From NCBI RefSeq assembly GCF_004151275.2, contig NZ_CP130821.1, positions 2,356,001-2,420,000 on the forward strand: a stretch of 64,000 nt of DNA, given 5' to 3'. Source of the stretch: Flavobacterium dauae (lineage in GTDB: Bacteria; Bacteroidota; Bacteroidia; Flavobacteriales; Flavobacteriaceae). Each line of letters starts with the position of its first letter. Positions within the stretch are counted from its first letter, which is position 1. The notes under the pieces were generated by a model. The model saw only the letters and a program-made list of their open reading frames with translations. It was not told where the DNA came from and searched no databases. Positions 1-64,000 of this stretch are shown piece by piece. The translations under genes and the position numbers were made by a program.

Positions 1-185
1 ATAAATTTTTTGAAAATAAAACAATGATAGTAGTAGCACATCGCTTATCAACAGTGAAAAATGCTGATCAAATATTGGTTTTAGAAAACGGATGTTTAAT
101 AGAGTCTGGAACTCATCTTGAGCTAATTGCTAAAAAAGGGAAATATTATAGTTTAATTAGAAATCAATTAGAACTAGGACAATAA
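1..185 (+). CDS. ABC transporter, C-terminal end (partial)
   Basis: Open at the left edge of the window. Reading frame 3 gives about 60 residues ending at TAA 183-185. The segment [12 protein letters not shown] carries the switch-histidine (H-loop) of an ABC ATPase. It is followed by the usual [12 protein letters not shown] and SGTHLELI elements and a tail ending NQLELGQ. That tail is typical of the exporter-type ABC proteins of Bacteroidota that carry peptides or bacteriocins, often with an N-terminal C39 peptidase. Only the last part of the nucleotide-binding domain is visible, so the substrate is inferred, not seen. The stop codon overlaps the next start (TAATG). Confidence 0.8.
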
Positions 186-310
186 TGGGAAATCAGAAAA
201 CGAAAGATATTTTTGGAAAAATTCCAACACGACTAATCTATATAGGTATCATCCTATTTGTATTTGCAATAATCTCCATTATTTTTTCATTCAAAATTTT
301 GGTTAGATAA
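185..310 (+). CDS. 41-residue single-pass membrane protein
   Basis: ATG at 185 overlaps the stop of the ABC transporter, so the two are translationally coupled. The 41 residues start with a polar stretch ([16 protein letters not shown]) followed by one hydrophobic helix of about 20 residues, then a short basic end. The same order, exporter then a protein with a cytoplasmic N-terminus and one membrane helix, is expected for a HlyD-type adaptor. This could therefore be the remaining N-terminus of a truncated HlyD protein, or a genuine small peptide. No homology can be asserted. Confidence 0.45.
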   Translation: MGNQKTKDIFGKIPTRLIYIGIILFVFAIISIIFSFKILVR

Positions 311-551
311 ATTATCATATTAGCTAATATTAATATTTCAATTTTATAAAGAATCAATTGGAGTTAGGTAATTATTTATTACCCCAAAAGGAGATAAATA
401 AAAACATTATTTCTAATATTATTTCTTTAAAAATACTTTATATACAGTTTATCACAATAATTTTAAACTTAAATTTTTTTTCTTTATTTCCCCATAAAAG
501 GAAAATTATCTTAAATTTATGCCTACTAACTTTTTTATAAAACATTAAGGT
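311..551. other. AT-rich spacer with a second exporter-tail-like string
   Basis: No convincing gene. Codons 352-369 spell NQLELG, the same string as at the end of the ABC transporter, in a frame that runs on to 540. It may be a relic of a second, lost exporter copy, or chance in AT-rich DNA. From 552 onward base composition becomes clearly less AT-rich, so the join between cargo and ICE-type backbone lies here. Confidence 0.35.
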
Positions 552-1820
552 ATGAATATTGATTTTACTAAAGCAAGTTTTAAAGATTTTGAAAACATTC
601 CCAATCTTGACATTTATGAAAGAGCAAAAGCTCATGAAGGGTATCTGAACTACCTGCGTGAAAATGAATTTATGAACTACCGTTTGCTTGCCACATCGGG
701 TTGTGGTCCCGAAATTGAGTTAGCGGAAGACGGTTACATCAAAAAGGGAGATTACATCAGCTTTGTCTGCAACGATTACCTCGGTTTTACCCAACATCCC
801 GAAGTAAAAAAAGCGGTAATTGCCGGTATAGAGAAATACGGAACAGGTGCAGGTGCATCACCATTGATTGGAGGATATTTTGACTACCACAAAGAACTGG
901 AAGATAAAATATCTGCTTTCTTCAAACGTCCGCAAGGTTCATCTATTGTATATACTACGGGTTATACATCAAATAGTGCTTCCCTGCTTTGTCTGTTAAA
1001 AAAAGAGGATATTGCCATTGTAGATATGGCTGTTCATTCGAGCGTTTACGAGGGAATTATGGGAACTACTGTAAAACGTTTCCTACACAATAATATTGAG
1101 AATCTTGAACGTATCCTTGCAGCATCAAAAGATACTTATAGAACCAAAATGGTTATTATTGACGGGGTTTATTCGCAAGACGGTGATATTGCCAAGCTAA
1201 AAGAGATACTTGACCTTACACACAAATACGGAGGCGTTCTCTTAGTAGATGATGCACACGGTATAGGTGTTATAGGAGAAACCGGACGTGGAGCTATGGA
1301 ATATTTTAATGTATTGGATAAGGTAGATATCATTACCGGTACATTTAGTAAAACATTTGGTAATGTAGGCGGTTATTTGGTGGCTAATAATCCTGATTTG
1401 ATTTCTTATTTACAGTTTCAGTCTCGTCAGTATGCCTTTTCAGCATCAGCCTCACCCAACGTTATCGGTGTAAGCCGTGCCATTGAACTGATTGACGAAG
1501 AGCCGCAATGGCAAAAACAATTATGGGATAATATTAATTACTATAAAAAAGGGCTTTTAGAAATTGGTCTGGAAATCGGAGATACTGAATCAGCAATTAT
1601 TCCTGTAAAGATTGGAGATGTTTATAAAAACAGTCTTGCCGGAAAAATGTTGCTTGAAAATGGCGTCTATACCAATCCTATTATGTATCCGGCAGTGTCA
1701 TTGAAAGATTCCCGAATAAGAATGAGCCTGATGGCAACACACACAAAAGAACATCTTGATAAAGCACTGAATGTATTTGATTATGTCAATAAAAAGTTGG
1801 AAATTGCAAAGTCTGTATAA
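552..1820 (+). CDS. Alpha-oxoamine synthase family PLP enzyme
   Basis: 422-residue fold-type I aminotransferase of the alpha-oxoamine synthase family (KBL, BioF, serine palmitoyltransferase, CqsA). The family condenses an amino acid with an acyl-CoA, releasing CoA and usually CO2. Visible features: the cofactor aspartate in LVDDAHG (233-237), the Schiff-base lysine K267 in TGTFSKTFG, and the glycine-rich GAGASPLIGG near 100-108. The N-terminal extension of about 45 residues is longer than in KBL or BioF and recalls the sphingolipid/CqsA branch. The TetR gene follows after 10 bp, so the pair is probably co-transcribed. No biotin or threonine-pathway neighbours are present, so a housekeeping role is unlikely. 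Substrates are unknown. Confidence 0.85.
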   Translation: MNIDFTKASFKDFENIPNLDIYERAKAHEGYLNYLRENEFMNYRLLATSGCGPEIELAEDGYIKKGDYISFVCNDYLGFTQHPEVKKAVIAGIEKYGTGAGASPLIGGYFDYHKELEDKISAFFKRPQGSSIVYTTGYTSNSASLLCLLKKEDIAIVDMAVHSSVYEGIMGTTVKRFLHNNIENLERILAASKDTYRTKMVIIDGVYSQDGDIAKLKEILDLTHKYGGVLLVDDAHGIGVIGETGRGAMEYFNVLDKVDIITGTFSKTFGNVGGYLVANNPDLISYLQFQSRQYAFSASASPNVIGVSRAIELIDEEPQWQKQLWDNINYYKKGLLEIGLEIGDTESAIIPVKIGDVYKNSLAGKMLLENGVYTNPIMYPAVSLKDSRIRMSLMATHTKEHLDKALNVFDYVNKKLEIAKSV

Positions 1821-1830
1821 ATAAGAAATA

Positions 1831-2529
1831 ATGGGACGAAAGAAAAAAAACGAAACAGAAAATACAGAAAAAGCACTTCCTAAACCAAGAAAAACCTTAT
1901 CAGGTCCTCTTCGGGATAAATACCGAACAATGGCAAGGATGGTGGCTGCCGTCGGTAAAGTGATACAAAAAAAAGGCTATCCCGGACTTACTGCTCCAAA
2001 TATTGCCACAGCTGCCGGAGTAGATAAAAGATTAGTCTGGACCTATTTTGGAGGCGTTAATAAATTGATAGAAGAGTATATTCATCAGAAAGACTTTTGG
2101 AGACTTGCTGAAAAAGGAGATGTTGAAGCTTTGTTAAAAGATCCAAATCAAATTGGACACAATGAAATAGGTGATTTATTACAAAGCCAATTTGAGGTAT
2201 TACTAAAAGACAAAGCCTTACAAAAAATTATTCATTGGGAACTGGGAGAGAATAATAAGATGTTAAGAAATTTGGCAGATGAAAGAGAAAAAATCGGGGA
2301 ACAATTATTTTCCCTTATAATGCCTGATTTTGAAAAATCAACTGTCGATTTAAGAGCAAGATTAGCAATAATTCTTGGTGGTATTTATTATCTTTCCTTA
2401 CATTCAAAATCCAACGGAAGTTTAGTTTGTGGAATTGATATTAATGAAGATTCAGGAAAGAAACGTATAGAAAATGCTATAAGAGAAATTATCTTTGAAG
2501 CCTACGAAAAGGCAGGAGTTAAAAAATAA
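1831..2529 (+). CDS. TetR/AcrR family regulator
   Basis: 232 residues. A basic, lysine-rich N-terminus (about 25 residues) precedes a TetR-type helix-turn-helix at about residues 32-80: helix, GLTAPNIATAAGV, then the recognition helix DKRLVWTYFGG. The C-terminal ligand-binding part is all helical, not recognisable in detail. It lies 10 bp behind the oxoamine synthase gene and likely responds to a small hydrophobic ligand, perhaps that enzyme's product; this is inference from position. The gene ends inside a perfect inverted repeat that terminates it. Confidence 0.85.
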   Translation: MGRKKKNETENTEKALPKPRKTLSGPLRDKYRTMARMVAAVGKVIQKKGYPGLTAPNIATAAGVDKRLVWTYFGGVNKLIEEYIHQKDFWRLAEKGDVEALLKDPNQIGHNEIGDLLQSQFEVLLKDKALQKIIHWELGENNKMLRNLADEREKIGEQLFSLIMPDFEKSTVDLRARLAIILGGIYYLSLHSKSNGSLVCGIDINEDSGKKRIENAIREIIFEAYEKAGVKK

Positions 2530-2556
2530 GGAACACAATTGTGTTCCTTATTTTTT
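2521..2556. terminator. Perfect 36-bp bidirectional terminator
   Basis: An 18-bp arm (2521-2538) is followed without a loop gap by its exact complement (2539-2556), with A-run and T-run flanks. It overlaps the ends of both convergent genes, TetR (+) and the methylase-helicase (-), and can stop transcription in either direction. Confidence 0.85.
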
Positions 2557-5500
2557 ATAATATCCCTCGTGGAAGCTGAACACCTTTTGTCCGGATAATT
2601 CTTTCAGAAATATTTGACGTTTTTTGCTTTTTATCGACTTGTTCTAAAGGTTCTTCCTTTTTTTCTGGTTCAATAGATAGCTGTATCTTTCGGTCAATAG
2701 CAGCCAGTTCTGTTTTGAGTCCGCTTAATATGTTTTCCTTTGACCAAGTACCATTGACAACCTCCTGAAGAATTGGTATATCCTTTTGAAAATTATAAAT
2801 CCTTTCCTGTTCTTTTTCCATATATGACGGTAGTTTTTCCAGTGCTCTCAAAAAGTTTATAGAAGCGGTTTCGGGGTCTTTTGCAATTACCCCGAAATTG
2901 TGGTTGTATTTAATGTTTCCCTCGCCTTGTATAAAAAATCGGTTTACCCGTATATCCACACCGTCTTTTTCTGACATTTCGGTTTTGACTAAAAGCTGAA
3001 AGCCATAAAGGCTACCGATTTCTTCATAATCACCTCCGGTACGGGATTTATCCGCAAGCTGGTTGAGCTTGGCTCCGACCTGTTTGGCACTTGCATTGGG
3101 AGATAAGCCGTCCAACTGGACAAGATTGACGGCAGTACCGTCCTTACGTTTTTGAATACGTTTTTGTAGGTTATTCCAATCAAGACTCATACGGTCAAAC
3201 CGGGATTGAGTTTTGTCAAGCTCTGCCTTGTAGTCTTCCAATTTGTATTTGGCACTGTACTTGGAACGGCTAAATGCCTGTTTTTCACTTTCCAATCCTG
3301 CGATTTGTTTTTCGACCTTCGCTTTATCCAGCAGGTCGGTATTCCCCGACAGAATTGCCACATATTCCGAAAAGTTCATTCCTGATTTTTCGTCCATACT
3401 TCCTTCGTCAATAGTACGTTTACCGAGATTATTGGATTTCAACTGGTCAATAAAAAGCTGTTTGTTAAACAGCAGATTGAACTTATAACTGTCCAGCGAT
3501 TTCTCAACGGCATAGATGACAACATCTACCTTATTGTCGGCAAAATACTTGGCAATTTCATTGCCTTTGCGAATTGCCCGACCGTCACGTTGGGCAAGGT
3601 CGGACGGTCGCCACGGCGTATCTAAGTGATGAACAGCAACAGCTCTTTTCTGTGCGTTTACGCCCGTTCCGAGCATACTCGTTGAGCCGAACAGCACACG
3701 AATTTTACCCTCGTTCATTCCTTTGATAAGTTCCTTGCGTTGCTTGTCGGTTTTGGCTTCCTGAATGAACCGGATTTCATTCGCAGGTATGCCGTGATCT
3801 TCCACGAGCTTGCGTTTGATTTCAGAGTAGATATTCCATTCGTTCGGCTTGTATGTTCCCAAATCCGAGAAAACGAATTGCGTGCCTTTCTGTGCATTGA
3901 ATTTGTGATAATACTTGGCGATATTATTGGCACAGTGTGTAGCTTTATTATCAGTGTGATCTTCATAAATACCGCTTACCATTCGCATATCCAATGACAT
4001 CTTACGGGCATAGTCCGTAGCGATGAGCATCTTTGCTTTTTCTTCCCGTGGAGAAAGCGGTTCCCTGCCCAATAAAGTTGCATCGCCAGACTTAGCGAAT
4101 TTCATCAGGTTTTCAATAAATTGCTCCTGATCCGGTGTTGGCGGTATATTATAGAATATTTCGTTTTTATCAGGACGGTCAATGCCTATATCCTTTGCTG
4201 TACGGTAGTCTGTGATTTCGGAATAGAATTGAGCGAGCTCCGGTACTTTGATAAAGTAGCGAAAACGTTCTTTTGCCACGATATTGTTGGCTACCGAAAA
4301 TTCATAATCGGTCGTTTTTCGTGCATAAATTGCAGCCCAGGCATCAAAACAATTGATGCCTTGTTTTTCCAAAGAACGTGGTCGCAGGTATTTGAACAGA
4401 AGATATAGTTCCGTCAGTGAATTGCTGATAGTAGTCCCCGACAGAAATGTAGCTCCCATATCCGCATTGGTACGCTGCTGGATGGTACGGATGGCAAAGA
4501 GCAGGTTCATCGCCTTTTGGCTTCCGTCCACATTACCCAGTCCGGCAACACGACTATGCCGAGTGTTGAACATCAAATTCTTGAACTGGTGGCTCTCGTC
4601 CACAAGCAAATGGTCGATGCCCATCATCTTAAAGTCCACGACATCATCTTTACGGTTTTCAATATCGTGTTCCAGTGTCTTTAACTTCACTTCAAGGTTC
4701 TTCTTACGAACCTGAACTCCTTTGAGCATTCCCCTTGAAATATCTTTACCTTGTGTTTCCACAGCAGCAAGGTTGTCTTCAACATTTTGAAGCTCATTTT
4801 CCAGTATTTCTTTCTGTATTTCGGATGATTGGGGTATCATCCCGAACTGGTCATGCGTTAAAATAATGGCATCCCACTCGTTATTTTTAATATCGCCGAA
4901 AATCCGTTGTCGTTTCTTGGGCGAAAAGTCGTTCTTTCCGGGAAACAGTATTTTAGCGTGCGGATAGGCGGTACGATAGGTTTCAGCGATTTCATGGACG
5001 TTGCTTTTAAGTCCGATAATCATCGGTTTATGGGCTAACCCTAATCGTTTCATTTCCTGTGCTGCCGTACACATGATTAATGTCTTCCCCGCACCGACTT
5101 CGTGGTCGCATATGGCACCATTGTTCATCTTTATCATCCAGACGGCATCTTTCTGACTTGAATACAGGTCTTCAATGCCTAATCCTTTGCGGTCTAATCC
5201 TGGAAACTCCTGATGGGAGCCATCATAATTCGGGCGTACAAAACAGTTGAACGTATCATTGTACTGGTCGGTCAGCCTTGTTTTGAACTCATCATTCTGT
5301 GCATGAAGCCAGTCGGTAAAGACAGTTCTGATTTCATCTATCTTAGTATTTGCCATTTGTATGGCTTCCATGTCCCGTACCTTGATTTCCTTATCATCAA
5401 CTGTTATTTTCTTGGTAATATCCGGAGTGGTATTGACCAAAGCGTGTTTGAGCAGGGCAATCCCGTCAAAAGTTCGGCTTTCCGCTTTGACGGCATATTG

Positions 5501-7978
5501 ATCCTGAATCTGTACATTCTTTTGTGAACACTTAACGGCAAAATCATCGGAGCTGTCGGAATAATAAATATCTACTTCCGTATTAAATAGATGCGATGCA
5601 AAACGGGAATATACACCTGTAGGAATCCAGCGTTCGCCGAGGTTGAAGTCCAGCTCATCAAATTCGATACGTCTTGGTCGGGCTTCTTCTAATGCGGTAA
5701 GGCTTTCTTTGGCTTGGGTATCATCGGGATGGCGTTCGAGGTAATCTCTGACTTCTTGGGCTTTTTCCACCACATTACCTGCAATCCAGCGTTCGGCAAT
5801 TTCGTACTTCCTTTGCAATGGATTGTAGTAGATACGACCGTGTAAGTGTTCTTTCAACGTATCGGATGGCATACCGCTGACTTCAGACATATAGTCCAAA
5901 TCCACGCTTCCGCACTTGTTCAACGATGCCGATAACGCTTCTTCGGGATTATCGGTTGTGATAGCGGCGGTAGAAAAACTTACAGGACGGCTGAATATAT
6001 CCGCCTTATGCAACACACCGCCAACGACACGTTCCAGATAACGGATTTCCTTACCTGCACTGTCCGTTTTAATCAGTTCAATATTCTTGGCATCGTTGAG
6101 ATTACCATACCTTTTAACAAAGGCATCGTAAAGGCGGTTGAGAGTTTCTCTTTCTGCTATATGTTCGGTGTGTAGTTCCGCTTCTTTGTTGTAAAGCTGT
6201 TGGTAAATGTCCCGAACCGCAATATAGGCTTCAGCTCTTGCTTTTTGTAAAGGAGGTAATCGCAACGGGTGGAAAACAGCCGTACCGCCGGCGGTATCTA
6301 CATCTTGCAGATGACCGACCCAGCCGTTATCCACCACAAGGCAATCGTTGCGATGGAATGATTGCAGTTCGCCACCATACGGAGCAGGTTCGGGAATGGC
6401 TGGCTTTTCAGCTTGGCCATTCCCACCCAAACCCGAAAAAAGGTCGCCGACAACTTCCTGTTTTTTACCGTTTGTTTGTGGAGTATCGTTGGTGTTTCCA
6501 GTAGATTTAGGCGATGCATAAGGTTGTTGCATCTTGCTACCGAACAAGTCAGTTTGGCGGTTTATGGGTTTTCGGCTTCGCTTAGCTGTTTTTCTTTTGG
6601 ATTGTGCAGTCCGCTTTGGCGGAGCAATAACGGCTACGGGTTCGCCCACATTTTCAAACAGGTCGAAAATGCTCAATTGATTCAGTTCCTGTGAACTTTC
6701 CCAACGGATTTCGGATTGTGGCTTTTGGGGAATGATTACAGGGGCTACATCTACGACCGGAGGTGTAACCGTTGGCGTTGGTGTAACAGGAATTTGTACC
6801 AATGGCTCATCGTTCCGTTCACCTTTGTATAAGTTCAAGTCCAAACGGTTTCCAAAATCTTCGGAAAGCATTTGCTTTAAATCTTTGGCAATTCCGGTAA
6901 CACCATTTTTGTGCGTATAAATGACGGCAGGTTGTCCGTAGGGGTCTGTGCCAATTTTACGGTCGGTATGTATAACTCTCGATCCGTTCTGAAAGTAAGC
7001 ATTGCTTGGTGTACCATATTTGGTCTGTCTGTTTTGGCAAAACAGTTCTTCCGTTTCGGTCAGGCTTTGCTTTGCCGTATCCTTTTGCAGGATTATCAAA
7101 TCGCTTCCGACTTCTGTACCTGCATATTCTGTAAACAGGTTGTTGGGCAAACGGACGACCGAAACCAGATTGTTGTTTTCCATCAACGCCCTGCGTATCG
7201 GTTCATTTTTAGGGCTATTTAAAACGCCTTGTGAGGTAATGAAAGCCTGTAAACCGCCCTCACGGAGTATATCATTCCCTTTCAAAAAGAAATAGTTATG
7301 AATGCTTCGGGCAGCTTGTACCTTTACACTGTCCTTGCTTCTGGAATAGGAAAGATCAAATACGGAGGTATCGCCAAACGGAATATTGCTTGCAACTACA
7401 TCATAGCTGTTTTGTTCTTTTTCTGATATTTCCTCAAAACCACTCACACGGATATTGCTTTGCGGATAGAGCTGTTTTAAAATCTTGCCTGTCAGCAAGT
7501 CCTTTTCATAGGCGGTAACTTTGGGTTGTTGATTTTCGGAAAAGGATTGTATAAATGACCCGATACCTGCGGAGGGTTCTAAAAATTTCTGAATATTTAC
7601 ACCGCTTTCACGCAAGGTTTCAGAAATCGCATCAATGACCTGTGGAGGAGTGTAAAAAGCCGTTAGTACGGAACTTTTCATACTGTCCACATACCTATGG
7701 TATTGCTTTTCGTCCGTAGCGTTTTCTTTTAATAGTTGGTGGAGTTCCTGCGTAATTGAGAAAAGGTCGTGTTCGGTTTTTCGCCAATGGTTGATGTCTG
7801 CTTCATTCGCTATGGGGTTCAACACAAATTTAAGACCGCCAAATCCGCTATATTGCATCATTAAGAGTCTTTCGTCTGTAGTGGCTTGCCGTTTCTCCCT
7901 TTCCAATGTAAAGGCAACCCGCAGAGCATCAATATTCTGTTGGAGATGTTGGCGTTTACTGAAGCCCATTTTCTTCAA
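2555..7978 (-). CDS. N6-DNA methylase/SNF2-type helicase giant protein of ICEs
   Basis: 1807 residues. The N-terminal part is an N6-adenine methylase-like domain with the SAM motif EPSAGIG (134-140) and the catalytic motif NIPFG (198-202), a variant of NPPF. A low-complexity proline-rich linker lies near 400-530. The C-terminal half is a superfamily 2 helicase: Walker A GAGKT, a DESH box ([11 protein letters not shown]) and motif VI in [11 protein letters not shown]. Such fusions are standard cargo/backbone proteins of CTnDOT-type elements and probably protect or process the element during transfer; the exact role is not known. The start overlaps the end of the DUF1896 gene by 23 bp, so both form one transcription unit read leftward. 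Confidence 0.9.
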
Positions 7979-8393
7979 TCCATAAGGCGATGGTTCCGGT
8001 CAATTCGGTATAGAGGACATCAAACTCATAACCGTAAGCGAAATCATCGGTCAGTTCATACTTGGCAAAAACAGGTTCACATATAGAAAACATTTTCAGG
8101 GCGAACGGTCGCAGTTCCTCATCTGCCATTAGGGTATCGAACTCGTTGCAGATAACCTCAAAAACCGTATCGAATTTTGAGAAGTGCAGCCCCTCAAAGA
8201 GTATGTAACTAGCAATTTCATCGCATTGGTCGATAGCGTTGCCGGAGCGGAACGCTCCCTCGTAAGCATTGGCAGCCCACGAGGAACGTTGGTCAATAAA
8301 TTTGTGGTCGTGTGCCTTTTCGGGGAAGCTACTGTTTAACAGTTCTTGCAGTCGTAATCTGAAATACGATAGGTCTTTTTGCTGTGTACTCAT
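7956..8393 (-). CDS. DUF1896 family protein
   Basis: 145 residues, acidic, no membrane segment. It matches the DUF1896 proteins found directly upstream of the methylase-helicase in Bacteroidota ICEs, and the 23-bp overlap here reproduces that arrangement. Function unknown. It is the first gene of the unit; the direct-repeat operator candidate lies 71-105 bp upstream of its start. Confidence 0.8.
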
Positions 8394-8426
8394 ACTATAA
8401 TTTTGTTTAGAATTTTACTGAAAGCC

Positions 8427-8498
8427 TAAAATTATAGCGGTACAGATGTGCCTTTGAAGATGTGGCAGGGTTTGGCGTTGAGAGGCAGGATTTGGCGT
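8427..8498 (-). promoter_or_regulatory. Candidate promoter/operator of the DUF1896-methylase unit
   Basis: Two 15-bp direct repeats, GGCAGGGTTTGGCGT (8464-8478) and GGCAGGATTTGGCGT (8484-8498), differ by one base and are offset by exactly 20 bp, two helical turns. A TAATTTTA box on the minus strand (8427-8434) is a possible -7 element. A third copy of the 15-mer lies at 15018-15032 before the orf3-exc genes. Confidence 0.5.
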
Positions 8499-8600
8499 AT
8501 AAATCAAAATATAAGAGGAATTAATTTGTATTTTTGCACATATAAACAAGACAAGATATTATTGTTTATATTTTGTATAACTCCTAAAATAAGAATTAAC

Positions 8601-9677
8601 ATGAGTGAAGTTAAGGATACTAAATCTTTTTCAATAAATGATATACTATCTTGGAGAGATAACGGAGAACTTATATTATCTCCTAAATACCAAAGGAATA
8701 AAGTATGGAATTTAAATGCAAAATCATATTTAATAGATACTATTTTAAGAGGTTATCCCATCCCCCAAATCTTTATTAGACAACAAATAGATATTTCTAC
8801 AAGAAAAACAATTCGAGAAGTTATTGATGGACAACAAAGGATAACAGCCCTTATCGAATATTATGACAATCTTTTCAAGATACAAAAGTCTCACAATAAA
8901 GAGTTTGGAGCTTTAAGCTATTCTGAACTACCCGACATTGAGAAAGAAAATTTTTTAAACTATAACATAAGCTTTGAAATAGTCAAACTAAAAGACGATT
9001 CGAAAATATACGAAATGTTTGCAAGATTGAACACAAACAATATTGCTCTGAACAAACAAGAGCTAAGAAATGCTCAATACTGGGGTGATTTTAAAGTTTT
9101 TATCTTACAAAAATCATCTGATTTCAAGAATATATTTATTGATAAAAAAATATTCAAGGATAAAGATTTAAGTAGAATGGCTGATGTTGATTTTATGAAC
9201 TCTCTCGTTATCCATTTAATTGACGGTATTGTTACTGACAGTAATACTAAAACTGAATCATATTATAAAAAATATGATAAAGAATTTACAATTCAAGAAG
9301 AAATAGAAGAGAAATTGAATAGAATTTTTTATATTATAGAAAGTATTTTTTACAACTCTCTATTCAATTCTAAAATTTTCTATAGAAAAAATTATTTTTG
9401 GACTCTATTTGCAGCTTTAAATCATCAACTTTATGGTGTGTTAGACGCTGACATCCCAAGAGTTGATCATTTTTCTAATGATAATTTTGACGCTAACATT
9501 AACTTATTTATTTCTAAAATTTCTCTCTTTGAATCAGAATTTCTTGAATCAGAATATGGCTCTGATAATACAAATCATAGTATTATTGAATTTGAAAAAT
9601 TCCATAGAACAAGAACGACAAGTAAAGAAGAACGCAAGCTTAGAGTGAAAATACTATGTGAATATTTAATTAATTAG
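8601..9677 (+). CDS. DUF262 (GmrS/ParB-like fold) protein
   Basis: The ATG at 8601 gives 358 residues beginning MSEVKDTKSF. An upstream in-frame ATG at 8448 would add 51 residues of non-family sequence running through the operator repeats, so it was not used. DUF262 hallmarks: LSPKYQRNKVW (26-36), IPQIF (54-58) and DGQQR (76-80), the ParB/Srx-like NTPase-nuclease core seen in GmrSD and other phage-defence proteins. The gene is far more AT-rich than the ICE genes around it. It runs opposite to them and is joined to the next gene (stop TAG 9675-9677, next ATG 9679). No C-terminal DUF1524 HNH domain is seen. Confidence 0.85.
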   Translation: MSEVKDTKSFSINDILSWRDNGELILSPKYQRNKVWNLNAKSYLIDTILRGYPIPQIFIRQQIDISTRKTIREVIDGQQRITALIEYYDNLFKIQKSHNKEFGALSYSELPDIEKENFLNYNISFEIVKLKDDSKIYEMFARLNTNNIALNKQELRNAQYWGDFKVFILQKSSDFKNIFIDKKIFKDKDLSRMADVDFMNSLVIHLIDGIVTDSNTKTESYYKKYDKEFTIQEEIEEKLNRIFYIIESIFYNSLFNSKIFYRKNYFWTLFAALNHQLYGVLDADIPRVDHFSNDNFDANINLFISKISLFESEFLESEYGSDNTNHSIIEFEKFHRTRTTSKEERKLRVKILCEYLIN

Positions 9678-9678
9678 G

Positions 9679-10248
9679 ATGAATAATCAAGATTTAACTG
9701 ACGAGATAGATAAATGGAACACATTGTTTAGTTCAACAGCAACAATTGACAATTCATTATATGAATTAGCTTTTTTTAAAATATTCATTAAATTCGAAAA
9801 ATTCTTATCAGAATGTTTTGAAAATTACGCAATTGGTAATTCAAGTACTCATGGATATTGCCCTACAAGACGTTTATCTTTCGATGATCTCAACCATTTA
9901 AATAAAGTTATAAAAAAAGAAAATAGAAGCTTTGTTAATCATTTTGAGGTTATTAAAAACATATCGGACTGCTTCTTTCTTAACAATCCTTTTGATATTA
10001 TAAAAACTGACCCAACTTATTCAAATATTATAAATCAAATGAAGGTAATACGTGATTACATAGCACATGAAAGTTCAGCAGCAAGGACAAAATATATTCA
10101 AAGTGTTTTAAATAATAGGCCTTTCATAGAGCCTTATCAACATCTTTTGACAATAAAAAGGGGAACAAGCAAGTCATTCTATACATTCTACGTTGATTCA
10201 ATTTTAACCATAAGTAATTTCATAATCAATACCCCTGTTACTCCCTAA
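9679..10248 (+). CDS. HEPN-like protein paired with DUF262 (MAE_28990/MAE_18760-like)
   Basis: 189 residues, starting one base after the DUF262 stop codon. A HEPN RNase signature is visible at R125-x4-H130 (RDYIAH) in a helical context. The overall pattern resembles the MAE_28990/MAE_18760 HEPN-like family, which commonly stands next to DUF262 genes. HEPN proteins of defence systems and toxin-antitoxins usually cleave RNA; that this one does is inferred from the motif. The pair is AT-rich cargo inside the ICE segment. Confidence 0.7.
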   Translation: MNNQDLTDEIDKWNTLFSSTATIDNSLYELAFFKIFIKFEKFLSECFENYAIGNSSTHGYCPTRRLSFDDLNHLNKVIKKENRSFVNHFEVIKNISDCFFLNNPFDIIKTDPTYSNIINQMKVIRDYIAHESSAARTKYIQSVLNNRPFIEPYQHLLTIKRGTSKSFYTFYVDSILTISNFIINTPVTP

Positions 10249-10315
10249 ATAATAGTAAATAAAACATTAAAACTTATTTTATACTTTTACACGGAAATTT
10301 TAATACATTATCATA

Positions 10316-10492
10316 ATGCAAGAACTAATTGAAAAAATCAATGAAAGCTATGAAGCGATGAAAGCTGATGCAGAATTGCAAGCAGAGAAAGGAAACAAAG
10401 CAGCAGGTACAAGAGCACGTAAGGCTTCTCTTGAATTGGAGAAACTTTTAAAAGAGTTCAGAAAAGCATCTTTGGAAGCATCTAAAGCTTAA
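10316..10492 (+). CDS. Histone H1-like Hc1 protein
   Basis: 58-residue lysine/alanine-rich protein. The core GNKAAGTRARKASLELEKLL is the signature of Bacteroidota Hc1-type nucleoid proteins (Hc1 family). Such proteins bind DNA without sequence specificity through the basic helix. Single gene with its own terminator immediately downstream. It lies between the DUF262/HEPN cargo and the ORF6N-topoisomerase unit, so here it is part of the mobile region, which is unusual if the cell also has its normal chromosomal copy. Confidence 0.85.
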   Translation: MQELIEKINESYEAMKADAELQAEKGNKAAGTRARKASLELEKLLKEFRKASLEASKA

Positions 10493-10496
10493 TGAT

Positions 10497-10543
10497 AAAA
10501 CCCTCTGAAAAATGGACTGACCCCCAAAAATTTGGAGGGTTTT
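10497..10543. terminator. Hairpin terminator after Hc1
   Basis: AAAACCCTC (10497-10505) pairs with GAGGGTTTT (10535-10543). It is T-rich on the plus side, and sits between convergent Hc1 (+) and ORF6N (-). Confidence 0.75.
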
Positions 10544-10546
10544 GTT

Positions 10547-11428
10547 TTATGGAGTGTTCAGAATTTTAAGCATTCTGCCGACTTCAATATCCATTCGTGA
10601 AAAGGCAAACCATTTTTTGCCCAAATCTTTGAGCGATGCGCCGATATGGTATAGTTCCGTTTGGTCTATGATTAAAAATCGGTCGTGTGCATCGGAGAAA
10701 ACCTCTACTTCGATAGGCGGATATTGGCTGTTGTAGCGTTGTAAATCCAGCCGTAGCTGATTGCTGACGCTTTTGGTGTAGATAGTAGCGGTTACGTTCG
10801 TATTGCGTTTGCCCAATAAGGTCAGTACCGTATCGTCCACATAATTATCCAGCAGGATAATGGAGCTTTCAGCATTTCTGATAATATCCGATACAAATGT
10901 ATAGGCATCAAAGACCTGTCCATTGTAGAAGATACCTTTTTCAGCGTGGAGTTTGTCGCTTTCCAATGCCTTAAATATTTCCTCAAATTTTTGGTCGGCT
11001 TGTAATTGTTTCAGTTCTATGTTATCCAAACGATGAAACAGCGAAGCGTTGCTGATAAGCATTTTTCGCATTTCTACAAAGGCTTCCATAATCTCAATAC
11101 TCACTCTTACGGCGACATTGGAGCGAAGCACTGCGGATAGCATTGCTATTCCTTGTTCGCCGAAAACGTAGGGCAGGTAACGTCTTCCGCCTCGCCCTAC
11201 GTTTGAGGTTCCAATTTGGAACCTCAAAAAATCCGCTTCCTCATCGGTCAGTTGAAAACAGAATTTTTCGGGAAACCGCTCTATATTCCGTTTTACCGCT
11301 TTGTTCAGTATTTTGGTTTCAACGTGATACAGCGAAGCGAGGTCGCTGTCGAGCATCACTTGTCTGCCACGTATAGTATAAATCAGATTTCTGATTTCTT
11401 TGGGTACAATAGTCGGTTTATTTTCCAT
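10547..11428 (-). CDS. ORF6N domain DNA-binding protein
   Basis: 293 residues from ATG at 11428 (MENKPTIVPK). A longer frame from 11476 lies entirely inside the topoisomerase gene and was not used. Residues 8-92 are an ORF6N domain (KilA-N-like phage DNA-binding module): IRGRQVMLDSDLASLY, then RFPEKFCFQLT and the YVFGEQGIAML strip. The C-terminal 150 residues, with a coiled stretch and several beta strands, are not recognised. The gene overlaps the 3' end of topB by 11 bp, so it is the last gene of the excision operon. The ORF6N fold suggests DNA binding; its target is unknown. Confidence 0.85.
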   Translation of the reverse strand: MENKPTIVPKEIRNLIYTIRGRQVMLDSDLASLYHVETKILNKAVKRNIERFPEKFCFQLTDEEADFLRFQIGTSNVGRGGRRYLPYVFGEQGIAMLSAVLRSNVAVRVSIEIMEAFVEMRKMLISNASLFHRLDNIELKQLQADQKFEEIFKALESDKLHAEKGIFYNGQVFDAYTFVSDIIRNAESSIILLDNYVDDTVLTLLGKRNTNVTATIYTKSVSNQLRLDLQRYNSQYPPIEVEVFSDAHDRFLIIDQTELYHIGASLKDLGKKWFAFSRMDIEVGRMLKILNTP

Positions 11429-13511
11429 TGCGTTTATTGCTTTTCTTTTTCTCAAATTCAAAGGTGCTTTCGGCATTCTCTTTTAGTATGATGTACGCAT
11501 CGAATTTCTTTCCGGATTTGCTCGTCATTCCTTTAATCAGAGAAGTTTTGCTTTGATTGACAAGGCTCGTAATATCATCTATGCTGATATGTACACCGCA
11601 CACGTTACGGAACTGTACCCAATTACAATGTTCGTCAGGGCATTTGACAATCTTATCACGGATTATAAGTTGTTGGCTTTTACATTTCGGGCAGGTAAGT
11701 TTGGGCAGGTTCGTATTGGCAATGGAAGTTTGTAGTAATTCGTCTGTTATAGACTTTGCGTAAGTTTCCATTTCCCGTAGAAATACCCTTGCATCAACTT
11801 CGTTATTTTCGATTTTCTGCAAAGCCAATTCCCATTCGGCAGTCATAGCCACGTCCGCAATTTTGCGGTCTTTGACCAATCCATATACCTGCAATCCTTT
11901 CTCTGTTGGGATTAAGGATTTTTTTTCCCGTTGGATATAATTGCGGGTAAATAAGGTTTCGATTATTGCCGCTCGTGTAGCCGGAGTGCCAATACCGATA
12001 TGTTGCAGGGCTTTTCGTTCGTCCTCATTTTCGATTTCCTTTCCGGCATTTTCCATTGCCGACAATAGTCCGGCTTCGGTAAAAAGTACAGGCGGTTTGG
12101 TTTTCTTTTCCAAAACGGAGGCTTCCTGTATTTTCAGTTCATCGCCTTTTTTCAAATCGGGTAAATCCTGTATCGGTTCTGTATCTTCGTCCGAGAAACT
12201 GCCTTTTATGGAACGCCAGCCAGCCTCTAATATCTTACAGCCTTTCAGCGTAAAATCATAGTGCGATACTTCTAACGCTATATCGGTTATCTCTTTTACG
12301 CAGGCTTGTGATATGGCTTCGAGCAGTCGAAAGGCAATCATATTATACACTTTTGTTTCGTCCGCATTGAGTGCAGACGGAATTTTGTCGGTAATCAACA
12401 ACCCGTGGTGGTCTGTTACACGCAAATCGTTTACAATTCGCTTATTGAAACGCCCCCATTTCAATTTTGAAACAGCTTGCTTGAAATTCTCGTTGTCCTG
12501 TAACGCTCTTACAAGGTTGGGAATTTCAGCCCACATATCTTCAGGTATGTATTTACTTCCGGTACGGGGATAGGTAATAAATTTTTGTTCGTACAGGCTT
12601 TGAGCAATATTGAGCGTTTGTTCGGCAGATAGGTTCAGCTTTTTGTTGGCTTCCTTTTGCAGTCCTGTCAGGTCAAACAATAAGGGCGGTTGCTCAGTGG
12701 TATTTTTGCTTTCCACAGATACAACCGTAGCGGTTCCGTGTCTTTGGATGGAACGCAAGGTATCTTCCGCTAACTTCTGTTCGTCCCATTTGGTTTTTGA
12801 GATACTTTTAAAATCAATATCCTCTTTGCGGTGTAATAGCTGAATTTGCCAATACTTCTTAACCGAGAAATTTTTGTTTTCCAGATAGCGTTTGCAAATC
12901 AAAGCCAATGTAGGCGTTTGCACTCTGCCCAGCGAATAAATCCCGTTGCCTGCGGCTATGCTCAACGCTTGTGTGGCGTTGATGCCCACCAGCCAATCGG
13001 CACGGCTTCTGCCTTGTGCAGCCTGATACAATCCGTCAAATGCCGCTCCGTCTTTCAGGCTGTCAAACCCTTGCTTTATGGCTTTTTCGGTAAGCGAGCT
13101 TATCCAAAGCCGCTCAAAGGGCTTGTTGCATTTCAGGTATTCATAAATGTACCGAAATATCAATTCGCCCTCACGCCCCGCATCGGTCGCAACAATAATA
13201 CTGTTGCTTTTATTGAATAGTTCTTTGATGACTTTTAGTTGCTTCAATGCTCCTGTATCGGCTTGATAGCCTTTGTCCTTTTTGACCTTGCGAACGGTCA
13301 AAACAAACGGGTTCGGAAGAATAGGCAATGAAGCCTTATCAAACCCCGAAATCCCGTAATCTTCGGGCATTCCCAGACCTATAAGATGTCCGAATGCCCA
13401 CGTAACAAAATAGCCGTTACCTGTCAGGTAGCCGTCCTTTTTATCGGAAGCTCCCACAAGTCCGGCTATTTCCCTTGCTACACTTGGTTTTTCTGCAATG
13501 ATTGTTTTCAT
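11418..13511 (-). CDS. topB: Type IA DNA topoisomerase (TopB/Exc-like)
   Basis: 697 residues. The Toprim domain has IIAEKPSVA at the start and ATDAGREGE (108-116). The active-site tyrosine is Y314 in FITYPRTGSKY, with R316 beside it. In CTnDOT the matching protein Exc is a topoisomerase III-like enzyme of the excision operon. The C-terminus carries a short zinc-finger-like CPKC...CPDEHC segment, then a final repeat with KGMTSKSGKKFDAYI that resembles the DUF3945 repeats of the adjacent Orf3-like protein. Start 2 bp after the stop of the DUF4099 gene: same operon. Confidence 0.9.
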   Translation of the reverse strand: MKTIIAEKPSVAREIAGLVGASDKKDGYLTGNGYFVTWAFGHLIGLGMPEDYGISGFDKASLPILPNPFVLTVRKVKKDKGYQADTGALKQLKVIKELFNKSNSIIVATDAGREGELIFRYIYEYLKCNKPFERLWISSLTEKAIKQGFDSLKDGAAFDGLYQAAQGRSRADWLVGINATQALSIAAGNGIYSLGRVQTPTLALICKRYLENKNFSVKKYWQIQLLHRKEDIDFKSISKTKWDEQKLAEDTLRSIQRHGTATVVSVESKNTTEQPPLLFDLTGLQKEANKKLNLSAEQTLNIAQSLYEQKFITYPRTGSKYIPEDMWAEIPNLVRALQDNENFKQAVSKLKWGRFNKRIVNDLRVTDHHGLLITDKIPSALNADETKVYNMIAFRLLEAISQACVKEITDIALEVSHYDFTLKGCKILEAGWRSIKGSFSDEDTEPIQDLPDLKKGDELKIQEASVLEKKTKPPVLFTEAGLLSAMENAGKEIENEDERKALQHIGIGTPATRAAIIETLFTRNYIQREKKSLIPTEKGLQVYGLVKDRKIADVAMTAEWELALQKIENNEVDARVFLREMETYAKSITDELLQTSIANTNLPKLTCPKCKSQQLIIRDKIVKCPDEHCNWVQFRNVCGVHISIDDITSLVNQSKTSLIKGMTSKSGKKFDAYIILKENAESTFEFEKKKSNKRNGK

Positions 13512-13513
13512 AA

Positions 13514-14944
13514 TTAACTTACTTTTTTACCTCTTGATTTTGCAGGTGCTTTCGGCTTATCCTGTTTCTCCTGTTGCTTTTCATTCTTCGGTCTTTGCTG
13601 TCCTTTTTGTAAAGGCTCTTTGAGGTTTTTAGTTGCTTCATTGGTTTTGCCTTTGGAATTGACCTCCGTTTGCGTTTTGTGAGCTTCGGTAGCTTGCACA
13701 CGTTCCTTATACTGGCTGGGAAACTCAAAGAATGGTTTTCCAGTGGCTTTATTCAGTGTAATATAGCCTTGATAGGGTTGCCCTTTTTTATCGGTCAGTT
13801 CAACATATACGGATTGACCCTCTTTGAGCTTATCCTGCTGCTCATTATCCAGTTTCTTTCCTCTAAAGGTTTTCGGAGCTTCCTCTGGTTGGGATTGTTG
13901 CTTACTTTGAGTTTGACTATTGTTTTGATTTCGGTCAAACAGAAACTCAACGTATCTTTTATCTGCGTTATATTGAACATTTGCATCAAATGGAGTTCCT
14001 TTTGTAGAAGTCATTCCCTTGATGAATAAAGGTTTACCCTCCATTAGAATTTGTTTTTGTGCGTCATCCAATTTCACTCCTTTGATTTCATCAGGGATTT
14101 TGATAAAATCCGTCCGTAACGCGATAACATCATTTGTCAGTTTGTCTATACTGATAATGGACGGTATCAATTCGCCTGTCTTGGTATTCTTTAAATCGAC
14201 CACCCGCCCCATATTGCCTGTTTCGAGCAGGTTTTTCTTATCCTCATCAGTGAACTTGTGTCCGAAAAACTCAGAATAGAGATTGGGTTGCTTTTTAGTC
14301 GGGTAAAGATCTGGAACAAATTTTCCATCTTCACGTGGAATTAACGATAGACGACCTTCTACGCGAAGAGGGCGGGAGATACCGTCAATTCTTGCACTAA
14401 TTCCTACAAGTTCATTAGTTTTGTAACCTTTTAACAAAGGTTCGAGCAGGTTTCTTTTTTCAAGATATTCCTTGCTCAGTCCAAGATTTTTCACGGTTTC
14501 CCAATCAATTTGTTCCGCAGTGCAGCGGTACTGATTTTGTTCTGTGGTTGTTTCTGTTGTTGCCATATCTTTTTGATTTTTCTGTTCTGTTTTGAGTTCG
14601 TGTTTGTCCATCAGTTCTTTTCCTTCGGAAGTGGGGTGGTTTACTTCTTTCTGCAAGGCTTTGGCAAGATCCAAAGACATCGGTTCAGTCACTTTGAAAA
14701 AAGAAAATTTGGTAGGATCCTTTAACTGACTGATGAAGTTGGAGAAAAAATTGGAAATAAAGTCACCGTGCCGATCCACTCGCATAAACAAGTTCTGGTT
14801 TCTTTTTGTGGGATTGATCATCTTCATTTTTCCATTTTCATCCATTTGCTGTACAGCCTGGATTTTCTTTTTTTCTTTGTCCAGTACCAATAAGATGTCC
14901 GATAGCTGTTCGGGCACCTCCTGTTTGTTTGTTTCTTCGCTCAT
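13514..14944 (-). CDS. DUF4099/DUF3945 ICE protein (Orf3-like)
   Basis: 476 residues, highly charged, Q/K-rich ends. The middle (about 140-230) resembles DUF4099. Then come at least two DUF3945-type repeats with KGxxxFIKGMTSTKGTPFD and VYVELTDKKGQPYQGYI patterns. The C-terminal 70 residues are lysine/glutamine-rich and disordered. It sits between the small HTH genes and topB, the place of orf3 in the CTnDOT operon xis2c-xis2d-orf3-exc. Biochemical function unknown. The 99-bp gap upstream holds a promoter-like box and one copy of the 15-bp operator motif. Confidence 0.8.
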   Translation of the reverse strand: MSEETNKQEVPEQLSDILLVLDKEKKKIQAVQQMDENGKMKMINPTKRNQNLFMRVDRHGDFISNFFSNFISQLKDPTKFSFFKVTEPMSLDLAKALQKEVNHPTSEGKELMDKHELKTEQKNQKDMATTETTTEQNQYRCTAEQIDWETVKNLGLSKEYLEKRNLLEPLLKGYKTNELVGISARIDGISRPLRVEGRLSLIPREDGKFVPDLYPTKKQPNLYSEFFGHKFTDEDKKNLLETGNMGRVVDLKNTKTGELIPSIISIDKLTNDVIALRTDFIKIPDEIKGVKLDDAQKQILMEGKPLFIKGMTSTKGTPFDANVQYNADKRYVEFLFDRNQNNSQTQSKQQSQPEEAPKTFRGKKLDNEQQDKLKEGQSVYVELTDKKGQPYQGYITLNKATGKPFFEFPSQYKERVQATEAHKTQTEVNSKGKTNEATKNLKEPLQKGQQRPKNEKQQEKQDKPKAPAKSRGKKVS

Positions 14945-14970
14945 CTTTATTTTATTTTAATGTTCGGTGT

Positions 14971-15032
14971 CGAAAGTAATGGAAGATATTAAGCTATTGC
15001 CCGAAGTGGCAGTCAAAGGCAGTATTTGGCGT
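14971..15032 (-). promoter_or_regulatory. Candidate promoter/operator of orf3-topB
   Basis: GGCAGTATTTGGCGT at 15018-15032 is the third copy of the 15-mer found twice before the DUF1896 gene; a half copy GGCAG precedes it at 15008-15012. On the minus strand TACTTTCG (14971-14978) is a near match to the TAnnTTTG -7 box. Confidence 0.45.
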
Positions 15033-15043
15033 TCATTGGCTGG

Positions 15044-15325
15044 TTACTTGTTAAAACTCTCTCTGATAAATTGATGTACATCGGATAGTTTATAGTAAAG
15101 TTTGCCGGATATGGTATAATAAGGAAGTTTGCCAATGGAACGGTAGCGTTGCAGGGAACGGGGACTTATTCTGAGCATCTGCATTAAATCCTGATTATCG
15201 AGCAATTCTTCACCGTCTATGCTGTTGCGTTTCTTTTTTAAGGTGTCAATCCGGTCGCCGATCATATCAAACCTGTCCATTATACGCTCCATCCACGCCA
15301 AAAATTCCATTCTGTCTATATTCAT
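15044..15325 (-). CDS. Small helix-turn-helix protein (Xis2d-like)
   Basis: 93 residues. The N-terminal helix is followed by a winged HTH of the excisionase/MerR type at about 40-88: DNQDLMQMLRISPRSLQRYR, then the wing KLPYYTISGKLYY. In CTnDOT the two small basic proteins Xis2c and Xis2d act as recombination directionality factors with the integrase. This protein and its neighbour occupy the same position in the operon, 11 bp apart. Confidence 0.8.
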   Translation of the reverse strand: MNIDRMEFLAWMERIMDRFDMIGDRIDTLKKKRNSIDGEELLDNQDLMQMLRISPRSLQRYRSIGKLPYYTISGKLYYKLSDVHQFIRESFNK

Positions 15326-15336
15326 AACGATACCTT

Positions 15337-15690
15337 TTATTGGTTGGTTGATTTCAGTTTTCTTCCTTTTTCAATATAACTTTTGCCTTTTGCCATCAGT
15401 TCCTCCACATACTCATCACTACTTTGAATTGCATTGGCATTGAGCATTTCCTTAATTGCTCCGATGGTATAGAAGTACTGCCCATAGATTTTGGAGTAAG
15501 TGATTTCGCCTTTGGTACGCATACGCCACAGTGTTTTTTCGCTGAGGTGAAGGTATTGACATACCTCGTGGTTATTGAGCCAGAGATCGTCATAGCTTGT
15601 ATCATCCAGACTTTTCAGATAATCAGCAATACCATTAATGCGGCTGTTGAGCTGTTGCCATGCTTCTTCTTCAATGGTTACTATTTTCAT
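15337..15690 (-). CDS. Small helix-turn-helix protein (Xis2c-like)
   Basis: 117 residues from ATG 15690 (a second ATG lies one codon upstream). A winged HTH spans about 40-90: NNHEVCQYLHLSEKTLWRMR, wing GEITYSKIYGQYFY. It is the first gene of the putative excision operon; the 260-bp upstream region carries palindromic TTGGCA/TGCCAA sites expected for an activator such as RteC. Confidence 0.8.
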   Translation of the reverse strand: MKIVTIEEEAWQQLNSRINGIADYLKSLDDTSYDDLWLNNHEVCQYLHLSEKTLWRMRTKGEITYSKIYGQYFYTIGAIKEMLNANAIQSSDEYVEELMAKGKSYIEKGRKLKSTNQ

Positions 15691-15716
15691 CATATTGCTT
15701 TTTAATGTTCACAATG

Positions 15717-15773
15717 CAAAATTGATAAAGGGGAGGGAGTTTGTCTGCCAAGTTCTGCCAATTGGTTTGGCGG
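15717..15773 (-). promoter_or_regulatory. Promoter-proximal RteC-type site of the xis2c operon
   Basis: CTGCCA at 15745-15750 and again at 15755-15760, followed by CCAATTGG-type and TTTGGCGG sequence to 15773. A near -7 box, CAATTTTG on the minus strand, lies at 15717-15724, 32 bp centre to centre from the CTGCCA pair. That spacing fits an activator bound next to RNA polymerase. Confidence 0.45.
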
Positions 15774-15865
15774 TTTTTTGAAAATTTCTATCATCGCTAA
15801 AAACTCTTGTTTTATAAGGATTATACGGAATTTGGAATATGCCGAACAGGTATTTTTTGGTTATT

Positions 15866-15887
15866 TGCCAATTGGCAGACATTGGCA
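15866..15887 (-). promoter_or_regulatory. Distal palindromic operator TGCCAATTGGCA
   Basis: A perfect 12-bp palindrome TGCCAATTGGCA (15866-15877) plus a further ATTGGCA half-site (15881-15887), between rteC and xis2c. It uses the same half-site as the promoter-proximal cluster at 15745-15773 and may be a second RteC site or an rteC feedback site. The rest of the 15691-15953 spacer shows nothing else recognisable. Confidence 0.4.
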
Positions 15888-15953
15888 AAATGATATAAAA
15901 TGGCAAGACAGCACACTTTTGATGTACTGCCTTGCAAAAAAGCTATGCTGATT

Positions 15954-16802
15954 TTAAAGATCTTTATCCATATAATCTTCCAACGAAGTTTTGAGCTGGT
16001 CCAAAAATGCAGTTCGGGAACCGCTCCGGGTTTTCATTCTGTGGAAAGAGTGATGCAGGTCTCCAAGAGTAATACCGAATAGAATTTGGAACATCAGGCT
16101 TATTTTCCGGACACCGATTTTACCGTGAGAGATAACGCCGCAGGCGTAAAGAGCATAAATCAATTCGATAAGTGCATTTTTACTGTCTGTCCAAAAGATA
16201 TCTTTAGAATTTGCCGGCTTTTGTAAAATAGAATCTGGATTTTCATCGGGATTGATTTTAGTCAGCAGATAAGTGTAGAGCAATTCGTTGGCAATTATTC
16301 TTGCAGTCTTGTAATCGTAAAAAGTGGAAAATTCAGGATCTATCTCAAAAACGATACTGTTCAGTCCGTCGTGGTAATTGATGTTCCCTCTTTTGAAATA
16401 GGTGTCGTCACGGTCAGTACGTCCCGAGCGATAGTACCTGTAAAAGTCAGAATTACATATGTGCTCAATGTACTCTCTTTTTAAATTTGCTAATTGGGCA
16501 GAAAAATAACTGTAATAGATTTTACCGTTGCTGACCGGACAGGTTGTTTCAATCCGATAGACTTTATTGTAGTAGATAAGCTTTCCGAGAATTTGTGGTT
16601 TAACCTCCTTAAAGAAGACTATTTCTTCTTTCTCATTTTTAAAGCCCTTTTCGCAGAGAGAAATCTTCAATTCATTTAATATGTCTTGTAAATAAGAAAT
16701 CATCCGGTAAGACTCATCAATTATACTTCCCGTTAACATTCCGATTGCTTTCTCTTCTTTCTGTATTCTTTCTAATACATCTTTGTAAAAACATTTTTCC
16801 AT
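15954..16802 (-). CDS. rteC: RteC family excision regulator
   Basis: 282 residues, matching the RteC family over its length, with the conserved central strip around FYRYYRSGRTDRDDTYF. In CTnDOT, RteC is made after RteB activation and activates the xis2c-xis2d-orf3-exc operon by binding inverted half-sites upstream of its promoter. The same downstream operon is present here. No rteA/rteB is in the window, so what controls rteC cannot be read off. Confidence 0.85.
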   Translation of the reverse strand: MEKCFYKDVLERIQKEEKAIGMLTGSIIDESYRMISYLQDILNELKISLCEKGFKNEKEEIVFFKEVKPQILGKLIYYNKVYRIETTCPVSNGKIYYSYFSAQLANLKREYIEHICNSDFYRYYRSGRTDRDDTYFKRGNINYHDGLNSIVFEIDPEFSTFYDYKTARIIANELLYTYLLTKINPDENPDSILQKPANSKDIFWTDSKNALIELIYALYACGVISHGKIGVRKISLMFQILFGITLGDLHHSFHRMKTRSGSRTAFLDQLKTSLEDYMDKDL

Positions 16803-16840
16803 AATAAAAAACCTTTAAGTGAATAAGTTAAATGTTCAAC

Positions 16841-17080
16841 TTAAATATTTTTCCTTAAATAGAGATATATTATATAAAAATACATGGCTTGAAATAAAAG
16901 ATATATGATTAAGATCAGAATATATACGAAGAATATATACACTAAGTATGTCTTGAAAGCATAATAAAACATATTTTTGATATATATTATGAAGTTACAG
17001 AAAATCGTCAATACTTTATTATTTTCCTTGATTAGAGAATTTAATTGATAAAGTTCATCAATATTTTTCTCAATACACAT
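16841..17080 (-). CDS. 79-residue hypothetical membrane protein
   Basis: A short polar N-terminus (MCIEKNIDELYQLNSLIKENN), then nearly continuous hydrophobic/aromatic sequence able to form two membrane helices. It lies 38 bp upstream of rteC on the same strand. The DNA is so AT-rich that chance reading frames are frequent, so the gene is uncertain. Confidence 0.4.
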   Translation of the reverse strand: MCIEKNIDELYQLNSLIKENNKVLTIFCNFIIYIKNMFYYAFKTYLVYIFFVYILILIIYLLFQAMYFYIIYLYLRKNI

Positions 17081-17114
17081 TTAATTAAATTAAAGAGATG
17101 TGAAGAAGTTTTTT

Positions 17115-17124
17115 GTATATTTGT
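17115..17124 (+). other. Candidate ICE end (CTnDOT-type attachment core)
   Basis: GTATATTTGT fits 9 of 10 positions of the CTnDOT-family attB core GTANNTTTGC. It lies exactly between the last ICE-type gene and the terminator of the ribosomal superoperon. The core overlaps the Bacteroidota -7 promoter consensus TAnnTTTG, so a promoter is the competing reading. Confidence 0.3.
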
Positions 17125-17250
17125 AAGTGATTTACAAGGAAAATGGTAGAATAAGAATGCAATAAGAACCATTACTAAATCGTTACCAGTAATGATATGA
17201 AATATTGTAAACTACTCTTTATTAGCCGATTTCGGCTTTATTAATCTTTT
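17116..17250 (+). ncRNA. Candidate small transcript with terminator
   Basis: A -7-like TATATTTG (17116-17123) is followed by a hairpin CATTACT/AGTAATG (17170-17194), then a GC-rich terminator hairpin AGCCGA/TCGGCT (17224-17237) and a T-tract. The only ATG nearby (17143) opens a three-codon frame. This is the pattern of an untranslated RNA of about 115 nt, but no family is recognised and no good -33 box is seen. Confidence 0.35.
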
Positions 17251-17267
17251 TTTATAAAAGTATAAAA

Positions 17268-17298
17268 AAAAGGACAAACTTTAAAAGTTTGTCCTTTT
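17268..17298. terminator. Terminator of the ribosomal superoperon
   Basis: A perfect 15-bp stem (17268-17282 with 17284-17298) around a one-base centre, with A/T tracts on both sides. It ends minus-strand transcription 30 bp beyond the rplQ stop. Confidence 0.9.
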
Positions 17299-17328
17299 AA
17301 TATAATAGAATAATTTATGTTTGATAAA

Positions 17329-17817
17329 TTACTCATTTGTTTCGTTAGCTTCAGTAGAAGTTTCAGCAGCAGGAGTAGTTTCAACTGTAGTATCAGCTTT
17401 TTTTCTACCTCTACGAGTTGTAGCTTTTTTAACTTCTTTTTTACCAGCGTTATAAATTTCGTTGAAATCTACTAATTCGATCATTGCCATTTCAGCGTTA
17501 TCTCCTAAACGATTTCCTAATTTAATGATACGAGTGTATCCTCCCGGACGATCACCTACTTTAGGAGCAACCTCTCTGAACAATTCAGTAACGGCATACT
17601 TGTTTCTTAAGTAAGAGAAAACGATACGGCGGTTGTGTGTATCATCTGTTTTAGACTTAGTTACTAACGGCTCAACAAATTGTTTTAATGCCTTAGCTTT
17701 AGCCACTGTAGTGTTAATACGTTTGTGTTCTATTAAAGAACAAGCCATATTAGCCAACATTGCTTTTCTGTGACCCGCTTGTCTGCCTAAATGGTTTACT
17801 TTTTTTCCGTGTCTCAT
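17329..17817 (-). CDS. rplQ: 50S ribosomal protein bL17
   Basis: 162 residues. The conserved L17 domain ([12 protein letters not shown] at the start, then [14 protein letters not shown]) covers about the first 120. The remaining 40 form a basic RRGRKK stretch followed by a threonine/glutamate/alanine tail, the extension normal in flavobacteria. Last gene of the superoperon, 62 bp after rpoA. Confidence 0.97.
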
Positions 17818-17879
17818 GACGTAGTTTTTTAACCTTCATCTTGCTTCAATCCGCTATGGAGCGCAAAATATGAAGTAAT

Positions 17880-18872
17880 TTATTCTTTATCTAATTTGTA
17901 TTTTGAAAGATCCATTCCGAAAGTTAAATTTTTAACCTGAACCAGTTCTTCTAATTCTGTTAATGATTTCTTTCCGAAGTTTCTAAACTTCATTAAATCG
18001 TTTTTATTGAAAGAAACTAAATCGCCTAATGTATCAACTTCAGCCGCTTTTAAACAATTTAATGCTCTTACCGAAAGATCCATATCTACCAATTTGGTTT
18101 TCAAAAGCTGTCTCATATGCAATGATTCTTCATCGTATGATTCAGTTTGAGCGATTTCATCGGCCTCTAAAGTGATTCTTTCATCAGAGAACAACATAAA
18201 ATGATGAATCAATGTTTTTGCTGCTTCTGTTAAAGCGTCTTTAGGGTGAATAGATCCGTCTGTAACAATATCAAAAACTAACTTTTCGTAATCGGTTTTT
18301 TGTTCTACACGATAGTTTTCTATCGCGTATTTAACATTTTTTACAGGTGTATAAATACTGTCTGTATAAATTGTTCCGAAAGGTGCGTTAGGCTTTCTAT
18401 TTTCTTCTGCTGGAACGTATCCTCTACCTTTTTCGATAGAAATTTCCATGTTAATGGTAATTTTACCGTCTAAGTTACAGATAACTAAATCAGGGTTCAA
18501 TACTTGGAAACCTGAAATAAATTTTTGGAAATCGCCAGCTGTTAATTGATCTTTTCCTGTGAATGAAATGCTTACAGATTCGTTATCTACATCTTCAATC
18601 TGACGTTTGAAACGTACTTGTTTTAAGTTTAAGATAATTTCTGTTACATCCTCAACAACACCAGAAATAGTAGAAAACTCATGCTCAACACCTTCAATAC
18701 GTACCGAAGTTATTGCATATCCTTCTAATGATGACAGAAGTACTCTTCTTAGTGCATTACCAATGGTTAATCCATAGCCAGGTTCTAAAGGACGAAATTC
18801 GAATTTCCCTTTAAAATCTGTTGAATCAATCATGATAACTTTGTCGGGCTTTTGAAAATTAAATATTGCCAT
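17880..18872 (-). CDS. rpoA: RNA polymerase alpha subunit
   Basis: 330 residues. The N-terminal dimerisation domain (about 1-230, with [23 protein letters not shown]) scaffolds beta and beta'. The C-terminal domain (about 250-320, with [19 protein letters not shown]) binds DNA UP elements and activators. Placed after rpsD with 25 bp between, as in the classic alpha operon. Confidence 0.98.
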
Positions 18873-18897
18873 GTGTGTTTCGACTAAATGTCAATTA

Positions 18898-19503
18898 TTA
18901 TTTGTTGTACAACTCTACGATTAACTGTTCTTTGATGTTTTCCGGAACTTGAAGTCTAGCAGGAACACTTACATAAGTTCCTTCTTTAGTATCGTTATTC
19001 CAAGTAATCCACTCATAAACAGCGCTAGAATTAGATAATGAACGCTCGATAGCATCTAATGATTTAGATTTTTCGCGAACCGCTACTTTATCTCCAGCTT
19101 TTAATTGGTATGAAGGAATGTTTACTAACTCTCCGTTAACAGTAATGTGTCTGTGAGAAACGATTTGACGAGCTGCACGACGAGAAGGAGCGATACCCAT
19201 TCTGTAAACAACATTGTCTAAACGTGATTCACATAACTGGATTAAAACTTCACCTGTTACACCTTTAGATGCAGATGCTTTTTTAAACATGTTACGGAAT
19301 TGTTTTTCTAAAACACCGTAAGTGTATTTAGCTTTTTGTTTCTCCATTAACTGGATAGCGTACTCAGATTTTTTACCTCTTTTTTTTGCTAAACCATGTT
19401 GCCCTGGAGGGTAATTTCTTTTTTCGAATGCTCTGTCATCTCCGAAGATTGCTTCACCGAATTTACGAGCGATTTTTGTTTGTGGACCAGTATATCTTGC
19501 CAT
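18898..19503 (-). CDS. rpsD: 30S ribosomal protein uS4
   Basis: 201 residues, a primary 16S rRNA binder and in many bacteria the autoregulator of the alpha operon. The S4 RNA-binding domain starts near residue 92 ([20 protein letters not shown]). A structured leader with a U-run ends directly at its start codon, suggesting it controls itself and the genes after it (rpoA, rplQ). Confidence 0.98.
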
Positions 19504-19574
19504 TTTAAAAAAAAATAAAAAAGGTAGGGATTATGAATTCAGGTCTTATCCTCCGATAATCTTTCTCCTACCTT
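19504..19574 (-). promoter_or_regulatory. Structured leader/attenuator before rpsD
   Basis: In the transcribed strand an outer 8-bp stem (plus-strand 19521-19528 with 19567-19574) encloses an inner 6-bp stem (19529-19534 with 19556-19561). A long U-run reaches almost to the rpsD start codon (19504-19520). Stem plus U-run can act as a terminator, and the upstream purine-rich arm offers a protein-binding site. It fits an S4-responsive leader; such leaders have been proposed for Bacteroidota. Confidence 0.55.
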
Positions 19575-19595
19575 AGGTTATACTATAAATATAAA

Positions 19596-19979
19596 TTAAA
19601 CTCTTCGTCTTTTTGGAGGACGACATCCGTTGTGAGGAATTGGAGTGATATCAATGATTTCTGTAACTTCGATTCCACTGTTGTGGATAGAACGAATTGC
19701 AGATTCTCTACCATTTCCTGGTCCTTTAACGTAAACTTTCACTTTTTTAAGTCCAGCTTCTAACGCTACTTTACCACAATCTTCTGCTGCCATTTGTGCT
19801 GCATAAGGAGTGTTCTTTTTAGAACCACGGAATCCCATTTTACCAGCTGATGACCAAGAAATAACTTCTCCTTTTTTGTTTGTTAACGAAATAATGATGT
19901 TATTAAAAGTTGCACTGATATGAGCCTCTCCAGTAGATTCAACTATAACTTTACGCTTTTTTGTATTTGCTTTAGCCAT
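19596..19979 (-). CDS. rpsK: 30S ribosomal protein uS11
   Basis: 127 residues, of normal length. Conserved [14 protein letters not shown] and the C-terminal [16 protein letters not shown] are intact. Part of the 30S platform near the E site. Follows rpsM after 8 bp and is separated from rpsD by the 92-bp structured spacer. Confidence 0.98.
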
Positions 19980-19987
19980 ACTACTTA

Positions 19988-20362
19988 TTATTTAGTTGCT
20001 TTTTTCTTGTTAGCAACAGTTTTTCTTTTACCTTTTCTTGTTCTAGAGTTGTTTTTTGTTCTTTGTCCTCTTAATGGAAGACCAGCTCTATGACGGATAC
20101 CACGTTGACATCCGATATCCATTAAACGTTTAATGTTTAAAGATACTTCTGAACGTAATTCACCTTCAATTTTGTAACTAGACATTGCCTCACGGATTGC
20201 TCCGATTTCGTCATCGTTCCACTCAGAAACTTTTTTGTCTTCGTTAACGTTAGCTGCTGCCAACACCTCTTTTGCTCTACTTGAACCTACACCAAAAATG
20301 TAAGTTAAAGCAATAATTCCTCTTTTATTTTTAGGTATATCTACCCCTGCTATTCTTGCCAT
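19988..20362 (-). CDS. rpsM: 30S ribosomal protein uS13
   Basis: 124 residues. N-terminal [13 protein letters not shown] and the C-terminal [23 protein letters not shown] basic tail that reaches the tRNA sites are present (here [12 protein letters not shown]). Follows rpmJ after 2 bp. Confidence 0.98.
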
Positions 20363-20364
20363 AA

Positions 20365-20481
20365 TTATCCTTGTCTTTGTTTAAATCTAGGATTTTTTTT
20401 GTTTATAACGTATAATCTTCCTTTTCTACGTACAATAATGCATTCTGCACTTCTTTTTTTAACTGATGCTCTTACTTTCAT
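20365..20481 (-). CDS. rpmJ: 50S ribosomal protein bL36, zinc-free form
   Basis: 38 residues, starting [11 protein letters not shown]. The classic protein binds zinc with three cysteines and a histidine; here only one cysteine remains (KRSAECIIV) and the histidine position is F (NPRFKQRQG). It is therefore the non-zinc (C-minus) form. Its start is preceded by a heptamer repeat array rather than by the end of infA. Confidence 0.95.
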
Positions 20482-20484
20482 CTT

Positions 20485-20561
20485 TTTTAGCTTTTAGCTT
20501 TTAGCTTTTAGCTTTTAGCTGTTAACTCTTGGCTAACTGCCTATAGCTTATTGCTTATTGC
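20485..20561. repeat. Degenerate heptamer array, 11 units
   Basis: Read in 7-base steps: five exact TTTTAGC units (20485-20519), then TGTTAAC, TCTTGGC, TAACTGC, CTATAGC and two TTATTGC units. All are in phase and nearly all end in GC. It fills the spacer between infA and rpmJ, directly upstream of the rpmJ start. Similar heptamer-phased strings occur at 34096-34130 and 34164-34184. Confidence 0.85.
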
Positions 20562-20564
20562 TTT

Positions 20565-20780
20565 TTAATATCTATAAGTAATTCTTGCTTTAGACAAATC
20601 ATAAGGGCTCATTTCTAACTTCACTTTATCACCAGGTAATAATTTGATGTAATGCATACGCATTTTTCCAGAAATATGAGCAATTACAATATGTCCGTTC
20701 TCTAATTCTACACGGAACATTGCATTTGATAATGCTTCAATGATTGCTCCGTCTTGTTCTATTGCTGATTGTTTTGCCAT
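20565..20780 (-). CDS. infA: Translation initiation factor IF-1
   Basis: 71 residues, an OB-fold protein of normal length ([17 protein letters not shown] at the start, [18 protein letters not shown] in the middle). It binds the A site of the 30S subunit during initiation. Starts 3 bp after the secY stop. Confidence 0.97.
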
Positions 20781-20783
20781 ATA

Positions 20784-22130
20784 TTAAGCAATTGCTTTTC
20801 TATTTTTCCCGCTTTTCATTAATCCGTCGTACTGCTTGTTTAACAAATACGCATTAATTTGCTGTATTGTATCAATTGCAACACTTACTAAGATTAATAA
20901 AGATGTTCCACCATAAAACATTGCCCAACCCTGTTGTACACTTAATAACGATACAGCAATAGCAGGTAATACTGCAATAACTGCAAGGAACAACGACCCT
21001 GGGAATGTAATTAACGACATAACGCGATCTAAAAAGTTTGCGGTATCTTGACCCGGTTTAATACCAGGAATAAAACCACCACTACGCTTTAAATCGTCTG
21101 CCATTTTATTGGTAGGTACGGTAATTGCGGTGTAAAAGTACGAAAAAATAATGATTAACAAAGCAAAAACTAAATTATACTCTAAACCAAAGATATTACT
21201 AAACATTGTTGTTAAGTTTTGTGCACTATCTGAAGAGGATAATCCAGCAATTACCGGCGGTATAAACATAATTGCTTGTGCAAAGATAATTGGCATTACA
21301 CCTGATGCGTTTAGTTTTAAAGGAATCCACTGACGGTTTCCAGAAACTGATGCTGCATCATATTCTCCGGCAACACTTCTACGTGCGTACTGTACCGGTA
21401 TTTTGCGTACTGCCATTGTTAAAAATATACAAGCAATAATTATTAATAACCAAATGATAACTTCAAATACAATCATCATTGGACCACCATTACCAGCTAC
21501 CATACGCGATTGTGTTTCTTGTAAGAAAGCCATTGGTAATTTGGCAATAATACCAACCATAATTAATAACGAAATACCGTTTCCAATACCTTTATCAGTA
21601 ATCTTTTCACCTAACCACATAGCAAATACGGTACCCGTTGTTAAGATTAATACTGAAGAGAACAAGAAAGAAAAAGAATTAAAGCCTAATAAAAACGCAT
21701 CAGGCGGTAATTGTTTGTACAAATTGTAGATATAACCCGGACCTTGAACTAAGGTAATACCAATGGTTAGCCATCTTGTAATTTGGTTCATTTTCTTTCT
21801 ACCACTTTCACCATCGTTTTGAAGTTTCTGCAAATAAGGTACCGCAATACCCATTAACTGAACTACAATTGATGCCGAGATATATGGCATAATACCCAAT
21901 GCAAAAATAGAAGCCTGCGAAAACGCACCTCCTGTAAACACATTAATAAGCCAGCCTATCCCTTGATCAGTTTGATCTGATAAAGCATGTAATTTTGTAG
22001 CGTCAATACCCGGTAAGGTTACTTGTGCACCAAAACGGTACACAAGCATCAAACCTAAAGTCATTAAGATCTTATTTTTAAGCTCCTCTATCTTCCAGAT
22101 ACTGGCTAATGTTTCAAAAAACTTCTTCAT
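20784..22130 (-). CDS. secY: Protein translocase channel SecY
   Basis: 448 residues with the ten membrane helices of SecY. Visible landmarks: the plug region near GIGWLINVFTGGAFSQAS, YISASIVVQL, and the cytoplasmic loop RKIPVQYARR (C5 region contacting SecA/ribosome). Forms the inner-membrane export channel with SecE and SecG. Between rplO and infA as usual in spc operons. Confidence 0.98.
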   Translation of the reverse strand: MKKFFETLASIWKIEELKNKILMTLGLMLVYRFGAQVTLPGIDATKLHALSDQTDQGIGWLINVFTGGAFSQASIFALGIMPYISASIVVQLMGIAVPYLQKLQNDGESGRKKMNQITRWLTIGITLVQGPGYIYNLYKQLPPDAFLLGFNSFSFLFSSVLILTTGTVFAMWLGEKITDKGIGNGISLLIMVGIIAKLPMAFLQETQSRMVAGNGGPMMIVFEVIIWLLIIIACIFLTMAVRKIPVQYARRSVAGEYDAASVSGNRQWIPLKLNASGVMPIIFAQAIMFIPPVIAGLSSSDSAQNLTTMFSNIFGLEYNLVFALLIIIFSYFYTAITVPTNKMADDLKRSGGFIPGIKPGQDTANFLDRVMSLITFPGSLFLAVIAVLPAIAVSLLSVQQGWAMFYGGTSLLILVSVAIDTIQQINAYLLNKQYDGLMKSGKNRKAIA

Positions 22131-22148
22131 AAGTAGTTAAGGATTTTT

Positions 22149-22601
22149 TTATAAAGATACCGCCTCACCGCCAGCTGCCTCGATAGCCGCTTTTGCTGTT
22201 GCTGTAAATTTATGAGCAGTTACTTTTAATTTTGCTTTAAGCTCTCCTCTACCCAAAATCTTAACTAAGCTATTTTTTGAAACTATTCTATTTTCAACCA
22301 ATACATTAAAATCTAATGTATCGGTAATTGTTCCATTATCAACTAAAGTTTGTAATGTATCTAAATTGATACCTACATACTCTACTCTATTGATGTTTTT
22401 AAAACCAAATTTAGGAACACGTCTCTGTAAAGGCATCTGTCCACCTTCAAAACCAATTTTCTTAGAATAACCTGAACGGGATTTAGCCCCTTTATGTCCA
22501 CGTGCAGCAGTTCCACCTTTACCAGAACCTTCACCACGACCTACTCTTTTGTTTTGATTATGTACAGAACCGTTTGCCGGTTGTAAATTACTTAAATTCA
22601 T
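22149..22601 (-). CDS. rplO: 50S ribosomal protein uL15
   Basis: 150 residues. The glycine/arginine-rich N-terminus (GRGEGSGKGGTAARGHKGAKSR) threads into 23S rRNA; the globular C-terminal half is complete. 13 bp after rpmD. Confidence 0.97.
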   Translation of the reverse strand: MNLSNLQPANGSVHNQNKRVGRGEGSGKGGTAARGHKGAKSRSGYSKKIGFEGGQMPLQRRVPKFGFKNINRVEYVGINLDTLQTLVDNGTITDTLDFNVLVENRIVSKNSLVKILGRGELKAKLKVTAHKFTATAKAAIEAAGGEAVSL

Positions 22602-22614
22602 AACTCCATTTAAA

Positions 22615-22797
22615 TTAGTTAATTTCTTCTACAGAAACTAAATGTTGAACTTTTTTTACCATTCCTACGATAGTCGGTGTATTATCATGCTCAACAACTT
22701 GCCCTAATTTACGAAGACCTAGAGCTGCTAAAGTTCTTTTTTGATCTTCTGGACAATTGATTTTGCTTCTAACTTGTTTTACTTTAATTTTTGACAT
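22615..22797 (-). CDS. rpmD: 50S ribosomal protein uL30
   Basis: 60 residues from the second ATG (MSKIKVKQVRS). The upstream ATG at 22806 would add MSS, and the shorter form fits the family. Small L30 domain with the RTLAALGLRKLGQVVEH strip. Between rpsE and rplO. Confidence 0.95.
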   Translation of the reverse strand: MSKIKVKQVRSKINCPEDQKRTLAALGLRKLGQVVEHDNTPTIVGMVKKVQHLVSVEEIN

Positions 22798-22808
22798 ACT
22801 ACTCAAAA

Positions 22809-23333
22809 TTAAGATTTAAATACTTTCTCTAAAGAAATTCCTCTTTGTTTTGCAACTGTAGCAGCGCTTCTCATATTTAATAAAGCATCAAAAGTTGCTT
22901 TAACAACGTTATGAGGGTTAGAAGAACCTTGAGATTTTGATAATACATTGTGAATACCTACAGCCTCTAATACTGCACGTACATTACCACCCGCAATAAC
23001 TCCGGTACCGACAGATGCTGGCATTAAGAAAACACGTGCACCGCCAAATTTACCTTTTTGTTCATGAGGAATAGTTGTTCCATGTAATGGGATACGAACT
23101 AAGTTTTTCTTTGCATCTTCAACTGCTTTCGCAATTGCTTCAGAAACGTCTTTAGATTTTCCTAAACCATGACCTACTACACCGTTCTCGTCACCTACTA
23201 CAACCACAGCAGAAAAGCCAAAAGCTCTACCCCCTTTAGTTACTTTGGTAACACGATTCACTGCAACCAAACGATCTTTTAAATCAAGACCTGCTGGTTT
23301 TACATGTTCTACGTTTTTATAATTTTGATACAT
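22809..23333 (-). CDS. rpsE: 30S ribosomal protein uS5
   Basis: 174 residues. N-terminal double-stranded RNA-binding domain with [21 protein letters not shown], then the C-terminal domain with [16 protein letters not shown]. Takes part in decoding fidelity. Confidence 0.98.
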
Positions 23334-23345
23334 AACTAATTACAA

Positions 23346-23696
23346 TTAGAATTTTAATCCAGCTTCTCTTGCGCCTTCTGCTAATGATTTCACACGACCG
23401 TGGTATAAGTTTCCACCTCTATCAAAAGAAATAGTATCTACACCAGCTTTTAAAGCCTTCTCTGCAATTAGTTTACCAACTGATGCAGCAGTTTCAATTT
23501 TAGTTCCTTTAGCAACACCTGCTTCTCTTGAAGATGCCGAAGCTAAAGTTAAACCGTTCACATCATCTATGATTTGTGCATAGATTTCTTTATTGCTTCT
23601 AAATACAGATAAACGTGGTCTCGCAGCTGTACCGCTAACTGTTTTTCTAACTCTGTATTGAATTCTTTGTCTTCTTTCAGATTTGTTTAATGACAT
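23346..23696 (-). CDS. rplR: 50S ribosomal protein uL18
   Basis: 116 residues; a 5S rRNA-binding protein of normal length with the basic N-terminus (SKNSERR-like: [15 protein letters not shown]) and the terminal [21 protein letters not shown] motif. Confidence 0.97.
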
Positions 23697-23707
23697 GGCT
23701 TTAATTT

Positions 23708-24250
23708 TTAAGCTGATTTACCTGCTTTTCTTCTTAACTCTTCACCAACAAACTTGATACCTTTTCCTTTATAAGGTTCTGGTTTACGGAAAGAACGAAT
23801 CTTTGCTGCAACCTGACCTACCAATTGTTTGTCTGATGATGTTAATTTAATAATAGGGTTTTTACCTTTTTCAGAAATTGTTTCAACTTTTACCTCATTT
23901 GTAATTTCCAAAACAATGTTGTGAGAGAAACCTAAAGCTAAATCAAGTTTTTGACCTTGATTTGACGCACGGTAACCAACACCCACCAATTCTAATTCTT
24001 TAGTAAAACCTTCAGATACACCAACAACCATGTTGTTGATTAAACTTCTGTACAAACCGTGTTTTGCTCTTTCTTCTTTTACATCAGATGAACGCTCAAC
24101 GATTACTTGTCCGTCTTCTACTTTCACGTCAACTTTATCAAAAGTTTGAGAAAGCTCTCCTAATTTTCCTTTTACCACAACAACTGCATCCTTAACTTCA
24201 ACAGTTACACCAGCAGGAATTGAGATTGGATTTTTACCTATTCTTGACAT
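23708..24250 (-). CDS. rplF: 50S ribosomal protein uL6
   Basis: 180 residues with two repeated L6 domains. The C-terminal [13 protein letters not shown] that contacts the sarcin-ricin region is intact. 17 bp after rpsH. Confidence 0.98.
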
Positions 24251-24267
24251 TTCGCTCGTCTATTTTA

Positions 24268-24666
24268 TTAGTATACGTAACAAACTACTTCACCACCAAC
24301 ATTTAACTGTTTTGCTTTTTTACCTGTCATTAAACCTTTAGATGTTGATACAATAGCAATACCTAAACCGTTTAAGATACGAGGTAAATTTGCAGATGAT
24401 GCATATTTACGTAAACCTGGTTTACTAATTCTTTGGATATCTTTGATAACAGACTCTTTGGTGTCTTTATCATATTTTAACGCTATTTTGATTGATCCTT
24501 GCACTGAAGAATCATCGAATTTGTAGCTTAAAATATATCCTTGTTCGAATAAAATTTTTGTGATTTCTTTTTTAAAGTTAGATGCTGGAATCTCTACAAC
24601 TTTGTGGTTTGCACGAGAAGCATTTCTAATTCTTGTTAAAAAATCTGCGATAGGATCTGTATACAT
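24268..24666 (-). CDS. rpsH: 30S ribosomal protein uS8
   Basis: 132 residues starting MYTDPIADFLTRIRNA. A longer frame to 24702 exists but its extra codons are read from the palindromic hairpin at 24691-24714, so the downstream ATG is right. S8 binds helix 21 of 16S rRNA and in E. coli represses the spc operon. The hairpin upstream of its start makes a local control site plausible. Confidence 0.97.
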   Translation of the reverse strand: MYTDPIADFLTRIRNASRANHKVVEIPASNFKKEITKILFEQGYILSYKFDDSSVQGSIKIALKYDKDTKESVIKDIQRISKPGLRKYASSANLPRILNGLGIAIVSTSKGLMTGKKAKQLNVGGEVVCYVY

Positions 24667-24690
24667 AATGTATGAATTGCGATTATGGTT

Positions 24691-24714
24691 TTCAGGAAAC
24701 ATATGTTTCCTGAA
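24691..24714 (-). promoter_or_regulatory. 24-bp perfect palindrome upstream of rpsH
   Basis: TTCAGGAAACAT followed by its exact complement, extended by GG/CC pairs outside. In the transcript it forms a strong hairpin 25-48 nt before the rpsH start. There is no U-run directly after it, so it is more likely a protein-binding or processing site than a terminator. Confidence 0.6.
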
Positions 24715-24746
24715 CCTTTAATCAATTAAAATTATTTTTTAGTTTG

Positions 24747-24777
24747 CGAATATACAAACTTTTTGCGAGATTACCAA
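24747..24777 (-). promoter_or_regulatory. Internal promoter for rpsH and downstream genes
   Basis: Minus strand TTG (24775-24777), 20 bp, then TATATTCG (24747-24754), close to the TAnnTTTG -7 consensus. It would start a transcript near 24740, just ahead of the palindromic hairpin. Confidence 0.4.
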
Positions 24778-25040
24778 CTTGCTTTTCTAACACCTGGGAT
24801 TAACCCTTGGTTAGCCATTTCACGGAACGTTACACGTGAAATTCCGAATTGACGCATATAACCTCTTGGACGACCAGTTAATTTACAACGGTTGTGTAAA
24901 CGTACTGGAGATGCGTTTGCAGGTAATTTTTGTAATCCTTCGTAATCACCAGCTTCTTTTAAAGCTTGACGTTTTGCAGCGTATTTAGCTACCAAAGCTT
25001 CTCTTTTCGCCTCACGGGCTTTCATTGATTCTTTAGCCAT
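24771..25040 (-). CDS. rpsN: 30S ribosomal protein uS14, zinc-free form
   Basis: 89 residues. The C-terminal half has [23 protein letters not shown] without the CxxC pairs of zinc-binding S14, so this is the C-minus type, shorter than the E. coli protein. 1 bp after rplE. Confidence 0.97.
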
Positions 25041-25041
25041 A

Positions 25042-25593
25042 CTAGTTCTTTTTAAAAGGTACTCCTAATTCTGCCAATAATGATTTTGCTTCAGCATCTG
25101 TGTTAGCAGATGTTACAAAAGTAATATCAAAACCTGCAATTTTGTTAACTTTATCAATATCGATTTCTGGGAAGATAATTTGCTCAACTACACCTAAGTT
25201 GTAATTTCCTCTACCGTCAAATCCGTTAGATTTAACACCAGCGAAATCACGTACACGTGGCAATGCAGAAGTAACCAAACGGTCTAAGAATTCGTACATT
25301 CTTTCGCCACGTAAAGTAACTTTAGCACCAATTGGCATCCCTTTTCTTAATTTAAAAGAAGCAACGTCTTTTTTAGAAATAGTAGCTACTGCTTTTTGTC
25401 CTGTAATTTTAGTTAGTTCTTCAACAGCGTGATCAACTAATTTTTTATCAGAAACAGCAGCACCAACTCCACGGCTTACAACGATTTTCTCAAGTTTAGG
25501 AACTTCCATTACATTTTTGTAACCGAATTCTTCTTTTAAAGCAGAGATTACTCTGTCTTTATATTCTTGTTTAAGTCTTGGTATATAAGTCAT
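25042..25593 (-). CDS. rplE: 50S ribosomal protein uL5
   Basis: 183 residues, a 5S rRNA binder forming part of the central protuberance. Motifs [18 protein letters not shown] and [19 protein letters not shown]. 2 bp after rplX. Confidence 0.98.
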
Positions 25594-25595
25594 GA

Positions 25596-25910
25596 CTATA
25601 ATGCTTGATTAGATTTTTTAGAAACGCGTACTTTCTTATCTCCTTCTACTTTGTAAGCCACTTTAGTAACCTCTTTTGTTTTAGGGTCAACTAAAGCGAT
25701 GTTAGAAATATGAATTGCAGCTTCTTTTTTTACAATACCACCTTGAGGGTTTGTAGCACTTGGCTTAACATGTTTAGAAACCATGTTTACACCTTCAACG
25801 ATAGCTTTGTTTTTTTCGCGGAATACGCGTAAAACTTTTCCTTCAGATCCTTTGTGATCTCCAGCAATAACGCGAACGTTATCTCCTGATTTAATTTTTA
25901 GCTTTGTCAT
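25596..25910 (-). CDS. rplX: 50S ribosomal protein uL24
   Basis: 104 residues from the second of two adjacent ATGs ([10 protein letters not shown]). A KOW domain spans about 4-35 ([20 protein letters not shown]). An early assembly protein of 50S, near the exit tunnel. Confidence 0.97.
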
Positions 25911-25922
25911 CATTTGAAAGAA

Positions 25923-26291
25923 TTAAAGCACTTCAGGTGCTAATGATACAATTTTCATGAATTGTTTTTCACGAAGTTCTCTTGCTACCGGACCAAAAAC
26001 GCGAGTACCTCTCATTTCACCTGCAGCGTTCAACAATACGCAAGCGTTATCGTCGAAACGGATGTAAGATCCATCAGCTCTTCTCACTTCTTTTTTGGTA
26101 CGTACAACAACTGCAGTAGATACTGCTCCTTTTTTCACGTTTCCGTTTGGAGTTGCATCTTTAATCGCTACTACAATTTTATCTCCAACAGAGGCATAAC
26201 GACGTTTCGTTCCTCCTAAAACACGGATAGTCAAAACTTCTTTTGCTCCTGTGTTATCTGCTACTTTTAATCTAGATTCCTGTTGTACCAT
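25923..26291 (-). CDS. rplN: 50S ribosomal protein uL14
   Basis: 122 residues. [19 protein letters not shown] at the start and [15 protein letters not shown] end ([15 protein letters not shown]) are intact. Located at the subunit interface. Confidence 0.98.
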
Positions 26292-26293
26292 AA

Positions 26294-26551
26294 TTATTTC
26301 GCTCTTTCAATGATTTCAACTAATCTCCAACATTTGTTTTTAGATAATGGACGAGTCTCCATAATTCTAACTGTGTCACCAATGTTACAGTCGTTTAATT
26401 CGTCGTGTGCAACATATTTTTTAGTTTTTAACACGAACTTACCGTATAATGGGTGTTTTACTCTTTTTGTCTCAGACACAACGATTGACTTAGTCATTTT
26501 GTTGCTCGTAACAACACCGATTCTTTCTTTTCTTAAATTTCTTTTTTCCAT
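26294..26551 (-). CDS. rpsQ: 30S ribosomal protein uS17
   Basis: 85 residues with an OB-fold and motifs [14 protein letters not shown] and [10 protein letters not shown]. Starts 17 bp after rpmC; rplN begins 2 bp after its stop. Confidence 0.97.
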
Positions 26552-26568
26552 CTTTCAGCAGAATACAA

Positions 26569-26760
26569 TTATTGTAAGTCTTTTTTGCTTAGCTCAGTTT
26601 TCACTCTTGCAATAGCTCTTCTTACAGTTCTTAATTGTAAAGGGTTAGCAATAGGTGAAATAGCGTGAGCGTTTTTTAACTCAGCATATTGGTTAGTTAG
26701 TTCACCAAGTTTTGCTTGTAACTCAGCTACAGATAGATTATTTATTTCTTGTTTCTTCAT
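26569..26760 (-). CDS. rpmC: 50S ribosomal protein uL29
   Basis: 63 residues, two antiparallel helices (MKKQEINNLSVAELQAKLGE ... RTVRRAIARVKTEL). Near the tunnel exit, a docking point for SRP and trigger factor. Confidence 0.97.
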   Translation of the reverse strand: MKKQEINNLSVAELQAKLGELTNQYAELKNAHAISPIANPLQLRTVRRAIARVKTELSKKDLQ

Positions 26761-26772
26761 AATGATCTAAAA

Positions 26773-27192
26773 TTAAGCTTCGAAATCTCTAGCAATGATA
26801 AACTTAGTTTTTACAGGAAGTTTTTGAGCAGCTAAACGTAATGCTTCTTTTGCAACTGCTAAAGGCACACCACCCACTTCAAACATAATTCTTCCTGGTT
26901 TAACAACTGCAGCCCAATATTCAACTGCACCTTTACCTTTACCCATACGTACCTCTAGAGGCTTTTTAGTGATAGGTTTATCTGGGAAGATTTTAATCCA
27001 TAATTGTCCTTCACGTTTCATAAAACGAGTTGCAGCGATACGTGCAGCTTCGATTTGACGAGAAGTAATGAATGAGTAATCTAAAGATTTAATACCAAAC
27101 ATTCCGTTAGAAAGTTCGCTACCTCTTTGAGATACCCCTTTCATTCTACCTTTCTGTACCTTACGGTACTTCGTTCTTTTAGGCTGTAACAT
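26773..27192 (-). CDS. rplP: 50S ribosomal protein uL16
   Basis: 139 residues. [19 protein letters not shown] at the start, and the loop with [19 protein letters not shown] that approaches the peptidyl-transferase centre. 17 bp after rpsC. Confidence 0.98.
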
Positions 27193-27209
27193 TTTTCTTT
27201 AGTTTAAAA

Positions 27210-27935
27210 TTACTTTCTTTTGTTGCGGTTTGGTCTTCCACTTGGTTTTCCAGATCCTGCAGCTTTAGATTTTTGTTTATCTAAACCTGCTAACGGAGAA
27301 AGATCTCTTTTACCATAAACCTCACCTTTCATGATCCATACTTTAATACCCATTCTACCGTAAGTAGTGTGAGCTTCAGCTAAAGCATAATCAATATCAG
27401 CACGGAAAGTAGATAAAGGAATACGACCATCTTTAAAGCTTTCTGAACGTGCCATTTCTGCACCATTCAAACGACCAGAAATCATAACTTTCATACCTTC
27501 AGCGTTCATTCTCATTGCCGCAGCGATAGCCATTTTAATAGCTCTACGGTAAGAAATACGGCTTTCGATTTGACGAGCGATGCTTGTTGCAGCCAAATAA
27601 GCATCTAATTCTGGTCTTTTAATTTCAAAGATGTTAATTTGTACCTCTTTGTTAGTAATTTTCTTAAGTTCTTCTTTCAACTTGTCTACCTCTTGACCGC
27701 CTTTTCCGATAATGATACCTGGACGAGCAGTAGTGATAGTAACGGTTACAAGTTTTAAAGTTCTCTCGATAATGATTTTAGATACACTAGCTTTTGCTAA
27801 ACGAGCATGGATGTACTTTCTGATTTTTGCATCTTCAGCAAGTTTGTCTCCATAGTCATTTCCACCGTACCAATTTGAGTCCCATCCTCTGATGATCCCA
27901 AGGCGATTTCCGATTGGATTAGTCTTTTGTCCCAT
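27210..27935 (-). CDS. rpsC: 30S ribosomal protein uS3
   Basis: 241 residues. KH domain with the [14 protein letters not shown] loop, C-terminal S3 domain with [12 protein letters not shown], and a short basic tail ([14 protein letters not shown]). Helps form the mRNA entry channel. Confidence 0.98.
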
Positions 27936-27943
27936 ACTGTTTA

Positions 27944-28354
27944 TTAATTGCTTTGTGTGTTATTGTTTGATCCTAATACGATTGTTACGTGATTAGAACG
28001 TTTTCTGATTCTGTGTGCACGACCTTGTGGTGCAGGACGTAATCTTTTTAACATTGCGCCACCGTCAACACGGATTTCTTTTACAAATAATTCTGCTTCT
28101 TCGATGCTTGCTTCAGCATTTTTAGCTTGCCAGTTAGCAATTGCTGATAACAATAATTTTTCTAATCTTCCTGAAGCTTCTTTTGTATTAAATTTTAATA
28201 TGTTAAGAGCATTCTCAACTTTCTGTCCTCTTACTAAATCTGCAACTAAACGCATTTTACGAGGTGAAGTTGGGCAATTGTTTAGCTTAGCAAAAGCAAT
28301 ACTTTTGTTTGCTTCTTTTATCTGCTCTGCTCTTTCTCTTTTACGAACTCCCAT
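27944..28354 (-). CDS. rplV: 50S ribosomal protein uL22
   Basis: 136 residues, about 25 longer than in E. coli because of an N-terminal charged extension ([18 protein letters not shown]). The tunnel loop [19 protein letters not shown] is wild type. Confidence 0.97.
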
Positions 28355-28363
28355 AGCTTCTTA

Positions 28364-28642
28364 TTATTTTTTACCTTTATTTTTTGCACCTGCATGTCCA
28401 CGGAATGAACGTGTTGGTGAAAACTCTCCTAATTTATGTCCTACCATGTTTTCTGTTACGTAAACTGGTACAAATTGACGACCGTTGTGTACTGCGATTG
28501 TTTGTCCTACGAAATCTGGAGTAATCATTGATGCTCTAGACCAAGTTTTAACAACTGCTTTGTTACCGTTTTCTGCGTTCTCTAAAACTTTTTTCTCAAG
28601 TTTAAAGTGAACATAAGGTCCTTTTTTTAATGAACGTGCCAT
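28364..28642 (-). CDS. rpsS: 30S ribosomal protein uS19
   Basis: 92 residues, of normal length. [19 protein letters not shown] start and [18 protein letters not shown] end. It sits in the 30S head. 10 bp after rplB. Confidence 0.98.
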
Positions 28643-28652
28643 ACTTACTTAA

Positions 28653-29477
28653 TTATTTCTTTCTACGTTCTACAATATGTTTGTTACTTGCTTTTACTTT
28701 AGAACGAGTTCTATAACCCTTCGCTGGTAAACCTTTTCTAGAACGTGGGTGACCTCCTGAAGAGCGTCCTTCACCACCTCCCATTGGGTGATCAACTGGG
28801 TTCATAGCTACCGGTCTAGTACGTGGTCTTCTACCTAACCAACGAGATCTACCTGCTTTACCTGAAACGATTAACTGGTGATCTGAGTTAGATACTGCAC
28901 CAATTGTTGCCATACATGTTAATAAGATTAAACGAATCTCACCTGAAGGCATTTTAATTGTTGCGTATTTACCATCACGAGCAACTAATTGTGCAAAAGT
29001 TCCTGCAGAACGTGCGATAACAGCACCTTGACCTGGACGTAACTCGATACAAGAAATAATTGTACCAAGAGGAATGTTTGCTAAAGGCATTGCATTACCA
29101 ACTTCTGGAGCTGCATCTGGTCCAGAAACTACTTTCTGACCTACTTGCAATCCTGCTGGTGCTACGATGTACGTTTTTGCTCCATCTGCATATGCTAATA
29201 ATGAGATAAATGCTGAACGGTTTGGATCGTACTCAATTGTTTTAACTGTAGCCGGAACACCAACTTTAGTTCTTTTAAAATCAATGATACGATATTGTTG
29301 TTTATGACCACCACCAATATAACGCATGGTCATTTTTCCTTGACTATTTCTACCTCCAGAGTTTTTTTTCGGTGCTAATAATGAACGCTCCGGCTTATCA
29401 GTTGTAATAGCGTCAAAACTATTAACAACTCTAAAACGCTGACCCGGGGTAATAGGTTTTAATTTTCTAACTGACAT
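28653..29477 (-). CDS. rplB: 50S ribosomal protein uL2
   Basis: 274 residues. Contains the OB/SH3 RNA-binding core and the conserved C-terminal [19 protein letters not shown] with the histidine close to the peptidyl-transferase centre. 5 bp after rplW. Confidence 0.98.
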
Positions 29478-29482
29478 TGTTA

Positions 29483-29773
29483 TTAGATATTAGTGTAAAA
29501 ATCGATTGAATCTCCTTCTTTCAATGTTACAATTGCTTTCTTGTATGAAGACGTTTTACCAGTAATCATTCCGCTTTTCGTAAACTTTGTAGTTCTATCA
29601 GCTCTGTAAATCATTGTGTTTACATCTAAAACAGAAACTCCATAAGCTTTTTCAACCGCTTTCTTAATTTCTACTTTGTTTGCTTTTTTAGCTACCACAA
29701 ATCCAAAACGGTTAAATAATTCACCGTCTTTTGTGATTTTTTCGGTAATGATAGGTTTAATAATTATACTCAT
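29483..29773 (-). CDS. rplW: 50S ribosomal protein uL23
   Basis: 96 residues. [16 protein letters not shown] start and the [14 protein letters not shown] strip. Exit-tunnel protein, docking site for trigger factor. Confidence 0.97.
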
Positions 29774-29781
29774 TTCCCTAT

Positions 29782-30411
29782 TTATTTACTTAAATTTTCT
29801 ACAATTCCTTCTAATGAACCTTCAGTTAACACTAACGATTTTGCATTTAAAATACCGTAAGTATTTAATTCTGAAGATGTTACAACAGAAGCTCTTTCTA
29901 AATTGCGTGACGACAAATATACGTTTTTATTTGATTCACCCAACACAAATAATGATTTTTTACCTTCTAACCCTAAAGCTTTCAATACGTTAATGAAATT
30001 TTTAGTACTTGGTGCTTCAAAAGTAAAATCTTCTACAACAAATAAATTAGCTTCTTGAGCCTTCATTGTAAAAGCAGATTTACGAGCCAAACGCTTTAAA
30101 GCTTTGTTCAATTTGAACGAGTAGCTTCTTGGGCGTGGTCCAAAAATAGTACCTCCACCTTTAAAAACAGGTGATTTTGCAGAACCTGCACGTGCAGTAC
30201 CTGTACCTTTTTGTTTTTTAATTTTACGTGTAGATCCCGCTACTTCAGCTCTTTCTTTAGCTTTGTGCGTACCTTGACGTTGATTTGCCAAATATTGTTT
30301 AACATCTAAATAGATAGCATGTTTGTTAGGCTCAATTGCGAAAACTGAATCAGCCAGTTGTACTGATCTGCCAGTTTCTTTTCCGTTGATATCTAAAACT
30401 TTTACTTCCAT
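29782..30411 (-). CDS. rplD: 50S ribosomal protein uL4
   Basis: 209 residues. The extended loop with [19 protein letters not shown] reaches the tunnel. In E. coli, L4 represses the S10 operon through its leader. Here the start codon overlaps the rplC stop by one base (position 30411). Confidence 0.98.
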
Positions 30412-31028
30412 TACTTTTGAACGATTACGTAAGAGTTTTTATGACCTGGTACAGCACCTTTAACTACTAATAAGTTTTTGTCTGCAACCACTTTTAAAAC
30501 TCTAAGGTTTTGAACTGTTACTTTTTCTCCTCCTGTTCTTCCAGCCATACGCATACCCTTGAATACTCTTGAAGGATAAGACGATGCACCAACAGAACCC
30601 GGAGCTCTTAAACGGTTGTGCTGACCATGCGTAGCCTGACCAACCCCACCAAATCCATGACGTTTTACAACCCCTTGGAATCCTTTACCTTTAGAAGTAC
30701 CTTGTACATCAACAAAGTCTCCTTCAGCAAATAAATCTACAGTGATCACATCACCTAAACCGTAAGCGCTTTCAAAATCTTGAATTTCAACGACTTTTTT
30801 CTTTACAGAAGTTCCTGCTTTTTTAAAGTGACCTGCAGCCGCTTTAGTTGCATTTTTTTCTCTAGCGTCATCGAAACCAAGTTGATAAGCTTCATACCCG
30901 TCAACCTCTTTGGTTCTGACTTGGGTAACGACACATGGACCTAATTCGATTACAGTACAAGGAATGTTTTTCCCGTTCTCATCGAAGATTGAAGTCATGC
31001 CGATTTTCTTTCCAATTAACCCAGACAT
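30411..31028 (-). CDS. rplC: 50S ribosomal protein uL3
   Basis: 205 residues. [17 protein letters not shown] start and [22 protein letters not shown] loop with the modified-glutamine region. First gene after the hairpin that separates it from rpsJ. Confidence 0.98.
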
Positions 31029-31060
31029 AATTTTAAATTAATAATTATTAAATATAAAAA

Positions 31061-31097
31061 TTTCAAGCATCGGCAAAATTAATACCAATGCTTGAAA
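31061..31097 (-). promoter_or_regulatory. Attenuator-like hairpin between rpsJ and rplC
   Basis: A perfect 10-bp stem, TTTCAAGCAT (31061-31070) with ATGCTTGAAA (31088-31097), loop 17. In the direction of transcription it is followed by a U-rich run, like an intrinsic terminator. It lies inside the operon, after rpsJ and 33 bp before rplC, so it should split expression of the two parts. Confidence 0.65.
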
Positions 31098-31127
31098 TAT
31101 ACAAGTATTTTGTAAAATATTTTATTA

Positions 31128-31433
31128 TCAAACTTTTATCTCTACTTCTACCCCTGAAGGAAGCTCTAATTTCATTAAAGCGTCGATCGTTTTAGAAGAT
31201 GAAGAATAGATGTCTAATAATCTTTTATACGAACTTAACTCGAATTGTTCTCTTGACTTTTTGTTAACGTGTGGAGAACGTAAAACAGTAAAGATTTTTT
31301 TATGAGTTGGTAATGGAATTGGTCCTGTTACCACTGCACCTGTACTTTTTACAGTTTTTACGATTTTTTCAGCTGACTTGTCAACCAAAGCATGATCGTA
31401 AGATTTTAATTTTATTCTGATTTTTTGACTCAT
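31128..31433 (-). CDS. rpsJ: 30S ribosomal protein uS10
   Basis: 101 residues. Contains [20 protein letters not shown] and the loop [24 protein letters not shown]. Also the NusE antitermination factor. It follows fusA by 11 bp and is separated from rplC by 99 bp. Confidence 0.98.
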
Positions 31434-31444
31434 TTTCTTAATTA

Positions 31445-33580
31445 TTAAGCGTTACCTTTTGCTTTTTTAATTACTTCTTCTTGAATGTTAGAAGGTGTTT
31501 GCTCGTAGTGAGAGAACTCCATTGTTGAAGTTGCACGACCTGAAGATAATGTACGTAATGTTGTTACATAACCAAACATTTCTGATAACGGTACAGAAGC
31601 TTTAACAACTTTAGCTCCGTTACGATCGTCCATAGAGTTGATTTGACCACGACGACGGTTTAAGTCACCTACAATATCACCCATGTTTTCTTCTGGTGTT
31701 AACACTTCTAACTTCATGATTGGTTCTAAGATAATAGCACCTGCCGCTTTAGCAGATTCTTTATATCCCATTTTAGCAGCTAATTCGAAAGATAATGCAT
31801 CCGAATCCACCGCGTGGTAAGAACCATCAATTAAAGTAACTTTTAATGAATCCATTTCGAATCCAGCTAAAGGACCTTGTTTCATAGACTCACGGAAACC
31901 TTTTTCAACAGCAGGAATGTACTCTTTTGGTACGTTACCACCTTTAACTTCGTTAACGAATTGTAATCCTACGAATGGTTTACCGTCAACTTCGTCAGCA
32001 GGTCCAATTTTAAATACGATATCACCATATTTACCACGACCTCCAGATTGTTTTTTGTACGTTTCTCTGTGATCTGCAAAACGCGTAAAAGCTTCTTTGT
32101 ACTCAACCTGAGGCTCACCTTGGTTTACTTCAACTTTAAACTCACGACGCATACGGTCAACAATGATATCTAAGTGTAACTCACCCATACCAGAGATGAT
32201 TGTTTGCCCAGAAGCTTGGTCTGTACGAACGGTGAAAGTTGGATCTTCCTCAGCTAATTTAGCTAAAGCCATACCCATTTTATCAACATCCGCTTTTGTT
32301 TTAGGCTCAATTGCAATACCAATTACCGGATCAGGGAAATCCATAGATTCTAACACGATTGGGTGTTTTTCATCTGATAAAGTATCTCCTGTTTTAATAT
32401 CTTTAAAACCAACAGCTGCACCAATATCACCAGCTTCAATGAATTCAATTGGATTTTGCTTGTTAGCGTGCATTTGATAGATACGAGAGATACGTTCTTT
32501 GTTTCCTGAACGGTTGTTTAACACGTAAGAACCTGCATCTAAACGTCCTGAATAAGCACGGAAGAAAGCTAAACGACCTACGAAAGGATCGGTAGCAATT
32601 TTAAATGCTAATGCAGCAAACGGATCTGTTACAGATGGTTTACGTGAAATTGGCTCGTCAGTATCTGGATTTGTACCTTCAATCGCTTCTTTATCTGTTG
32701 GAGCAGGTAAATAACGACATACAGCATCAATCATGAACTGCACTCCTTTGTTTTTGAAAGAAGAACCACACATCATAGGAATAATGCTCATATCTAAAGT
32801 AGCTGCACGTAACGCTGCGTTGATTTCTTCTTCTGTGATAGAGTTTTCATCTTCCATGAATTTCTCTAACAAGTTTTCATCGTAACCTGCAATTTCTTCG
32901 ATTAATTGACCACGGAATTGTTTTACATCATCAACCATATCAGCTGGAATGTCAACAATATCAAAAGTAGAACCATGATTTTCATCATGCCATACAATTG
33001 CACGGTTTTTAATTAAATCTACTACACCTTTAAAATCAGCTTCGTCACCAATTGGCAAAACGATAGGCACTGCATTAGAACCTAACATTTCTTTTACCTG
33101 ACGACATACTTTTAAGAAATCTGCACCTTGACGGTCCATCTTGTTAACAAAGCCCATACGTGGAACTTTGTAGTTATCAGCTAATCTCCAGTTTGTTTCA
33201 GATTGTGGTTCCACTCCGTCAACTGCAGAGAATAAAAACACTAATCCGTCTAATACACGTAACGAACGGTTTACCTCTACGGTAAAATCAACGTGTCCTG
33301 GAGTATCGATGATGTTAAAGTGATATTTTTGAGTTTCTGGTGTAGGTTTACCATTTTCCATTGGGAAATTCCACTCTACTGTAACAGCAGCCGAAGTAAT
33401 TGTAATACCACGTTCTGCTTCTTGCTCCATCCAGTCGGTTGTAGAAGAACCTTCGTGTGTTTCACCAATTTTATGGTTTTTTCCTGTATAGAAAAGAATA
33501 CGCTCTGTTGTTGTTGTTTTACCAGCATCAATGTGAGCAGCGATTCCAATATTTCTAGTAAGTCTTAAATCTCTAGCCAT
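31445..33580 (-). CDS. fusA: Elongation factor G
   Basis: 711 residues, full length. GTPase motifs AHIDAGKT (15-22), DTPGH (92-96) and NKMD (146-149), then domains II-V. Catalyses ribosomal translocation. The str operon here is rpsL-rpsG-fusA and goes straight on to rpsJ, without a tuf gene between. Confidence 0.98.
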
Positions 33581-33600
33581 TTCTTGTTCTTTATGAAAAA

Positions 33601-34077
33601 TTAAAATCTAAAGTGAGAGAATGCTTTATTAGCATCTGCCATTTTGTGAACATCCATTCTTTTCTTAACAGCAGCACCTTCTTCTTTTGCAGCAGCCAAG
33701 ATTTCAGCAGCTAATTTAGAAGCCATAGATTTGTCGTTTCTTTTTCTTGCATAAAGAATCATCCATTTCATCGCCATAGAAATTTTTCTATCCGGACGAA
33801 TTGGCATTGGAATTTGGAATGAAGCACCACCTACACGGCGAGAACGCACTTCAACATGAGGCATAACGTTTGTTAATGCATCTTTCCATACTTCCAAAGA
33901 TGTTTTTTCTTCATCTTGCTTTTTAGTTTCAACGATTTCTAATGCGTCGTAAAATACTTTAAAAGCAGTAGATTTTTTACCATCCCACATTAAGTTGTTC
34001 ACGAAACGTGTTACTAACTGATCGTTAAATTTTGGATCTGGTAAAAGAGGTCTTTTCTTTGCCTGTCTTTTTCTCAT
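33601..34077 (-). CDS. rpsG: 30S ribosomal protein uS7
   Basis: 158 residues. [17 protein letters not shown] start, [18 protein letters not shown], and the C-terminal [14 protein letters not shown]. Nucleates the 30S head. Confidence 0.98.
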
Positions 34078-34095
34078 TTCTTTGTTACTTTTAAA

Positions 34096-34184
34096 AGCTT
34101 CTAGTTTAAGGTTCCAAGTTTAAAGTTCTGTATCGATAAAAAATCAATACATAAATCTTTACGACTTATAACTTTTGACTATTC
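34096..34184. repeat. Two short heptamer-phased strings between rpsL and rpsG
   Basis: AGCTTCT, AGTTTAA, GGTTCCA, AGTTTAA, AGTTCTG occur in register at 34096-34130, and ACTTATA, ACTTTTG, ACTATTC at 34164-34184. The seven-base step matches the array before rpmJ although the unit sequences differ. Between them (34131-34163) is plain AT-rich sequence. Confidence 0.55.
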
Positions 34185-34197
34185 TACTTAAATTAAA

Positions 34198-34581
34198 TTA
34201 CTTTTTTGCGTCTTTAGGGCGTTTAGCACCATATTTAGATCTTCTTTGTGTACGACCGTTAACACCGGCTGTATCTAAAGCACCACGTACAATGTGGTAT
34301 CTAACTCCTGGTAAATCTTTTACCCTTCCACCTCTAACTAATACTATCGAGTGCTCTTGTAAATTGTGTCCTTCTCCTGGGATGTAAGCGTTTACTTCAT
34401 TACCGTTTGTCAAACGTACACGCGCTACTTTACGCATTGCAGAGTTTGGCTTTTTAGGTGTAGTAGTATAAACACGCGTACAAACCCCTCTTCTTTGAGG
34501 ACATGAATCCAAAGCAACCGATTTACTCTTCTTAGTCAATTGGGTTCTCCCTTTTCTTACTAATTGTTGAATTGTTGGCAT
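34198..34581 (-). CDS. rpsL: 30S ribosomal protein uS12
   Basis: 127 residues. The decoding loop TPKKPNSA (41-48) and the [13 protein letters not shown] loop carry the wild-type lysines that mutate in streptomycin resistance. First gene of the superoperon, preceded by a good promoter. Confidence 0.98.
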
Positions 34582-34638
34582 AATGTTTATTAAAAATTTT
34601 CTACATTCAATTTAATTTCCCGTGTATTTTCGGGGATG

Positions 34639-34669
34639 CAAATATATAAATTATTATAATCAAAACAAA
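34639..34669 (-). promoter_or_regulatory. Promoter of the ribosomal superoperon
   Basis: On the minus strand TTTG (34666-34669), exactly 19 bp, then TATATTTG (34639-34646), followed by C: a full match to the Bacteroidota -33/-7 consensus. It predicts a start near 34632 and an untranslated leader of about 50 nt containing a small CCCG/CGGG hairpin. Confidence 0.75.
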
Positions 34670-34712
34670 CGTATTTCGTTTATTTTCAAAATATTTCTGC
34701 ATTTATCAAAGT

Positions 34713-34744
34713 AACCCTTTCAAAATTCGAACTCTGAAAGGGTT
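34713..34744 (-). terminator. Hairpin terminator after the T9SS cargo gene
   Basis: AACCCTTTCA (34713-34722) pairs with TGAAAGGGTT (34735-34744), 28 bp beyond the stop codon. The T-tract is weak. It separates this gene from the ribosomal promoter. Confidence 0.7.
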
Positions 34745-34772
34745 ATAAATATTAAGATTGCAAATGTATAAA

Positions 34773-35504
34773 TTATTTCTTTACCATTTTTTTATTCATT
34801 ATCTGTCCATCTTTTGCTTTAATATTGATATGGTAGATCCCGCTTGAAAAATTGGTCATAATTTCTTGCATTGGATTAGGGTTCGAAAGTTTCTTTATCA
34901 ATCTACCTGTGTTATCAAAAATTTTAATTTCTTCAATAACCTCATCGTAATCCTCTACAAAAAAGTGGTCTTTAAACGGGTTTGGATAAACTTTAATAAA
35001 TTGTTCCAATTCATTTTCTTTAATATTTGCTAAAGGAACAGTACTATAATAAGCTTTATTTCCTGCGCTGTTTGTTATGATTAGCTCACTATAACTAGAA
35101 AAATCGTTAATAATATAGGTAAAGGTATTATTGCGATAATTCTCAAAAAAATCATAGTATTTACCAAAATACTGAATTTCTTCATTAGTCATCCAGCTAC
35201 AAGGCATATTCATTGTGAGGATTATTTTTCCATTATCAATAGTAAAATATGTAGAAGTTATATTTACTGTAGCATCAAATTGAGAACAATAATTACTTGT
35301 TAATTGAATGTATGTAGGGATAGGAGTATGTGAAATTGAAAAACCCCAATTTCCGCCTGTTGTTCCGTTTGATGAAAGAGGAACAATTTCAATTTGATTA
35401 TTTTCTTCTATTTGGGTTAAATACCAATTGGTATTCAATATTGGTATTTGTGCGGTCAGTTGATTTACCACTAAAAATAAAATTATTATTATATATGATT
35501 TCAT
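34773..35504 (-). CDS. Secreted protein with T9SS type A sorting domain
   Basis: 243 residues. A signal peptide of about 19 residues (hydrophobic, ending LTAQ) precedes a body of about 150 residues. The C-terminal domain from about 170, beginning VYPNPF (172-177) and ending MNKKMVKK, is the signal for type IX secretion. The body contains a pattern like META/HslJ domains (NTNWYLTQIEE; a MPCSWMTNEE strip), so it may be a small beta-sheet domain, but no function is assignable. Single gene with its own terminator. Confidence 0.8.
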   Translation of the reverse strand: MKSYIIIILFLVVNQLTAQIPILNTNWYLTQIEENNQIEIVPLSSNGTTGGNWGFSISHTPIPTYIQLTSNYCSQFDATVNITSTYFTIDNGKIILTMNMPCSWMTNEEIQYFGKYYDFFENYRNNTFTYIINDFSSYSELIITNSAGNKAYYSTVPLANIKENELEQFIKVYPNPFKDHFFVEDYDEVIEEIKIFDNTGRLIKKLSNPNPMQEIMTNFSSGIYHINIKAKDGQIMNKKMVKK

Positions 35505-35663
35505 AATGAACTGTATTTTTAAATAATTCGCTTAAACTTAACATTTTTTTATGGAACAAACAAATTTAAACTTATGGTAATCAGCAAAAAGCAGTTTGTT
35601 TTTTTAGATAGAGTATTTTACCTTTTTTAATCTTTAGCGTATATTTACGGGAAATTTATCTGA

Positions 35664-37334
35664 ATGCTGTTTTCAAAAAAATTCCTTTACTTACTTTTTT
35701 TAATCCTTGCAACAAGTACTCGTTTGTATGCTCAACAGATTTACCTAAAAGTAAATGGTAAAAACACCAGCGAAACATCTTTTTTAAAACAAAATATTAA
35801 AGACAGTATTTTTAATAACGGGCAAGAAGTTGAAACCAAATTGATTTTTTTACAAGATTTTTTAAAAATGAACGGATATCTGCACCACCAAATAACATCG
35901 TCAGAAAAAAAAGATAGTTTATATATTGTAAAATTTAATTTAGGTAAAAAAACCGATAGTTTAAAAATAAACTTCAACAAGCACGAAGCCCAGTTAAAAC
36001 AGATCTTACAAATAAACGAACCTTCAAAAACCATCGCTATACAAAACACCGAAAGCTTTCTTAAAAGCATTGTTGAAAAGTTAGCCAAAAAAGGTTATTC
36101 TATAAGCACGGTTAAGTTAACAAATCATCAATTTTTAAATAATCTAATTACTGCCGATTTAGACCTGCATTTAGATGAACAGCGCAGAATAGATCAGTTG
36201 GTTTTTACACCTTACAACAACTTCCCTACCGGAATTAAACAACGACTGATTAAGAAATACGAAAAACAACCGTTTACCGATGCCGTGACTAATGAATTGC
36301 AAAAAGAAATGAGTCAGTTTCCGTTTATTAAAACCACCAAACAACCCGAAGTTCTTTTTACCGAAAGCAACACCGCCTTGTATTTATATGTAGAACGACA
36401 AAATATTAGTCAGTTTGACGGATTGATTGGTTTTACGAATGATGATAACGGAAAAGTACAGTTTAACGGGTATGCCGATTTGCAGTTAATGAATATTTTA
36501 AACAAAGGCGAACAACTGAAATTGTATTGGAAAAACGACGGAAACCAGCAAACACAGTTTAATCTTTCAGGCGAAGTTCCTTATCTGTTCAACACGCCTT
36601 TTGGGTTGAAAGCTTCGTTAGAATTGTTCAAACAAGACAGCACTATGATGAACACCAAGTTTAACGCGGCGGTTTTGTATTATCTTAATTTTAATCATAG
36701 AGTTGGAGTTGGATATCAATCAACATCATCAGTTGCAGGAACAGAGAATTTTTATCAGGCTGCCGATTACAATAATCAGTTTATTACACTGAATTATTTA
36801 TTGAACAAATATCAGGATCATCCCTTATTCCGACAAAAATATTATGTAACAGGTTTGGCTGGTTTTGGATCGAAAACCGAAGAACAAGACAACCGCAAAG
36901 GTTCACAGCAATTTATAAATTTAACCGCCAATTATCTGTGGCAAATAAACAACCGCTGGTATATTAATCAGCAATTGGAAGGATCGCTTTTACACAGTGC
37001 CATACCTTTATTATATAATGAGTATTATCGTTTTGGTGGAATACATTCTATTCGCGGATTTAAAGAAAATTCGCTGCTTGCAAAAACACAAATTGGTTTG
37101 TATAACGAAGCCCGATATTTACTCGCGCCCAATATGTACATACATTCTATTACCGATGTTGCTTATTACGAAGGCGAGAACACCAACGATTTATTGTATT
37201 CTTTTGGTTTAGGCTTTGGCATACAAACCGGCGGCGGATTATTTAATATTATTTACGCAAACGGCATACAGCCAAATACCGATTTTAAACTATCGAATTC
37301 TATTTTTCATTTAAGCTACAAAACGCAGTTTTAA
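35664..37334 (+). CDS. Outer-membrane beta-barrel protein (BamA/TamA/ShlB-like)
   Basis: 556 residues. Signal peptide 1-24 (ending LYAQ). The N-terminal half (about 25-250) has POTRA-like alternation of helices and strands. The second half reads as amphipathic strands with long loops and ends in phenylalanine (SYKTQF), as outer-membrane barrels do. A HSIRGFKENS segment near 455-465 corresponds to the VRGY/F motif in loop 6 of the Omp85 family. Likely an Omp85-type transporter or assembly protein; no partner substrate gene is adjacent. Stands alone. Confidence 0.7.
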   Translation: MLFSKKFLYLLFLILATSTRLYAQQIYLKVNGKNTSETSFLKQNIKDSIFNNGQEVETKLIFLQDFLKMNGYLHHQITSSEKKDSLYIVKFNLGKKTDSLKINFNKHEAQLKQILQINEPSKTIAIQNTESFLKSIVEKLAKKGYSISTVKLTNHQFLNNLITADLDLHLDEQRRIDQLVFTPYNNFPTGIKQRLIKKYEKQPFTDAVTNELQKEMSQFPFIKTTKQPEVLFTESNTALYLYVERQNISQFDGLIGFTNDDNGKVQFNGYADLQLMNILNKGEQLKLYWKNDGNQQTQFNLSGEVPYLFNTPFGLKASLELFKQDSTMMNTKFNAAVLYYLNFNHRVGVGYQSTSSVAGTENFYQAADYNNQFITLNYLLNKYQDHPLFRQKYYVTGLAGFGSKTEEQDNRKGSQQFINLTANYLWQINNRWYINQQLEGSLLHSAIPLLYNEYYRFGGIHSIRGFKENSLLAKTQIGLYNEARYLLAPNMYIHSITDVAYYEGENTNDLLYSFGLGFGIQTGGGLFNIIYANGIQPNTDFKLSNSIFHLSYKTQF

Positions 37335-37436
37335 TTTGTGTTACCCATAATGCATTATTAAACGACATTAATTTTTAAGTTGTTTATTTTCTATGGAATA
37401 CAAACCTATTCAACAACCACTAAATAGTTGTTCATT

Positions 37437-37481
37437 CTTGCCATAAGACAAGAAAAAAGGAGATAAAACGTTTTAACTTAG
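37437..37481 (+). promoter_or_regulatory. Promoter with palindromic site, VOC/SRPBCC pair 1
   Basis: Near-palindrome CTTGCCATAAGACAAG (37437-37452) with its centre 33 bp from a TAACTTAG box (37474-37481, one mismatch to TAnnTTTG). The reverse complement of the site differs by a single base from the site before VOC/SRPBCC pair 2, at the same spacing. The start codon of the VOC gene follows at 37533. Confidence 0.6.
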
Positions 37482-37532
37482 CACTAACAAAGAACGACTA
37501 ATCGTTTTACAATTTCATAATACCAACGTGCA

Positions 37533-38003
37533 ATGAATACTTTACAAAAAATTATCCCCAACCTGTGGTTTGACAACAATGCCAAAGAAGCTGCCGATTA
37601 TTATTTATCTATTTTTAAAGACGGTAAGATACTTAACATTACTTATTATCCTGCTACTGAAGCCGAGGGACTTGCCGATTTTCAACAGGATTTTGCAGGT
37701 AAAATACTTACTGTAGAGTTTGAAATTCTGGGTATGCGGTTCATTGGTATCAATGCAGGACCTTTATTCAAATTCAACGAATCGGTTTCATTTATGATTC
37801 CTTGTAAAGACCAAAACGAAATTGATTATTACTGGGAAGCGTTAACGGCAAATGGTGGCGAAGAAAGTGTTTGCGGATGGCTAAAAGACAAATATGGATT
37901 AAGCTGGCAAGTGTGCCCCGAAAATTGGGAAGAACTAAGCAAAAAACCCGGAGCCTTTAAAAAAATGATGGGTATGAAAAAACTGATTATTGATGCTTTT
38001 TAA
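37533..38003 (+). CDS. VOC family protein (PhnB-like)
   Basis: 156 residues of the vicinal oxygen chelate superfamily, PhnB/3-demethylubiquinone methyltransferase-like branch: KIIPNLWFDNNAKEAADYYLSIF at the start and GLSWQVCPENW near the end. Most such proteins bind a metal or small ligand, with no proven enzyme activity. Followed by an SRPBCC gene after 73 bp, an arrangement repeated at 41.6-42.4 kb. Confidence 0.85.
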   Translation: MNTLQKIIPNLWFDNNAKEAADYYLSIFKDGKILNITYYPATEAEGLADFQQDFAGKILTVEFEILGMRFIGINAGPLFKFNESVSFMIPCKDQNEIDYYWEALTANGGEESVCGWLKDKYGLSWQVCPENWEELSKKPGAFKKMMGMKKLIIDAF

Positions 38004-38076
38004 GATCTGGTTACAAGTCAATAATCTCTAACCACCAAATACAAAAACATTAAAATAAACAGCAAACACAAATAAT

Positions 38077-38532
38077 ATGAAACTAATTATTAAAACTGCC
38101 TTACAAGTGCAAATGCCCATAGAAACAGTGTTTACAGCTATTGTCAATCCCAAAGAAATGACTCAATATTTTATTTCCAAAAGTTCAGGCGTTATGGAAG
38201 AAGGTGCCGAAATTATATGGGAATGGCCTGAGTTTCCCGGGCAAAAATCAATTATAAACGCTATTAAAATAGAAAAGAACCGTTTGATTTCTTTTATTTG
38301 GGATCACAGCACTACCGTAGAAATTACATTAGAAGAACAAGCAGATCAATCGGTAATTGTAAGGATTACTGAAAGCGGAAAGGAGCTGAATGAAGAAAAC
38401 CTAAAATGGTATGCAGGAAATACAGAAGGCTGGGCTAATTTTCTTGCCTGTTTAAAAGCTTATCTGGAATATGGAATTAATCTAAGAACAGGAAGTTTTG
38501 AGTTTCTTAGTTCCCATAACCAAAACGGTTAA
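38077..38532 (+). CDS. SRPBCC (AHSA1-like) protein
   Basis: 151 residues. START-like hydrophobic-cavity fold: TALQVQMPIETVFTAIVNP at the start, then FIWDHSTTVEITLEE and EGWANFLACLKAYLEYG at the end. AHSA1-like single-domain proteins bind hydrophobic ligands; role unknown. Probably transcribed with the VOC gene upstream. Confidence 0.85.
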   Translation: MKLIIKTALQVQMPIETVFTAIVNPKEMTQYFISKSSGVMEEGAEIIWEWPEFPGQKSIINAIKIEKNRLISFIWDHSTTVEITLEEQADQSVIVRITESGKELNEENLKWYAGNTEGWANFLACLKAYLEYGINLRTGSFEFLSSHNQNG

Positions 38533-38624
38533 CAAACGGTAATCTGCAACAATTCATAAACCCTACCAAATACTAAGCTGTAAAAACAGTGTAGCAATTT
38601 AACACCGCTTGTTAATCACACAAA

Positions 38625-39341
38625 ATGAACCAAAGAAAAAAAGCATTATTTAATTGGAGTGGCGGAAAAGATTCTGCATTAGCACTTCAAACCATTTTGA
38701 AAGACAATCAGTTTGAAGTCATTTCATTGCTAACAACAATTAACGAAGAAACGCTAACATCTTCCATCCATTCTATTCCTATTGAAATTCTCTCAAAACA
38801 AGCAGACAGCATTGGTATTCCGCTTCACACTGTATTATTTGCAAAAGACTTAAAAAATTATGACCATAGAATGCGTGAAACCGTTGAATATTTCAAAAAA
38901 CAAGGCGTTACCCATTTTATCTTTGGCGATATTCTTTTGGCAGATATAAAAACGTATAGAGAAAGTAAACTCAACCCTTTAGGTATAGAAGTTGTAGAGC
39001 CTCTTTGGGACAAATCATCATCAGAAATTATGGATATTTTTTTGACATCGGGCATCAAAACAAAAATTATTGTGACCCAGACAGACAAATTAAACCATAC
39101 CTTTATTGGAAAAAACCTTGACCGGAATACTGTAAATTTATTTCCTAACGAAATAGATATTTGCGGAGAAAACGGAGAGTATCACACATTGGCTTATGCA
39201 GGTGGCTTATTTAAAAAAGAGATCGATTTTTCAATTTCAGAAATTAAAAAAATCTATTACAACATTGACTTAGACAACGGAAAAACAAAAACTGTTACAT
39301 ACTGGCAGGCAGAAATTACAGTTCCTACACACAAGTTTTAA
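38625..39341 (+). CDS. Dph6-related PP-loop ATP pyrophosphatase
   Basis: 238 residues. The PP-loop SGGKDS (12-17) that binds ATP for adenylation is intact, followed by LALQTILKD; the C-terminal GENGEYHTLAY is typical of diphthine-ammonia ligase relatives. Bacteria have no diphthamide, so the substrate must be another carboxylate or amide. 92 bp after the SRPBCC gene. Confidence 0.85.
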   Translation: MNQRKKALFNWSGGKDSALALQTILKDNQFEVISLLTTINEETLTSSIHSIPIEILSKQADSIGIPLHTVLFAKDLKNYDHRMRETVEYFKKQGVTHFIFGDILLADIKTYRESKLNPLGIEVVEPLWDKSSSEIMDIFLTSGIKTKIIVTQTDKLNHTFIGKNLDRNTVNLFPNEIDICGENGEYHTLAYAGGLFKKEIDFSISEIKKIYYNIDLDNGKTKTVTYWQAEITVPTHKF

Positions 39342-39384
39342 CATCGGCATTTAAAACATTTACTATCAATAAACATTAAATTTT

Positions 39385-39657
39385 ATGAAAACACAAACGT
39401 ACAAAAACTGTCAAAGTTGCGGAATACCTTTAAACAAAGATATTCATAAAGGTGGAACAGAGAGCGATGGCAGCAAAAGCGTAAAATACTGTAGCTATTG
39501 TTATGCAGACGGAAAGTTTATCAGCGGAAATGTAACATTGAAAGAATTTTCTGAAATTTCAAGGAAAGGAATGCTTCAAGGTGGAAAAAGCAAACTTTTT
39601 GCCTGGCTTTTTTCACGACCTTTTATGATGGGACATCTGGAACGATGGAAAAAATAA
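39385..39657 (+). CDS. Zinc-ribbon protein
   Basis: 90 residues. Two CxxC pairs, CQSCG (14-18) and CSYCY (36-40), make a treble-clef-like zinc ribbon. The C-terminal half is helical and basic. Similar small proteins occur widely with unknown function. 43 bp after the Dph6-like gene. Confidence 0.75.
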   Translation: MKTQTYKNCQSCGIPLNKDIHKGGTESDGSKSVKYCSYCYADGKFISGNVTLKEFSEISRKGMLQGGKSKLFAWLFSRPFMMGHLERWKK

Positions 39658-39944
39658 TCAAGTATGATACCAGATACTCTTTTCTATTTCTTAACACATA
39701 GTGCTTTATAGAATTCCCACAGATGCACGAATTATTTTCATTACTTAAAACAAAGCATAAAAATTATTCAAATGATTGATCCGTGAAAATTTAATTACTA
39801 GTAACCTTAATCTATAAAAATAAATCACTGAATACCACATTATTAAAACTTAGTGAATAATACTTTACGGATATTTCGTAATTAATTTATAACGACACTA
39901 TTATTACTTAATTTAGCAGATATTTAATACGTTGTTACCTATTT
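39658..39944. other. 287-bp spacer before rmuC
   Basis: AT-rich, without a reading frame of note. No clear hairpin terminator and no full promoter consensus recognised. Confidence 0.5.
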
Positions 39945-41468
39945 ATGACACTATCAAACCTATTATTAATTGTTATTTTGTTGCTTTTAGCAATAAATAT
40001 CTTTATTTCAATAGTAAAAAAATCAACTGTTTCTGCCAGCGGATTGACCACTGATTTAACTAAAATAAATTTAGACGTTTCTAAAATAGATCCACTGATT
40101 CGTTCAGAATTTTCAAGTAACCGAGAAGAAAATCAAAAGAATGCCAAAGAATCAAGACAAGAACTACAGGCTTCGTTAAAAGATTTTTCAGAACAACAAT
40201 CAAAAACAATGAATAATTTAGTCAGCAATCAAAGATTGCAGTTAGAAACTTTTTCTAATTTTCTACAAACACTTACAAAAAATAACGACGAAAAGTTTGA
40301 ACGATTGATTAAATCGAATGAAGAAAAGCTTGCCGAAAACAGAACCGAACTTGCCAACGGACTGAAATCATTTGAAGAAAAATTTACCCAAAACGTTAAG
40401 GATTTCAATGAGCTTCAACGCCAGAAATTCACCGATCTGTCAGTAAAGCAAGAACAAATAAAATCGGATACAGAAATAAAACTTGAAAAAATCCGTGAAA
40501 CTGTTGAAACCAGTTTAAAATTACTTCGTGATGATAACAGCAAAAAATTGGAAGAAATGAGAATTACCGTTGACGAAAAACTGCAATCGACTTTAGAAAA
40601 AAGGTTTAACGATTCGTTTACGGTAATCAGCGAACGCCTTGAAATGGTTCACAAAGGTTTGGGCGAAATGCAAACATTGGCAAACAGTGTGGGCGACATT
40701 AAAAAGGTAATGACCAACGTTAAATCGAGAGGGATTTTAGGTGAATATCAATTAGCGAACCTTTTAGAAGATTTGCTAACCAACGAGCAGTATCAAAAAA
40801 ATGTTAAAACCAAACCAAACAGCGGAGCTATTGTTGAATTTGCTATTAAGATGCCTAACAACAACAATCTAGAAAAAACACTTTGGCTGCCTATTGATTC
40901 AAAGTTTCCAAAAGAAGATTACGAATCTCTTGTTGACGCGTATGATGAGGGAAATATAGAAAAAATCGAAGAATTTAAAAAATCGTTTAAAAACGCCATC
41001 ATCAAAAATGCAAAAGATATTAAAGAAAAATATGTTGACCCGCCAAATACCACCGAATACGGTATTATGTTTTTGCCTTTTGAAAGTTTGTATGCCGAAG
41101 TTTTAAGAACTCCGGGCTTGTTTGAAACAGTTCAAAAAGAGTATAAAATAACCATTACCGGCCCAACAACATTAAGTGCTTTATTAAGCAGCTTACAAAT
41201 GGGCTTTAGAACGCTGGCAATAGAAAAACGCAGTGGCGAAGTGTGGGATTTGCTGGGTGTGGTAAAAACAGAATTTGGCAAATTTGGCACCGTTTTAGAA
41301 AAAACCAAGAAAAAACTACAAGAAGCAACAAATACCATTGATCAGGCAGGAATCCGTAGTCGTGCCATTGAACGGCAATTGCGAAATGTACAAGAACTTC
41401 CCAGAACCGAAATTGAAGAACAAATTTTAACGGAATTAAACAATGAAAGTTCAGAAATAATTCCTTAA
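39945..41468 (+). CDS. rmuC: DNA recombination protein RmuC
   Basis: 507 residues. An N-terminal membrane anchor (1-24) is followed by a coiled coil of about 220 residues (40-260). The RmuC domain has RGILGEYQLANLLEDLL, LPIDSKFP and MFLPFESLYAEVLR. It limits DNA inversions and rearrangements in E. coli, and probably has a nuclease-like PD-(D/E)xK core. Single gene. Confidence 0.9.
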   Translation: MTLSNLLLIVILLLLAINIFISIVKKSTVSASGLTTDLTKINLDVSKIDPLIRSEFSSNREENQKNAKESRQELQASLKDFSEQQSKTMNNLVSNQRLQLETFSNFLQTLTKNNDEKFERLIKSNEEKLAENRTELANGLKSFEEKFTQNVKDFNELQRQKFTDLSVKQEQIKSDTEIKLEKIRETVETSLKLLRDDNSKKLEEMRITVDEKLQSTLEKRFNDSFTVISERLEMVHKGLGEMQTLANSVGDIKKVMTNVKSRGILGEYQLANLLEDLLTNEQYQKNVKTKPNSGAIVEFAIKMPNNNNLEKTLWLPIDSKFPKEDYESLVDAYDEGNIEKIEEFKKSFKNAIIKNAKDIKEKYVDPPNTTEYGIMFLPFESLYAEVLRTPGLFETVQKEYKITITGPTTLSALLSSLQMGFRTLAIEKRSGEVWDLLGVVKTEFGKFGTVLEKTKKKLQEATNTIDQAGIRSRAIERQLRNVQELPRTEIEEQILTELNNESSEIIP

Positions 41469-41502
41469 TAAAAAAACAGTGCATTTACATAAAAAATAAT
41501 TT

Positions 41503-41547
41503 CTTGTCTTAAGGCAAGTCTATTTAAAAATCACCTGCCTAAATTTG
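41503..41547 (+). promoter_or_regulatory. Promoter with palindromic site, VOC/SRPBCC pair 2
   Basis: CTTGTCTTAAGGCAAG (41503-41518) with its centre 33 bp from a perfect TAAATTTG -7 box (41540-41547). The site covers the place of the -33 element, which otherwise has no TTTG. This suggests activator dependence. Confidence 0.65.
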
Positions 41548-41571
41548 TAAATAACATAAAAATCAATCAAA

Positions 41572-41979
41572 ATGGCAAAACAAGTTTTCATCAATTTGGC
41601 AGTAAAAAACCTTCAAAAATCAATGGATTTTTATACTGCATTAGGTTTTACAAACAATCCGCAGTTTTCTGACGATACCGCTAAATGTATGGTTTGGAGC
41701 GAAAGTATTTTTGTAATGATTTTAAATCACGAGAAATTTTTATCGTTTGCAACAAAACCCATTGCCGATACCAAATCAAATGTAGCTGCACTTTTTTCTT
41801 TATCGTTAAACAGTTTAGACGAAGTGAATAATGTTATGACAAAAGGATTAAACGCCGGCGGAACCGAACCTACCGAAATGAAAGATTACGGCTTTATGCA
41901 ACAACGTACCATTGAAGATTTTGACGGGCACACCTGGGAACTTTTTTATATGGATATGAACAGTATGCCAACCGAATAA
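41572..41979 (+). CDS. VOC family protein (glyoxalase-like)
   Basis: 135 residues. KQVFINLAVKNLQKSMDFYTALGF start and EDFDGHTWELFYMD end, a standard single-domain VOC/glyoxalase-like fold. First gene of a pair with the SRPBCC gene 13 bp downstream. Confidence 0.9.
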   Translation: MAKQVFINLAVKNLQKSMDFYTALGFTNNPQFSDDTAKCMVWSESIFVMILNHEKFLSFATKPIADTKSNVAALFSLSLNSLDEVNNVMTKGLNAGGTEPTEMKDYGFMQQRTIEDFDGHTWELFYMDMNSMPTE

Positions 41980-41992
41980 CCTTATTTTTAAT

Positions 41993-42424
41993 ATGAATAT
42001 GACTAAGATAACCGTTGATGCACTAATTTATGCAGACATTGATTGTGTGTGGAAATTTTACACCCAACCTGAACACATTACCAAATGGAATTTTGCTTCG
42101 GAAGATTGGCACTGTCCAAAGGTACAAAACGATTTAAAACCCGGCGGAATTTATATTGCCCGTATGGAAGCAAAAGACGGAAGTTTTGGGTTTGATTTTA
42201 AAGCTGTTTATGATGAAATTCTTCCGCTAAAAAAAATCATCTATACTATGGAAGATAACCGAAAAGTTATTACAACTTTTGAAAACTTAGAAAACCAAAC
42301 CAAAATAACAACCCTTTTTGATGCCGAAAACCAAAACACAATAGATATACAAAAAAAAGGTTGGCAGGCTATTATAGATAATTTTAAACGATATGTAGAA
42401 GATCATAAAAAAGATACTGTTTAA
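41993..42424 (+). CDS. SRPBCC (AHSA1-like) protein
   Basis: 143 residues. The opening DALIYADIDCVWKFYTQPEHITKW and GGIYIARMEAKDGS strips match AHSA1-like SRPBCC proteins. Co-transcribed with the VOC gene. No catalytic residues can be assigned. Confidence 0.88.
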   Translation: MNMTKITVDALIYADIDCVWKFYTQPEHITKWNFASEDWHCPKVQNDLKPGGIYIARMEAKDGSFGFDFKAVYDEILPLKKIIYTMEDNRKVITTFENLENQTKITTLFDAENQNTIDIQKKGWQAIIDNFKRYVEDHKKDTV

Positions 42425-42466
42425 AAAAAAAGCTTTATATTTAGAAATCCTAATATAAAAGCTTGT

Positions 42467-43648
42467 ATGAAAAATTTACTTTTAGCCCTCTTTTTGTTTA
42501 TCAGTTATTCAACGATTGCACAAACAAACACTGATAAAACAATCATTAACGAAATCATTTCAAAATATCAAAGTCATAAAAGTATAACTTTTGATATTAA
42601 TTATATGATTAAGTTTTTTGATAATGAAAAACCTATTTATCTGGATTCTTCTGTAAAAATAGAACGAGACACCAACGATAAAGTTTTTAAAAGCAAATTT
42701 GCTTATACAAGAAACGATTCTATGTTTCAGTTAATAAAATACTACGATACAGAGAATTTATATATAATTGAACATAAAAACAAAAAAATAACCAAATACA
42801 ACGCAAAAAAGAAAGAAACCTATCCTGTAACTGGTAATATTGATGGCAGAGTGATTGACGTTTATTTTTCTAAAATAAACAAAATTCCCACTGCAATTAA
42901 TAGTCCTAAAAATATTAAAACGTTTACCGATTCTGTAAATTATATCATTGTGAAACTTCAATTTCCGGACGAGGGAGATTATTATGATGAAACAGAACAA
43001 TTCTTTTTTAACAAAGAATTAAAAGTAATTGATAAAATAACCTATTCAGTAAAATATAAAGATCAAATTCAAAACAACCAATGGCTTTTAAGTAATATTA
43101 CGTTTGATACCTTTAACAGCAACGATTTAAAAGAAAGTTTACAACACTATTTCAACACCTACACTTTAGAAGATTATAAACCTTTAACCAAAGAAGACTA
43201 TAAATTATTATCCAACAAAAGTAAAGCTCCTGAAATAAAAGGTTTTCTATATCCCAATTATACAGAAGAAACAGATTTAAAGTTTGACAAAATTAAAGTA
43301 ATCGATTTTTGGTACACTTCGTGTATGCCGTGTATTCAAGCCATTCCTGCTTTAAATCAAATTCAAGAAGAATTTAAAGATTATGTTGATGTTATAGGTA
43401 TAAATCCTGTGGAAACCAAGGTAAAAGATCAAGAGCGAATTGAAAAGTTTTTAAAACGTACTCCTATAAATTATGATATTTTATTGGTAGATAGTGCAAT
43501 ACCTAAAGCCTATAATGTTCAGGCATACCCTACTGTTTATATTATTGGTACAGATGGTAAAATAAAATATTCTGCAATGGGTTATTCTGAAACTTTACAC
43601 AAAGAATTGAGTAAAGAACTAAAAAAATTGATTAAAAAAAGTAAATAG
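42467..43648 (+). CDS. Secreted TlpA-type thioredoxin protein
   Basis: 393 residues. Signal peptide 1-19 (ending STIAQ), then about 230 residues of an unrecognised beta-rich periplasmic domain like the LolA/outer-membrane lipoprotein sorting fold. A C-terminal thioredoxin domain has the redox motif C286-M-P-C289 in FWYTSCMPC and the cis-proline at YPTVYII. Likely reduces or shuffles disulfides of exported proteins. Confidence 0.85.
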   Translation: MKNLLLALFLFISYSTIAQTNTDKTIINEIISKYQSHKSITFDINYMIKFFDNEKPIYLDSSVKIERDTNDKVFKSKFAYTRNDSMFQLIKYYDTENLYIIEHKNKKITKYNAKKKETYPVTGNIDGRVIDVYFSKINKIPTAINSPKNIKTFTDSVNYIIVKLQFPDEGDYYDETEQFFFNKELKVIDKITYSVKYKDQIQNNQWLLSNITFDTFNSNDLKESLQHYFNTYTLEDYKPLTKEDYKLLSNKSKAPEIKGFLYPNYTEETDLKFDKIKVIDFWYTSCMPCIQAIPALNQIQEEFKDYVDVIGINPVETKVKDQERIEKFLKRTPINYDILLVDSAIPKAYNVQAYPTVYIIGTDGKIKYSAMGYSETLHKELSKELKKLIKKSK

Positions 43649-43706
43649 TTCTTCATTATTATATTCAACACCCTAATATTTTAAAGCTTCAATCAAATAT
43701 AAATAA

Positions 43707-43715
43707 TATCTTTGC
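43707..43715 (+). promoter_or_regulatory. -7 box immediately before rlmB
   Basis: TATCTTTGC, a perfect Bacteroidota -7 element, ends 4 bp before the ATG at 43719. The transcript would begin at or within a few bases of the start codon, so the mRNA would be leaderless or nearly so. The -33 region is poor. Confidence 0.5.
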
Positions 43716-43718
43716 GTT

Positions 43719-44456
43719 ATGCAAAATGAACATCAAATATTTGGAATTCGTGCAGTTATCGAGGCGATAAACGCAGGAAAAGAAATAGATAAAGTATTTA
43801 TACAAAAAGAAGCTCAAGGCGATTTAATGCAGGAACTTATGAAAACGTTGAAGAAAAACAACGTTAATTTTTCGTACGTTCCGGTTGAAAAACTGAACAA
43901 ATTAAGCAAATTCAACAACCACCAAGGTGCAGTTGCATCTATCGCACCAATTAAATTTGTTACGATGGAAGAATTGGTGGAAGGTGTTTTAGAAAACAAA
44001 CAAAATCCGCTGTTTTTAATTTTGGATCAATTGAGCGATGCTCGAAATTTTGGAGCAATTATTCGTACAGCAGAATGCACAGGTGTTGATGGAATTATTA
44101 TTCAGAAACAAGGTTCGGCTCCGGTAAACGGCGATACGGTAAAAACATCGGCAGGTGCGGTTTTTAATATTCCAATCTGTAAGGTAGATCATATTAAAGA
44201 CGCTGTTTTTTATCTGCAAGGTTCGGGCATTACAACCGTTGCGGCTACCGAAAAAACCGAAAACAATATTTACGATATTGATTTTACAAAAGGTATTGCA
44301 ATTATTATGGGCTCTGAAGACAAAGGTGTAAATCCATCGGTTTTAAAAATTGTTGACGAAAAAGCAAAACTACCAATGTTTGGAACTATTTCTTCGCTAA
44401 ACGTTTCTGTTGCTTGCGGTGCTTTTTTATACGAAGCTGTAAGACAACGTTTGTAA
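43719..44456 (+). CDS. rlmB: 23S rRNA (guanosine-2'-O)-methyltransferase RlmB
   Basis: 245 residues, a SPOUT (TrmH-type) enzyme. The N-terminal substrate-binding domain (1-75) is followed by the knotted SAM domain with LDQLSDARNFGAIIRTAE (motif 1), IIMGSEDKGVNP (motif 2) and ISSLNVSVACGAFLYE (motif 3). Expected to methylate G2251 in the P loop. Ends in a convergent terminator shared with katG. Confidence 0.92.
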   Translation: MQNEHQIFGIRAVIEAINAGKEIDKVFIQKEAQGDLMQELMKTLKKNNVNFSYVPVEKLNKLSKFNNHQGAVASIAPIKFVTMEELVEGVLENKQNPLFLILDQLSDARNFGAIIRTAECTGVDGIIIQKQGSAPVNGDTVKTSAGAVFNIPICKVDHIKDAVFYLQGSGITTVAATEKTENNIYDIDFTKGIAIIMGSEDKGVNPSVLKIVDEKAKLPMFGTISSLNVSVACGAFLYEAVRQRL

Positions 44457-44470
44457 AATCTACATAAAAT

Positions 44471-44507
44471 AAAAATGCTCTCTTTAAATTGTGAAGAGAG
44501 CATTTTT
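44471..44507. terminator. Bidirectional terminator rlmB/katG
   Basis: A 14-bp stem (44471-44484 with 44494-44507), loop 9, A-run and T-run at the flanks. Convergent gene ends on both sides. Confidence 0.9.
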
Positions 44508-44526
44508 TATTAAATTTTATTTCAAA

Positions 44527-46797
<2,271 letters not shown>

Positions 46798-46865
46798 TTA
46801 AAGTTATTTATAGTTCTTTTATAAAATTACTAATAAAACAGTCAATAAAACGATGAACTGATATT

Positions 46866-46891
46866 AAAAATCTATTAAATGATAGATTTTT
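46866..46891 (-). terminator. Terminator after the rhomboid gene
   Basis: AAAAATCTAT (46866-46875) pairs with ATAGATTTTT (46882-46891), 14 bp beyond the stop codon. Confidence 0.75.
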
Positions 46892-46904
46892 TAACTGCAT
46901 TACA

Positions 46905-47678
46905 CTATTTATGCAAAGTATTTTCGTTTATAGTGTACGATTGATGGTTGATGTTGTTTTTACGATGAAAGGTGTCGTTGTAAATATATCCTTGGGCATC
47001 TTTCCTTAATAAAGGTAATGGATTGAAATTTCCTTTGGCATCAAACTGCTTAATAAAATCATCTTTGGTTTCATCGTAATCGGGATGTTGCCAATCGTAT
47101 TTATATTCGGGTTCGAACTGAGGTCTTTTTAACATATACGAAAGAAGGAATCCTGAAATAAATCCAGCCAAATGTCCTTGCCACGAAATACCTTCTTCAA
47201 CATCGGGCAGCATATACCAAACCGAACCGCCGTACAAAACAATCATTAAAAACGAAATTGCCATTAAACGATACTGTTTGCTGCGAATTCCCGTAAAAAA
47301 CATATAGGCAGTTAAAACGTAAATTAATCCGCTGGCACCAATATGTGTTCCTGTTTTTGCAATAAGCCACGTACCAATGCCCGATAGCACAATACCACCA
47401 AAAACAAGCGTTTGCCAGTTTTTATAATAGTAGTAACAAATTAAAGGAAGTAATACCGCTAAAGCTAAGGTGTTGTTCCATAAATGTTGAATGGATCCGT
47501 GTAAAAATGGCGAAAAAAGTACACCGCGCAAACCTTTAAATGTTCGTGGTACGATTCCGAAATTGTTAAACTGAAAAAAATAACGCCAATCTAAATAATA
47601 AATCAACCAGATCACCAAAAGTGAAACAAACGGAACCCAAAAAACTTGCGGACGGTATTTTAATTGATCTATTTCCAT
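46905..47678 (-). CDS. Rhomboid intramembrane serine protease
   Basis: 257 residues, six or seven membrane helices in the first 185. Catalytic serine S116 in GASGLIY and histidine H169 in GHLAGFISGF; the HGSIQHLWNN motif (60-69) of helix 2 is intact. The C-terminal 70 residues are soluble. Cleaves membrane proteins near or in the bilayer; substrates unknown. Confidence 0.9.
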   Translation of the reverse strand: MEIDQLKYRPQVFWVPFVSLLVIWLIYYLDWRYFFQFNNFGIVPRTFKGLRGVLFSPFLHGSIQHLWNNTLALAVLLPLICYYYYKNWQTLVFGGIVLSGIGTWLIAKTGTHIGASGLIYVLTAYMFFTGIRSKQYRLMAISFLMIVLYGGSVWYMLPDVEEGISWQGHLAGFISGFLLSYMLKRPQFEPEYKYDWQHPDYDETKDDFIKQFDAKGNFNPLPLLRKDAQGYIYNDTFHRKNNINHQSYTINENTLHK

Positions 47679-47710
47679 AACAGAATGAAATCAAAAATAA
47701 ACCCAAATAA

Positions 47711-47737
47711 AAAAGACTGACTTTTTGACAGTCTTTT
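47711..47737 (-). terminator. Terminator of the YeeE/YedE unit
   Basis: AAAAGACTG (47711-47719) pairs with CAGTCTTTT (47729-47737), loop 9, 15 bp after the stop codon of the DUF6691 gene. Confidence 0.85.
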
Positions 47738-47751
47738 AAAATCTAAATATT

Positions 47752-48225
47752 TTAATGTGGTAGTTTTTCTTTAAAATATCCATAAACCCACGTTCCGGCA
47801 ACAGCACTTAAAAGGGTAATTATTACCGCTGTGGCTCCTGTGCCTATTTGTGCAAACAACGGCCCCGGGCAAGCACCTGTAATTGCCCAACCAAAACCAA
47901 ACAACAAGCCGCCATAAATTTGACCTTTGTTAAATGTTTTGGGAGCAATTTTAATTGGTTCGCCGTAAATGGTTTTAATATTGAATTTCTTGATTAAAAA
48001 TACGGAAATCATACCAACTAAAACAGCGCTTCCAATGATTCCGTACATATGAAACGATTGTAAACGAAACATTTCTTGTATGCGAAACCAACTAATTACT
48101 TGGGCTTTTACAAATACAATTCCAAATAACACGCCTACAATTAAGTATTTTAAATTGTGATACCCTTTACTTTTATTGACATTTGTTGCATTCAACCTAT
48201 TTTCTGTATTTGTATTTTGTTGCAT
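47752..48225 (-). CDS. DUF6691 (YeeE/YedE half) membrane protein
   Basis: 157 residues, four to five helices. GGLLFGFGWAITGACPGP carries the cysteine that relays sulfur in YeeE-type thiosulfate channels. Forms a split transporter with the larger neighbour, 10 bp upstream. Imports or exports a sulfur species; the direction is not known from sequence. Confidence 0.85.
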   Translation of the reverse strand: MQQNTNTENRLNATNVNKSKGYHNLKYLIVGVLFGIVFVKAQVISWFRIQEMFRLQSFHMYGIIGSAVLVGMISVFLIKKFNIKTIYGEPIKIAPKTFNKGQIYGGLLFGFGWAITGACPGPLFAQIGTGATAVIITLLSAVAGTWVYGYFKEKLPH

Positions 48226-48235
48226 TGTTGTTTAT

Positions 48236-48799
48236 TTAAAGTGAAAGAATAAGGGGCAATATCCAATTTGCCATAAAAAAACCGCCAACCATAAAACTGA
48301 TTGTTGCTATTAAAGACGGTAGTTGTAAATTAGACAATCCCATTATGGAATGTCCGCTGGTGCATCCGCCGGCATAACGCGTACCAAAACCTACCAGAAA
48401 ACCACCAACAACCATTAGTAAAAAACCTTTTAACGTAAATAATGCTTGCCAATTCATAATATCTAAAGGAACTAAATGATCGTAATTTGTAATGCCATAA
48501 GTAGCCAGCTCTTCTGCTAATTTAGGATTGACTTTTATTGGGTTTGGATCTGACAATAAGTTAACAGCTATTATTCCGCCTAAAAATATCCCGAAAACAA
48601 AAAACAAATTCCACGCTTCTTTTTTCCAATCATATTTAAAAAATGAAATATTAGCAGGCACGCACGATGCACAAATATGTCGCAGAGATGAACTGATACC
48701 GAAACTTTTATTTCCTAAAATCAATAATGCAGGAACGGTTACCCCAATTAATGGGCCGGCTATGTACCACGGCCAGGGCTGTTTTAAAAATTCTATCAT
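48236..48799 (-). CDS. YeeE/YedE family sulfur transporter half
   Basis: 187 residues, multi-pass. GFGTRYAGGCTSGHSIMGLS is the second cysteine motif of the YeeE family. RHICASCVPAN near 40-50 provides two further cysteines. With the DUF6691 protein it makes a complete two-half channel. The promoter upstream carries a Crp-type motif. Confidence 0.88.
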   Translation of the reverse strand: MIEFLKQPWPWYIAGPLIGVTVPALLILGNKSFGISSSLRHICASCVPANISFFKYDWKKEAWNLFFVFGIFLGGIIAVNLLSDPNPIKVNPKLAEELATYGITNYDHLVPLDIMNWQALFTLKGFLLMVVGGFLVGFGTRYAGGCTSGHSIMGLSNLQLPSLIATISFMVGGFFMANWILPLILSL

Positions 48800-48874
48800 T
48801 TTTTATTATTCTTTAAATAGTGTTGTAATAAAAATTAGTTGTAAGAGTTTTTTGCAGAATACCATTACAGCCAA

Positions 48875-48918
48875 CAAAGTTAGGATGTGTTGTTTTGGTG
48901 TACAGTTACTTTTGTTAC
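48875..48918 (-). promoter_or_regulatory. YeeE promoter with Crp-type site
   Basis: On the minus strand a TAACTTTG -7 box (48875-48882). The motif GTTACTTTTGTTAC (plus strand 48905-48918) has its centre 33 bp away. The same motif with one change sits at the same distance from the DUF202 promoter. Confidence 0.55.
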
Positions 48919-48930
48919 ACAACGTAAAAA

Positions 48931-49221
48931 TTATTCTTCAAGATATTCTAATTTATAATCGCCAATGTGTTTTTTACTTTGAATGATTTTCTTTTTTTGT
49001 CTGAAAAAATTCACGGTACCAAAAGCAAACAACACCGCAGAAATTAGGATAAAAACCAATTCAATAGTTTTCCCTGATTTCACATCAGTAAGATTATTGA
49101 TGCTTATACCTGCTACCAAAAAATACATTGATGTTCGCAAAAATGATAAAAATGTTGATTGATTTGCTAAAATTGTACGTTCAAGCGCTAATTTTTCCCT
49201 TAAAATTAAATCTTTATTCAT
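48931..49221 (-). CDS. DUF202 family membrane protein
   Basis: 96 residues. RTILANQSTFLSFLRTSMYFLVAGISI is the DUF202 signature; three membrane helices. Family function unknown. It lies between the Crp/Fnr regulator and the YeeE genes on the same strand. Confidence 0.88.
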   Translation of the reverse strand: MNKDLILREKLALERTILANQSTFLSFLRTSMYFLVAGISINNLTDVKSGKTIELVFILISAVLFAFGTVNFFRQKKKIIQSKKHIGDYKLEYLEE

Positions 49222-49237
49222 TTTATTATTTTTTGTA

Positions 49238-49281
49238 TAAAAGTAAATCCGTTAACAAAAACGTTTGGTTACTTTAGTTAC
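49238..49281 (-). promoter_or_regulatory. DUF202 promoter with Crp-type site
   Basis: On the minus strand TACTTTTA (49238-49245), a near -7 box. GTTACTTTAGTTAC (plus strand 49268-49281) has its centre 33 bp away and overlaps the stop codon of the crp-family gene. Confidence 0.5.
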
Positions 49282-49901
49282 ATAAGTGTAATTTTATTTC
49301 TGCCCAATGCTACCTTTCCCATTTCTTCTAATTGCTTCAGTAATCGAGACACCACTACTCGTGCCGTTCCTAATTCATTCGCTAATTGCTCGTGTGTTAT
49401 GGTTAGGGTTTTATTGCCTGTAAGTTCTTGTTTTTTGTAAAGCAGCGTTAATAAACGTTCATCTACTTTTTTAAAGGCAATAGCGTTGACAATTTCTAAT
49501 AATTCTTCAAAACGCTTGTGATACAATCTAAAAATATAATCTAACCATTGCGGATATTCTTTAATAAACAACGAAACTTTATCAACTGGCAAAAACAAAA
49601 TCTCCGCATCATCTTCTACTTCTGCTTTTACTTTGCTTGTTTCATTGTGCAATCCACCTAAAAACGACATAATACAGCTTTCGCCCGATTTGATATAATA
49701 CAGTAAGATTTCTCTGCCGTCTTCTTCTGTCCGAATCACCTTCAACGTTCCTTTTACAACAATGGGAATAGAGCGAACCGAAGCATTTTCGTTTAATATC
49801 ACGGTTCCTGCATTGTACTCTTTTATGATACTGTATTGGTATAGTTTTTCTAATAAATCCGGGGAAGATTTAAATTCTGATATCTGTTCTAGAGCTTCCA
49901 T
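49278..49901 (-). CDS. Crp/Fnr family transcription regulator
   Basis: 207 residues. Cyclic-nucleotide-binding-type jelly roll about 20-125 (ILNENASVRSIPIVVKGTLK, YIKSGESCIMSF). Winged HTH about 150-205 with THEQLANELGTARVVVSRLLKQLEE. No FNR-type N-terminal cysteine set, so it is not an obvious iron-sulfur sensor. Probably controls the DUF202 and YeeE promoters just downstream. Confidence 0.9.
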   Translation of the reverse strand: MEALEQISEFKSSPDLLEKLYQYSIIKEYNAGTVILNENASVRSIPIVVKGTLKVIRTEEDGREILLYYIKSGESCIMSFLGGLHNETSKVKAEVEDDAEILFLPVDKVSLFIKEYPQWLDYIFRLYHKRFEELLEIVNAIAFKKVDERLLTLLYKKQELTGNKTLTITHEQLANELGTARVVVSRLLKQLEEMGKVALGRNKITLM

Positions 49902-49972
49902 AATCGTTTTAAATTATTTTTCTAAAGATAGTTAGTATTTCACATATCTTACAATTATCAGCACACTACCTT

Positions 49973-49986
49973 TTTGTCACGACAAA
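49973..49986. promoter_or_regulatory. Inverted repeat between crp-family gene and rarA
   Basis: TTTGTC-AC-GACAAA, a 6-2-6 inverted repeat, in the 106-bp divergent spacer. A possible autoregulatory site of the Crp-family protein or an operator for rarA. Confidence 0.3.
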
Positions 49987-50007
49987 TCTATTCCTTAATT
50001 TTACCTT

Positions 50008-51285
50008 ATGAAAGCACCATTAGCAGAGCGTATCCGTCCAAAAACGCTAGAAGAGTATATTAGCCAGTCACATTTAGTTGGCGAAACCGGAATTTTAACA
50101 CAGAACATTAAACGCGGCATTATTCCTTCAATGATTTTTTGGGGACCGCCCGGAACAGGTAAAACCACACTTGCCGAGATTATCGCTCAAGAAAGCAACC
50201 GTCCGTTTTATACACTTAGTGCAATTAATGCCGGGGTAAAAGACGTACGTGAAGTAATTGAAAAAGCCAAAGGCAGCGGCGGATTGTTTACGCCTAAAAA
50301 TCCTATTTTGTTTATCGATGAAATTCACCGTTTCAGCAAATCGCAACAAGATTCTCTGTTGGCAGCTGTTGAAAAAGGGTGGGTTACGCTGATTGGTGCT
50401 ACGACCGAAAATCCGAGTTTTGAGGTAATTCCCGCATTGCTATCGCGTTGTCAGGTTTATACTTTAAATGCGTTTACAAAAGTCGATTTAGAAACTTTGT
50501 TAAACCGTGCCATAAAAGTTGATGAAGAATTACAATCAAAAAACATTGTGATTAAAGAAAACGAAGCTTTATTCAGAGTTTCAGGTGGCGATGGCAGAAA
50601 ATTATTGAATACTTTTGAATTAATTGTAAATTCGATTGGTGATGAAACCGTTGAAATTACCAACGAAAAAGTACTGCAAATTGTTCAGAAGAACACGGTA
50701 TTGTATGATAAAACTGGCGAACAACATTATGATATCATATCGGCCTTTATCAAATCTATTCGCGGAAGCGATCCCAACGGAGCCGTTTACTGGTTAGCCC
50801 GAATGATTGAAGGCGGCGAAGATTTAAAATTCATTGCCCGAAGATTGGTTATTTCGGCTTCAGAAGATATTGGTTTGGCAAATCCAACGGCAATTATTAT
50901 GGCAAATAACATCTTTCAGTCGGTATCTGTTATTGGTTATCCCGAAAGTAGAATATTATTGAGCCAGTGTGCTATTTATTTGGCAACATCGCCCAAAAGC
51001 AACACAAGTTATATGGCAATTGGCAAGGCACAAGCAGCAGTAAAACAGACCGGAGATTTATCGGTTCCGATTCATTTGCGAAATGCTCCTACTAAATTAA
51101 TGAAAGAGCTGGGTTATGGCGAAGATTACAAATACAGCCACGATTATCCCGGCAATTTTGCCTATCAGGAATTTTTACCAGACGATTTGACAAATACTCC
51201 TTTTTATGAACCCGGAGAAAATGCACGTGAAAAACAAACCAGAGATTTTTTGCACCAACGCTGGCAAGGGAAATATAGGTATTAG
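50008..51285 (+). CDS. rarA: Replication-associated recombination protein RarA (MgsA)
   Basis: 425 residues. AAA+ clamp-loader-like ATPase: Walker A GPPGTGKT (46-53), Walker B FIDEIH (102-107), sensor 1 around [11 protein letters not shown], arginine finger in LLSRC, then the tetramerisation domain to the end. Acts at stalled replication forks. The last 50 codons occur a second time 2.8 kb downstream (53948-54097) with 94% identity. This is the intact copy, but it has lost the terminator, which stayed with the fragment. Confidence 0.95.
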
Positions 51286-51312
51286 ATAAAAAATTTAACA
51301 CTGTAATGACTA

Positions 51313-52335
51313 CTATTTTTCTTTCAACCACAAACTTACTCTTACTAATAATATCAATACAGGAACTTCCACAAGAGGACCAATAACACCTACAAATGCC
51401 TGTGGCGAATGAATGCCAAACACAGCTATCGCTACAGCTATCGCTAATTCAAAATTGTTGCCTGTGGCTGTAAATGCTATGGATGCGTTTTTGTCGTAGG
51501 GAATTTTTAGAGATTTGTTGATAAAGAAGCTCACAAAAAACATTAATATAAAATAGATTACTAACGGTATGGCAACTTTTACCACATCCATTGGTAACTC
51601 TACTATTTTATCGCCTTTTAAGCTAAACATCAGCACGATAGTAAATAACAAAGCATATAAAGTAATAGGCGAAATAGCAGGGACAAATTTTCTATTATAC
51701 CATTCTATACCTTTTGATTTGATAAGGAAATAACGGCTTAGAAAACCTGCCAAGAAAGGAATGCCTAAATATATCAATACGCTTTCTGTTACATCTTTCA
51801 TTGATACGCTTACATTGAAATTGGCTAATCCTAATTTATTTGGTAATACGTTGATGAATAACCAAACTAAGAAGCTGTAAGAAAGTACCTGAAAGATACT
51901 GTTTAATGCGACTAACATCGCTGTATATTCTCTGTTGGCTTTTGCCAAATCACTCCATACGATTACCATTGCGATACATCTTGCCAAACCTATCAGTATT
52001 AGACCTGCCATATAATCGGGTTCGTTCCTTAAAAACAGAACGGCTAACCCGAACATCAGCAGGGTACCGATAACCCAATTCATAATTAAGGATATGCCGA
52101 TTACTTTTTTATCTTTAAATGCTTGGGGCAATAATGTATAATCTACCTTTGCCAATGGCGGATACATCATCAGTATCAAACCTATTGCCAAAGGAATATT
52201 GGTCGTACCTATGGACAAGCTGTCTGTTATATTGGAAATATTAGGAAAGAAATAACCCAAGCCCACACCAAACGCCATTGCAAGGAATATCCATAAGGTG
52301 AGGTAACGGTCAAGAAATTTTAGTTTTGGTTGCAT
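51313..52335 (-). CDS. arsB: ACR3 family arsenite efflux transporter
   Basis: 340 residues, ten membrane helices. The conserved cysteine C120 in [14 protein letters not shown] of helix 4 is present. Exports arsenite by proton antiport. Starts 3 bp after the arsC-like gene. Last gene of the ars unit; 27 bp separate its stop from that of rarA, with no terminator between. Confidence 0.95.
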
Positions 52336-52338
52336 CGG

Positions 52339-52953
52339 TTATTTTTTAATCATTGAAAAAACATAGAACATTTCCGTTGCTATCTGCAAACTCCTTTCTG
52401 CATATACCTTTGATTGCTCCAGTGTATTGTCCGATATTTTAGGGTCTTCAAATGTGATAGGTATTTTTTTTTCCGCACCTGCAATAAACGGACATCCACC
52501 GTCTGCCTGTGAACAGGTCATAATGGCTACAAATGCAGATACTGGGTTGAACGGACTATCATATTTTTTGGAAAAACCGATTACAGGTAAAGCATTGTCG
52601 CTGTATTTTATGGCATATACAGGATTATTATTGTCTGTAATTTTGAAGATGCTAAAACCCTGATTGGTCAATGTTTCTGCGACTTTTGGGAATAGTGCCG
52701 TTTCTTCCGTACCACCCGAATAGCAATATACGTTTAGAATATTAAAATGTGCTGCTGCTACCTGTGCCCAAACCTGTGATAAATGGCTTCTTCGGGAATT
52801 GTGGGTACAGATGAAATTGATATTTATATCCTGCTTGTTGTGTACTTTTTGCTGTACAAAATCTACCAAGGATTGTAATATGGTTTTACGTTCTTCGCTG
52901 ATGTTTTGAACAGTAATATTATTGTTAATGGTATCGGCTAATTGTTTGTACAT
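52339..52953 (-). CDS. arsC: Arsenate reductase/protein-tyrosine-phosphatase-like
   Basis: 204 residues. A low-molecular-weight phosphatase P-loop C49-x5-R55 in FICTHNSRRS, with a further cysteine pair in CSQADGGCPF for the redox relay. The N-terminal helical extension of about 40 residues is characteristic of the Bacteroidota type. Reduces arsenate to arsenite for the exporter. Confidence 0.9.
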   Translation of the reverse strand: MYKQLADTINNNITVQNISEERKTILQSLVDFVQQKVHNKQDININFICTHNSRRSHLSQVWAQVAAAHFNILNVYCYSGGTEETALFPKVAETLTNQGFSIFKITDNNNPVYAIKYSDNALPVIGFSKKYDSPFNPVSAFVAIMTCSQADGGCPFIAGAEKKIPITFEDPKISDNTLEQSKVYAERSLQIATEMFYVFSMIKK

Positions 52954-52972
52954 AATAATTGTTATTTAGATT

Positions 52973-53437
52973 TTAGCAACATCCCGAATTGGGTGTACAG
53001 CAAGCATTATTCAGCTCTGATAATTTTACTTTCTGTTTTTCGGCAGGAATACCGCAGGCATCACTTGCCAAACAAGCGGTTTGTTTGTTCTTCAGTACAA
53101 AGTGATTTCCGTTAAAATCCAAGTCGTATTTACCAACTGTTTCGCTTTGATATTCTACTTCTATTTCGGCATCCTCAATACCTAATTTTTCTTCGGATAA
53201 TTTGATGATGCTTAATAGTTTGGTTGGCTTTAGTCGGTGTTCAAAATCGTTGGCATTCCATAATTGAAAATTGACAACTTTTTCATTACGGATTGTTCCG
53301 CCACAATCAATGAAATGTTTTGTGATTACGCCTACTTCTGTAACGTGAAAGTGTTCAGGTACGAATGCTCCGTTCTCTAATTGAAATTCAACATTATCCA
53401 ATGCTGGTAAGATTTCTTTGATTTTTGATAGTTTCAT
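52973..53437 (-). CDS. DUF6428 family protein of ars operons
   Basis: 154 residues, soluble. The conserved start MKLSKIKEILPALDNVEFQL and HVTEVGVITKHFIDCGG strip match DUF6428. The C-terminal end NNACCTPNSGCC carries four cysteines in two CC pairs, in addition to CLASDAC nearby. Such cysteine clusters fit binding of arsenite or another thiophile, as a chaperone; this is inference. Between arsR and arsC. Confidence 0.85.
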   Translation of the reverse strand: MKLSKIKEILPALDNVEFQLENGAFVPEHFHVTEVGVITKHFIDCGGTIRNEKVVNFQLWNANDFEHRLKPTKLLSIIKLSEEKLGIEDAEIEVEYQSETVGKYDLDFNGNHFVLKNKQTACLASDACGIPAEKQKVKLSELNNACCTPNSGCC

Positions 53438-53495
53438 TGTTTTTTTATTTAATTGTTATATTGCTTTATTACGATTGATATGCTCAAAAAAATGC

Positions 53496-53825
53496 TTAAC
53501 AGCATTTATCAACACCCACATTATCTATAAAGAAAGTAGTGAGTTCTTTTTTAAGCTGTTGCCAAACATTTTCATCAATACAATAACACACGCTTGTTCC
53601 CTCTATATTTCCTTTGATGATACCAATGTTTTTAAGCTCTTTTAAATGTTGCGAAATCGTAGCCTGCGCCAATCCTAATTCTTCCACTAAGTCATTACAA
53701 ATACAAGCATTCTGCTTAACAATATATTGTAAAATAGCGATACGGGCAGGATGAGCCAATGCTTTTAAGGAGATTGCCAGGCTATTTTGCTGTTCTGTAA
53801 ATATTTCTGTTTTTGTTACACCCAT
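53496..53825 (-). CDS. arsR: ArsR family repressor
   Basis: 109 residues, winged HTH (LVEELGLAQATISQHLKELKNIGII). Cysteines that may bind arsenite: C41/C43 (ACICN), C80/C82 (SVCYC) and C108/C109 at the end. First gene of the ars unit. A matching inverted repeat lies just upstream. Confidence 0.92.
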   Translation of the reverse strand: MGVTKTEIFTEQQNSLAISLKALAHPARIAILQYIVKQNACICNDLVEELGLAQATISQHLKELKNIGIIKGNIEGTSVCYCIDENVWQQLKKELTTFFIDNVGVDKCC

Positions 53826-53842
53826 TTCATCTGTAGATATTC

Positions 53843-53858
53843 ATCGCAATATTACGAT
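53843..53858 (-). promoter_or_regulatory. ArsR operator
   Basis: ATCG-CAATATTA-CGAT inverted repeat within a longer imperfect ATATT...AATAT frame, 18 bp upstream of arsR. It overlaps a TAATATTG -7-like box on the minus strand, as expected for an ArsR/SmtB repressor site. Confidence 0.6.
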
Positions 53859-53923
53859 AAAAAAATATAATCATACAAAAAATTAAAAAAATATTTCTTA
53901 TAACATTTTAGGGAGATTATTTA

Positions 53924-54097
53924 ATGAATCAGAAAATAATTAGGGATAGCCACGATTATCCCGGCAATTTTGCCTATCAGGAATTTTTACCGGACGATTT
54001 GACAAATACGCCTTTTTACGAACCCGGAGAAAATGCCCGCGAAAAACAAACCAAAGATTTTTTGCACCAACGCTGGCAAGGGAAATATAATTATTAA
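53924..54097 (+). pseudogene. Duplicate 3' end of rarA
   Basis: From 53948 to the stop at 54097 the 150 bp align without gaps to 51136-51285, with nine differences. Six are silent, counting the TAG/TAA stop; two codons change (R to K, R to N). An in-frame ATG at 53924 adds MNQKIIRD, giving a 57-residue reading frame, too short to be functional RarA. It keeps the original rarA terminator. It marks the right boundary of the inserted ars block. Confidence 0.9.
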
Positions 54098-54098
54098 A

Positions 54099-54122
54099 AA
54101 AACACTTCGTTTGAAGTGTTTT
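54099..54122. terminator. Bidirectional terminator after the rarA fragment
   Basis: AAAACACTTC (54099-54108), loop GTTT, GAAGTGTTTT (54113-54122). Probably the former terminator of rarA, convergent with the gene at 54129. Confidence 0.9.
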
Positions 54123-54128
54123 TAGTTA

Positions 54129-54542
54129 TTACTTTTTATTTAAAACCGAATATTCTAAAGCATTTTTCAACGCATCAACGTGAGATTTGTCACGTTTTTT
54201 TAAACGGCTTTCTCCATTGGCGGTAAACACCGTTTGGCTTTTGCAGTTAACCAATGTAATTTGCAACTTGGTAGCCAACATAGATTTATCTCGTTCCACA
54301 TTGCACTTCAACAGTTTACAAGGATCTGCTTTTACTTCTTGTGGTAATTCCTGATCGTCGTAAAAAACGGTGTAACCGGCTTCTTCTAATTTGTGTTTCA
54401 AAAATGAATTTACGCGGTATTCGTTAAATTCTTCCTGAAAGTTATAAACTTTTTTCATTTGAACATATTTGGCATTCAAACCTTGTGCCTGCATGCCTAA
54501 ACCTAAGCATGTAAAAAGCATTAAAAATAATAATTTTTTCAT
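54129..54542 (-). CDS. Secreted protein of unknown function
   Basis: 137 residues with a signal peptide (about 1-19, ending GMQAQ). The rest is charged, with two cysteines (CKLLKC) that may form a disulfide, and no recognised domain. It lies 1 bp after the yjjG stop and is the last gene of the operon beginning with the ABC ATPase, though a functional link is not implied. Confidence 0.65.
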   Translation of the reverse strand: MKKLLFLMLFTCLGLGMQAQGLNAKYVQMKKVYNFQEEFNEYRVNSFLKHKLEEAGYTVFYDDQELPQEVKADPCKLLKCNVERDKSMLATKLQITLVNCKSQTVFTANGESRLKKRDKSHVDALKNALEYSVLNKK

Positions 54543-54543
54543 T

Positions 54544-55233
54544 TTATAATAGATCTAAAAGTTGATTTAATTGATGAATTTCGGTGATGTTGTCTGTATT
54601 TTTTAATCTAAATTCGTTAAACCAGATCACATCCATACCTACATTTAACGCACCGTGAATATCGGCTTTTATGTTATCGCCAATCATTAAACTGTTTTGC
54701 GGCCGAACATTTGCCTGCGATAAAGCATATTGAAAAATTACCGGATCGGGCTTTTTTACTCCTGCTTTTTCTGAATTGGTTACGGTTTCAAAATAATGAT
54801 CGAGCTTTGAATTTTTCAGCTTTTTTTCCTGAACCTTTTCAGGTCCGTTGGTGATAATATGTAAACGGTATTTTGATTTTAACTGATCAAGCGTTTCATA
54901 AGCACCTTGAAAAACATGATTGTAATTGGTCAGGTTTTCAATAAAATAATCGGCAATATGATAGATATGTTCGTCCGAAACAGCCAGTTCAATAGCGTTA
55001 AACGTATCTTTTAATCTGCCGTAACGCAAAAAATCATGGGTAATTTCTTCACGTGCATATTTTTCCCAATATAAATCGTTAATTGGTTTAAAATGTGTCA
55101 TAAAGTCTTGCGTTCCTTCTAATTTTAAATCAGAAAAAACAGCGTGAAACGTCAATGATGAATTTTTATCGAAATCATAAATGGTATGATCCAAATCAAA
55201 AAACAAATCGGTAATATGTTCTTTAGCCTTCAT
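54544..55233 (-). CDS. yjjG: YjjG-type HAD nucleotidase
   Basis: 229 residues. HAD motifs: FFDLDHTIYD (motif I), HIITNGP (motif II), the lysine in KKPDPVIFQ (motif III), MIGDNIKADIHGA (motif IV). Member of the YjjG group that dephosphorylates non-canonical pyrimidine nucleotides. Overlaps the CFFC protein gene by one base. Confidence 0.88.
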   Translation of the reverse strand: MKAKEHITDLFFDLDHTIYDFDKNSSLTFHAVFSDLKLEGTQDFMTHFKPINDLYWEKYAREEITHDFLRYGRLKDTFNAIELAVSDEHIYHIADYFIENLTNYNHVFQGAYETLDQLKSKYRLHIITNGPEKVQEKKLKNSKLDHYFETVTNSEKAGVKKPDPVIFQYALSQANVRPQNSLMIGDNIKADIHGALNVGMDVIWFNEFRLKNTDNITEIHQLNQLLDLL

Positions 55234-55715
55234 TATTTTTGATGTGTTATTACAGCGTTTTCAATGTGATAAATCCAATCGTCGATATCATCGGCATTGT
55301 ATCTAAACGTACCTTCCATAGTTACGTAGGTATCGGTTTTCAATCGGGGCGTACTACCTTTAAACTTGATACCCATAATGGTTTCAGGCCCTGCATTTCC
55401 ACAGAAAAAACACTGTGCAAAAACATTTTTACTCAACGCGTATGTTTTACTGTCAATCGGCACAATAAAACCCGAAGCTTTGATTTTTTTACCTTGTAAA
55501 GCTTTTAATGTTCCGTTTATTATTGGATACATTACTTCGCCGTAATGCGGGTTTTTCTTTTTAACGAAATCAATCTGACCCAATAATTTCCAAGTGACTT
55601 CGGTTGGGTTTTGATCGTAAAATTCCAATGGTTTTTCTGTTGTGTTTTTTACAGAGAAGCTCATTAAAAAAACGGCTAATCCGCAATAAGTTGCAACGAA
55701 TATTTTTTTTAACAT
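55233..55715 (-). CDS. Secreted CFFC protein, DUF3299-like (copy 2)
   Basis: 160 residues with a signal peptide (about 1-22). The conserved core QCFFCGNAGPETIMGIKFKG follows a strand-rich stretch (KIKASGFIVPIDSK). Looks like a DUF3299-type periplasmic protein; the CxxC pair is a candidate metal or redox site. Paralogue of the neighbour 5 bp upstream (56173-55721), sharing the order SGY/FVIPIDSK, CFFC, ETIMGI and RLKTDT. Confidence 0.75.
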   Translation of the reverse strand: MLKKIFVATYCGLAVFLMSFSVKNTTEKPLEFYDQNPTEVTWKLLGQIDFVKKKNPHYGEVMYPIINGTLKALQGKKIKASGFIVPIDSKTYALSKNVFAQCFFCGNAGPETIMGIKFKGSTPRLKTDTYVTMEGTFRYNADDIDDWIYHIENAVITHQK

Positions 55716-55720
55716 GTTTA

Positions 55721-56173
55721 TTATTTTTTATTGGTAATTACGGCGTTTTGAACATAAAAAGTCCAACCGTCTTTGTTTTTATCGTTATAAAAAAAGGTAC
55801 CTTCTAACGTAATAAAAGTATCGGTTTTTAAGCGTGGTGGTTTGTTTTTAAACTGAATTCCCATAATGGTTTCGATACCTGCATTTGTACTGCAAAAAAA
55901 ACAGTGCGAATACATATTTTTGCTTAAAACATACGATTTACTGTCTATAGGAATCACGTAACCGCTTATTTTTATTTTTTTTCCGTGTAACGATTCTTTT
56001 ATGGTATTACTATAGTTGGCCATAACTCTCATACTTTTGCTAATATTAGCTAGCACTTCCCAAGTCATCTCTGTAGGCTCTTCCTGACTATTGTTTTGAT
56101 TATTCTGCGGGGTAAATCCCATCAAAAACAATGCTGTTATTACGTACAACGTTATTATTATTTTTTTAAGCAT
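55721..56173 (-). CDS. Secreted CFFC protein, DUF3299-like (copy 1)
   Basis: 150 residues, hydrophobic N-terminus (about 1-22). Shares KISGYVIPIDSKSYVLSKN, HCFFCSTNAGIETIMGI and RLKTDTFITLEGTF with the following gene, so the two arose by tandem duplication. Its start overlaps the permease gene by 8 bp. Position suggests a periplasmic partner of the ABC transporter. Confidence 0.75.
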   Translation of the reverse strand: MLKKIIITLYVITALFLMGFTPQNNQNNSQEEPTEMTWEVLANISKSMRVMANYSNTIKESLHGKKIKISGYVIPIDSKSYVLSKNMYSHCFFCSTNAGIETIMGIQFKNKPPRLKTDTFITLEGTFFYNDKNKDGWTFYVQNAVITNKK

Positions 56174-57422
56174 TTGCCAATGTTTTTGATATGTTTAACG
56201 AATACGCTTTAATTGCCGGAATAATGGCTGCCAAAAAGCCTACAGTTAATGTGGCTACAAATAACATTCCTTCTTCTTTCCATAAAAATTCAAACGGATT
56301 AAATGCCATTTTAAATTCTTCTTGCGAAGATACGGATAAGAAATGTAATCCAACTCTACCAAAAACAATACCAAGAATAAACCCGATAGTACACAAAAAG
56401 ATACTTTCTAACAAAACCAACCATAATAGTTGCAATTTAGTAGCTCCAGTAATTCTAAGCAACGCAAATTCGTACTTGCGTTCTTTCAATGTGTTGTACA
56501 ATGCAACAAAAATACTAATGCCCGAAATAAGCATAATGCCGTACGCCAAATAAGTTAATGCCGAAATTCCTACACCAAACATAGCAAACAAACGATTCAC
56601 TTCTAAAGCCGGCGATGCTGCCTGCATTTCGGTATTTTGAGGAATGATTCTTGGCCAGGTCATTTTAGCCATATTGTTACGCAATTTTAATAAAACTGCT
56701 GTAATTTCTTTTCCTTCGTGTGGATTGATTTCTTCGTGATGATGCTCCTCGCCTTCTGCATGCTGATGATCGGAATGATTGTGTACTTCTTCTGAATGAT
56801 CTTCGTGCTCATGATCGTGCATATTCCAAACCGATGAGATATTCGATAAAATTAACTGATCAGCAACTTTGCCTGATGGAGCTAATATTCCTACCACTTT
56901 ATACGCATGATGATCGTGTACTTCGCCTTCTTCGGCATCGCCATGCGTTCCAAAAAAAGTATCGCCAATTTTTAAACCAATATTTGCGGCAATGTTAGAC
57001 CCTACAACTACTTCAAAATCTTTTGAAAACAGTTTTCCTTGTTGAATTTTCAAGCCAAAATGCTTGGTGTAATTATCGTTTGTTCCAACAATTTTATAGC
57101 CCAAATAATTATCGCCATAAGCCAGCGGAACGGCACTTTCTACCATTGGATTTTTCATCCAGGTTTCGGCTTCGGTGTACGAAATATTTCCCGGAGGAGC
57201 ATCGATCTGATAAACCGACGATAAAATCAATTGCAACGGACTTCCTTTCGCTCCCAATACCAAATCGATATTATCCATCGATGATGAAAATTTTTCTTCG
57301 AACTGCTTTTGCAACAGAATTAATATCGATATAATAGAAACCGATGCCGTTAAAAGTACAATGCTTAAAAAAGTATTCAGCGGTTTAAACCACGTGTTTT
57401 TCCATGCTATTTTACTAATCAT
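56166..57422 (-). CDS. ABC permease with histidine-rich loop (FtsX/MacB type)
   Basis: 418 residues. One membrane helix near the N-terminus (about 17-37), a large periplasmic MacB-like domain, then three helices in the last 140 residues with the FtsX signature LKERKYEFALLRITGATKLQL. The periplasmic domain contains 16 histidines between 160 and 235, the densest at 202-235, with acidic residues between. Such loops bind zinc or similar ions. Not a general lipoprotein exporter by this feature; metal handling is inferred. Confidence 0.8.
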   Translation of the reverse strand: MISKIAWKNTWFKPLNTFLSIVLLTASVSIISILILLQKQFEEKFSSSMDNIDLVLGAKGSPLQLILSSVYQIDAPPGNISYTEAETWMKNPMVESAVPLAYGDNYLGYKIVGTNDNYTKHFGLKIQQGKLFSKDFEVVVGSNIAANIGLKIGDTFFGTHGDAEEGEVHDHHAYKVVGILAPSGKVADQLILSNISSVWNMHDHEHEDHSEEVHNHSDHQHAEGEEHHHEEINPHEGKEITAVLLKLRNNMAKMTWPRIIPQNTEMQAASPALEVNRLFAMFGVGISALTYLAYGIMLISGISIFVALYNTLKERKYEFALLRITGATKLQLLWLVLLESIFLCTIGFILGIVFGRVGLHFLSVSSQEEFKMAFNPFEFLWKEEGMLFVATLTVGFLAAIIPAIKAYSLNISKTLANA

Positions 57423-58048
57423 GACAAAGTAATTTGGTGGTTAAACAATGATTTTAAACGTTGATCGTGTGTTACAATGATTAATGATGACCGGTATTCT
57501 TTAGCCAAATCGCTCAATAACCGAGCTACAATTAAGGCGTTTTCATCATCTAAACTCGATGTTGGTTCATCTGCCAAAATTACCGATGGATTGTTGATCA
57601 ACGCTCGAGCAATGTTTACACGCTGCTGCTGCCCGATACTTAACTGACTTGGCAATTTATGAACGTGATCTTTCAACCCCAAATTATCCAGAATGTTTAA
57701 GGCTTTTTCTTTGGCTTTTGATTTTTTAGCAATCCACGATGCCAAAACCACATTATCCAACACAGAAAGTGCTTCGATAAAAAACGATTTCTGTAAAATC
57801 ATCCCTACCGATTGCCCACGAAAAGCATCTTGTTTTGAAGTTGTTAACGCTTGAATATTTTGGTTATTTATAAGAATTTTTCCGCTTTCGGGCTGTAACA
57901 AACCACCTAACAAATGTAGCAAAGTGGTTTTACCTGTTCCCGAATTTCCTGTAATCAACAAGGTTTGCCCGTTGGCACAATCAATATCGGGAAAATGGAA
58001 TTTTTGCGTAGCCAAATAGGAAAAAGTAACGTTTTGCGTTTTAATCAT
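57419..58048 (-). CDS. ABC transporter ATP-binding protein
   Basis: 209 residues. Walker A GNSGTGKT, signature LSIGQQQRV, Walker B VILADEPTSSLD, and TH in the H-loop. Of the LolD/MacB-like class. First gene of the six-gene unit; overlaps the permease by 4 bp. Confidence 0.9.
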   Translation of the reverse strand: MIKTQNVTFSYLATQKFHFPDIDCANGQTLLITGNSGTGKTTLLHLLGGLLQPESGKILINNQNIQALTTSKQDAFRGQSVGMILQKSFFIEALSVLDNVVLASWIAKKSKAKEKALNILDNLGLKDHVHKLPSQLSIGQQQRVNIARALINNPSVILADEPTSSLDDENALIVARLLSDLAKEYRSSLIIVTHDQRLKSLFNHQITLS

Positions 58049-58070
58049 TTTTCATGCTTTTAAACGGTAT

Positions 58071-58106
58071 GCAAGATAGTGATTAATTTGCGGATATTAT
58101 AACAGG
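58071..58106 (-). promoter_or_regulatory. Candidate Zur-like box at the ABC operon promoter
   Basis: On the minus strand CCTGTTATAATATCC (58092-58106) agrees with the gammaproteobacterial Zur core GTTATAATATAAC in 11 of 13 positions. A TATCTTGC box (58071-58078) is a near -7 element, so the Zur-like site covers the -33 region. Bacteroidota Zur sites are less well known, so this stays tentative. Confidence 0.4.
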
Positions 58107-58141
58107 TTTGTTTCAGGTTATAGTTTGTTTAAAGTTTTAGC

Positions 58142-58846
58142 CTACAAAATATCATCATCGGCAAAACTAAAATAACCGGTTTGGGTAATAATTAAATGGT
58201 CTAATAATTTAATATCTAAACTATTGCCTGCCAGCTTAATCTTCTGTGTAATGTCTTTATCTGCGCCACTCGCAACTAATTGTCCCGACGGATGGTTGTG
58301 AACCAAAATTAACGCAGTTGCCAAATGTTCTAGTGCGGTTTTAAACAACATACGTACATCAACTACCGTCTGAGTTAAGCCACCTTTGCTTAACTGCAAT
58401 TTGTAAATTACTTTGTTGCTGTTGTTTAACAATAAAACCCAAAATTCCTCGTGTGGTAAATCGCCAATTATGGGTTGCATTAGTTTAAATACATCTTCTG
58501 AAGATGTAATTTTTGTGAGTTCTTTGGTTTCCGATAACTGCAAACGCTTCGCCAGTTCTAACGCAGCTACAATGGTTATGGCTTTTGCTTCGCCAATGCC
58601 TTTGAACTGCATTAACTGCTGAATACTTTGCTTTTGCAACTGATGCAACTGATTATTATTTTGCTGTAAAATGCGCTTGCATAATTCAACCGCACTTTCA
58701 TTTCGGCTGCCCGATCCTATTAAAATGGCAACCAATTCGGCATCGCTTAACGCATTTTTGCCTTTGTACAATAATTTTTCGCGCGGCTGATCGTCTTCAG
58801 ACCAATTTTTTATTGAGAAATGTTTACCTTCGTTACTCATGTCCAA
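58142..58846 (-). CDS. radC: RadC family JAB-domain protein
   Basis: 234 residues. N-terminal helix-hairpin-helix region (QLMQFKGIGEAKAITIVAALEL), then the JAB1/MPN metal site: VHNHPSG and the distal D of SGADKDIT. Name from an old repair phenotype since put in doubt; likely a metalloenzyme. Full-length chromosomal form, unlike the short versions in mobile elements. Confidence 0.92.
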   Translation of the reverse strand: MDMSNEGKHFSIKNWSEDDQPREKLLYKGKNALSDAELVAILIGSGSRNESAVELCKRILQQNNNQLHQLQKQSIQQLMQFKGIGEAKAITIVAALELAKRLQLSETKELTKITSSEDVFKLMQPIIGDLPHEEFWVLLLNNSNKVIYKLQLSKGGLTQTVVDVRMLFKTALEHLATALILVHNHPSGQLVASGADKDITQKIKLAGNSLDIKLLDHLIITQTGYFSFADDDIL

Positions 58847-58868
58847 CTAATTAACGTTTTATAAATAT

Positions 58869-59525
58869 ATGAAAGTATTTTTGTTTTTGATGTTTTCTGC
58901 TGTGATAAGTTCGTGTACTTTGAAAAGTCAGGAAGGTACTGATGTTGCTGTATTTTCATCTGATGAAACAACCATAAAGAAAGATACGATTAACGATGAT
59001 GTTTCAGATTTCAGAAAAAAATTGTCGAATAAAGCACTTTCTATTATTGATCCTTCGGTTCGATACACGCCCGATTATGTAAGCATCAGTTATCCGAATG
59101 GCGATGTACCTGCTAAAACCGGAGTTTGTACCGATGTTGTGATTAGATCGTACCGAAAATTAGGTATCGATCTGCAAAAAGAAGTTCATGAAGATATGCG
59201 TGCGAATTTTAGCATCTATCCAAAAAATTGGGGTGCGACTAAAACCGACACGAATATTGACCACCGACGTGTGCCTAATTTAGAAACTTTTTTTACCAGA
59301 AAAGGACAGTAATTAACGGTGACTAAAAACGCTGATGATTACAAAACCGGAGCCATTGTTACTTGGATGATTAACGATAAATTACCGCATATTGGCATTG
59401 TTACCAACAAACTTTCTAAAGACGGTAAACGCAGATTGATTGTTCACAACGTTGGTGGTGGACAAGTTATAGAGGACTGTTTGTTTAAACACACTATTGT
59501 AGGGCATTTTGTTTATGAGGGATAA
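58869..59525 (+). pseudogene. DUF1287 lipoprotein gene with an in-frame stop
   Basis: Codons 1-147 (58869-59309) and the segment from 59313 to 59525 are in one frame, separated only by TAA at 59310-59312. Together they give a full DUF1287 protein: a lipoprotein-type signal (FSAVISSCTLK), CTDVVIRSYR with the NlpC/P60-like catalytic cysteine, NIDHRRVPNL before the stop, and HIGIVTNK plus VHNVGGGQV after it. The histidine parts of the active site lie beyond the stop. Either a nonsense mutation, readthrough, or restart at GTG 59319. Confidence 0.8.
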
Positions 59526-59566
59526 ATTTTCATCCTATTTTGTCATTCCGTAGGAATCTCAAAAAC

Positions 59567-60283
59567 TTAATCAATATTCAATGACCCGTTAGAATATTTA
59601 TCGAAAAAATCTTTTTTGTAAACATCGCCCAACGGAATTTCGGCATCGTTAATATATAGAGTGTGATTGGTAAACGAATCGATATAATCTAAATTAATCA
59701 CATACGATTTACTTACACGTTGAAAATAATTTTCGGGCAGTTTCTGGTGGATACTTTTCAAATTCATTGCCGTAATAAGCTTTTGGTTTTGGGTGTGAAT
59801 AATTACGTAATCCTTTAAACCCTCTACAAACCAAATATCCTTAAAATAAATTTTATGGTAACGACGGTCGGCTTTTATAAATAAAAAATCGGTGGTGTTT
59901 GATTCTATCGTATTTTTTTGCTCAGCAAGTAAATCTATATATAAAGTGGCTTTTTTAACGGCTTTGTCTAATCTATTGACATCAATTGGTTTCAGCAAAT
60001 AATCAATCGCATCAAATTCATAACTTTTTAAAGCGTACTGCGGGTAAGCCGTTGTAAAAATAATCAGTGTTTTTTCGGGTATCTGCATAGCAAATTCCAA
60101 ACCGTTCATTAAAGGCATTTCTATATCCAGGAAAATCAAATCAACATCATTTTCCTTAATAAAATCTAACGCTTTTAGGGCGGTTGAAAATTTCGCTTTA
60201 ATTTCTATGTTCGATACTTCGCCTAAAAGTGCCTGCAATTCTTCGCGTGCTAAAGGTTCATCGTCTATTATAATGCAGTTCAT
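59567..60283 (-). CDS. LytTR family response regulator
   Basis: 238 residues. Receiver domain 1-115 with D7/D8, phospho-acceptor D53 (FLDIEMPLMNG) and K98. LytTR DNA-binding domain about 135-235. Start overlaps the kinase stop by 4 bp, so the pair is one unit. Targets unknown. Confidence 0.93.
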   Translation of the reverse strand: MNCIIIDDEPLAREELQALLGEVSNIEIKAKFSTALKALDFIKENDVDLIFLDIEMPLMNGLEFAMQIPEKTLIIFTTAYPQYALKSYEFDAIDYLLKPIDVNRLDKAVKKATLYIDLLAEQKNTIESNTTDFLFIKADRRYHKIYFKDIWFVEGLKDYVIIHTQNQKLITAMNLKSIHQKLPENYFQRVSKSYVINLDYIDSFTNHTLYINDAEIPLGDVYKKDFFDKYSNGSLNID

Positions 60284-61410
60284 AACGGAATGGTTAAATT
60301 AACAATATACTCATTTGGATTGTTGGCAATATTTAACTGATAATTGTTGCGATACAACAACTCTAAACGTCTTTTAATATTCGCCAAGCCCAAACCGTTG
60401 CTTTTGTTTTTTGAAAGATGTTGGTTTTCTTCGGTTTTTGAATTGATACACACAAAATGCAGTTGCTTGTCTTTAATATCAATACTAATCTTCACAAATG
60501 TTTCATCACCATTAGGATCTACGCTGTGTTTTATGGCATTTTCTATAAAAACGGTAAATAATCCTGGTGAAATAAAAGTGCTGTTCAAGGTATTTTTATC
60601 GATATGATTTTCAATTTCAATCTTAAAATTATCCTTACGGATTTGTTCCAGATTTAAGAAGTTCGAAATAAACTCTAATTCTGATGCCAAAATAATGCGT
60701 TCACCACTATTTTCGTATAACTGATATCTTAAAAATTCTGACAAACGAATAATCACCGTGTTTGCCATTTCGGGATTTGTACGAATCAATGCTTTTACGT
60801 TGTTCAACATATTAAACAAAAAATGCGGACTTACCTGATTTTTCAATTCGTTTAATTCCATAGCAAACGTAAGTTTTTTTAGTTCGGTAATGCGTTCGTT
60901 ATCTTTAAGCCAGCGTTGCAATAATTTTATGGTGGTTGAAACCGAAATTAACGATGCACAAACGACTATTACTCCGTAAAAATCAGATCTTCTATTAATT
61001 TCCTTATGCATTAATCGGTGTGCCTCGGCATAATCTTGATGTAAGTGCAGATTGAAATAGTTCTCATGAAAATAACTTAAAATTTGCACACCCGAAACAG
61101 CCAGCAAAATTAAAAAAACAGCATATCCTAAATATTTAGATCTAAACAAAAAATACGGCACCAACACATACATATTTACATAAAACATAAATACAAATAT
61201 GATGTAAACTGTTGCTGCAGCGTAATATCCGTAAGGCGTTCCGAACGATTCTATAAAACTCCCTCCATAAAGCATCAATAAAAAAACCGTTAAAAACAGC
61301 ACATGACGTTTAATGCGGTAACGTTTATCAATAAAAAAATCCAATACTTTTTTGTCTCTGAAATCTTGACAATTGTCCCTCATAAAAATCAGTAACTTAT
61401 TAAAATACAA
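60280..61410 (-). CDS. LytS/YehU-type sensor histidine kinase
   Basis: 376 residues. Four membrane helices in the first 165 residues, then the His_kinase box QVSPHFLFNMLNNVKALI with the phosphorylated histidine, and an ATPase domain with FIENAIKHS (N box) and SNGLGLANIKRRL (G box). No large periplasmic sensor domain, so the signal is probably membrane-associated. Partner of the LytTR regulator. Confidence 0.92.
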   Translation of the reverse strand: MYFNKLLIFMRDNCQDFRDKKVLDFFIDKRYRIKRHVLFLTVFLLMLYGGSFIESFGTPYGYYAAATVYIIFVFMFYVNMYVLVPYFLFRSKYLGYAVFLILLAVSGVQILSYFHENYFNLHLHQDYAEAHRLMHKEINRRSDFYGVIVVCASLISVSTTIKLLQRWLKDNERITELKKLTFAMELNELKNQVSPHFLFNMLNNVKALIRTNPEMANTVIIRLSEFLRYQLYENSGERIILASELEFISNFLNLEQIRKDNFKIEIENHIDKNTLNSTFISPGLFTVFIENAIKHSVDPNGDETFVKISIDIKDKQLHFVCINSKTEENQHLSKNKSNGLGLANIKRRLELLYRNNYQLNIANNPNEYIVNLTIPL

Positions 61411-61579
61411 AAGTAAAACTTCTTTTAAAACAACTTACCTATATTATACAAACCACCTACTTTTTTATATCAAAAAGCCCCAATAGCTGTTTTGTATAAA
61501 AAAACTAAGATTTCATCTAAAAAACAAAAAACGCGTGGTTTTAAGCAATTTCTTTGCACTGTATTTAAATAAATGGTTT

Positions 61580-62020
61580 ATGAATATTGATACTTTTCAA
61601 ACATTTTTAGAACGAATAGATCCTGCTTTAACTAAAGAGGAAAAAAAAGATAAAATGGTGCAAATTGCCGATATTAGCTTATTTACCCAATGTTACAACA
61701 CCCAGATAACTTTTATGGGGTGTATTGAATACGACATTAATATTATTGAACAAAACGGCATAAAAACCGGTATTTTGTTTTGCGATTTAAACAAGTTAAA
61801 AAAAGATTCGTTTAACCCTTGGTTGTACACTCCGTTTTCATCTCCGTTTTTTAGATCGCAAACAAATGTCGATGATTTTTGGTTTGTTTTTGTTGAAGAG
61901 CATATAAACCCAAATGCTAAAAAATTCACCGATTTTATTGAACAAAACAACCTAACAGACTTTTACAGCAAGATATTTTTACTAAGTTATTTTGAATCAA
62001 CCCTACACCAATTAACATAA
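61580..62020 (+). CDS. Hypothetical protein, 146 residues
   Basis: Starts at ATG 61580 (MNIDTFQTFLERID); an upstream GTG at 61535 adds a hydrophobic stretch and is unlikely. Soluble, mixed helix/strand, with several aromatic residues (PWLYTPFSSPFFRS). Not recognised. Followed by a 70-residue protein after 24 bp and the cyclase after another 15 bp, so probably one operon. Confidence 0.6.
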   Translation: MNIDTFQTFLERIDPALTKEEKKDKMVQIADISLFTQCYNTQITFMGCIEYDINIIEQNGIKTGILFCDLNKLKKDSFNPWLYTPFSSPFFRSQTNVDDFWFVFVEEHINPNAKKFTDFIEQNNLTDFYSKIFLLSYFESTLHQLT

Positions 62021-62044
62021 TAATTGTTTAAAGATTGAATAAAT

Positions 62045-62257
62045 ATGATACGGATTTTTAAAACAAACGTTATAAATTCTACAGACGGAAACCATTTGTT
62101 AGAAAATGTTTTGCTGTTGAAATACCCTCACTTTAAAATTAATTTTGATTTAGAAGATTGCGACAATATTTTACGAATTGATGGTACCGATTATGAATCG
62201 AACGAAATTATTGCCTTAATGGATACCAACGGTTTTTTGTGCGAAGAATTACATTAA
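62045..62257 (+). CDS. Small protein, ferredoxin-like (HMA-type) fold possible
   Basis: 70 residues. The pattern FKTNVINSTDGNHLLENVLLLK, IDLE-type FDLEDCDNILRI and the terminal LMDTNGFLCEEL fits a small beta-alpha-beta-beta-alpha-beta domain like metallochaperones, but the metal-binding CxxC is absent. Function unknown. Short gap to the cyclase. Confidence 0.6.
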   Translation: MIRIFKTNVINSTDGNHLLENVLLLKYPHFKINFDLEDCDNILRIDGTDYESNEIIALMDTNGFLCEELH

Positions 62258-62272
62258 CCTAAAAATACACGC

Positions 62273-63400
62273 ATGTTTCAAGATTTTGCAGCCTGGTTTA
62301 AAAATAAAATCAGCAATAACTTAGCTTACAATTTACGGCAGGTTTGCTACATTGTAGGCATTTGGGTTTTTGTTACCTTGTTTTTTATCTACCTAAAGTT
62401 TAACGATATTCCCGAAAGTTTTTTAGTCGAGATTTATCAGTTAAATTACAGCATTTCAAAAAAACAAATGTATCAGGCGGCATTATTCATTGGATTATCT
62501 TTTGGTTCAGTATTAGGATTTTTGCATGTGTTTGTATATCCATACATTGAACGAACCCAGAAACTTATATTCAATATTGTGTTTAGAGTTACTGTTTTCT
62601 GCCTGCTTTCACACATTGTTTATTATATATTGCTCACTTACTACGGGTACTCTATGAACACCAAATTCGTTGTTTGGGGTTTTAACGATCCGGGAACCAT
62701 AAACATTTTATTATACGCTTTTGTAACCGAATTTTTGGTAGGATTAATTATACTTTTAAGACGTAATTTGGGTAGAAAATACTTTATTAACACCATTAAA
62801 AATACCTACCGACATCCGAAAGAAGAAAATCGAGTTTTTATGTTTTTAGATTTGGAAAATTCAACGGTTATAGCTAACAAAATGGGACATTTGAATTTTA
62901 GCCGATTTATTCAGGATTGTTTTTGGGATTTATCGGACATTACGCTGAAATACGATGCCGAAATTTATCAGTTTGTAGGTGATGAAGCGGTAATAACCTG
63001 GAAGGTTTCAAAAAATTTCGATTATGAAAAATGTATTGCACTTTATTTTGCCTACAAAGAATTGTTAGAAAGTAAAACCGCTTTTTACATGCAGAAATAC
63101 CAGACAACACCTAATTTTCGTTGTGCCGTTCACAGCGGAAAAGTTTCTGCAGCCTTGGTTGGCGATTATAAAAAGGAAATTGCCTATCACGGAAACGTTC
63201 TAAATTTAGGATCGCGTTTACAGAAAACCTGCAAAGAACACAATGCCGATATTTTAATTTCCGAAGATTTTTCAGACAATCTAAAAGATCACTGGTATGG
63301 TTTAACTCCCATTACCTTAAATCATTTAAAAGGCATCAACGATATACAAACCGCTTACAAAGTGTGCGAGGAAAACAAGAAATATTATTTTTATTTGTGA
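62273..63400 (+). CDS. Membrane-bound class III adenylate/guanylate cyclase
   Basis: 375 residues. About four membrane helices in the first 165, then a class III catalytic domain from about 187: metal aspartates D193 (FLDLENST) and D237 (FVGDEAV), and the transition-state pair N311/R315 (NLGSRL). The usual WGD/TGD before that helix is YHGN here. Whether it makes cAMP or cGMP cannot be told. A cAMP-type target might be the Crp-family regulator at 49.3 kb, purely inference. Confidence 0.85.
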   Translation: MFQDFAAWFKNKISNNLAYNLRQVCYIVGIWVFVTLFFIYLKFNDIPESFLVEIYQLNYSISKKQMYQAALFIGLSFGSVLGFLHVFVYPYIERTQKLIFNIVFRVTVFCLLSHIVYYILLTYYGYSMNTKFVVWGFNDPGTINILLYAFVTEFLVGLIILLRRNLGRKYFINTIKNTYRHPKEENRVFMFLDLENSTVIANKMGHLNFSRFIQDCFWDLSDITLKYDAEIYQFVGDEAVITWKVSKNFDYEKCIALYFAYKELLESKTAFYMQKYQTTPNFRCAVHSGKVSAALVGDYKKEIAYHGNVLNLGSRLQKTCKEHNADILISEDFSDNLKDHWYGLTPITLNHLKGINDIQTAYKVCEENKKYYFYL

Positions 63401-63447
63401 TTGAATATAATAAACTTGCATCATCTTCTTTAATTTTTAGACAAAAA

Positions 63448-63478
63448 ATCCTACAAGGTTCTAAAAACCTTGTAGGAT
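63448..63478. terminator. Bidirectional terminator cyclase/Mur ligase
   Basis: A perfect 13-bp stem (63448-63460 with 63466-63478), loop 5, between convergent genes. Confidence 0.9.
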
Positions 63479-63506
63479 AAATTACAATTTAAAAAGTCGC
63501 TTTAAA

Positions 63507-64000
63507 TTATTCAATCATGCTTTGAACCTCATCAAAATTCAGTCCGCCGTAATTGCCGGAACTCATCAGCAATAAAACCGAATCGGTAAAATCTTGTACC
63601 AATAAAAACGATTTAAACTCTTCGGGATTGGTGTAAACAATTAAATTTTCGCGGTTAAAAGCAAGTTCAATTTGTTCTTTTGTAACTTCTTCTAACTTTT
63701 TAATAGCAACAGCATCTGGCGAATAAAACACAACCGCAACATCGGCAGCATCTAACGCACCTTGATACTCCGTTAAAAACTCTGCATTTAAACTGCTGTA
63801 CGTATGTAATTCCAAACACGCAATTAATTTTTTATTTGGGTATTGTTTCTTAACCGCCTGCGTTGTTGCCGATACTTTACTTGGTGAATGAGCGAAATCT
63901 TTATAAGCAACTGCAGTTTCAGTAACGGCAATTTTTTCTAATCGTTTACTTGCGCCTTTAAACGACGCAATGGCTTCGTAAAACTCGGCTTCATCAATTC
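63507..64000 (-). CDS. mpl: Mur ligase family protein (Mpl-like), C-terminal part
   Basis: Open at the right edge. About 164 residues: AEFYEAIASFKGASKRLEKI, DFAHSPSKV with the histidine of the Mur ligase C-terminal domain, LELHTYSSLN and the FYSPDAVAIKKLEEVT strip. This matches the UDP-N-acetylmuramate:tripeptide ligase (Mpl) of flavobacteria, used in cell-wall recycling; MurC is the main alternative. The central ATP-binding domain is outside the window. Confidence 0.75.
   Translation of the reverse strand, partial: IDEAEFYEAIASFKGASKRLEKIAVTETAVAYKDFAHSPSKVSATTQAVKKQYPNKKLIACLELHTYSSLNAEFLTEYQGALDAADVAVVFYSPDAVAIKKLEEVTKEQIELAFNRENLIVYTNPEEFKSFLLVQDFTDSVLLLMSSGNYGGLNFDEVQSMIE

Follow-up and report, generated by a model that had tools for sequence, protein, structure and literature searches.

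Repeated rarA 3' ends flanking an arsenic-resistance operon in Flavobacterium dauae and a related species

Results and Discussion

Organization of the locus

The window, a stretch of 64,000 nucleotides from Flavobacterium dauae (genome G000), contains an intact rarA gene followed by an ars operon and a second copy of the rarA 3' end. The same arrangement occurs in a related species, G206. The features of the window locus are as follows.

50008..51285, + strand: intact rarA/mgsA (AAA+ ATPase; AAA, AAA_assoc_2 and MgsA_C domains), 425 codons ending in TAG, with no terminator immediately downstream
51136..51285, + strand: left copy (L) of the repeated rarA 3' end, from self-alignment
51289..51315, no strand: left junction flank, its last 3 nt being the acr3 stop; common to the G206 rarA locus, absent from nine other ars operons
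51313..52335, - strand: acr3, arsenite efflux transporter (TIGR00832, 441.6 bits, cut-off 282.8; SBF)
52339..52953, - strand: arsC-type phosphatase, arsenate reductase-like (arsenate reductase family matches weak, below cut-off)
52973..53437, - strand: DUF6428 protein of the ars operon (PF20001, 226 bits)
53496..53825, - strand: arsR-family repressor (HTH_5; NF033788 over cut-off)
53859..53947, no strand: right junction flank, from a conserved motif upstream of arsR to the fragment; among ten operons, similar only to the G206 rarA locus
53924..54097, + strand: 57-codon open frame, an upstream ATG plus the rarA fragment; stand-alone relatives P0001, P0002 and P0005
53948..54097, + strand: right copy (R), the last 49 codons of rarA plus stop, from alignment to L
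54099..54122, + strand: terminator hairpin resembling that behind single-copy rarA in G309, G306, G404 and G447
54129..54542, - strand: gene for a 137-aa protein that, by locus comparison, usually lies to the right of rarA in close relatives

As a first-pass annotation of this DNA had reported, the sequence at 51136-51285 recurs at 53948-54097 without gaps and with nine differences in 150 positions, most of them silent. The two copies were the sole matches in the genome (94% over 155 nt, E = 9.3e-63), and their similarity is far above chance. In left-copy numbering the differences fall at 51180, 51198, 51207, 51225, 51228, 51242, 51278, 51279 and 51285, corresponding, left versus right, to five silent codon changes, an R/K replacement at codon 412, a two-base R/N replacement at codon 424 and a TAG versus TAA stop. 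The first 44 nt are identical between the copies in G000, all nine differences being confined to the last 106 nt.

Between the copies lie 2662 bp with acr3, the ArsC-type phosphatase gene, the DUF6428 gene and arsR, and family matches agree with the annotated ars operon, for ArsC weakly. An Acr3 efflux protein, an ArsR repressor and an ArsC-type reductase thus occur together, as in acr3-type ars operons, with the ArsC match below the NCBIfam cut-off; in a similar Empedobacter plasmid operon the arsC counterpart is annotated as a protein-tyrosine-phosphatase. The operon would be expected to confer ordinary arsenite efflux. Open reading frames between the copies of at least 50 aa (G000) or at least 60 aa (G206) comprised only the ars genes, frames overlapping them and the fragment; neither the frame list nor family scans with the four ars proteins of G000 revealed an integrase or transposase in the block, and the annotation was right that the 2.66 kb hold no integrase. 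With no transposase among the ars-block proteins, and with repeats that are direct and 150-233 bp long, the block does not appear to have the form of a unit or composite transposon.

Distribution among related genomes

Two rarA 3' ends were found in G000 and G206 only among 397 genomes of the genus that were at least 99% complete, and among 119 rarA loci (85 with at least 3 kb downstream) the duplicate was found in G206 only, in surveys that would miss very short repeats. A search of 398 genomes gave a match in 379, and besides G000 and G206 there were two matches in each of G356 and G367. A linked fragment was ruled out in both, G367 having two full-length rarA genes on different contigs and G356 two rarA pieces on different contigs. 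The locus was also compared in 35 other genomes of the genus, two of which could not be judged: in 32 a homologue of the gene at 54129 or yjjG lies 32-533 nt from rarA with no ars genes, as had been expected of relatives lacking ars, and one (G206) is interrupted. We found no relative in which ars genes at this site lacked a duplicate, an arrangement that would be at odds with the first-pass reading.

No donor carrying a rarA end together with ars genes was found; plasmid and phage records hold distant rarA only, and the viral contigs searched gave no match. Nor did the titles and abstracts of the open-licence papers listed yield a description of ars genes at rarA.

Had the rarA 3' end been duplicated in tandem and the ars genes arrived separately between the copies, the layout would be the same, and bacteria can form small tandem duplications even where there are no flanking repeats, according to the available portion of one report (PMC3784515). 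Such a history requires two coincident events at one spot, and none of the 397 genomes or 119 loci showed the duplication by itself; we regard it as very improbable.

Junctions and species relationship

The left junction flank (51289..51315) is identical between G000 and G206 at 22 of 27 positions, with a score of 17 versus a maximum of 9 in 500 shuffles, and the right flank (53859..53947) scores 23 versus a maximum of 16 in 500 shuffles, so that 0/500 shuffles reached the match score on either side. Neither flank had a match in nine other ars operons, which were the comparison set here, DUF6428 alone being present in 368 of the 397 genomes. Because the flanks are common to the two rarA loci and absent from the nine other operons, one ancestral insertion is the simplest history. 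The right junctions of the two species differ by about 18-20 nt. The direct repeat is 233 bp in G206 versus 150 bp in G000, and in G206 it begins 18-20 nt further 5' and runs through a terminator.

G000 and G206 grouped together at 99% in the rpoB-locus tree and at 100% in the tree of five concatenated flanking genes. The group was not recovered in single-gene trees of rarA and the gene at 54129, and in raw rpoB-locus distance G107 (5.2%) is nearer to G000 than is G206 (7.1%).

Gene end and terminator

The hairpin and T-run at 54099-54122 sit behind the fragment and not behind the intact rarA, towards which acr3 is transcribed. In four of nine single-copy relatives (G309, G306, G404 and G447) rarA ends AAT TAT/TAC TAA and is followed by a very similar hairpin, [A/G]CACTTC...GAAGTG[T/C]; in G276 a hairpin of this sort follows another final codon pair, and the other four (G107, G027, G174 and G022) have other sequence behind rarA. 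The hairpins behind single-copy rarA lend good support to the earlier proposal that the original terminator was kept by the fragment. In G206 the right copy carries its left copy's terminator, which is non-native, and in G000 the right copy keeps the other. The left copies of both genomes end in TAG, a stop found in 0/9 single-copy relatives. A foreign origin of the last codons of the intact rarA was considered and dropped, a GGN glycine at codon 424, as in the G206 left copy, being present in five of the nine relatives.

Divergence of the repeats

The rarA 3' copies differ at 8/147 and 4/147 positions within genomes and at 15-18/147 between G000 and G206, with four of the differing sites lying in the 44-nt stretch. 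For the 147-nt copies, a tree placing left with left and right with right was rejected (AU p = 0.0016), a species-wise tree was not (p = 0.43), and the best tree split the two copies of G206, with the right copy beside distant relatives at a support of 18. The first-pass annotation had taken the silent pattern to mean that both copies evolved as real rarA genes before meeting; with left-right sorting rejected this did not hold up, and the idea that the repeats are two alleles, or two foreign alleles, that diverged before meeting falls by the same test. Copies that do not sort left with left imply either that they were made alike once the species had separated or that each species acquired its own duplication. 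The repeats were most likely homogenised by gene conversion, since the absence of left-right sorting and the shared terminator in G206 suggest exchange between them. The likeness of two flanking repeats is therefore an unsafe guide for dating an insertion or for inferring a foreign allele.

Separate duplications would mean two independent insertions at the same spot, one per species, each duplicating its host's own rarA end. The copies are indeed closer within than between species, and a clostridial rarA was hit twice independently at one codon, as far as the available part of that report goes (PMC2764570). Against this stand the two junction flanks common to both sites, the TAG stop in both left copies, the grouping of G000 with G206 in most flanking-gene trees, and the lack, in the G206 right copy, of the old terminator that a new insertion should have preserved. 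We consider two insertions rather unlikely, even given the arsR ancestry described next, which differs between the two sites and counts in their favour.

Ancestry of the ars operon

The arsR genes of the two rarA-site loci are not sisters (AU p = 0.0077), while sisterhood of the two operons was not rejected for acr3 (0.069), arsC (0.086), DUF6428 (0.325) or all four genes together (0.228). A swap of the whole operon was accordingly dropped, as arsR alone reaches significance. Sites shared with three ICE-like operons numbered 291 versus 67 outside the first 100 nt and 2 versus 11 inside; the excess is inflated by the long G206 branch and, in the first 30 nt, by unrelated sequence of the ICE-like operons. 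We propose that, in one lineage or the other, at least arsR was later swapped with that of a different ars operon.

Other ars operons from mobile-element-like regions in the same genus, on G206 contig 33 and in G451, have the same four genes in the same order and are about 87% identical in DNA to the rarA block over 51311-53897. They lie among genes for topoisomerase, DUF3945/DUF4099, DUF1896 and methylase/helicase proteins, neighbours which we take to be typical of CTnDOT-type conjugative elements, whereas the rarA block has none of these.

Mode of insertion

Islands at gene 3' ends are usually ascribed to integrases. Such an enzyme could have placed an ars island in an att site within the 3' end of rarA, supplying a replacement end, and then been lost. 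What remains would be a CIME, described in the available part of one source as an element that has lost its integration and transfer genes and kept attL and attR (PMC5704250). The likeness lies in an integrase-free cargo between two copies of a gene 3' end, with the gene intact and integration and transfer genes absent between the copies, as that definition requires. The identical first 44 nt in G000, with all differences 3' of them, are as a core and a replaced gene end predict, and the old terminator on the far copy also fits. The G206 repeat, however, starts further 5' and runs through a terminator, the 44-nt stretch differs between the species, and no extra open reading frame accompanies the ars genes, overlapping frames and fragment in either genome. 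No integrase-bearing element at the same site was found through other rarA 3' duplicates in the 119 loci or 397 genomes, and the locus differs from a CIME, as far as that source describes one, in having no related integrase element at rarA and in repeats of 150-233 bp that are apparently homogenised. The direct repeats are candidate att sites at most, and a decayed element appears unlikely.

We favour insertion driven by homologous recombination over an element that targets rarA, as the 397 genomes and 119 loci yielded no further rarA 3' duplicate at the site. The insert is flanked by direct repeats of a homologous segment, as a single-crossover (insertion-duplication) integrant requires. With guarded confidence, we think that the locus probably reflects a single ancestral insertion of this kind followed by gene conversion between the repeats. 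The ars operon would have entered once, at the end of rarA, in an ancestor shared by the window species and G206. Incoming ars DNA bearing a rarA 3' end would have recombined by a RecA-type route, either as a circle through a single crossover or as a linear piece paired by homology at one side and end-joined at the other. This would have left rarA complete, with its last 50-57 codons repeated on the far side, and the fragment would have retained the old gene end and terminator, as in G000. The two repeats would later have exchanged sequence in both lineages; in G206 the exchange would have included the terminator, giving the fragment the one behind the intact gene, and arsR, at least, would have been replaced in one lineage.

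We view the locus as a modest addition to an already known type of insertion. In two Clostridium species a toxin-gene cluster is inserted into rarA, split at codon 102, and the insert holds a whole second rarA, according to the portion of the report available (PMC2764570). There, as here, rarA is the target and an intact gene lies beside a broken copy in two species, but the present case, in unrelated bacteria, repeats no more than the last 49-57 codons, around a 2.7-kb ars block. Natural transformation, in the available part of another study, gave tandem duplications that were mostly 100 kb or more, unstable and laboratory events, with one clone bearing a small additive insertion (PMC3784515). 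In those events, too, donor DNA pairs at one homologous place and joins at another, leaving repeated host DNA; the present structure differs in being small and common to two species.

Two species thus carry a small, integrase-free resistance block at one fixed spot, between gene-end repeats that have apparently gone on exchanging sequence. On a bolder reading, which we hold to be improbable, the repeats serve as an integrase-free attachment site: homologous recombination would keep them alike and pop the ars genes out as a circle with a rarA end, which could re-enter in a related species, so that ars alleles are swapped at one fixed address. Whether homologous recombination can by itself keep, lose and exchange cargo at a housekeeping gene can be tested directly at this locus.

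The stand-alone fragment

The 57-codon open frame is probably not a functional gene, and the fragment would be a scar and a recombination substrate. Its 57-aa product had five matches in a protein collection, and a four-sequence profile had 108 at E <= 0.001, of which 17 were examined. Three of the 17 had a junction like that of G000 or G206 (P0001 the G000 junction, P0002 the G206 one, and P0005 two residues shorter), and look like the same insertion. The possibility, raised in the annotation as a contrary case, that the duplicate is a widespread small gene is thus unsupported among the 17 of 108 matches examined: stand-alone 3' fragments exist, three of them with these junctions. In P0005, which comes from a 33-kb metagenomic contig, residues that are conserved elsewhere have changed, and this argues against a function of the fragment. 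The others were a 30-aa piece on a 296-kb contig (P0054), an oddly fused piece (P0006) and 12 matches that start inside ordinary rarA sequence.

Organisation of the rarA locus and its relatives

The chromosome containing the window (genome G000) is complete at 2.94 Mb, and a whole-genome search matched the 150-bp repeat only at the two places below.

50008-51285: rarA, intact
51136-51285: left copy, the last 150 bp of rarA, repeated with nine differences
2662 bp between copies, minus strand: acr3, ArsC-type phosphatase gene, DUF6428 gene, arsR
53948-54097: right copy (rarA 3' fragment), then a hairpin terminator and the gene at 54129

Alignment of the two regions bore out the first-pass annotation of a rarA 3' end repeated around ars genes. 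The nine differences fall in five silent codons, the stop, and two codons with amino-acid changes, 412 (R/K) and 424 (R/N). AGG TAT TAG closes the intact gene, and no hairpin follows.

We compared the rarA locus across the genus in 35 further genomes. Thirty-two have the 54129 homologue or yjjG 32-533 nt away from rarA, with no ars gene seen; L008 (contig edge) and L020 were left unjudged, and in one, G206, 3.0 kb separate rarA from its usual right neighbour. Among nine close single-copy relatives, rarA of G309, G306, G404 and G447 ends AAT TAT/TAC TAA followed by an [A/G]CACTTC...GAAGTG[T/C] hairpin, G276 has a similar hairpin, and G107, G027, G174 and G022 have other sequence. Because the window's fragment has the end and hairpin type of the first four, and G276 a similar hairpin, the old rarA end is very probably the one on the fragment, and the proposal that the original terminator stayed there, leaving the intact gene without one, is well supported.

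When 398 genomes were searched with a 50-residue query, 379 matched, four of them twice; of these four, G356 has two rarA pieces and G367 two full-length rarA genes, each pair split between contigs. All of 397 genomes with at least 99% completeness matched, G000 and G206 alone twice. The G206 order (locus L035) is rarA, acr3, arsC, DUF6428, arsR, rarA 3' fragment and 54129 homologue, with a 233-bp repeat that starts about 18-20 nt further 5' than that of G000 and includes a terminator. No other rarA 3' duplicate was found among 119 rarA loci (85 of them with 3 kb or more of downstream sequence; four genomes entered twice), L093 giving a single 21-nt match. In L035, close to the right junction, the start of rarA homology is marked by a 7-bp direct repeat (ACGGCGA), a trace that could be left by end-joining at short homology. 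In each species, the fragment continues in frame from an upstream ATG and is oriented divergently from arsR (window 53924-54097; L035 4489-4767); G206 has lost the stop codon, and its frame extends to 92 codons.

History of the two copies

Over 147 nt, the left copy differs from the right at 8 sites within G000 and at 4 within G206; between species, copies differ at 15-18. A tree that pairs same-side copies of the two species (left with left, right with right) was rejected (AU p = 0.0016); the species-wise tree was not (AU p = 0.43), the best tree placing the G206 right copy loosely. The terminator on the G206 right copy is that found behind its left copy, unlike that on the G000 fragment. Since the left-with-left tree is rejected and the G206 right copy has the left copy's terminator, the repeats would either have been homogenised after the species split or have arisen as each species separately duplicated its own rarA end. 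Separate duplication would fit the smaller within-species differences, yet we prefer homogenisation; two sites still pairing left with left across species, 51228 and the stop, would be expected if it was incomplete. Under either history the silent differences do not show two long-separated rarA genes brought together, and that earlier reading of them is contradicted by the rejected tree and by within-genome differences below those between species.

Number of insertions

The rpoB-locus tree groups G000 with G206 at 99%, and a tree of five concatenated flanking genes does so at 100%; the pair was not recovered in single-gene trees of rarA and the 54129 gene, and by raw rpoB-locus distance G107 is closer to G000 than G206 is. 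Between the two rarA loci, the left flank (51289-51315, 27 nt) matches at 22 positions, scoring 17 versus 9 for the best of 500 shuffles, and the right flank (53859-53947, 89 nt) scores 23 versus a best shuffle of 16; for each of nine other ars operons compared, the score stayed below that operon's own shuffle maximum at both flanks. Both left copies stop with TAG, and the nine single-copy relatives with TAA or TGA. Because the junction flanks and the TAG are common to both species, and the pair is grouped in the rpoB-locus and concatenated trees, these comparisons favour a single ancestral insertion.

Protein fragments in other data include P0001, with a G000-type start, and P0002 and the two residues shorter P0005, both with a G206-type start. 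P0054, a stand-alone piece of 30 aa from the rarA C-terminus on a 295.8-kb public contig, may be a further decayed fragment or a broken rarA. The window gene at 55721-56173 differs by 2.2% between G000 and G206 versus 7-17% for its neighbours, a divergence suggesting that it may have been exchanged recently between the species.

Mechanism of insertion

ORF reading and family scans of the 2662 bp between the copies revealed neither integrase, as the first-pass annotation had stated, nor transposase. Most likely, an incoming ars segment with a rarA 3' end attached would have recombined at the resident rarA. A decayed integrase element is a serious alternative, and identity of the first 44 nt of the G000 copies would fit an attachment core, but the G206 repeat begins further 5' and G206 differs from G000 at four sites in this stretch. 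The layout resembles a cis-mobilizable element (CIME), as defined in PMC5704250, but we found no partner element with an integrase at the rarA site. PMC2764570 reports that insertion also struck rarA in two Clostridium species, where the gene is split at codon 102 and the insert contains a whole rarA; PMC3784515 indicates that transformation can leave host DNA duplicated. Our searches of open-licence literature listed no paper that, judged by title or abstract, places ars genes at rarA.

Relationships of the ars genes

In the window, the four ars genes differ by 8-16% from the operons of G206 contig 33, G451 and G083, and by 18-26% from the G206 rarA-site operon. DNA matching the contig 33 and G451 operons runs from 51311 to about 53897. 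These two operons neighbour topoisomerase, methylase/helicase, DUF3945/DUF4099 and DUF1896 genes (families scanned in the contig 33 copy), a set typical of CTnDOT-type conjugative elements. For arsR, sisterhood of the two rarA-site operons was rejected (AU 0.0077), with G206 arsR in another clade (support 92); it was not rejected for acr3 (0.069), arsC (0.086), DUF6428 (0.325) or the four together (0.228). Since only arsR rejects sisterhood, we claim exchange with another ars operon for that gene only.

In G451, an IS1595-type transposase adjoins the ars operon (region L154 10089-15902), and open frames there resemble, by eye, beta-lactamase, rRNA methylase and aminoglycoside nucleotidyltransferase genes. 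Window 47752-49901, between a rhomboid-like gene (46905-47678) and rarA, holds two genes that weakly match YeeE/YedE families, along with a 96-aa ORF and a Crp-like regulator; G206 has a lipoprotein-like gene there instead, and in G107 a similar block is separated by 0.6 kb from a further ars operon (L157).
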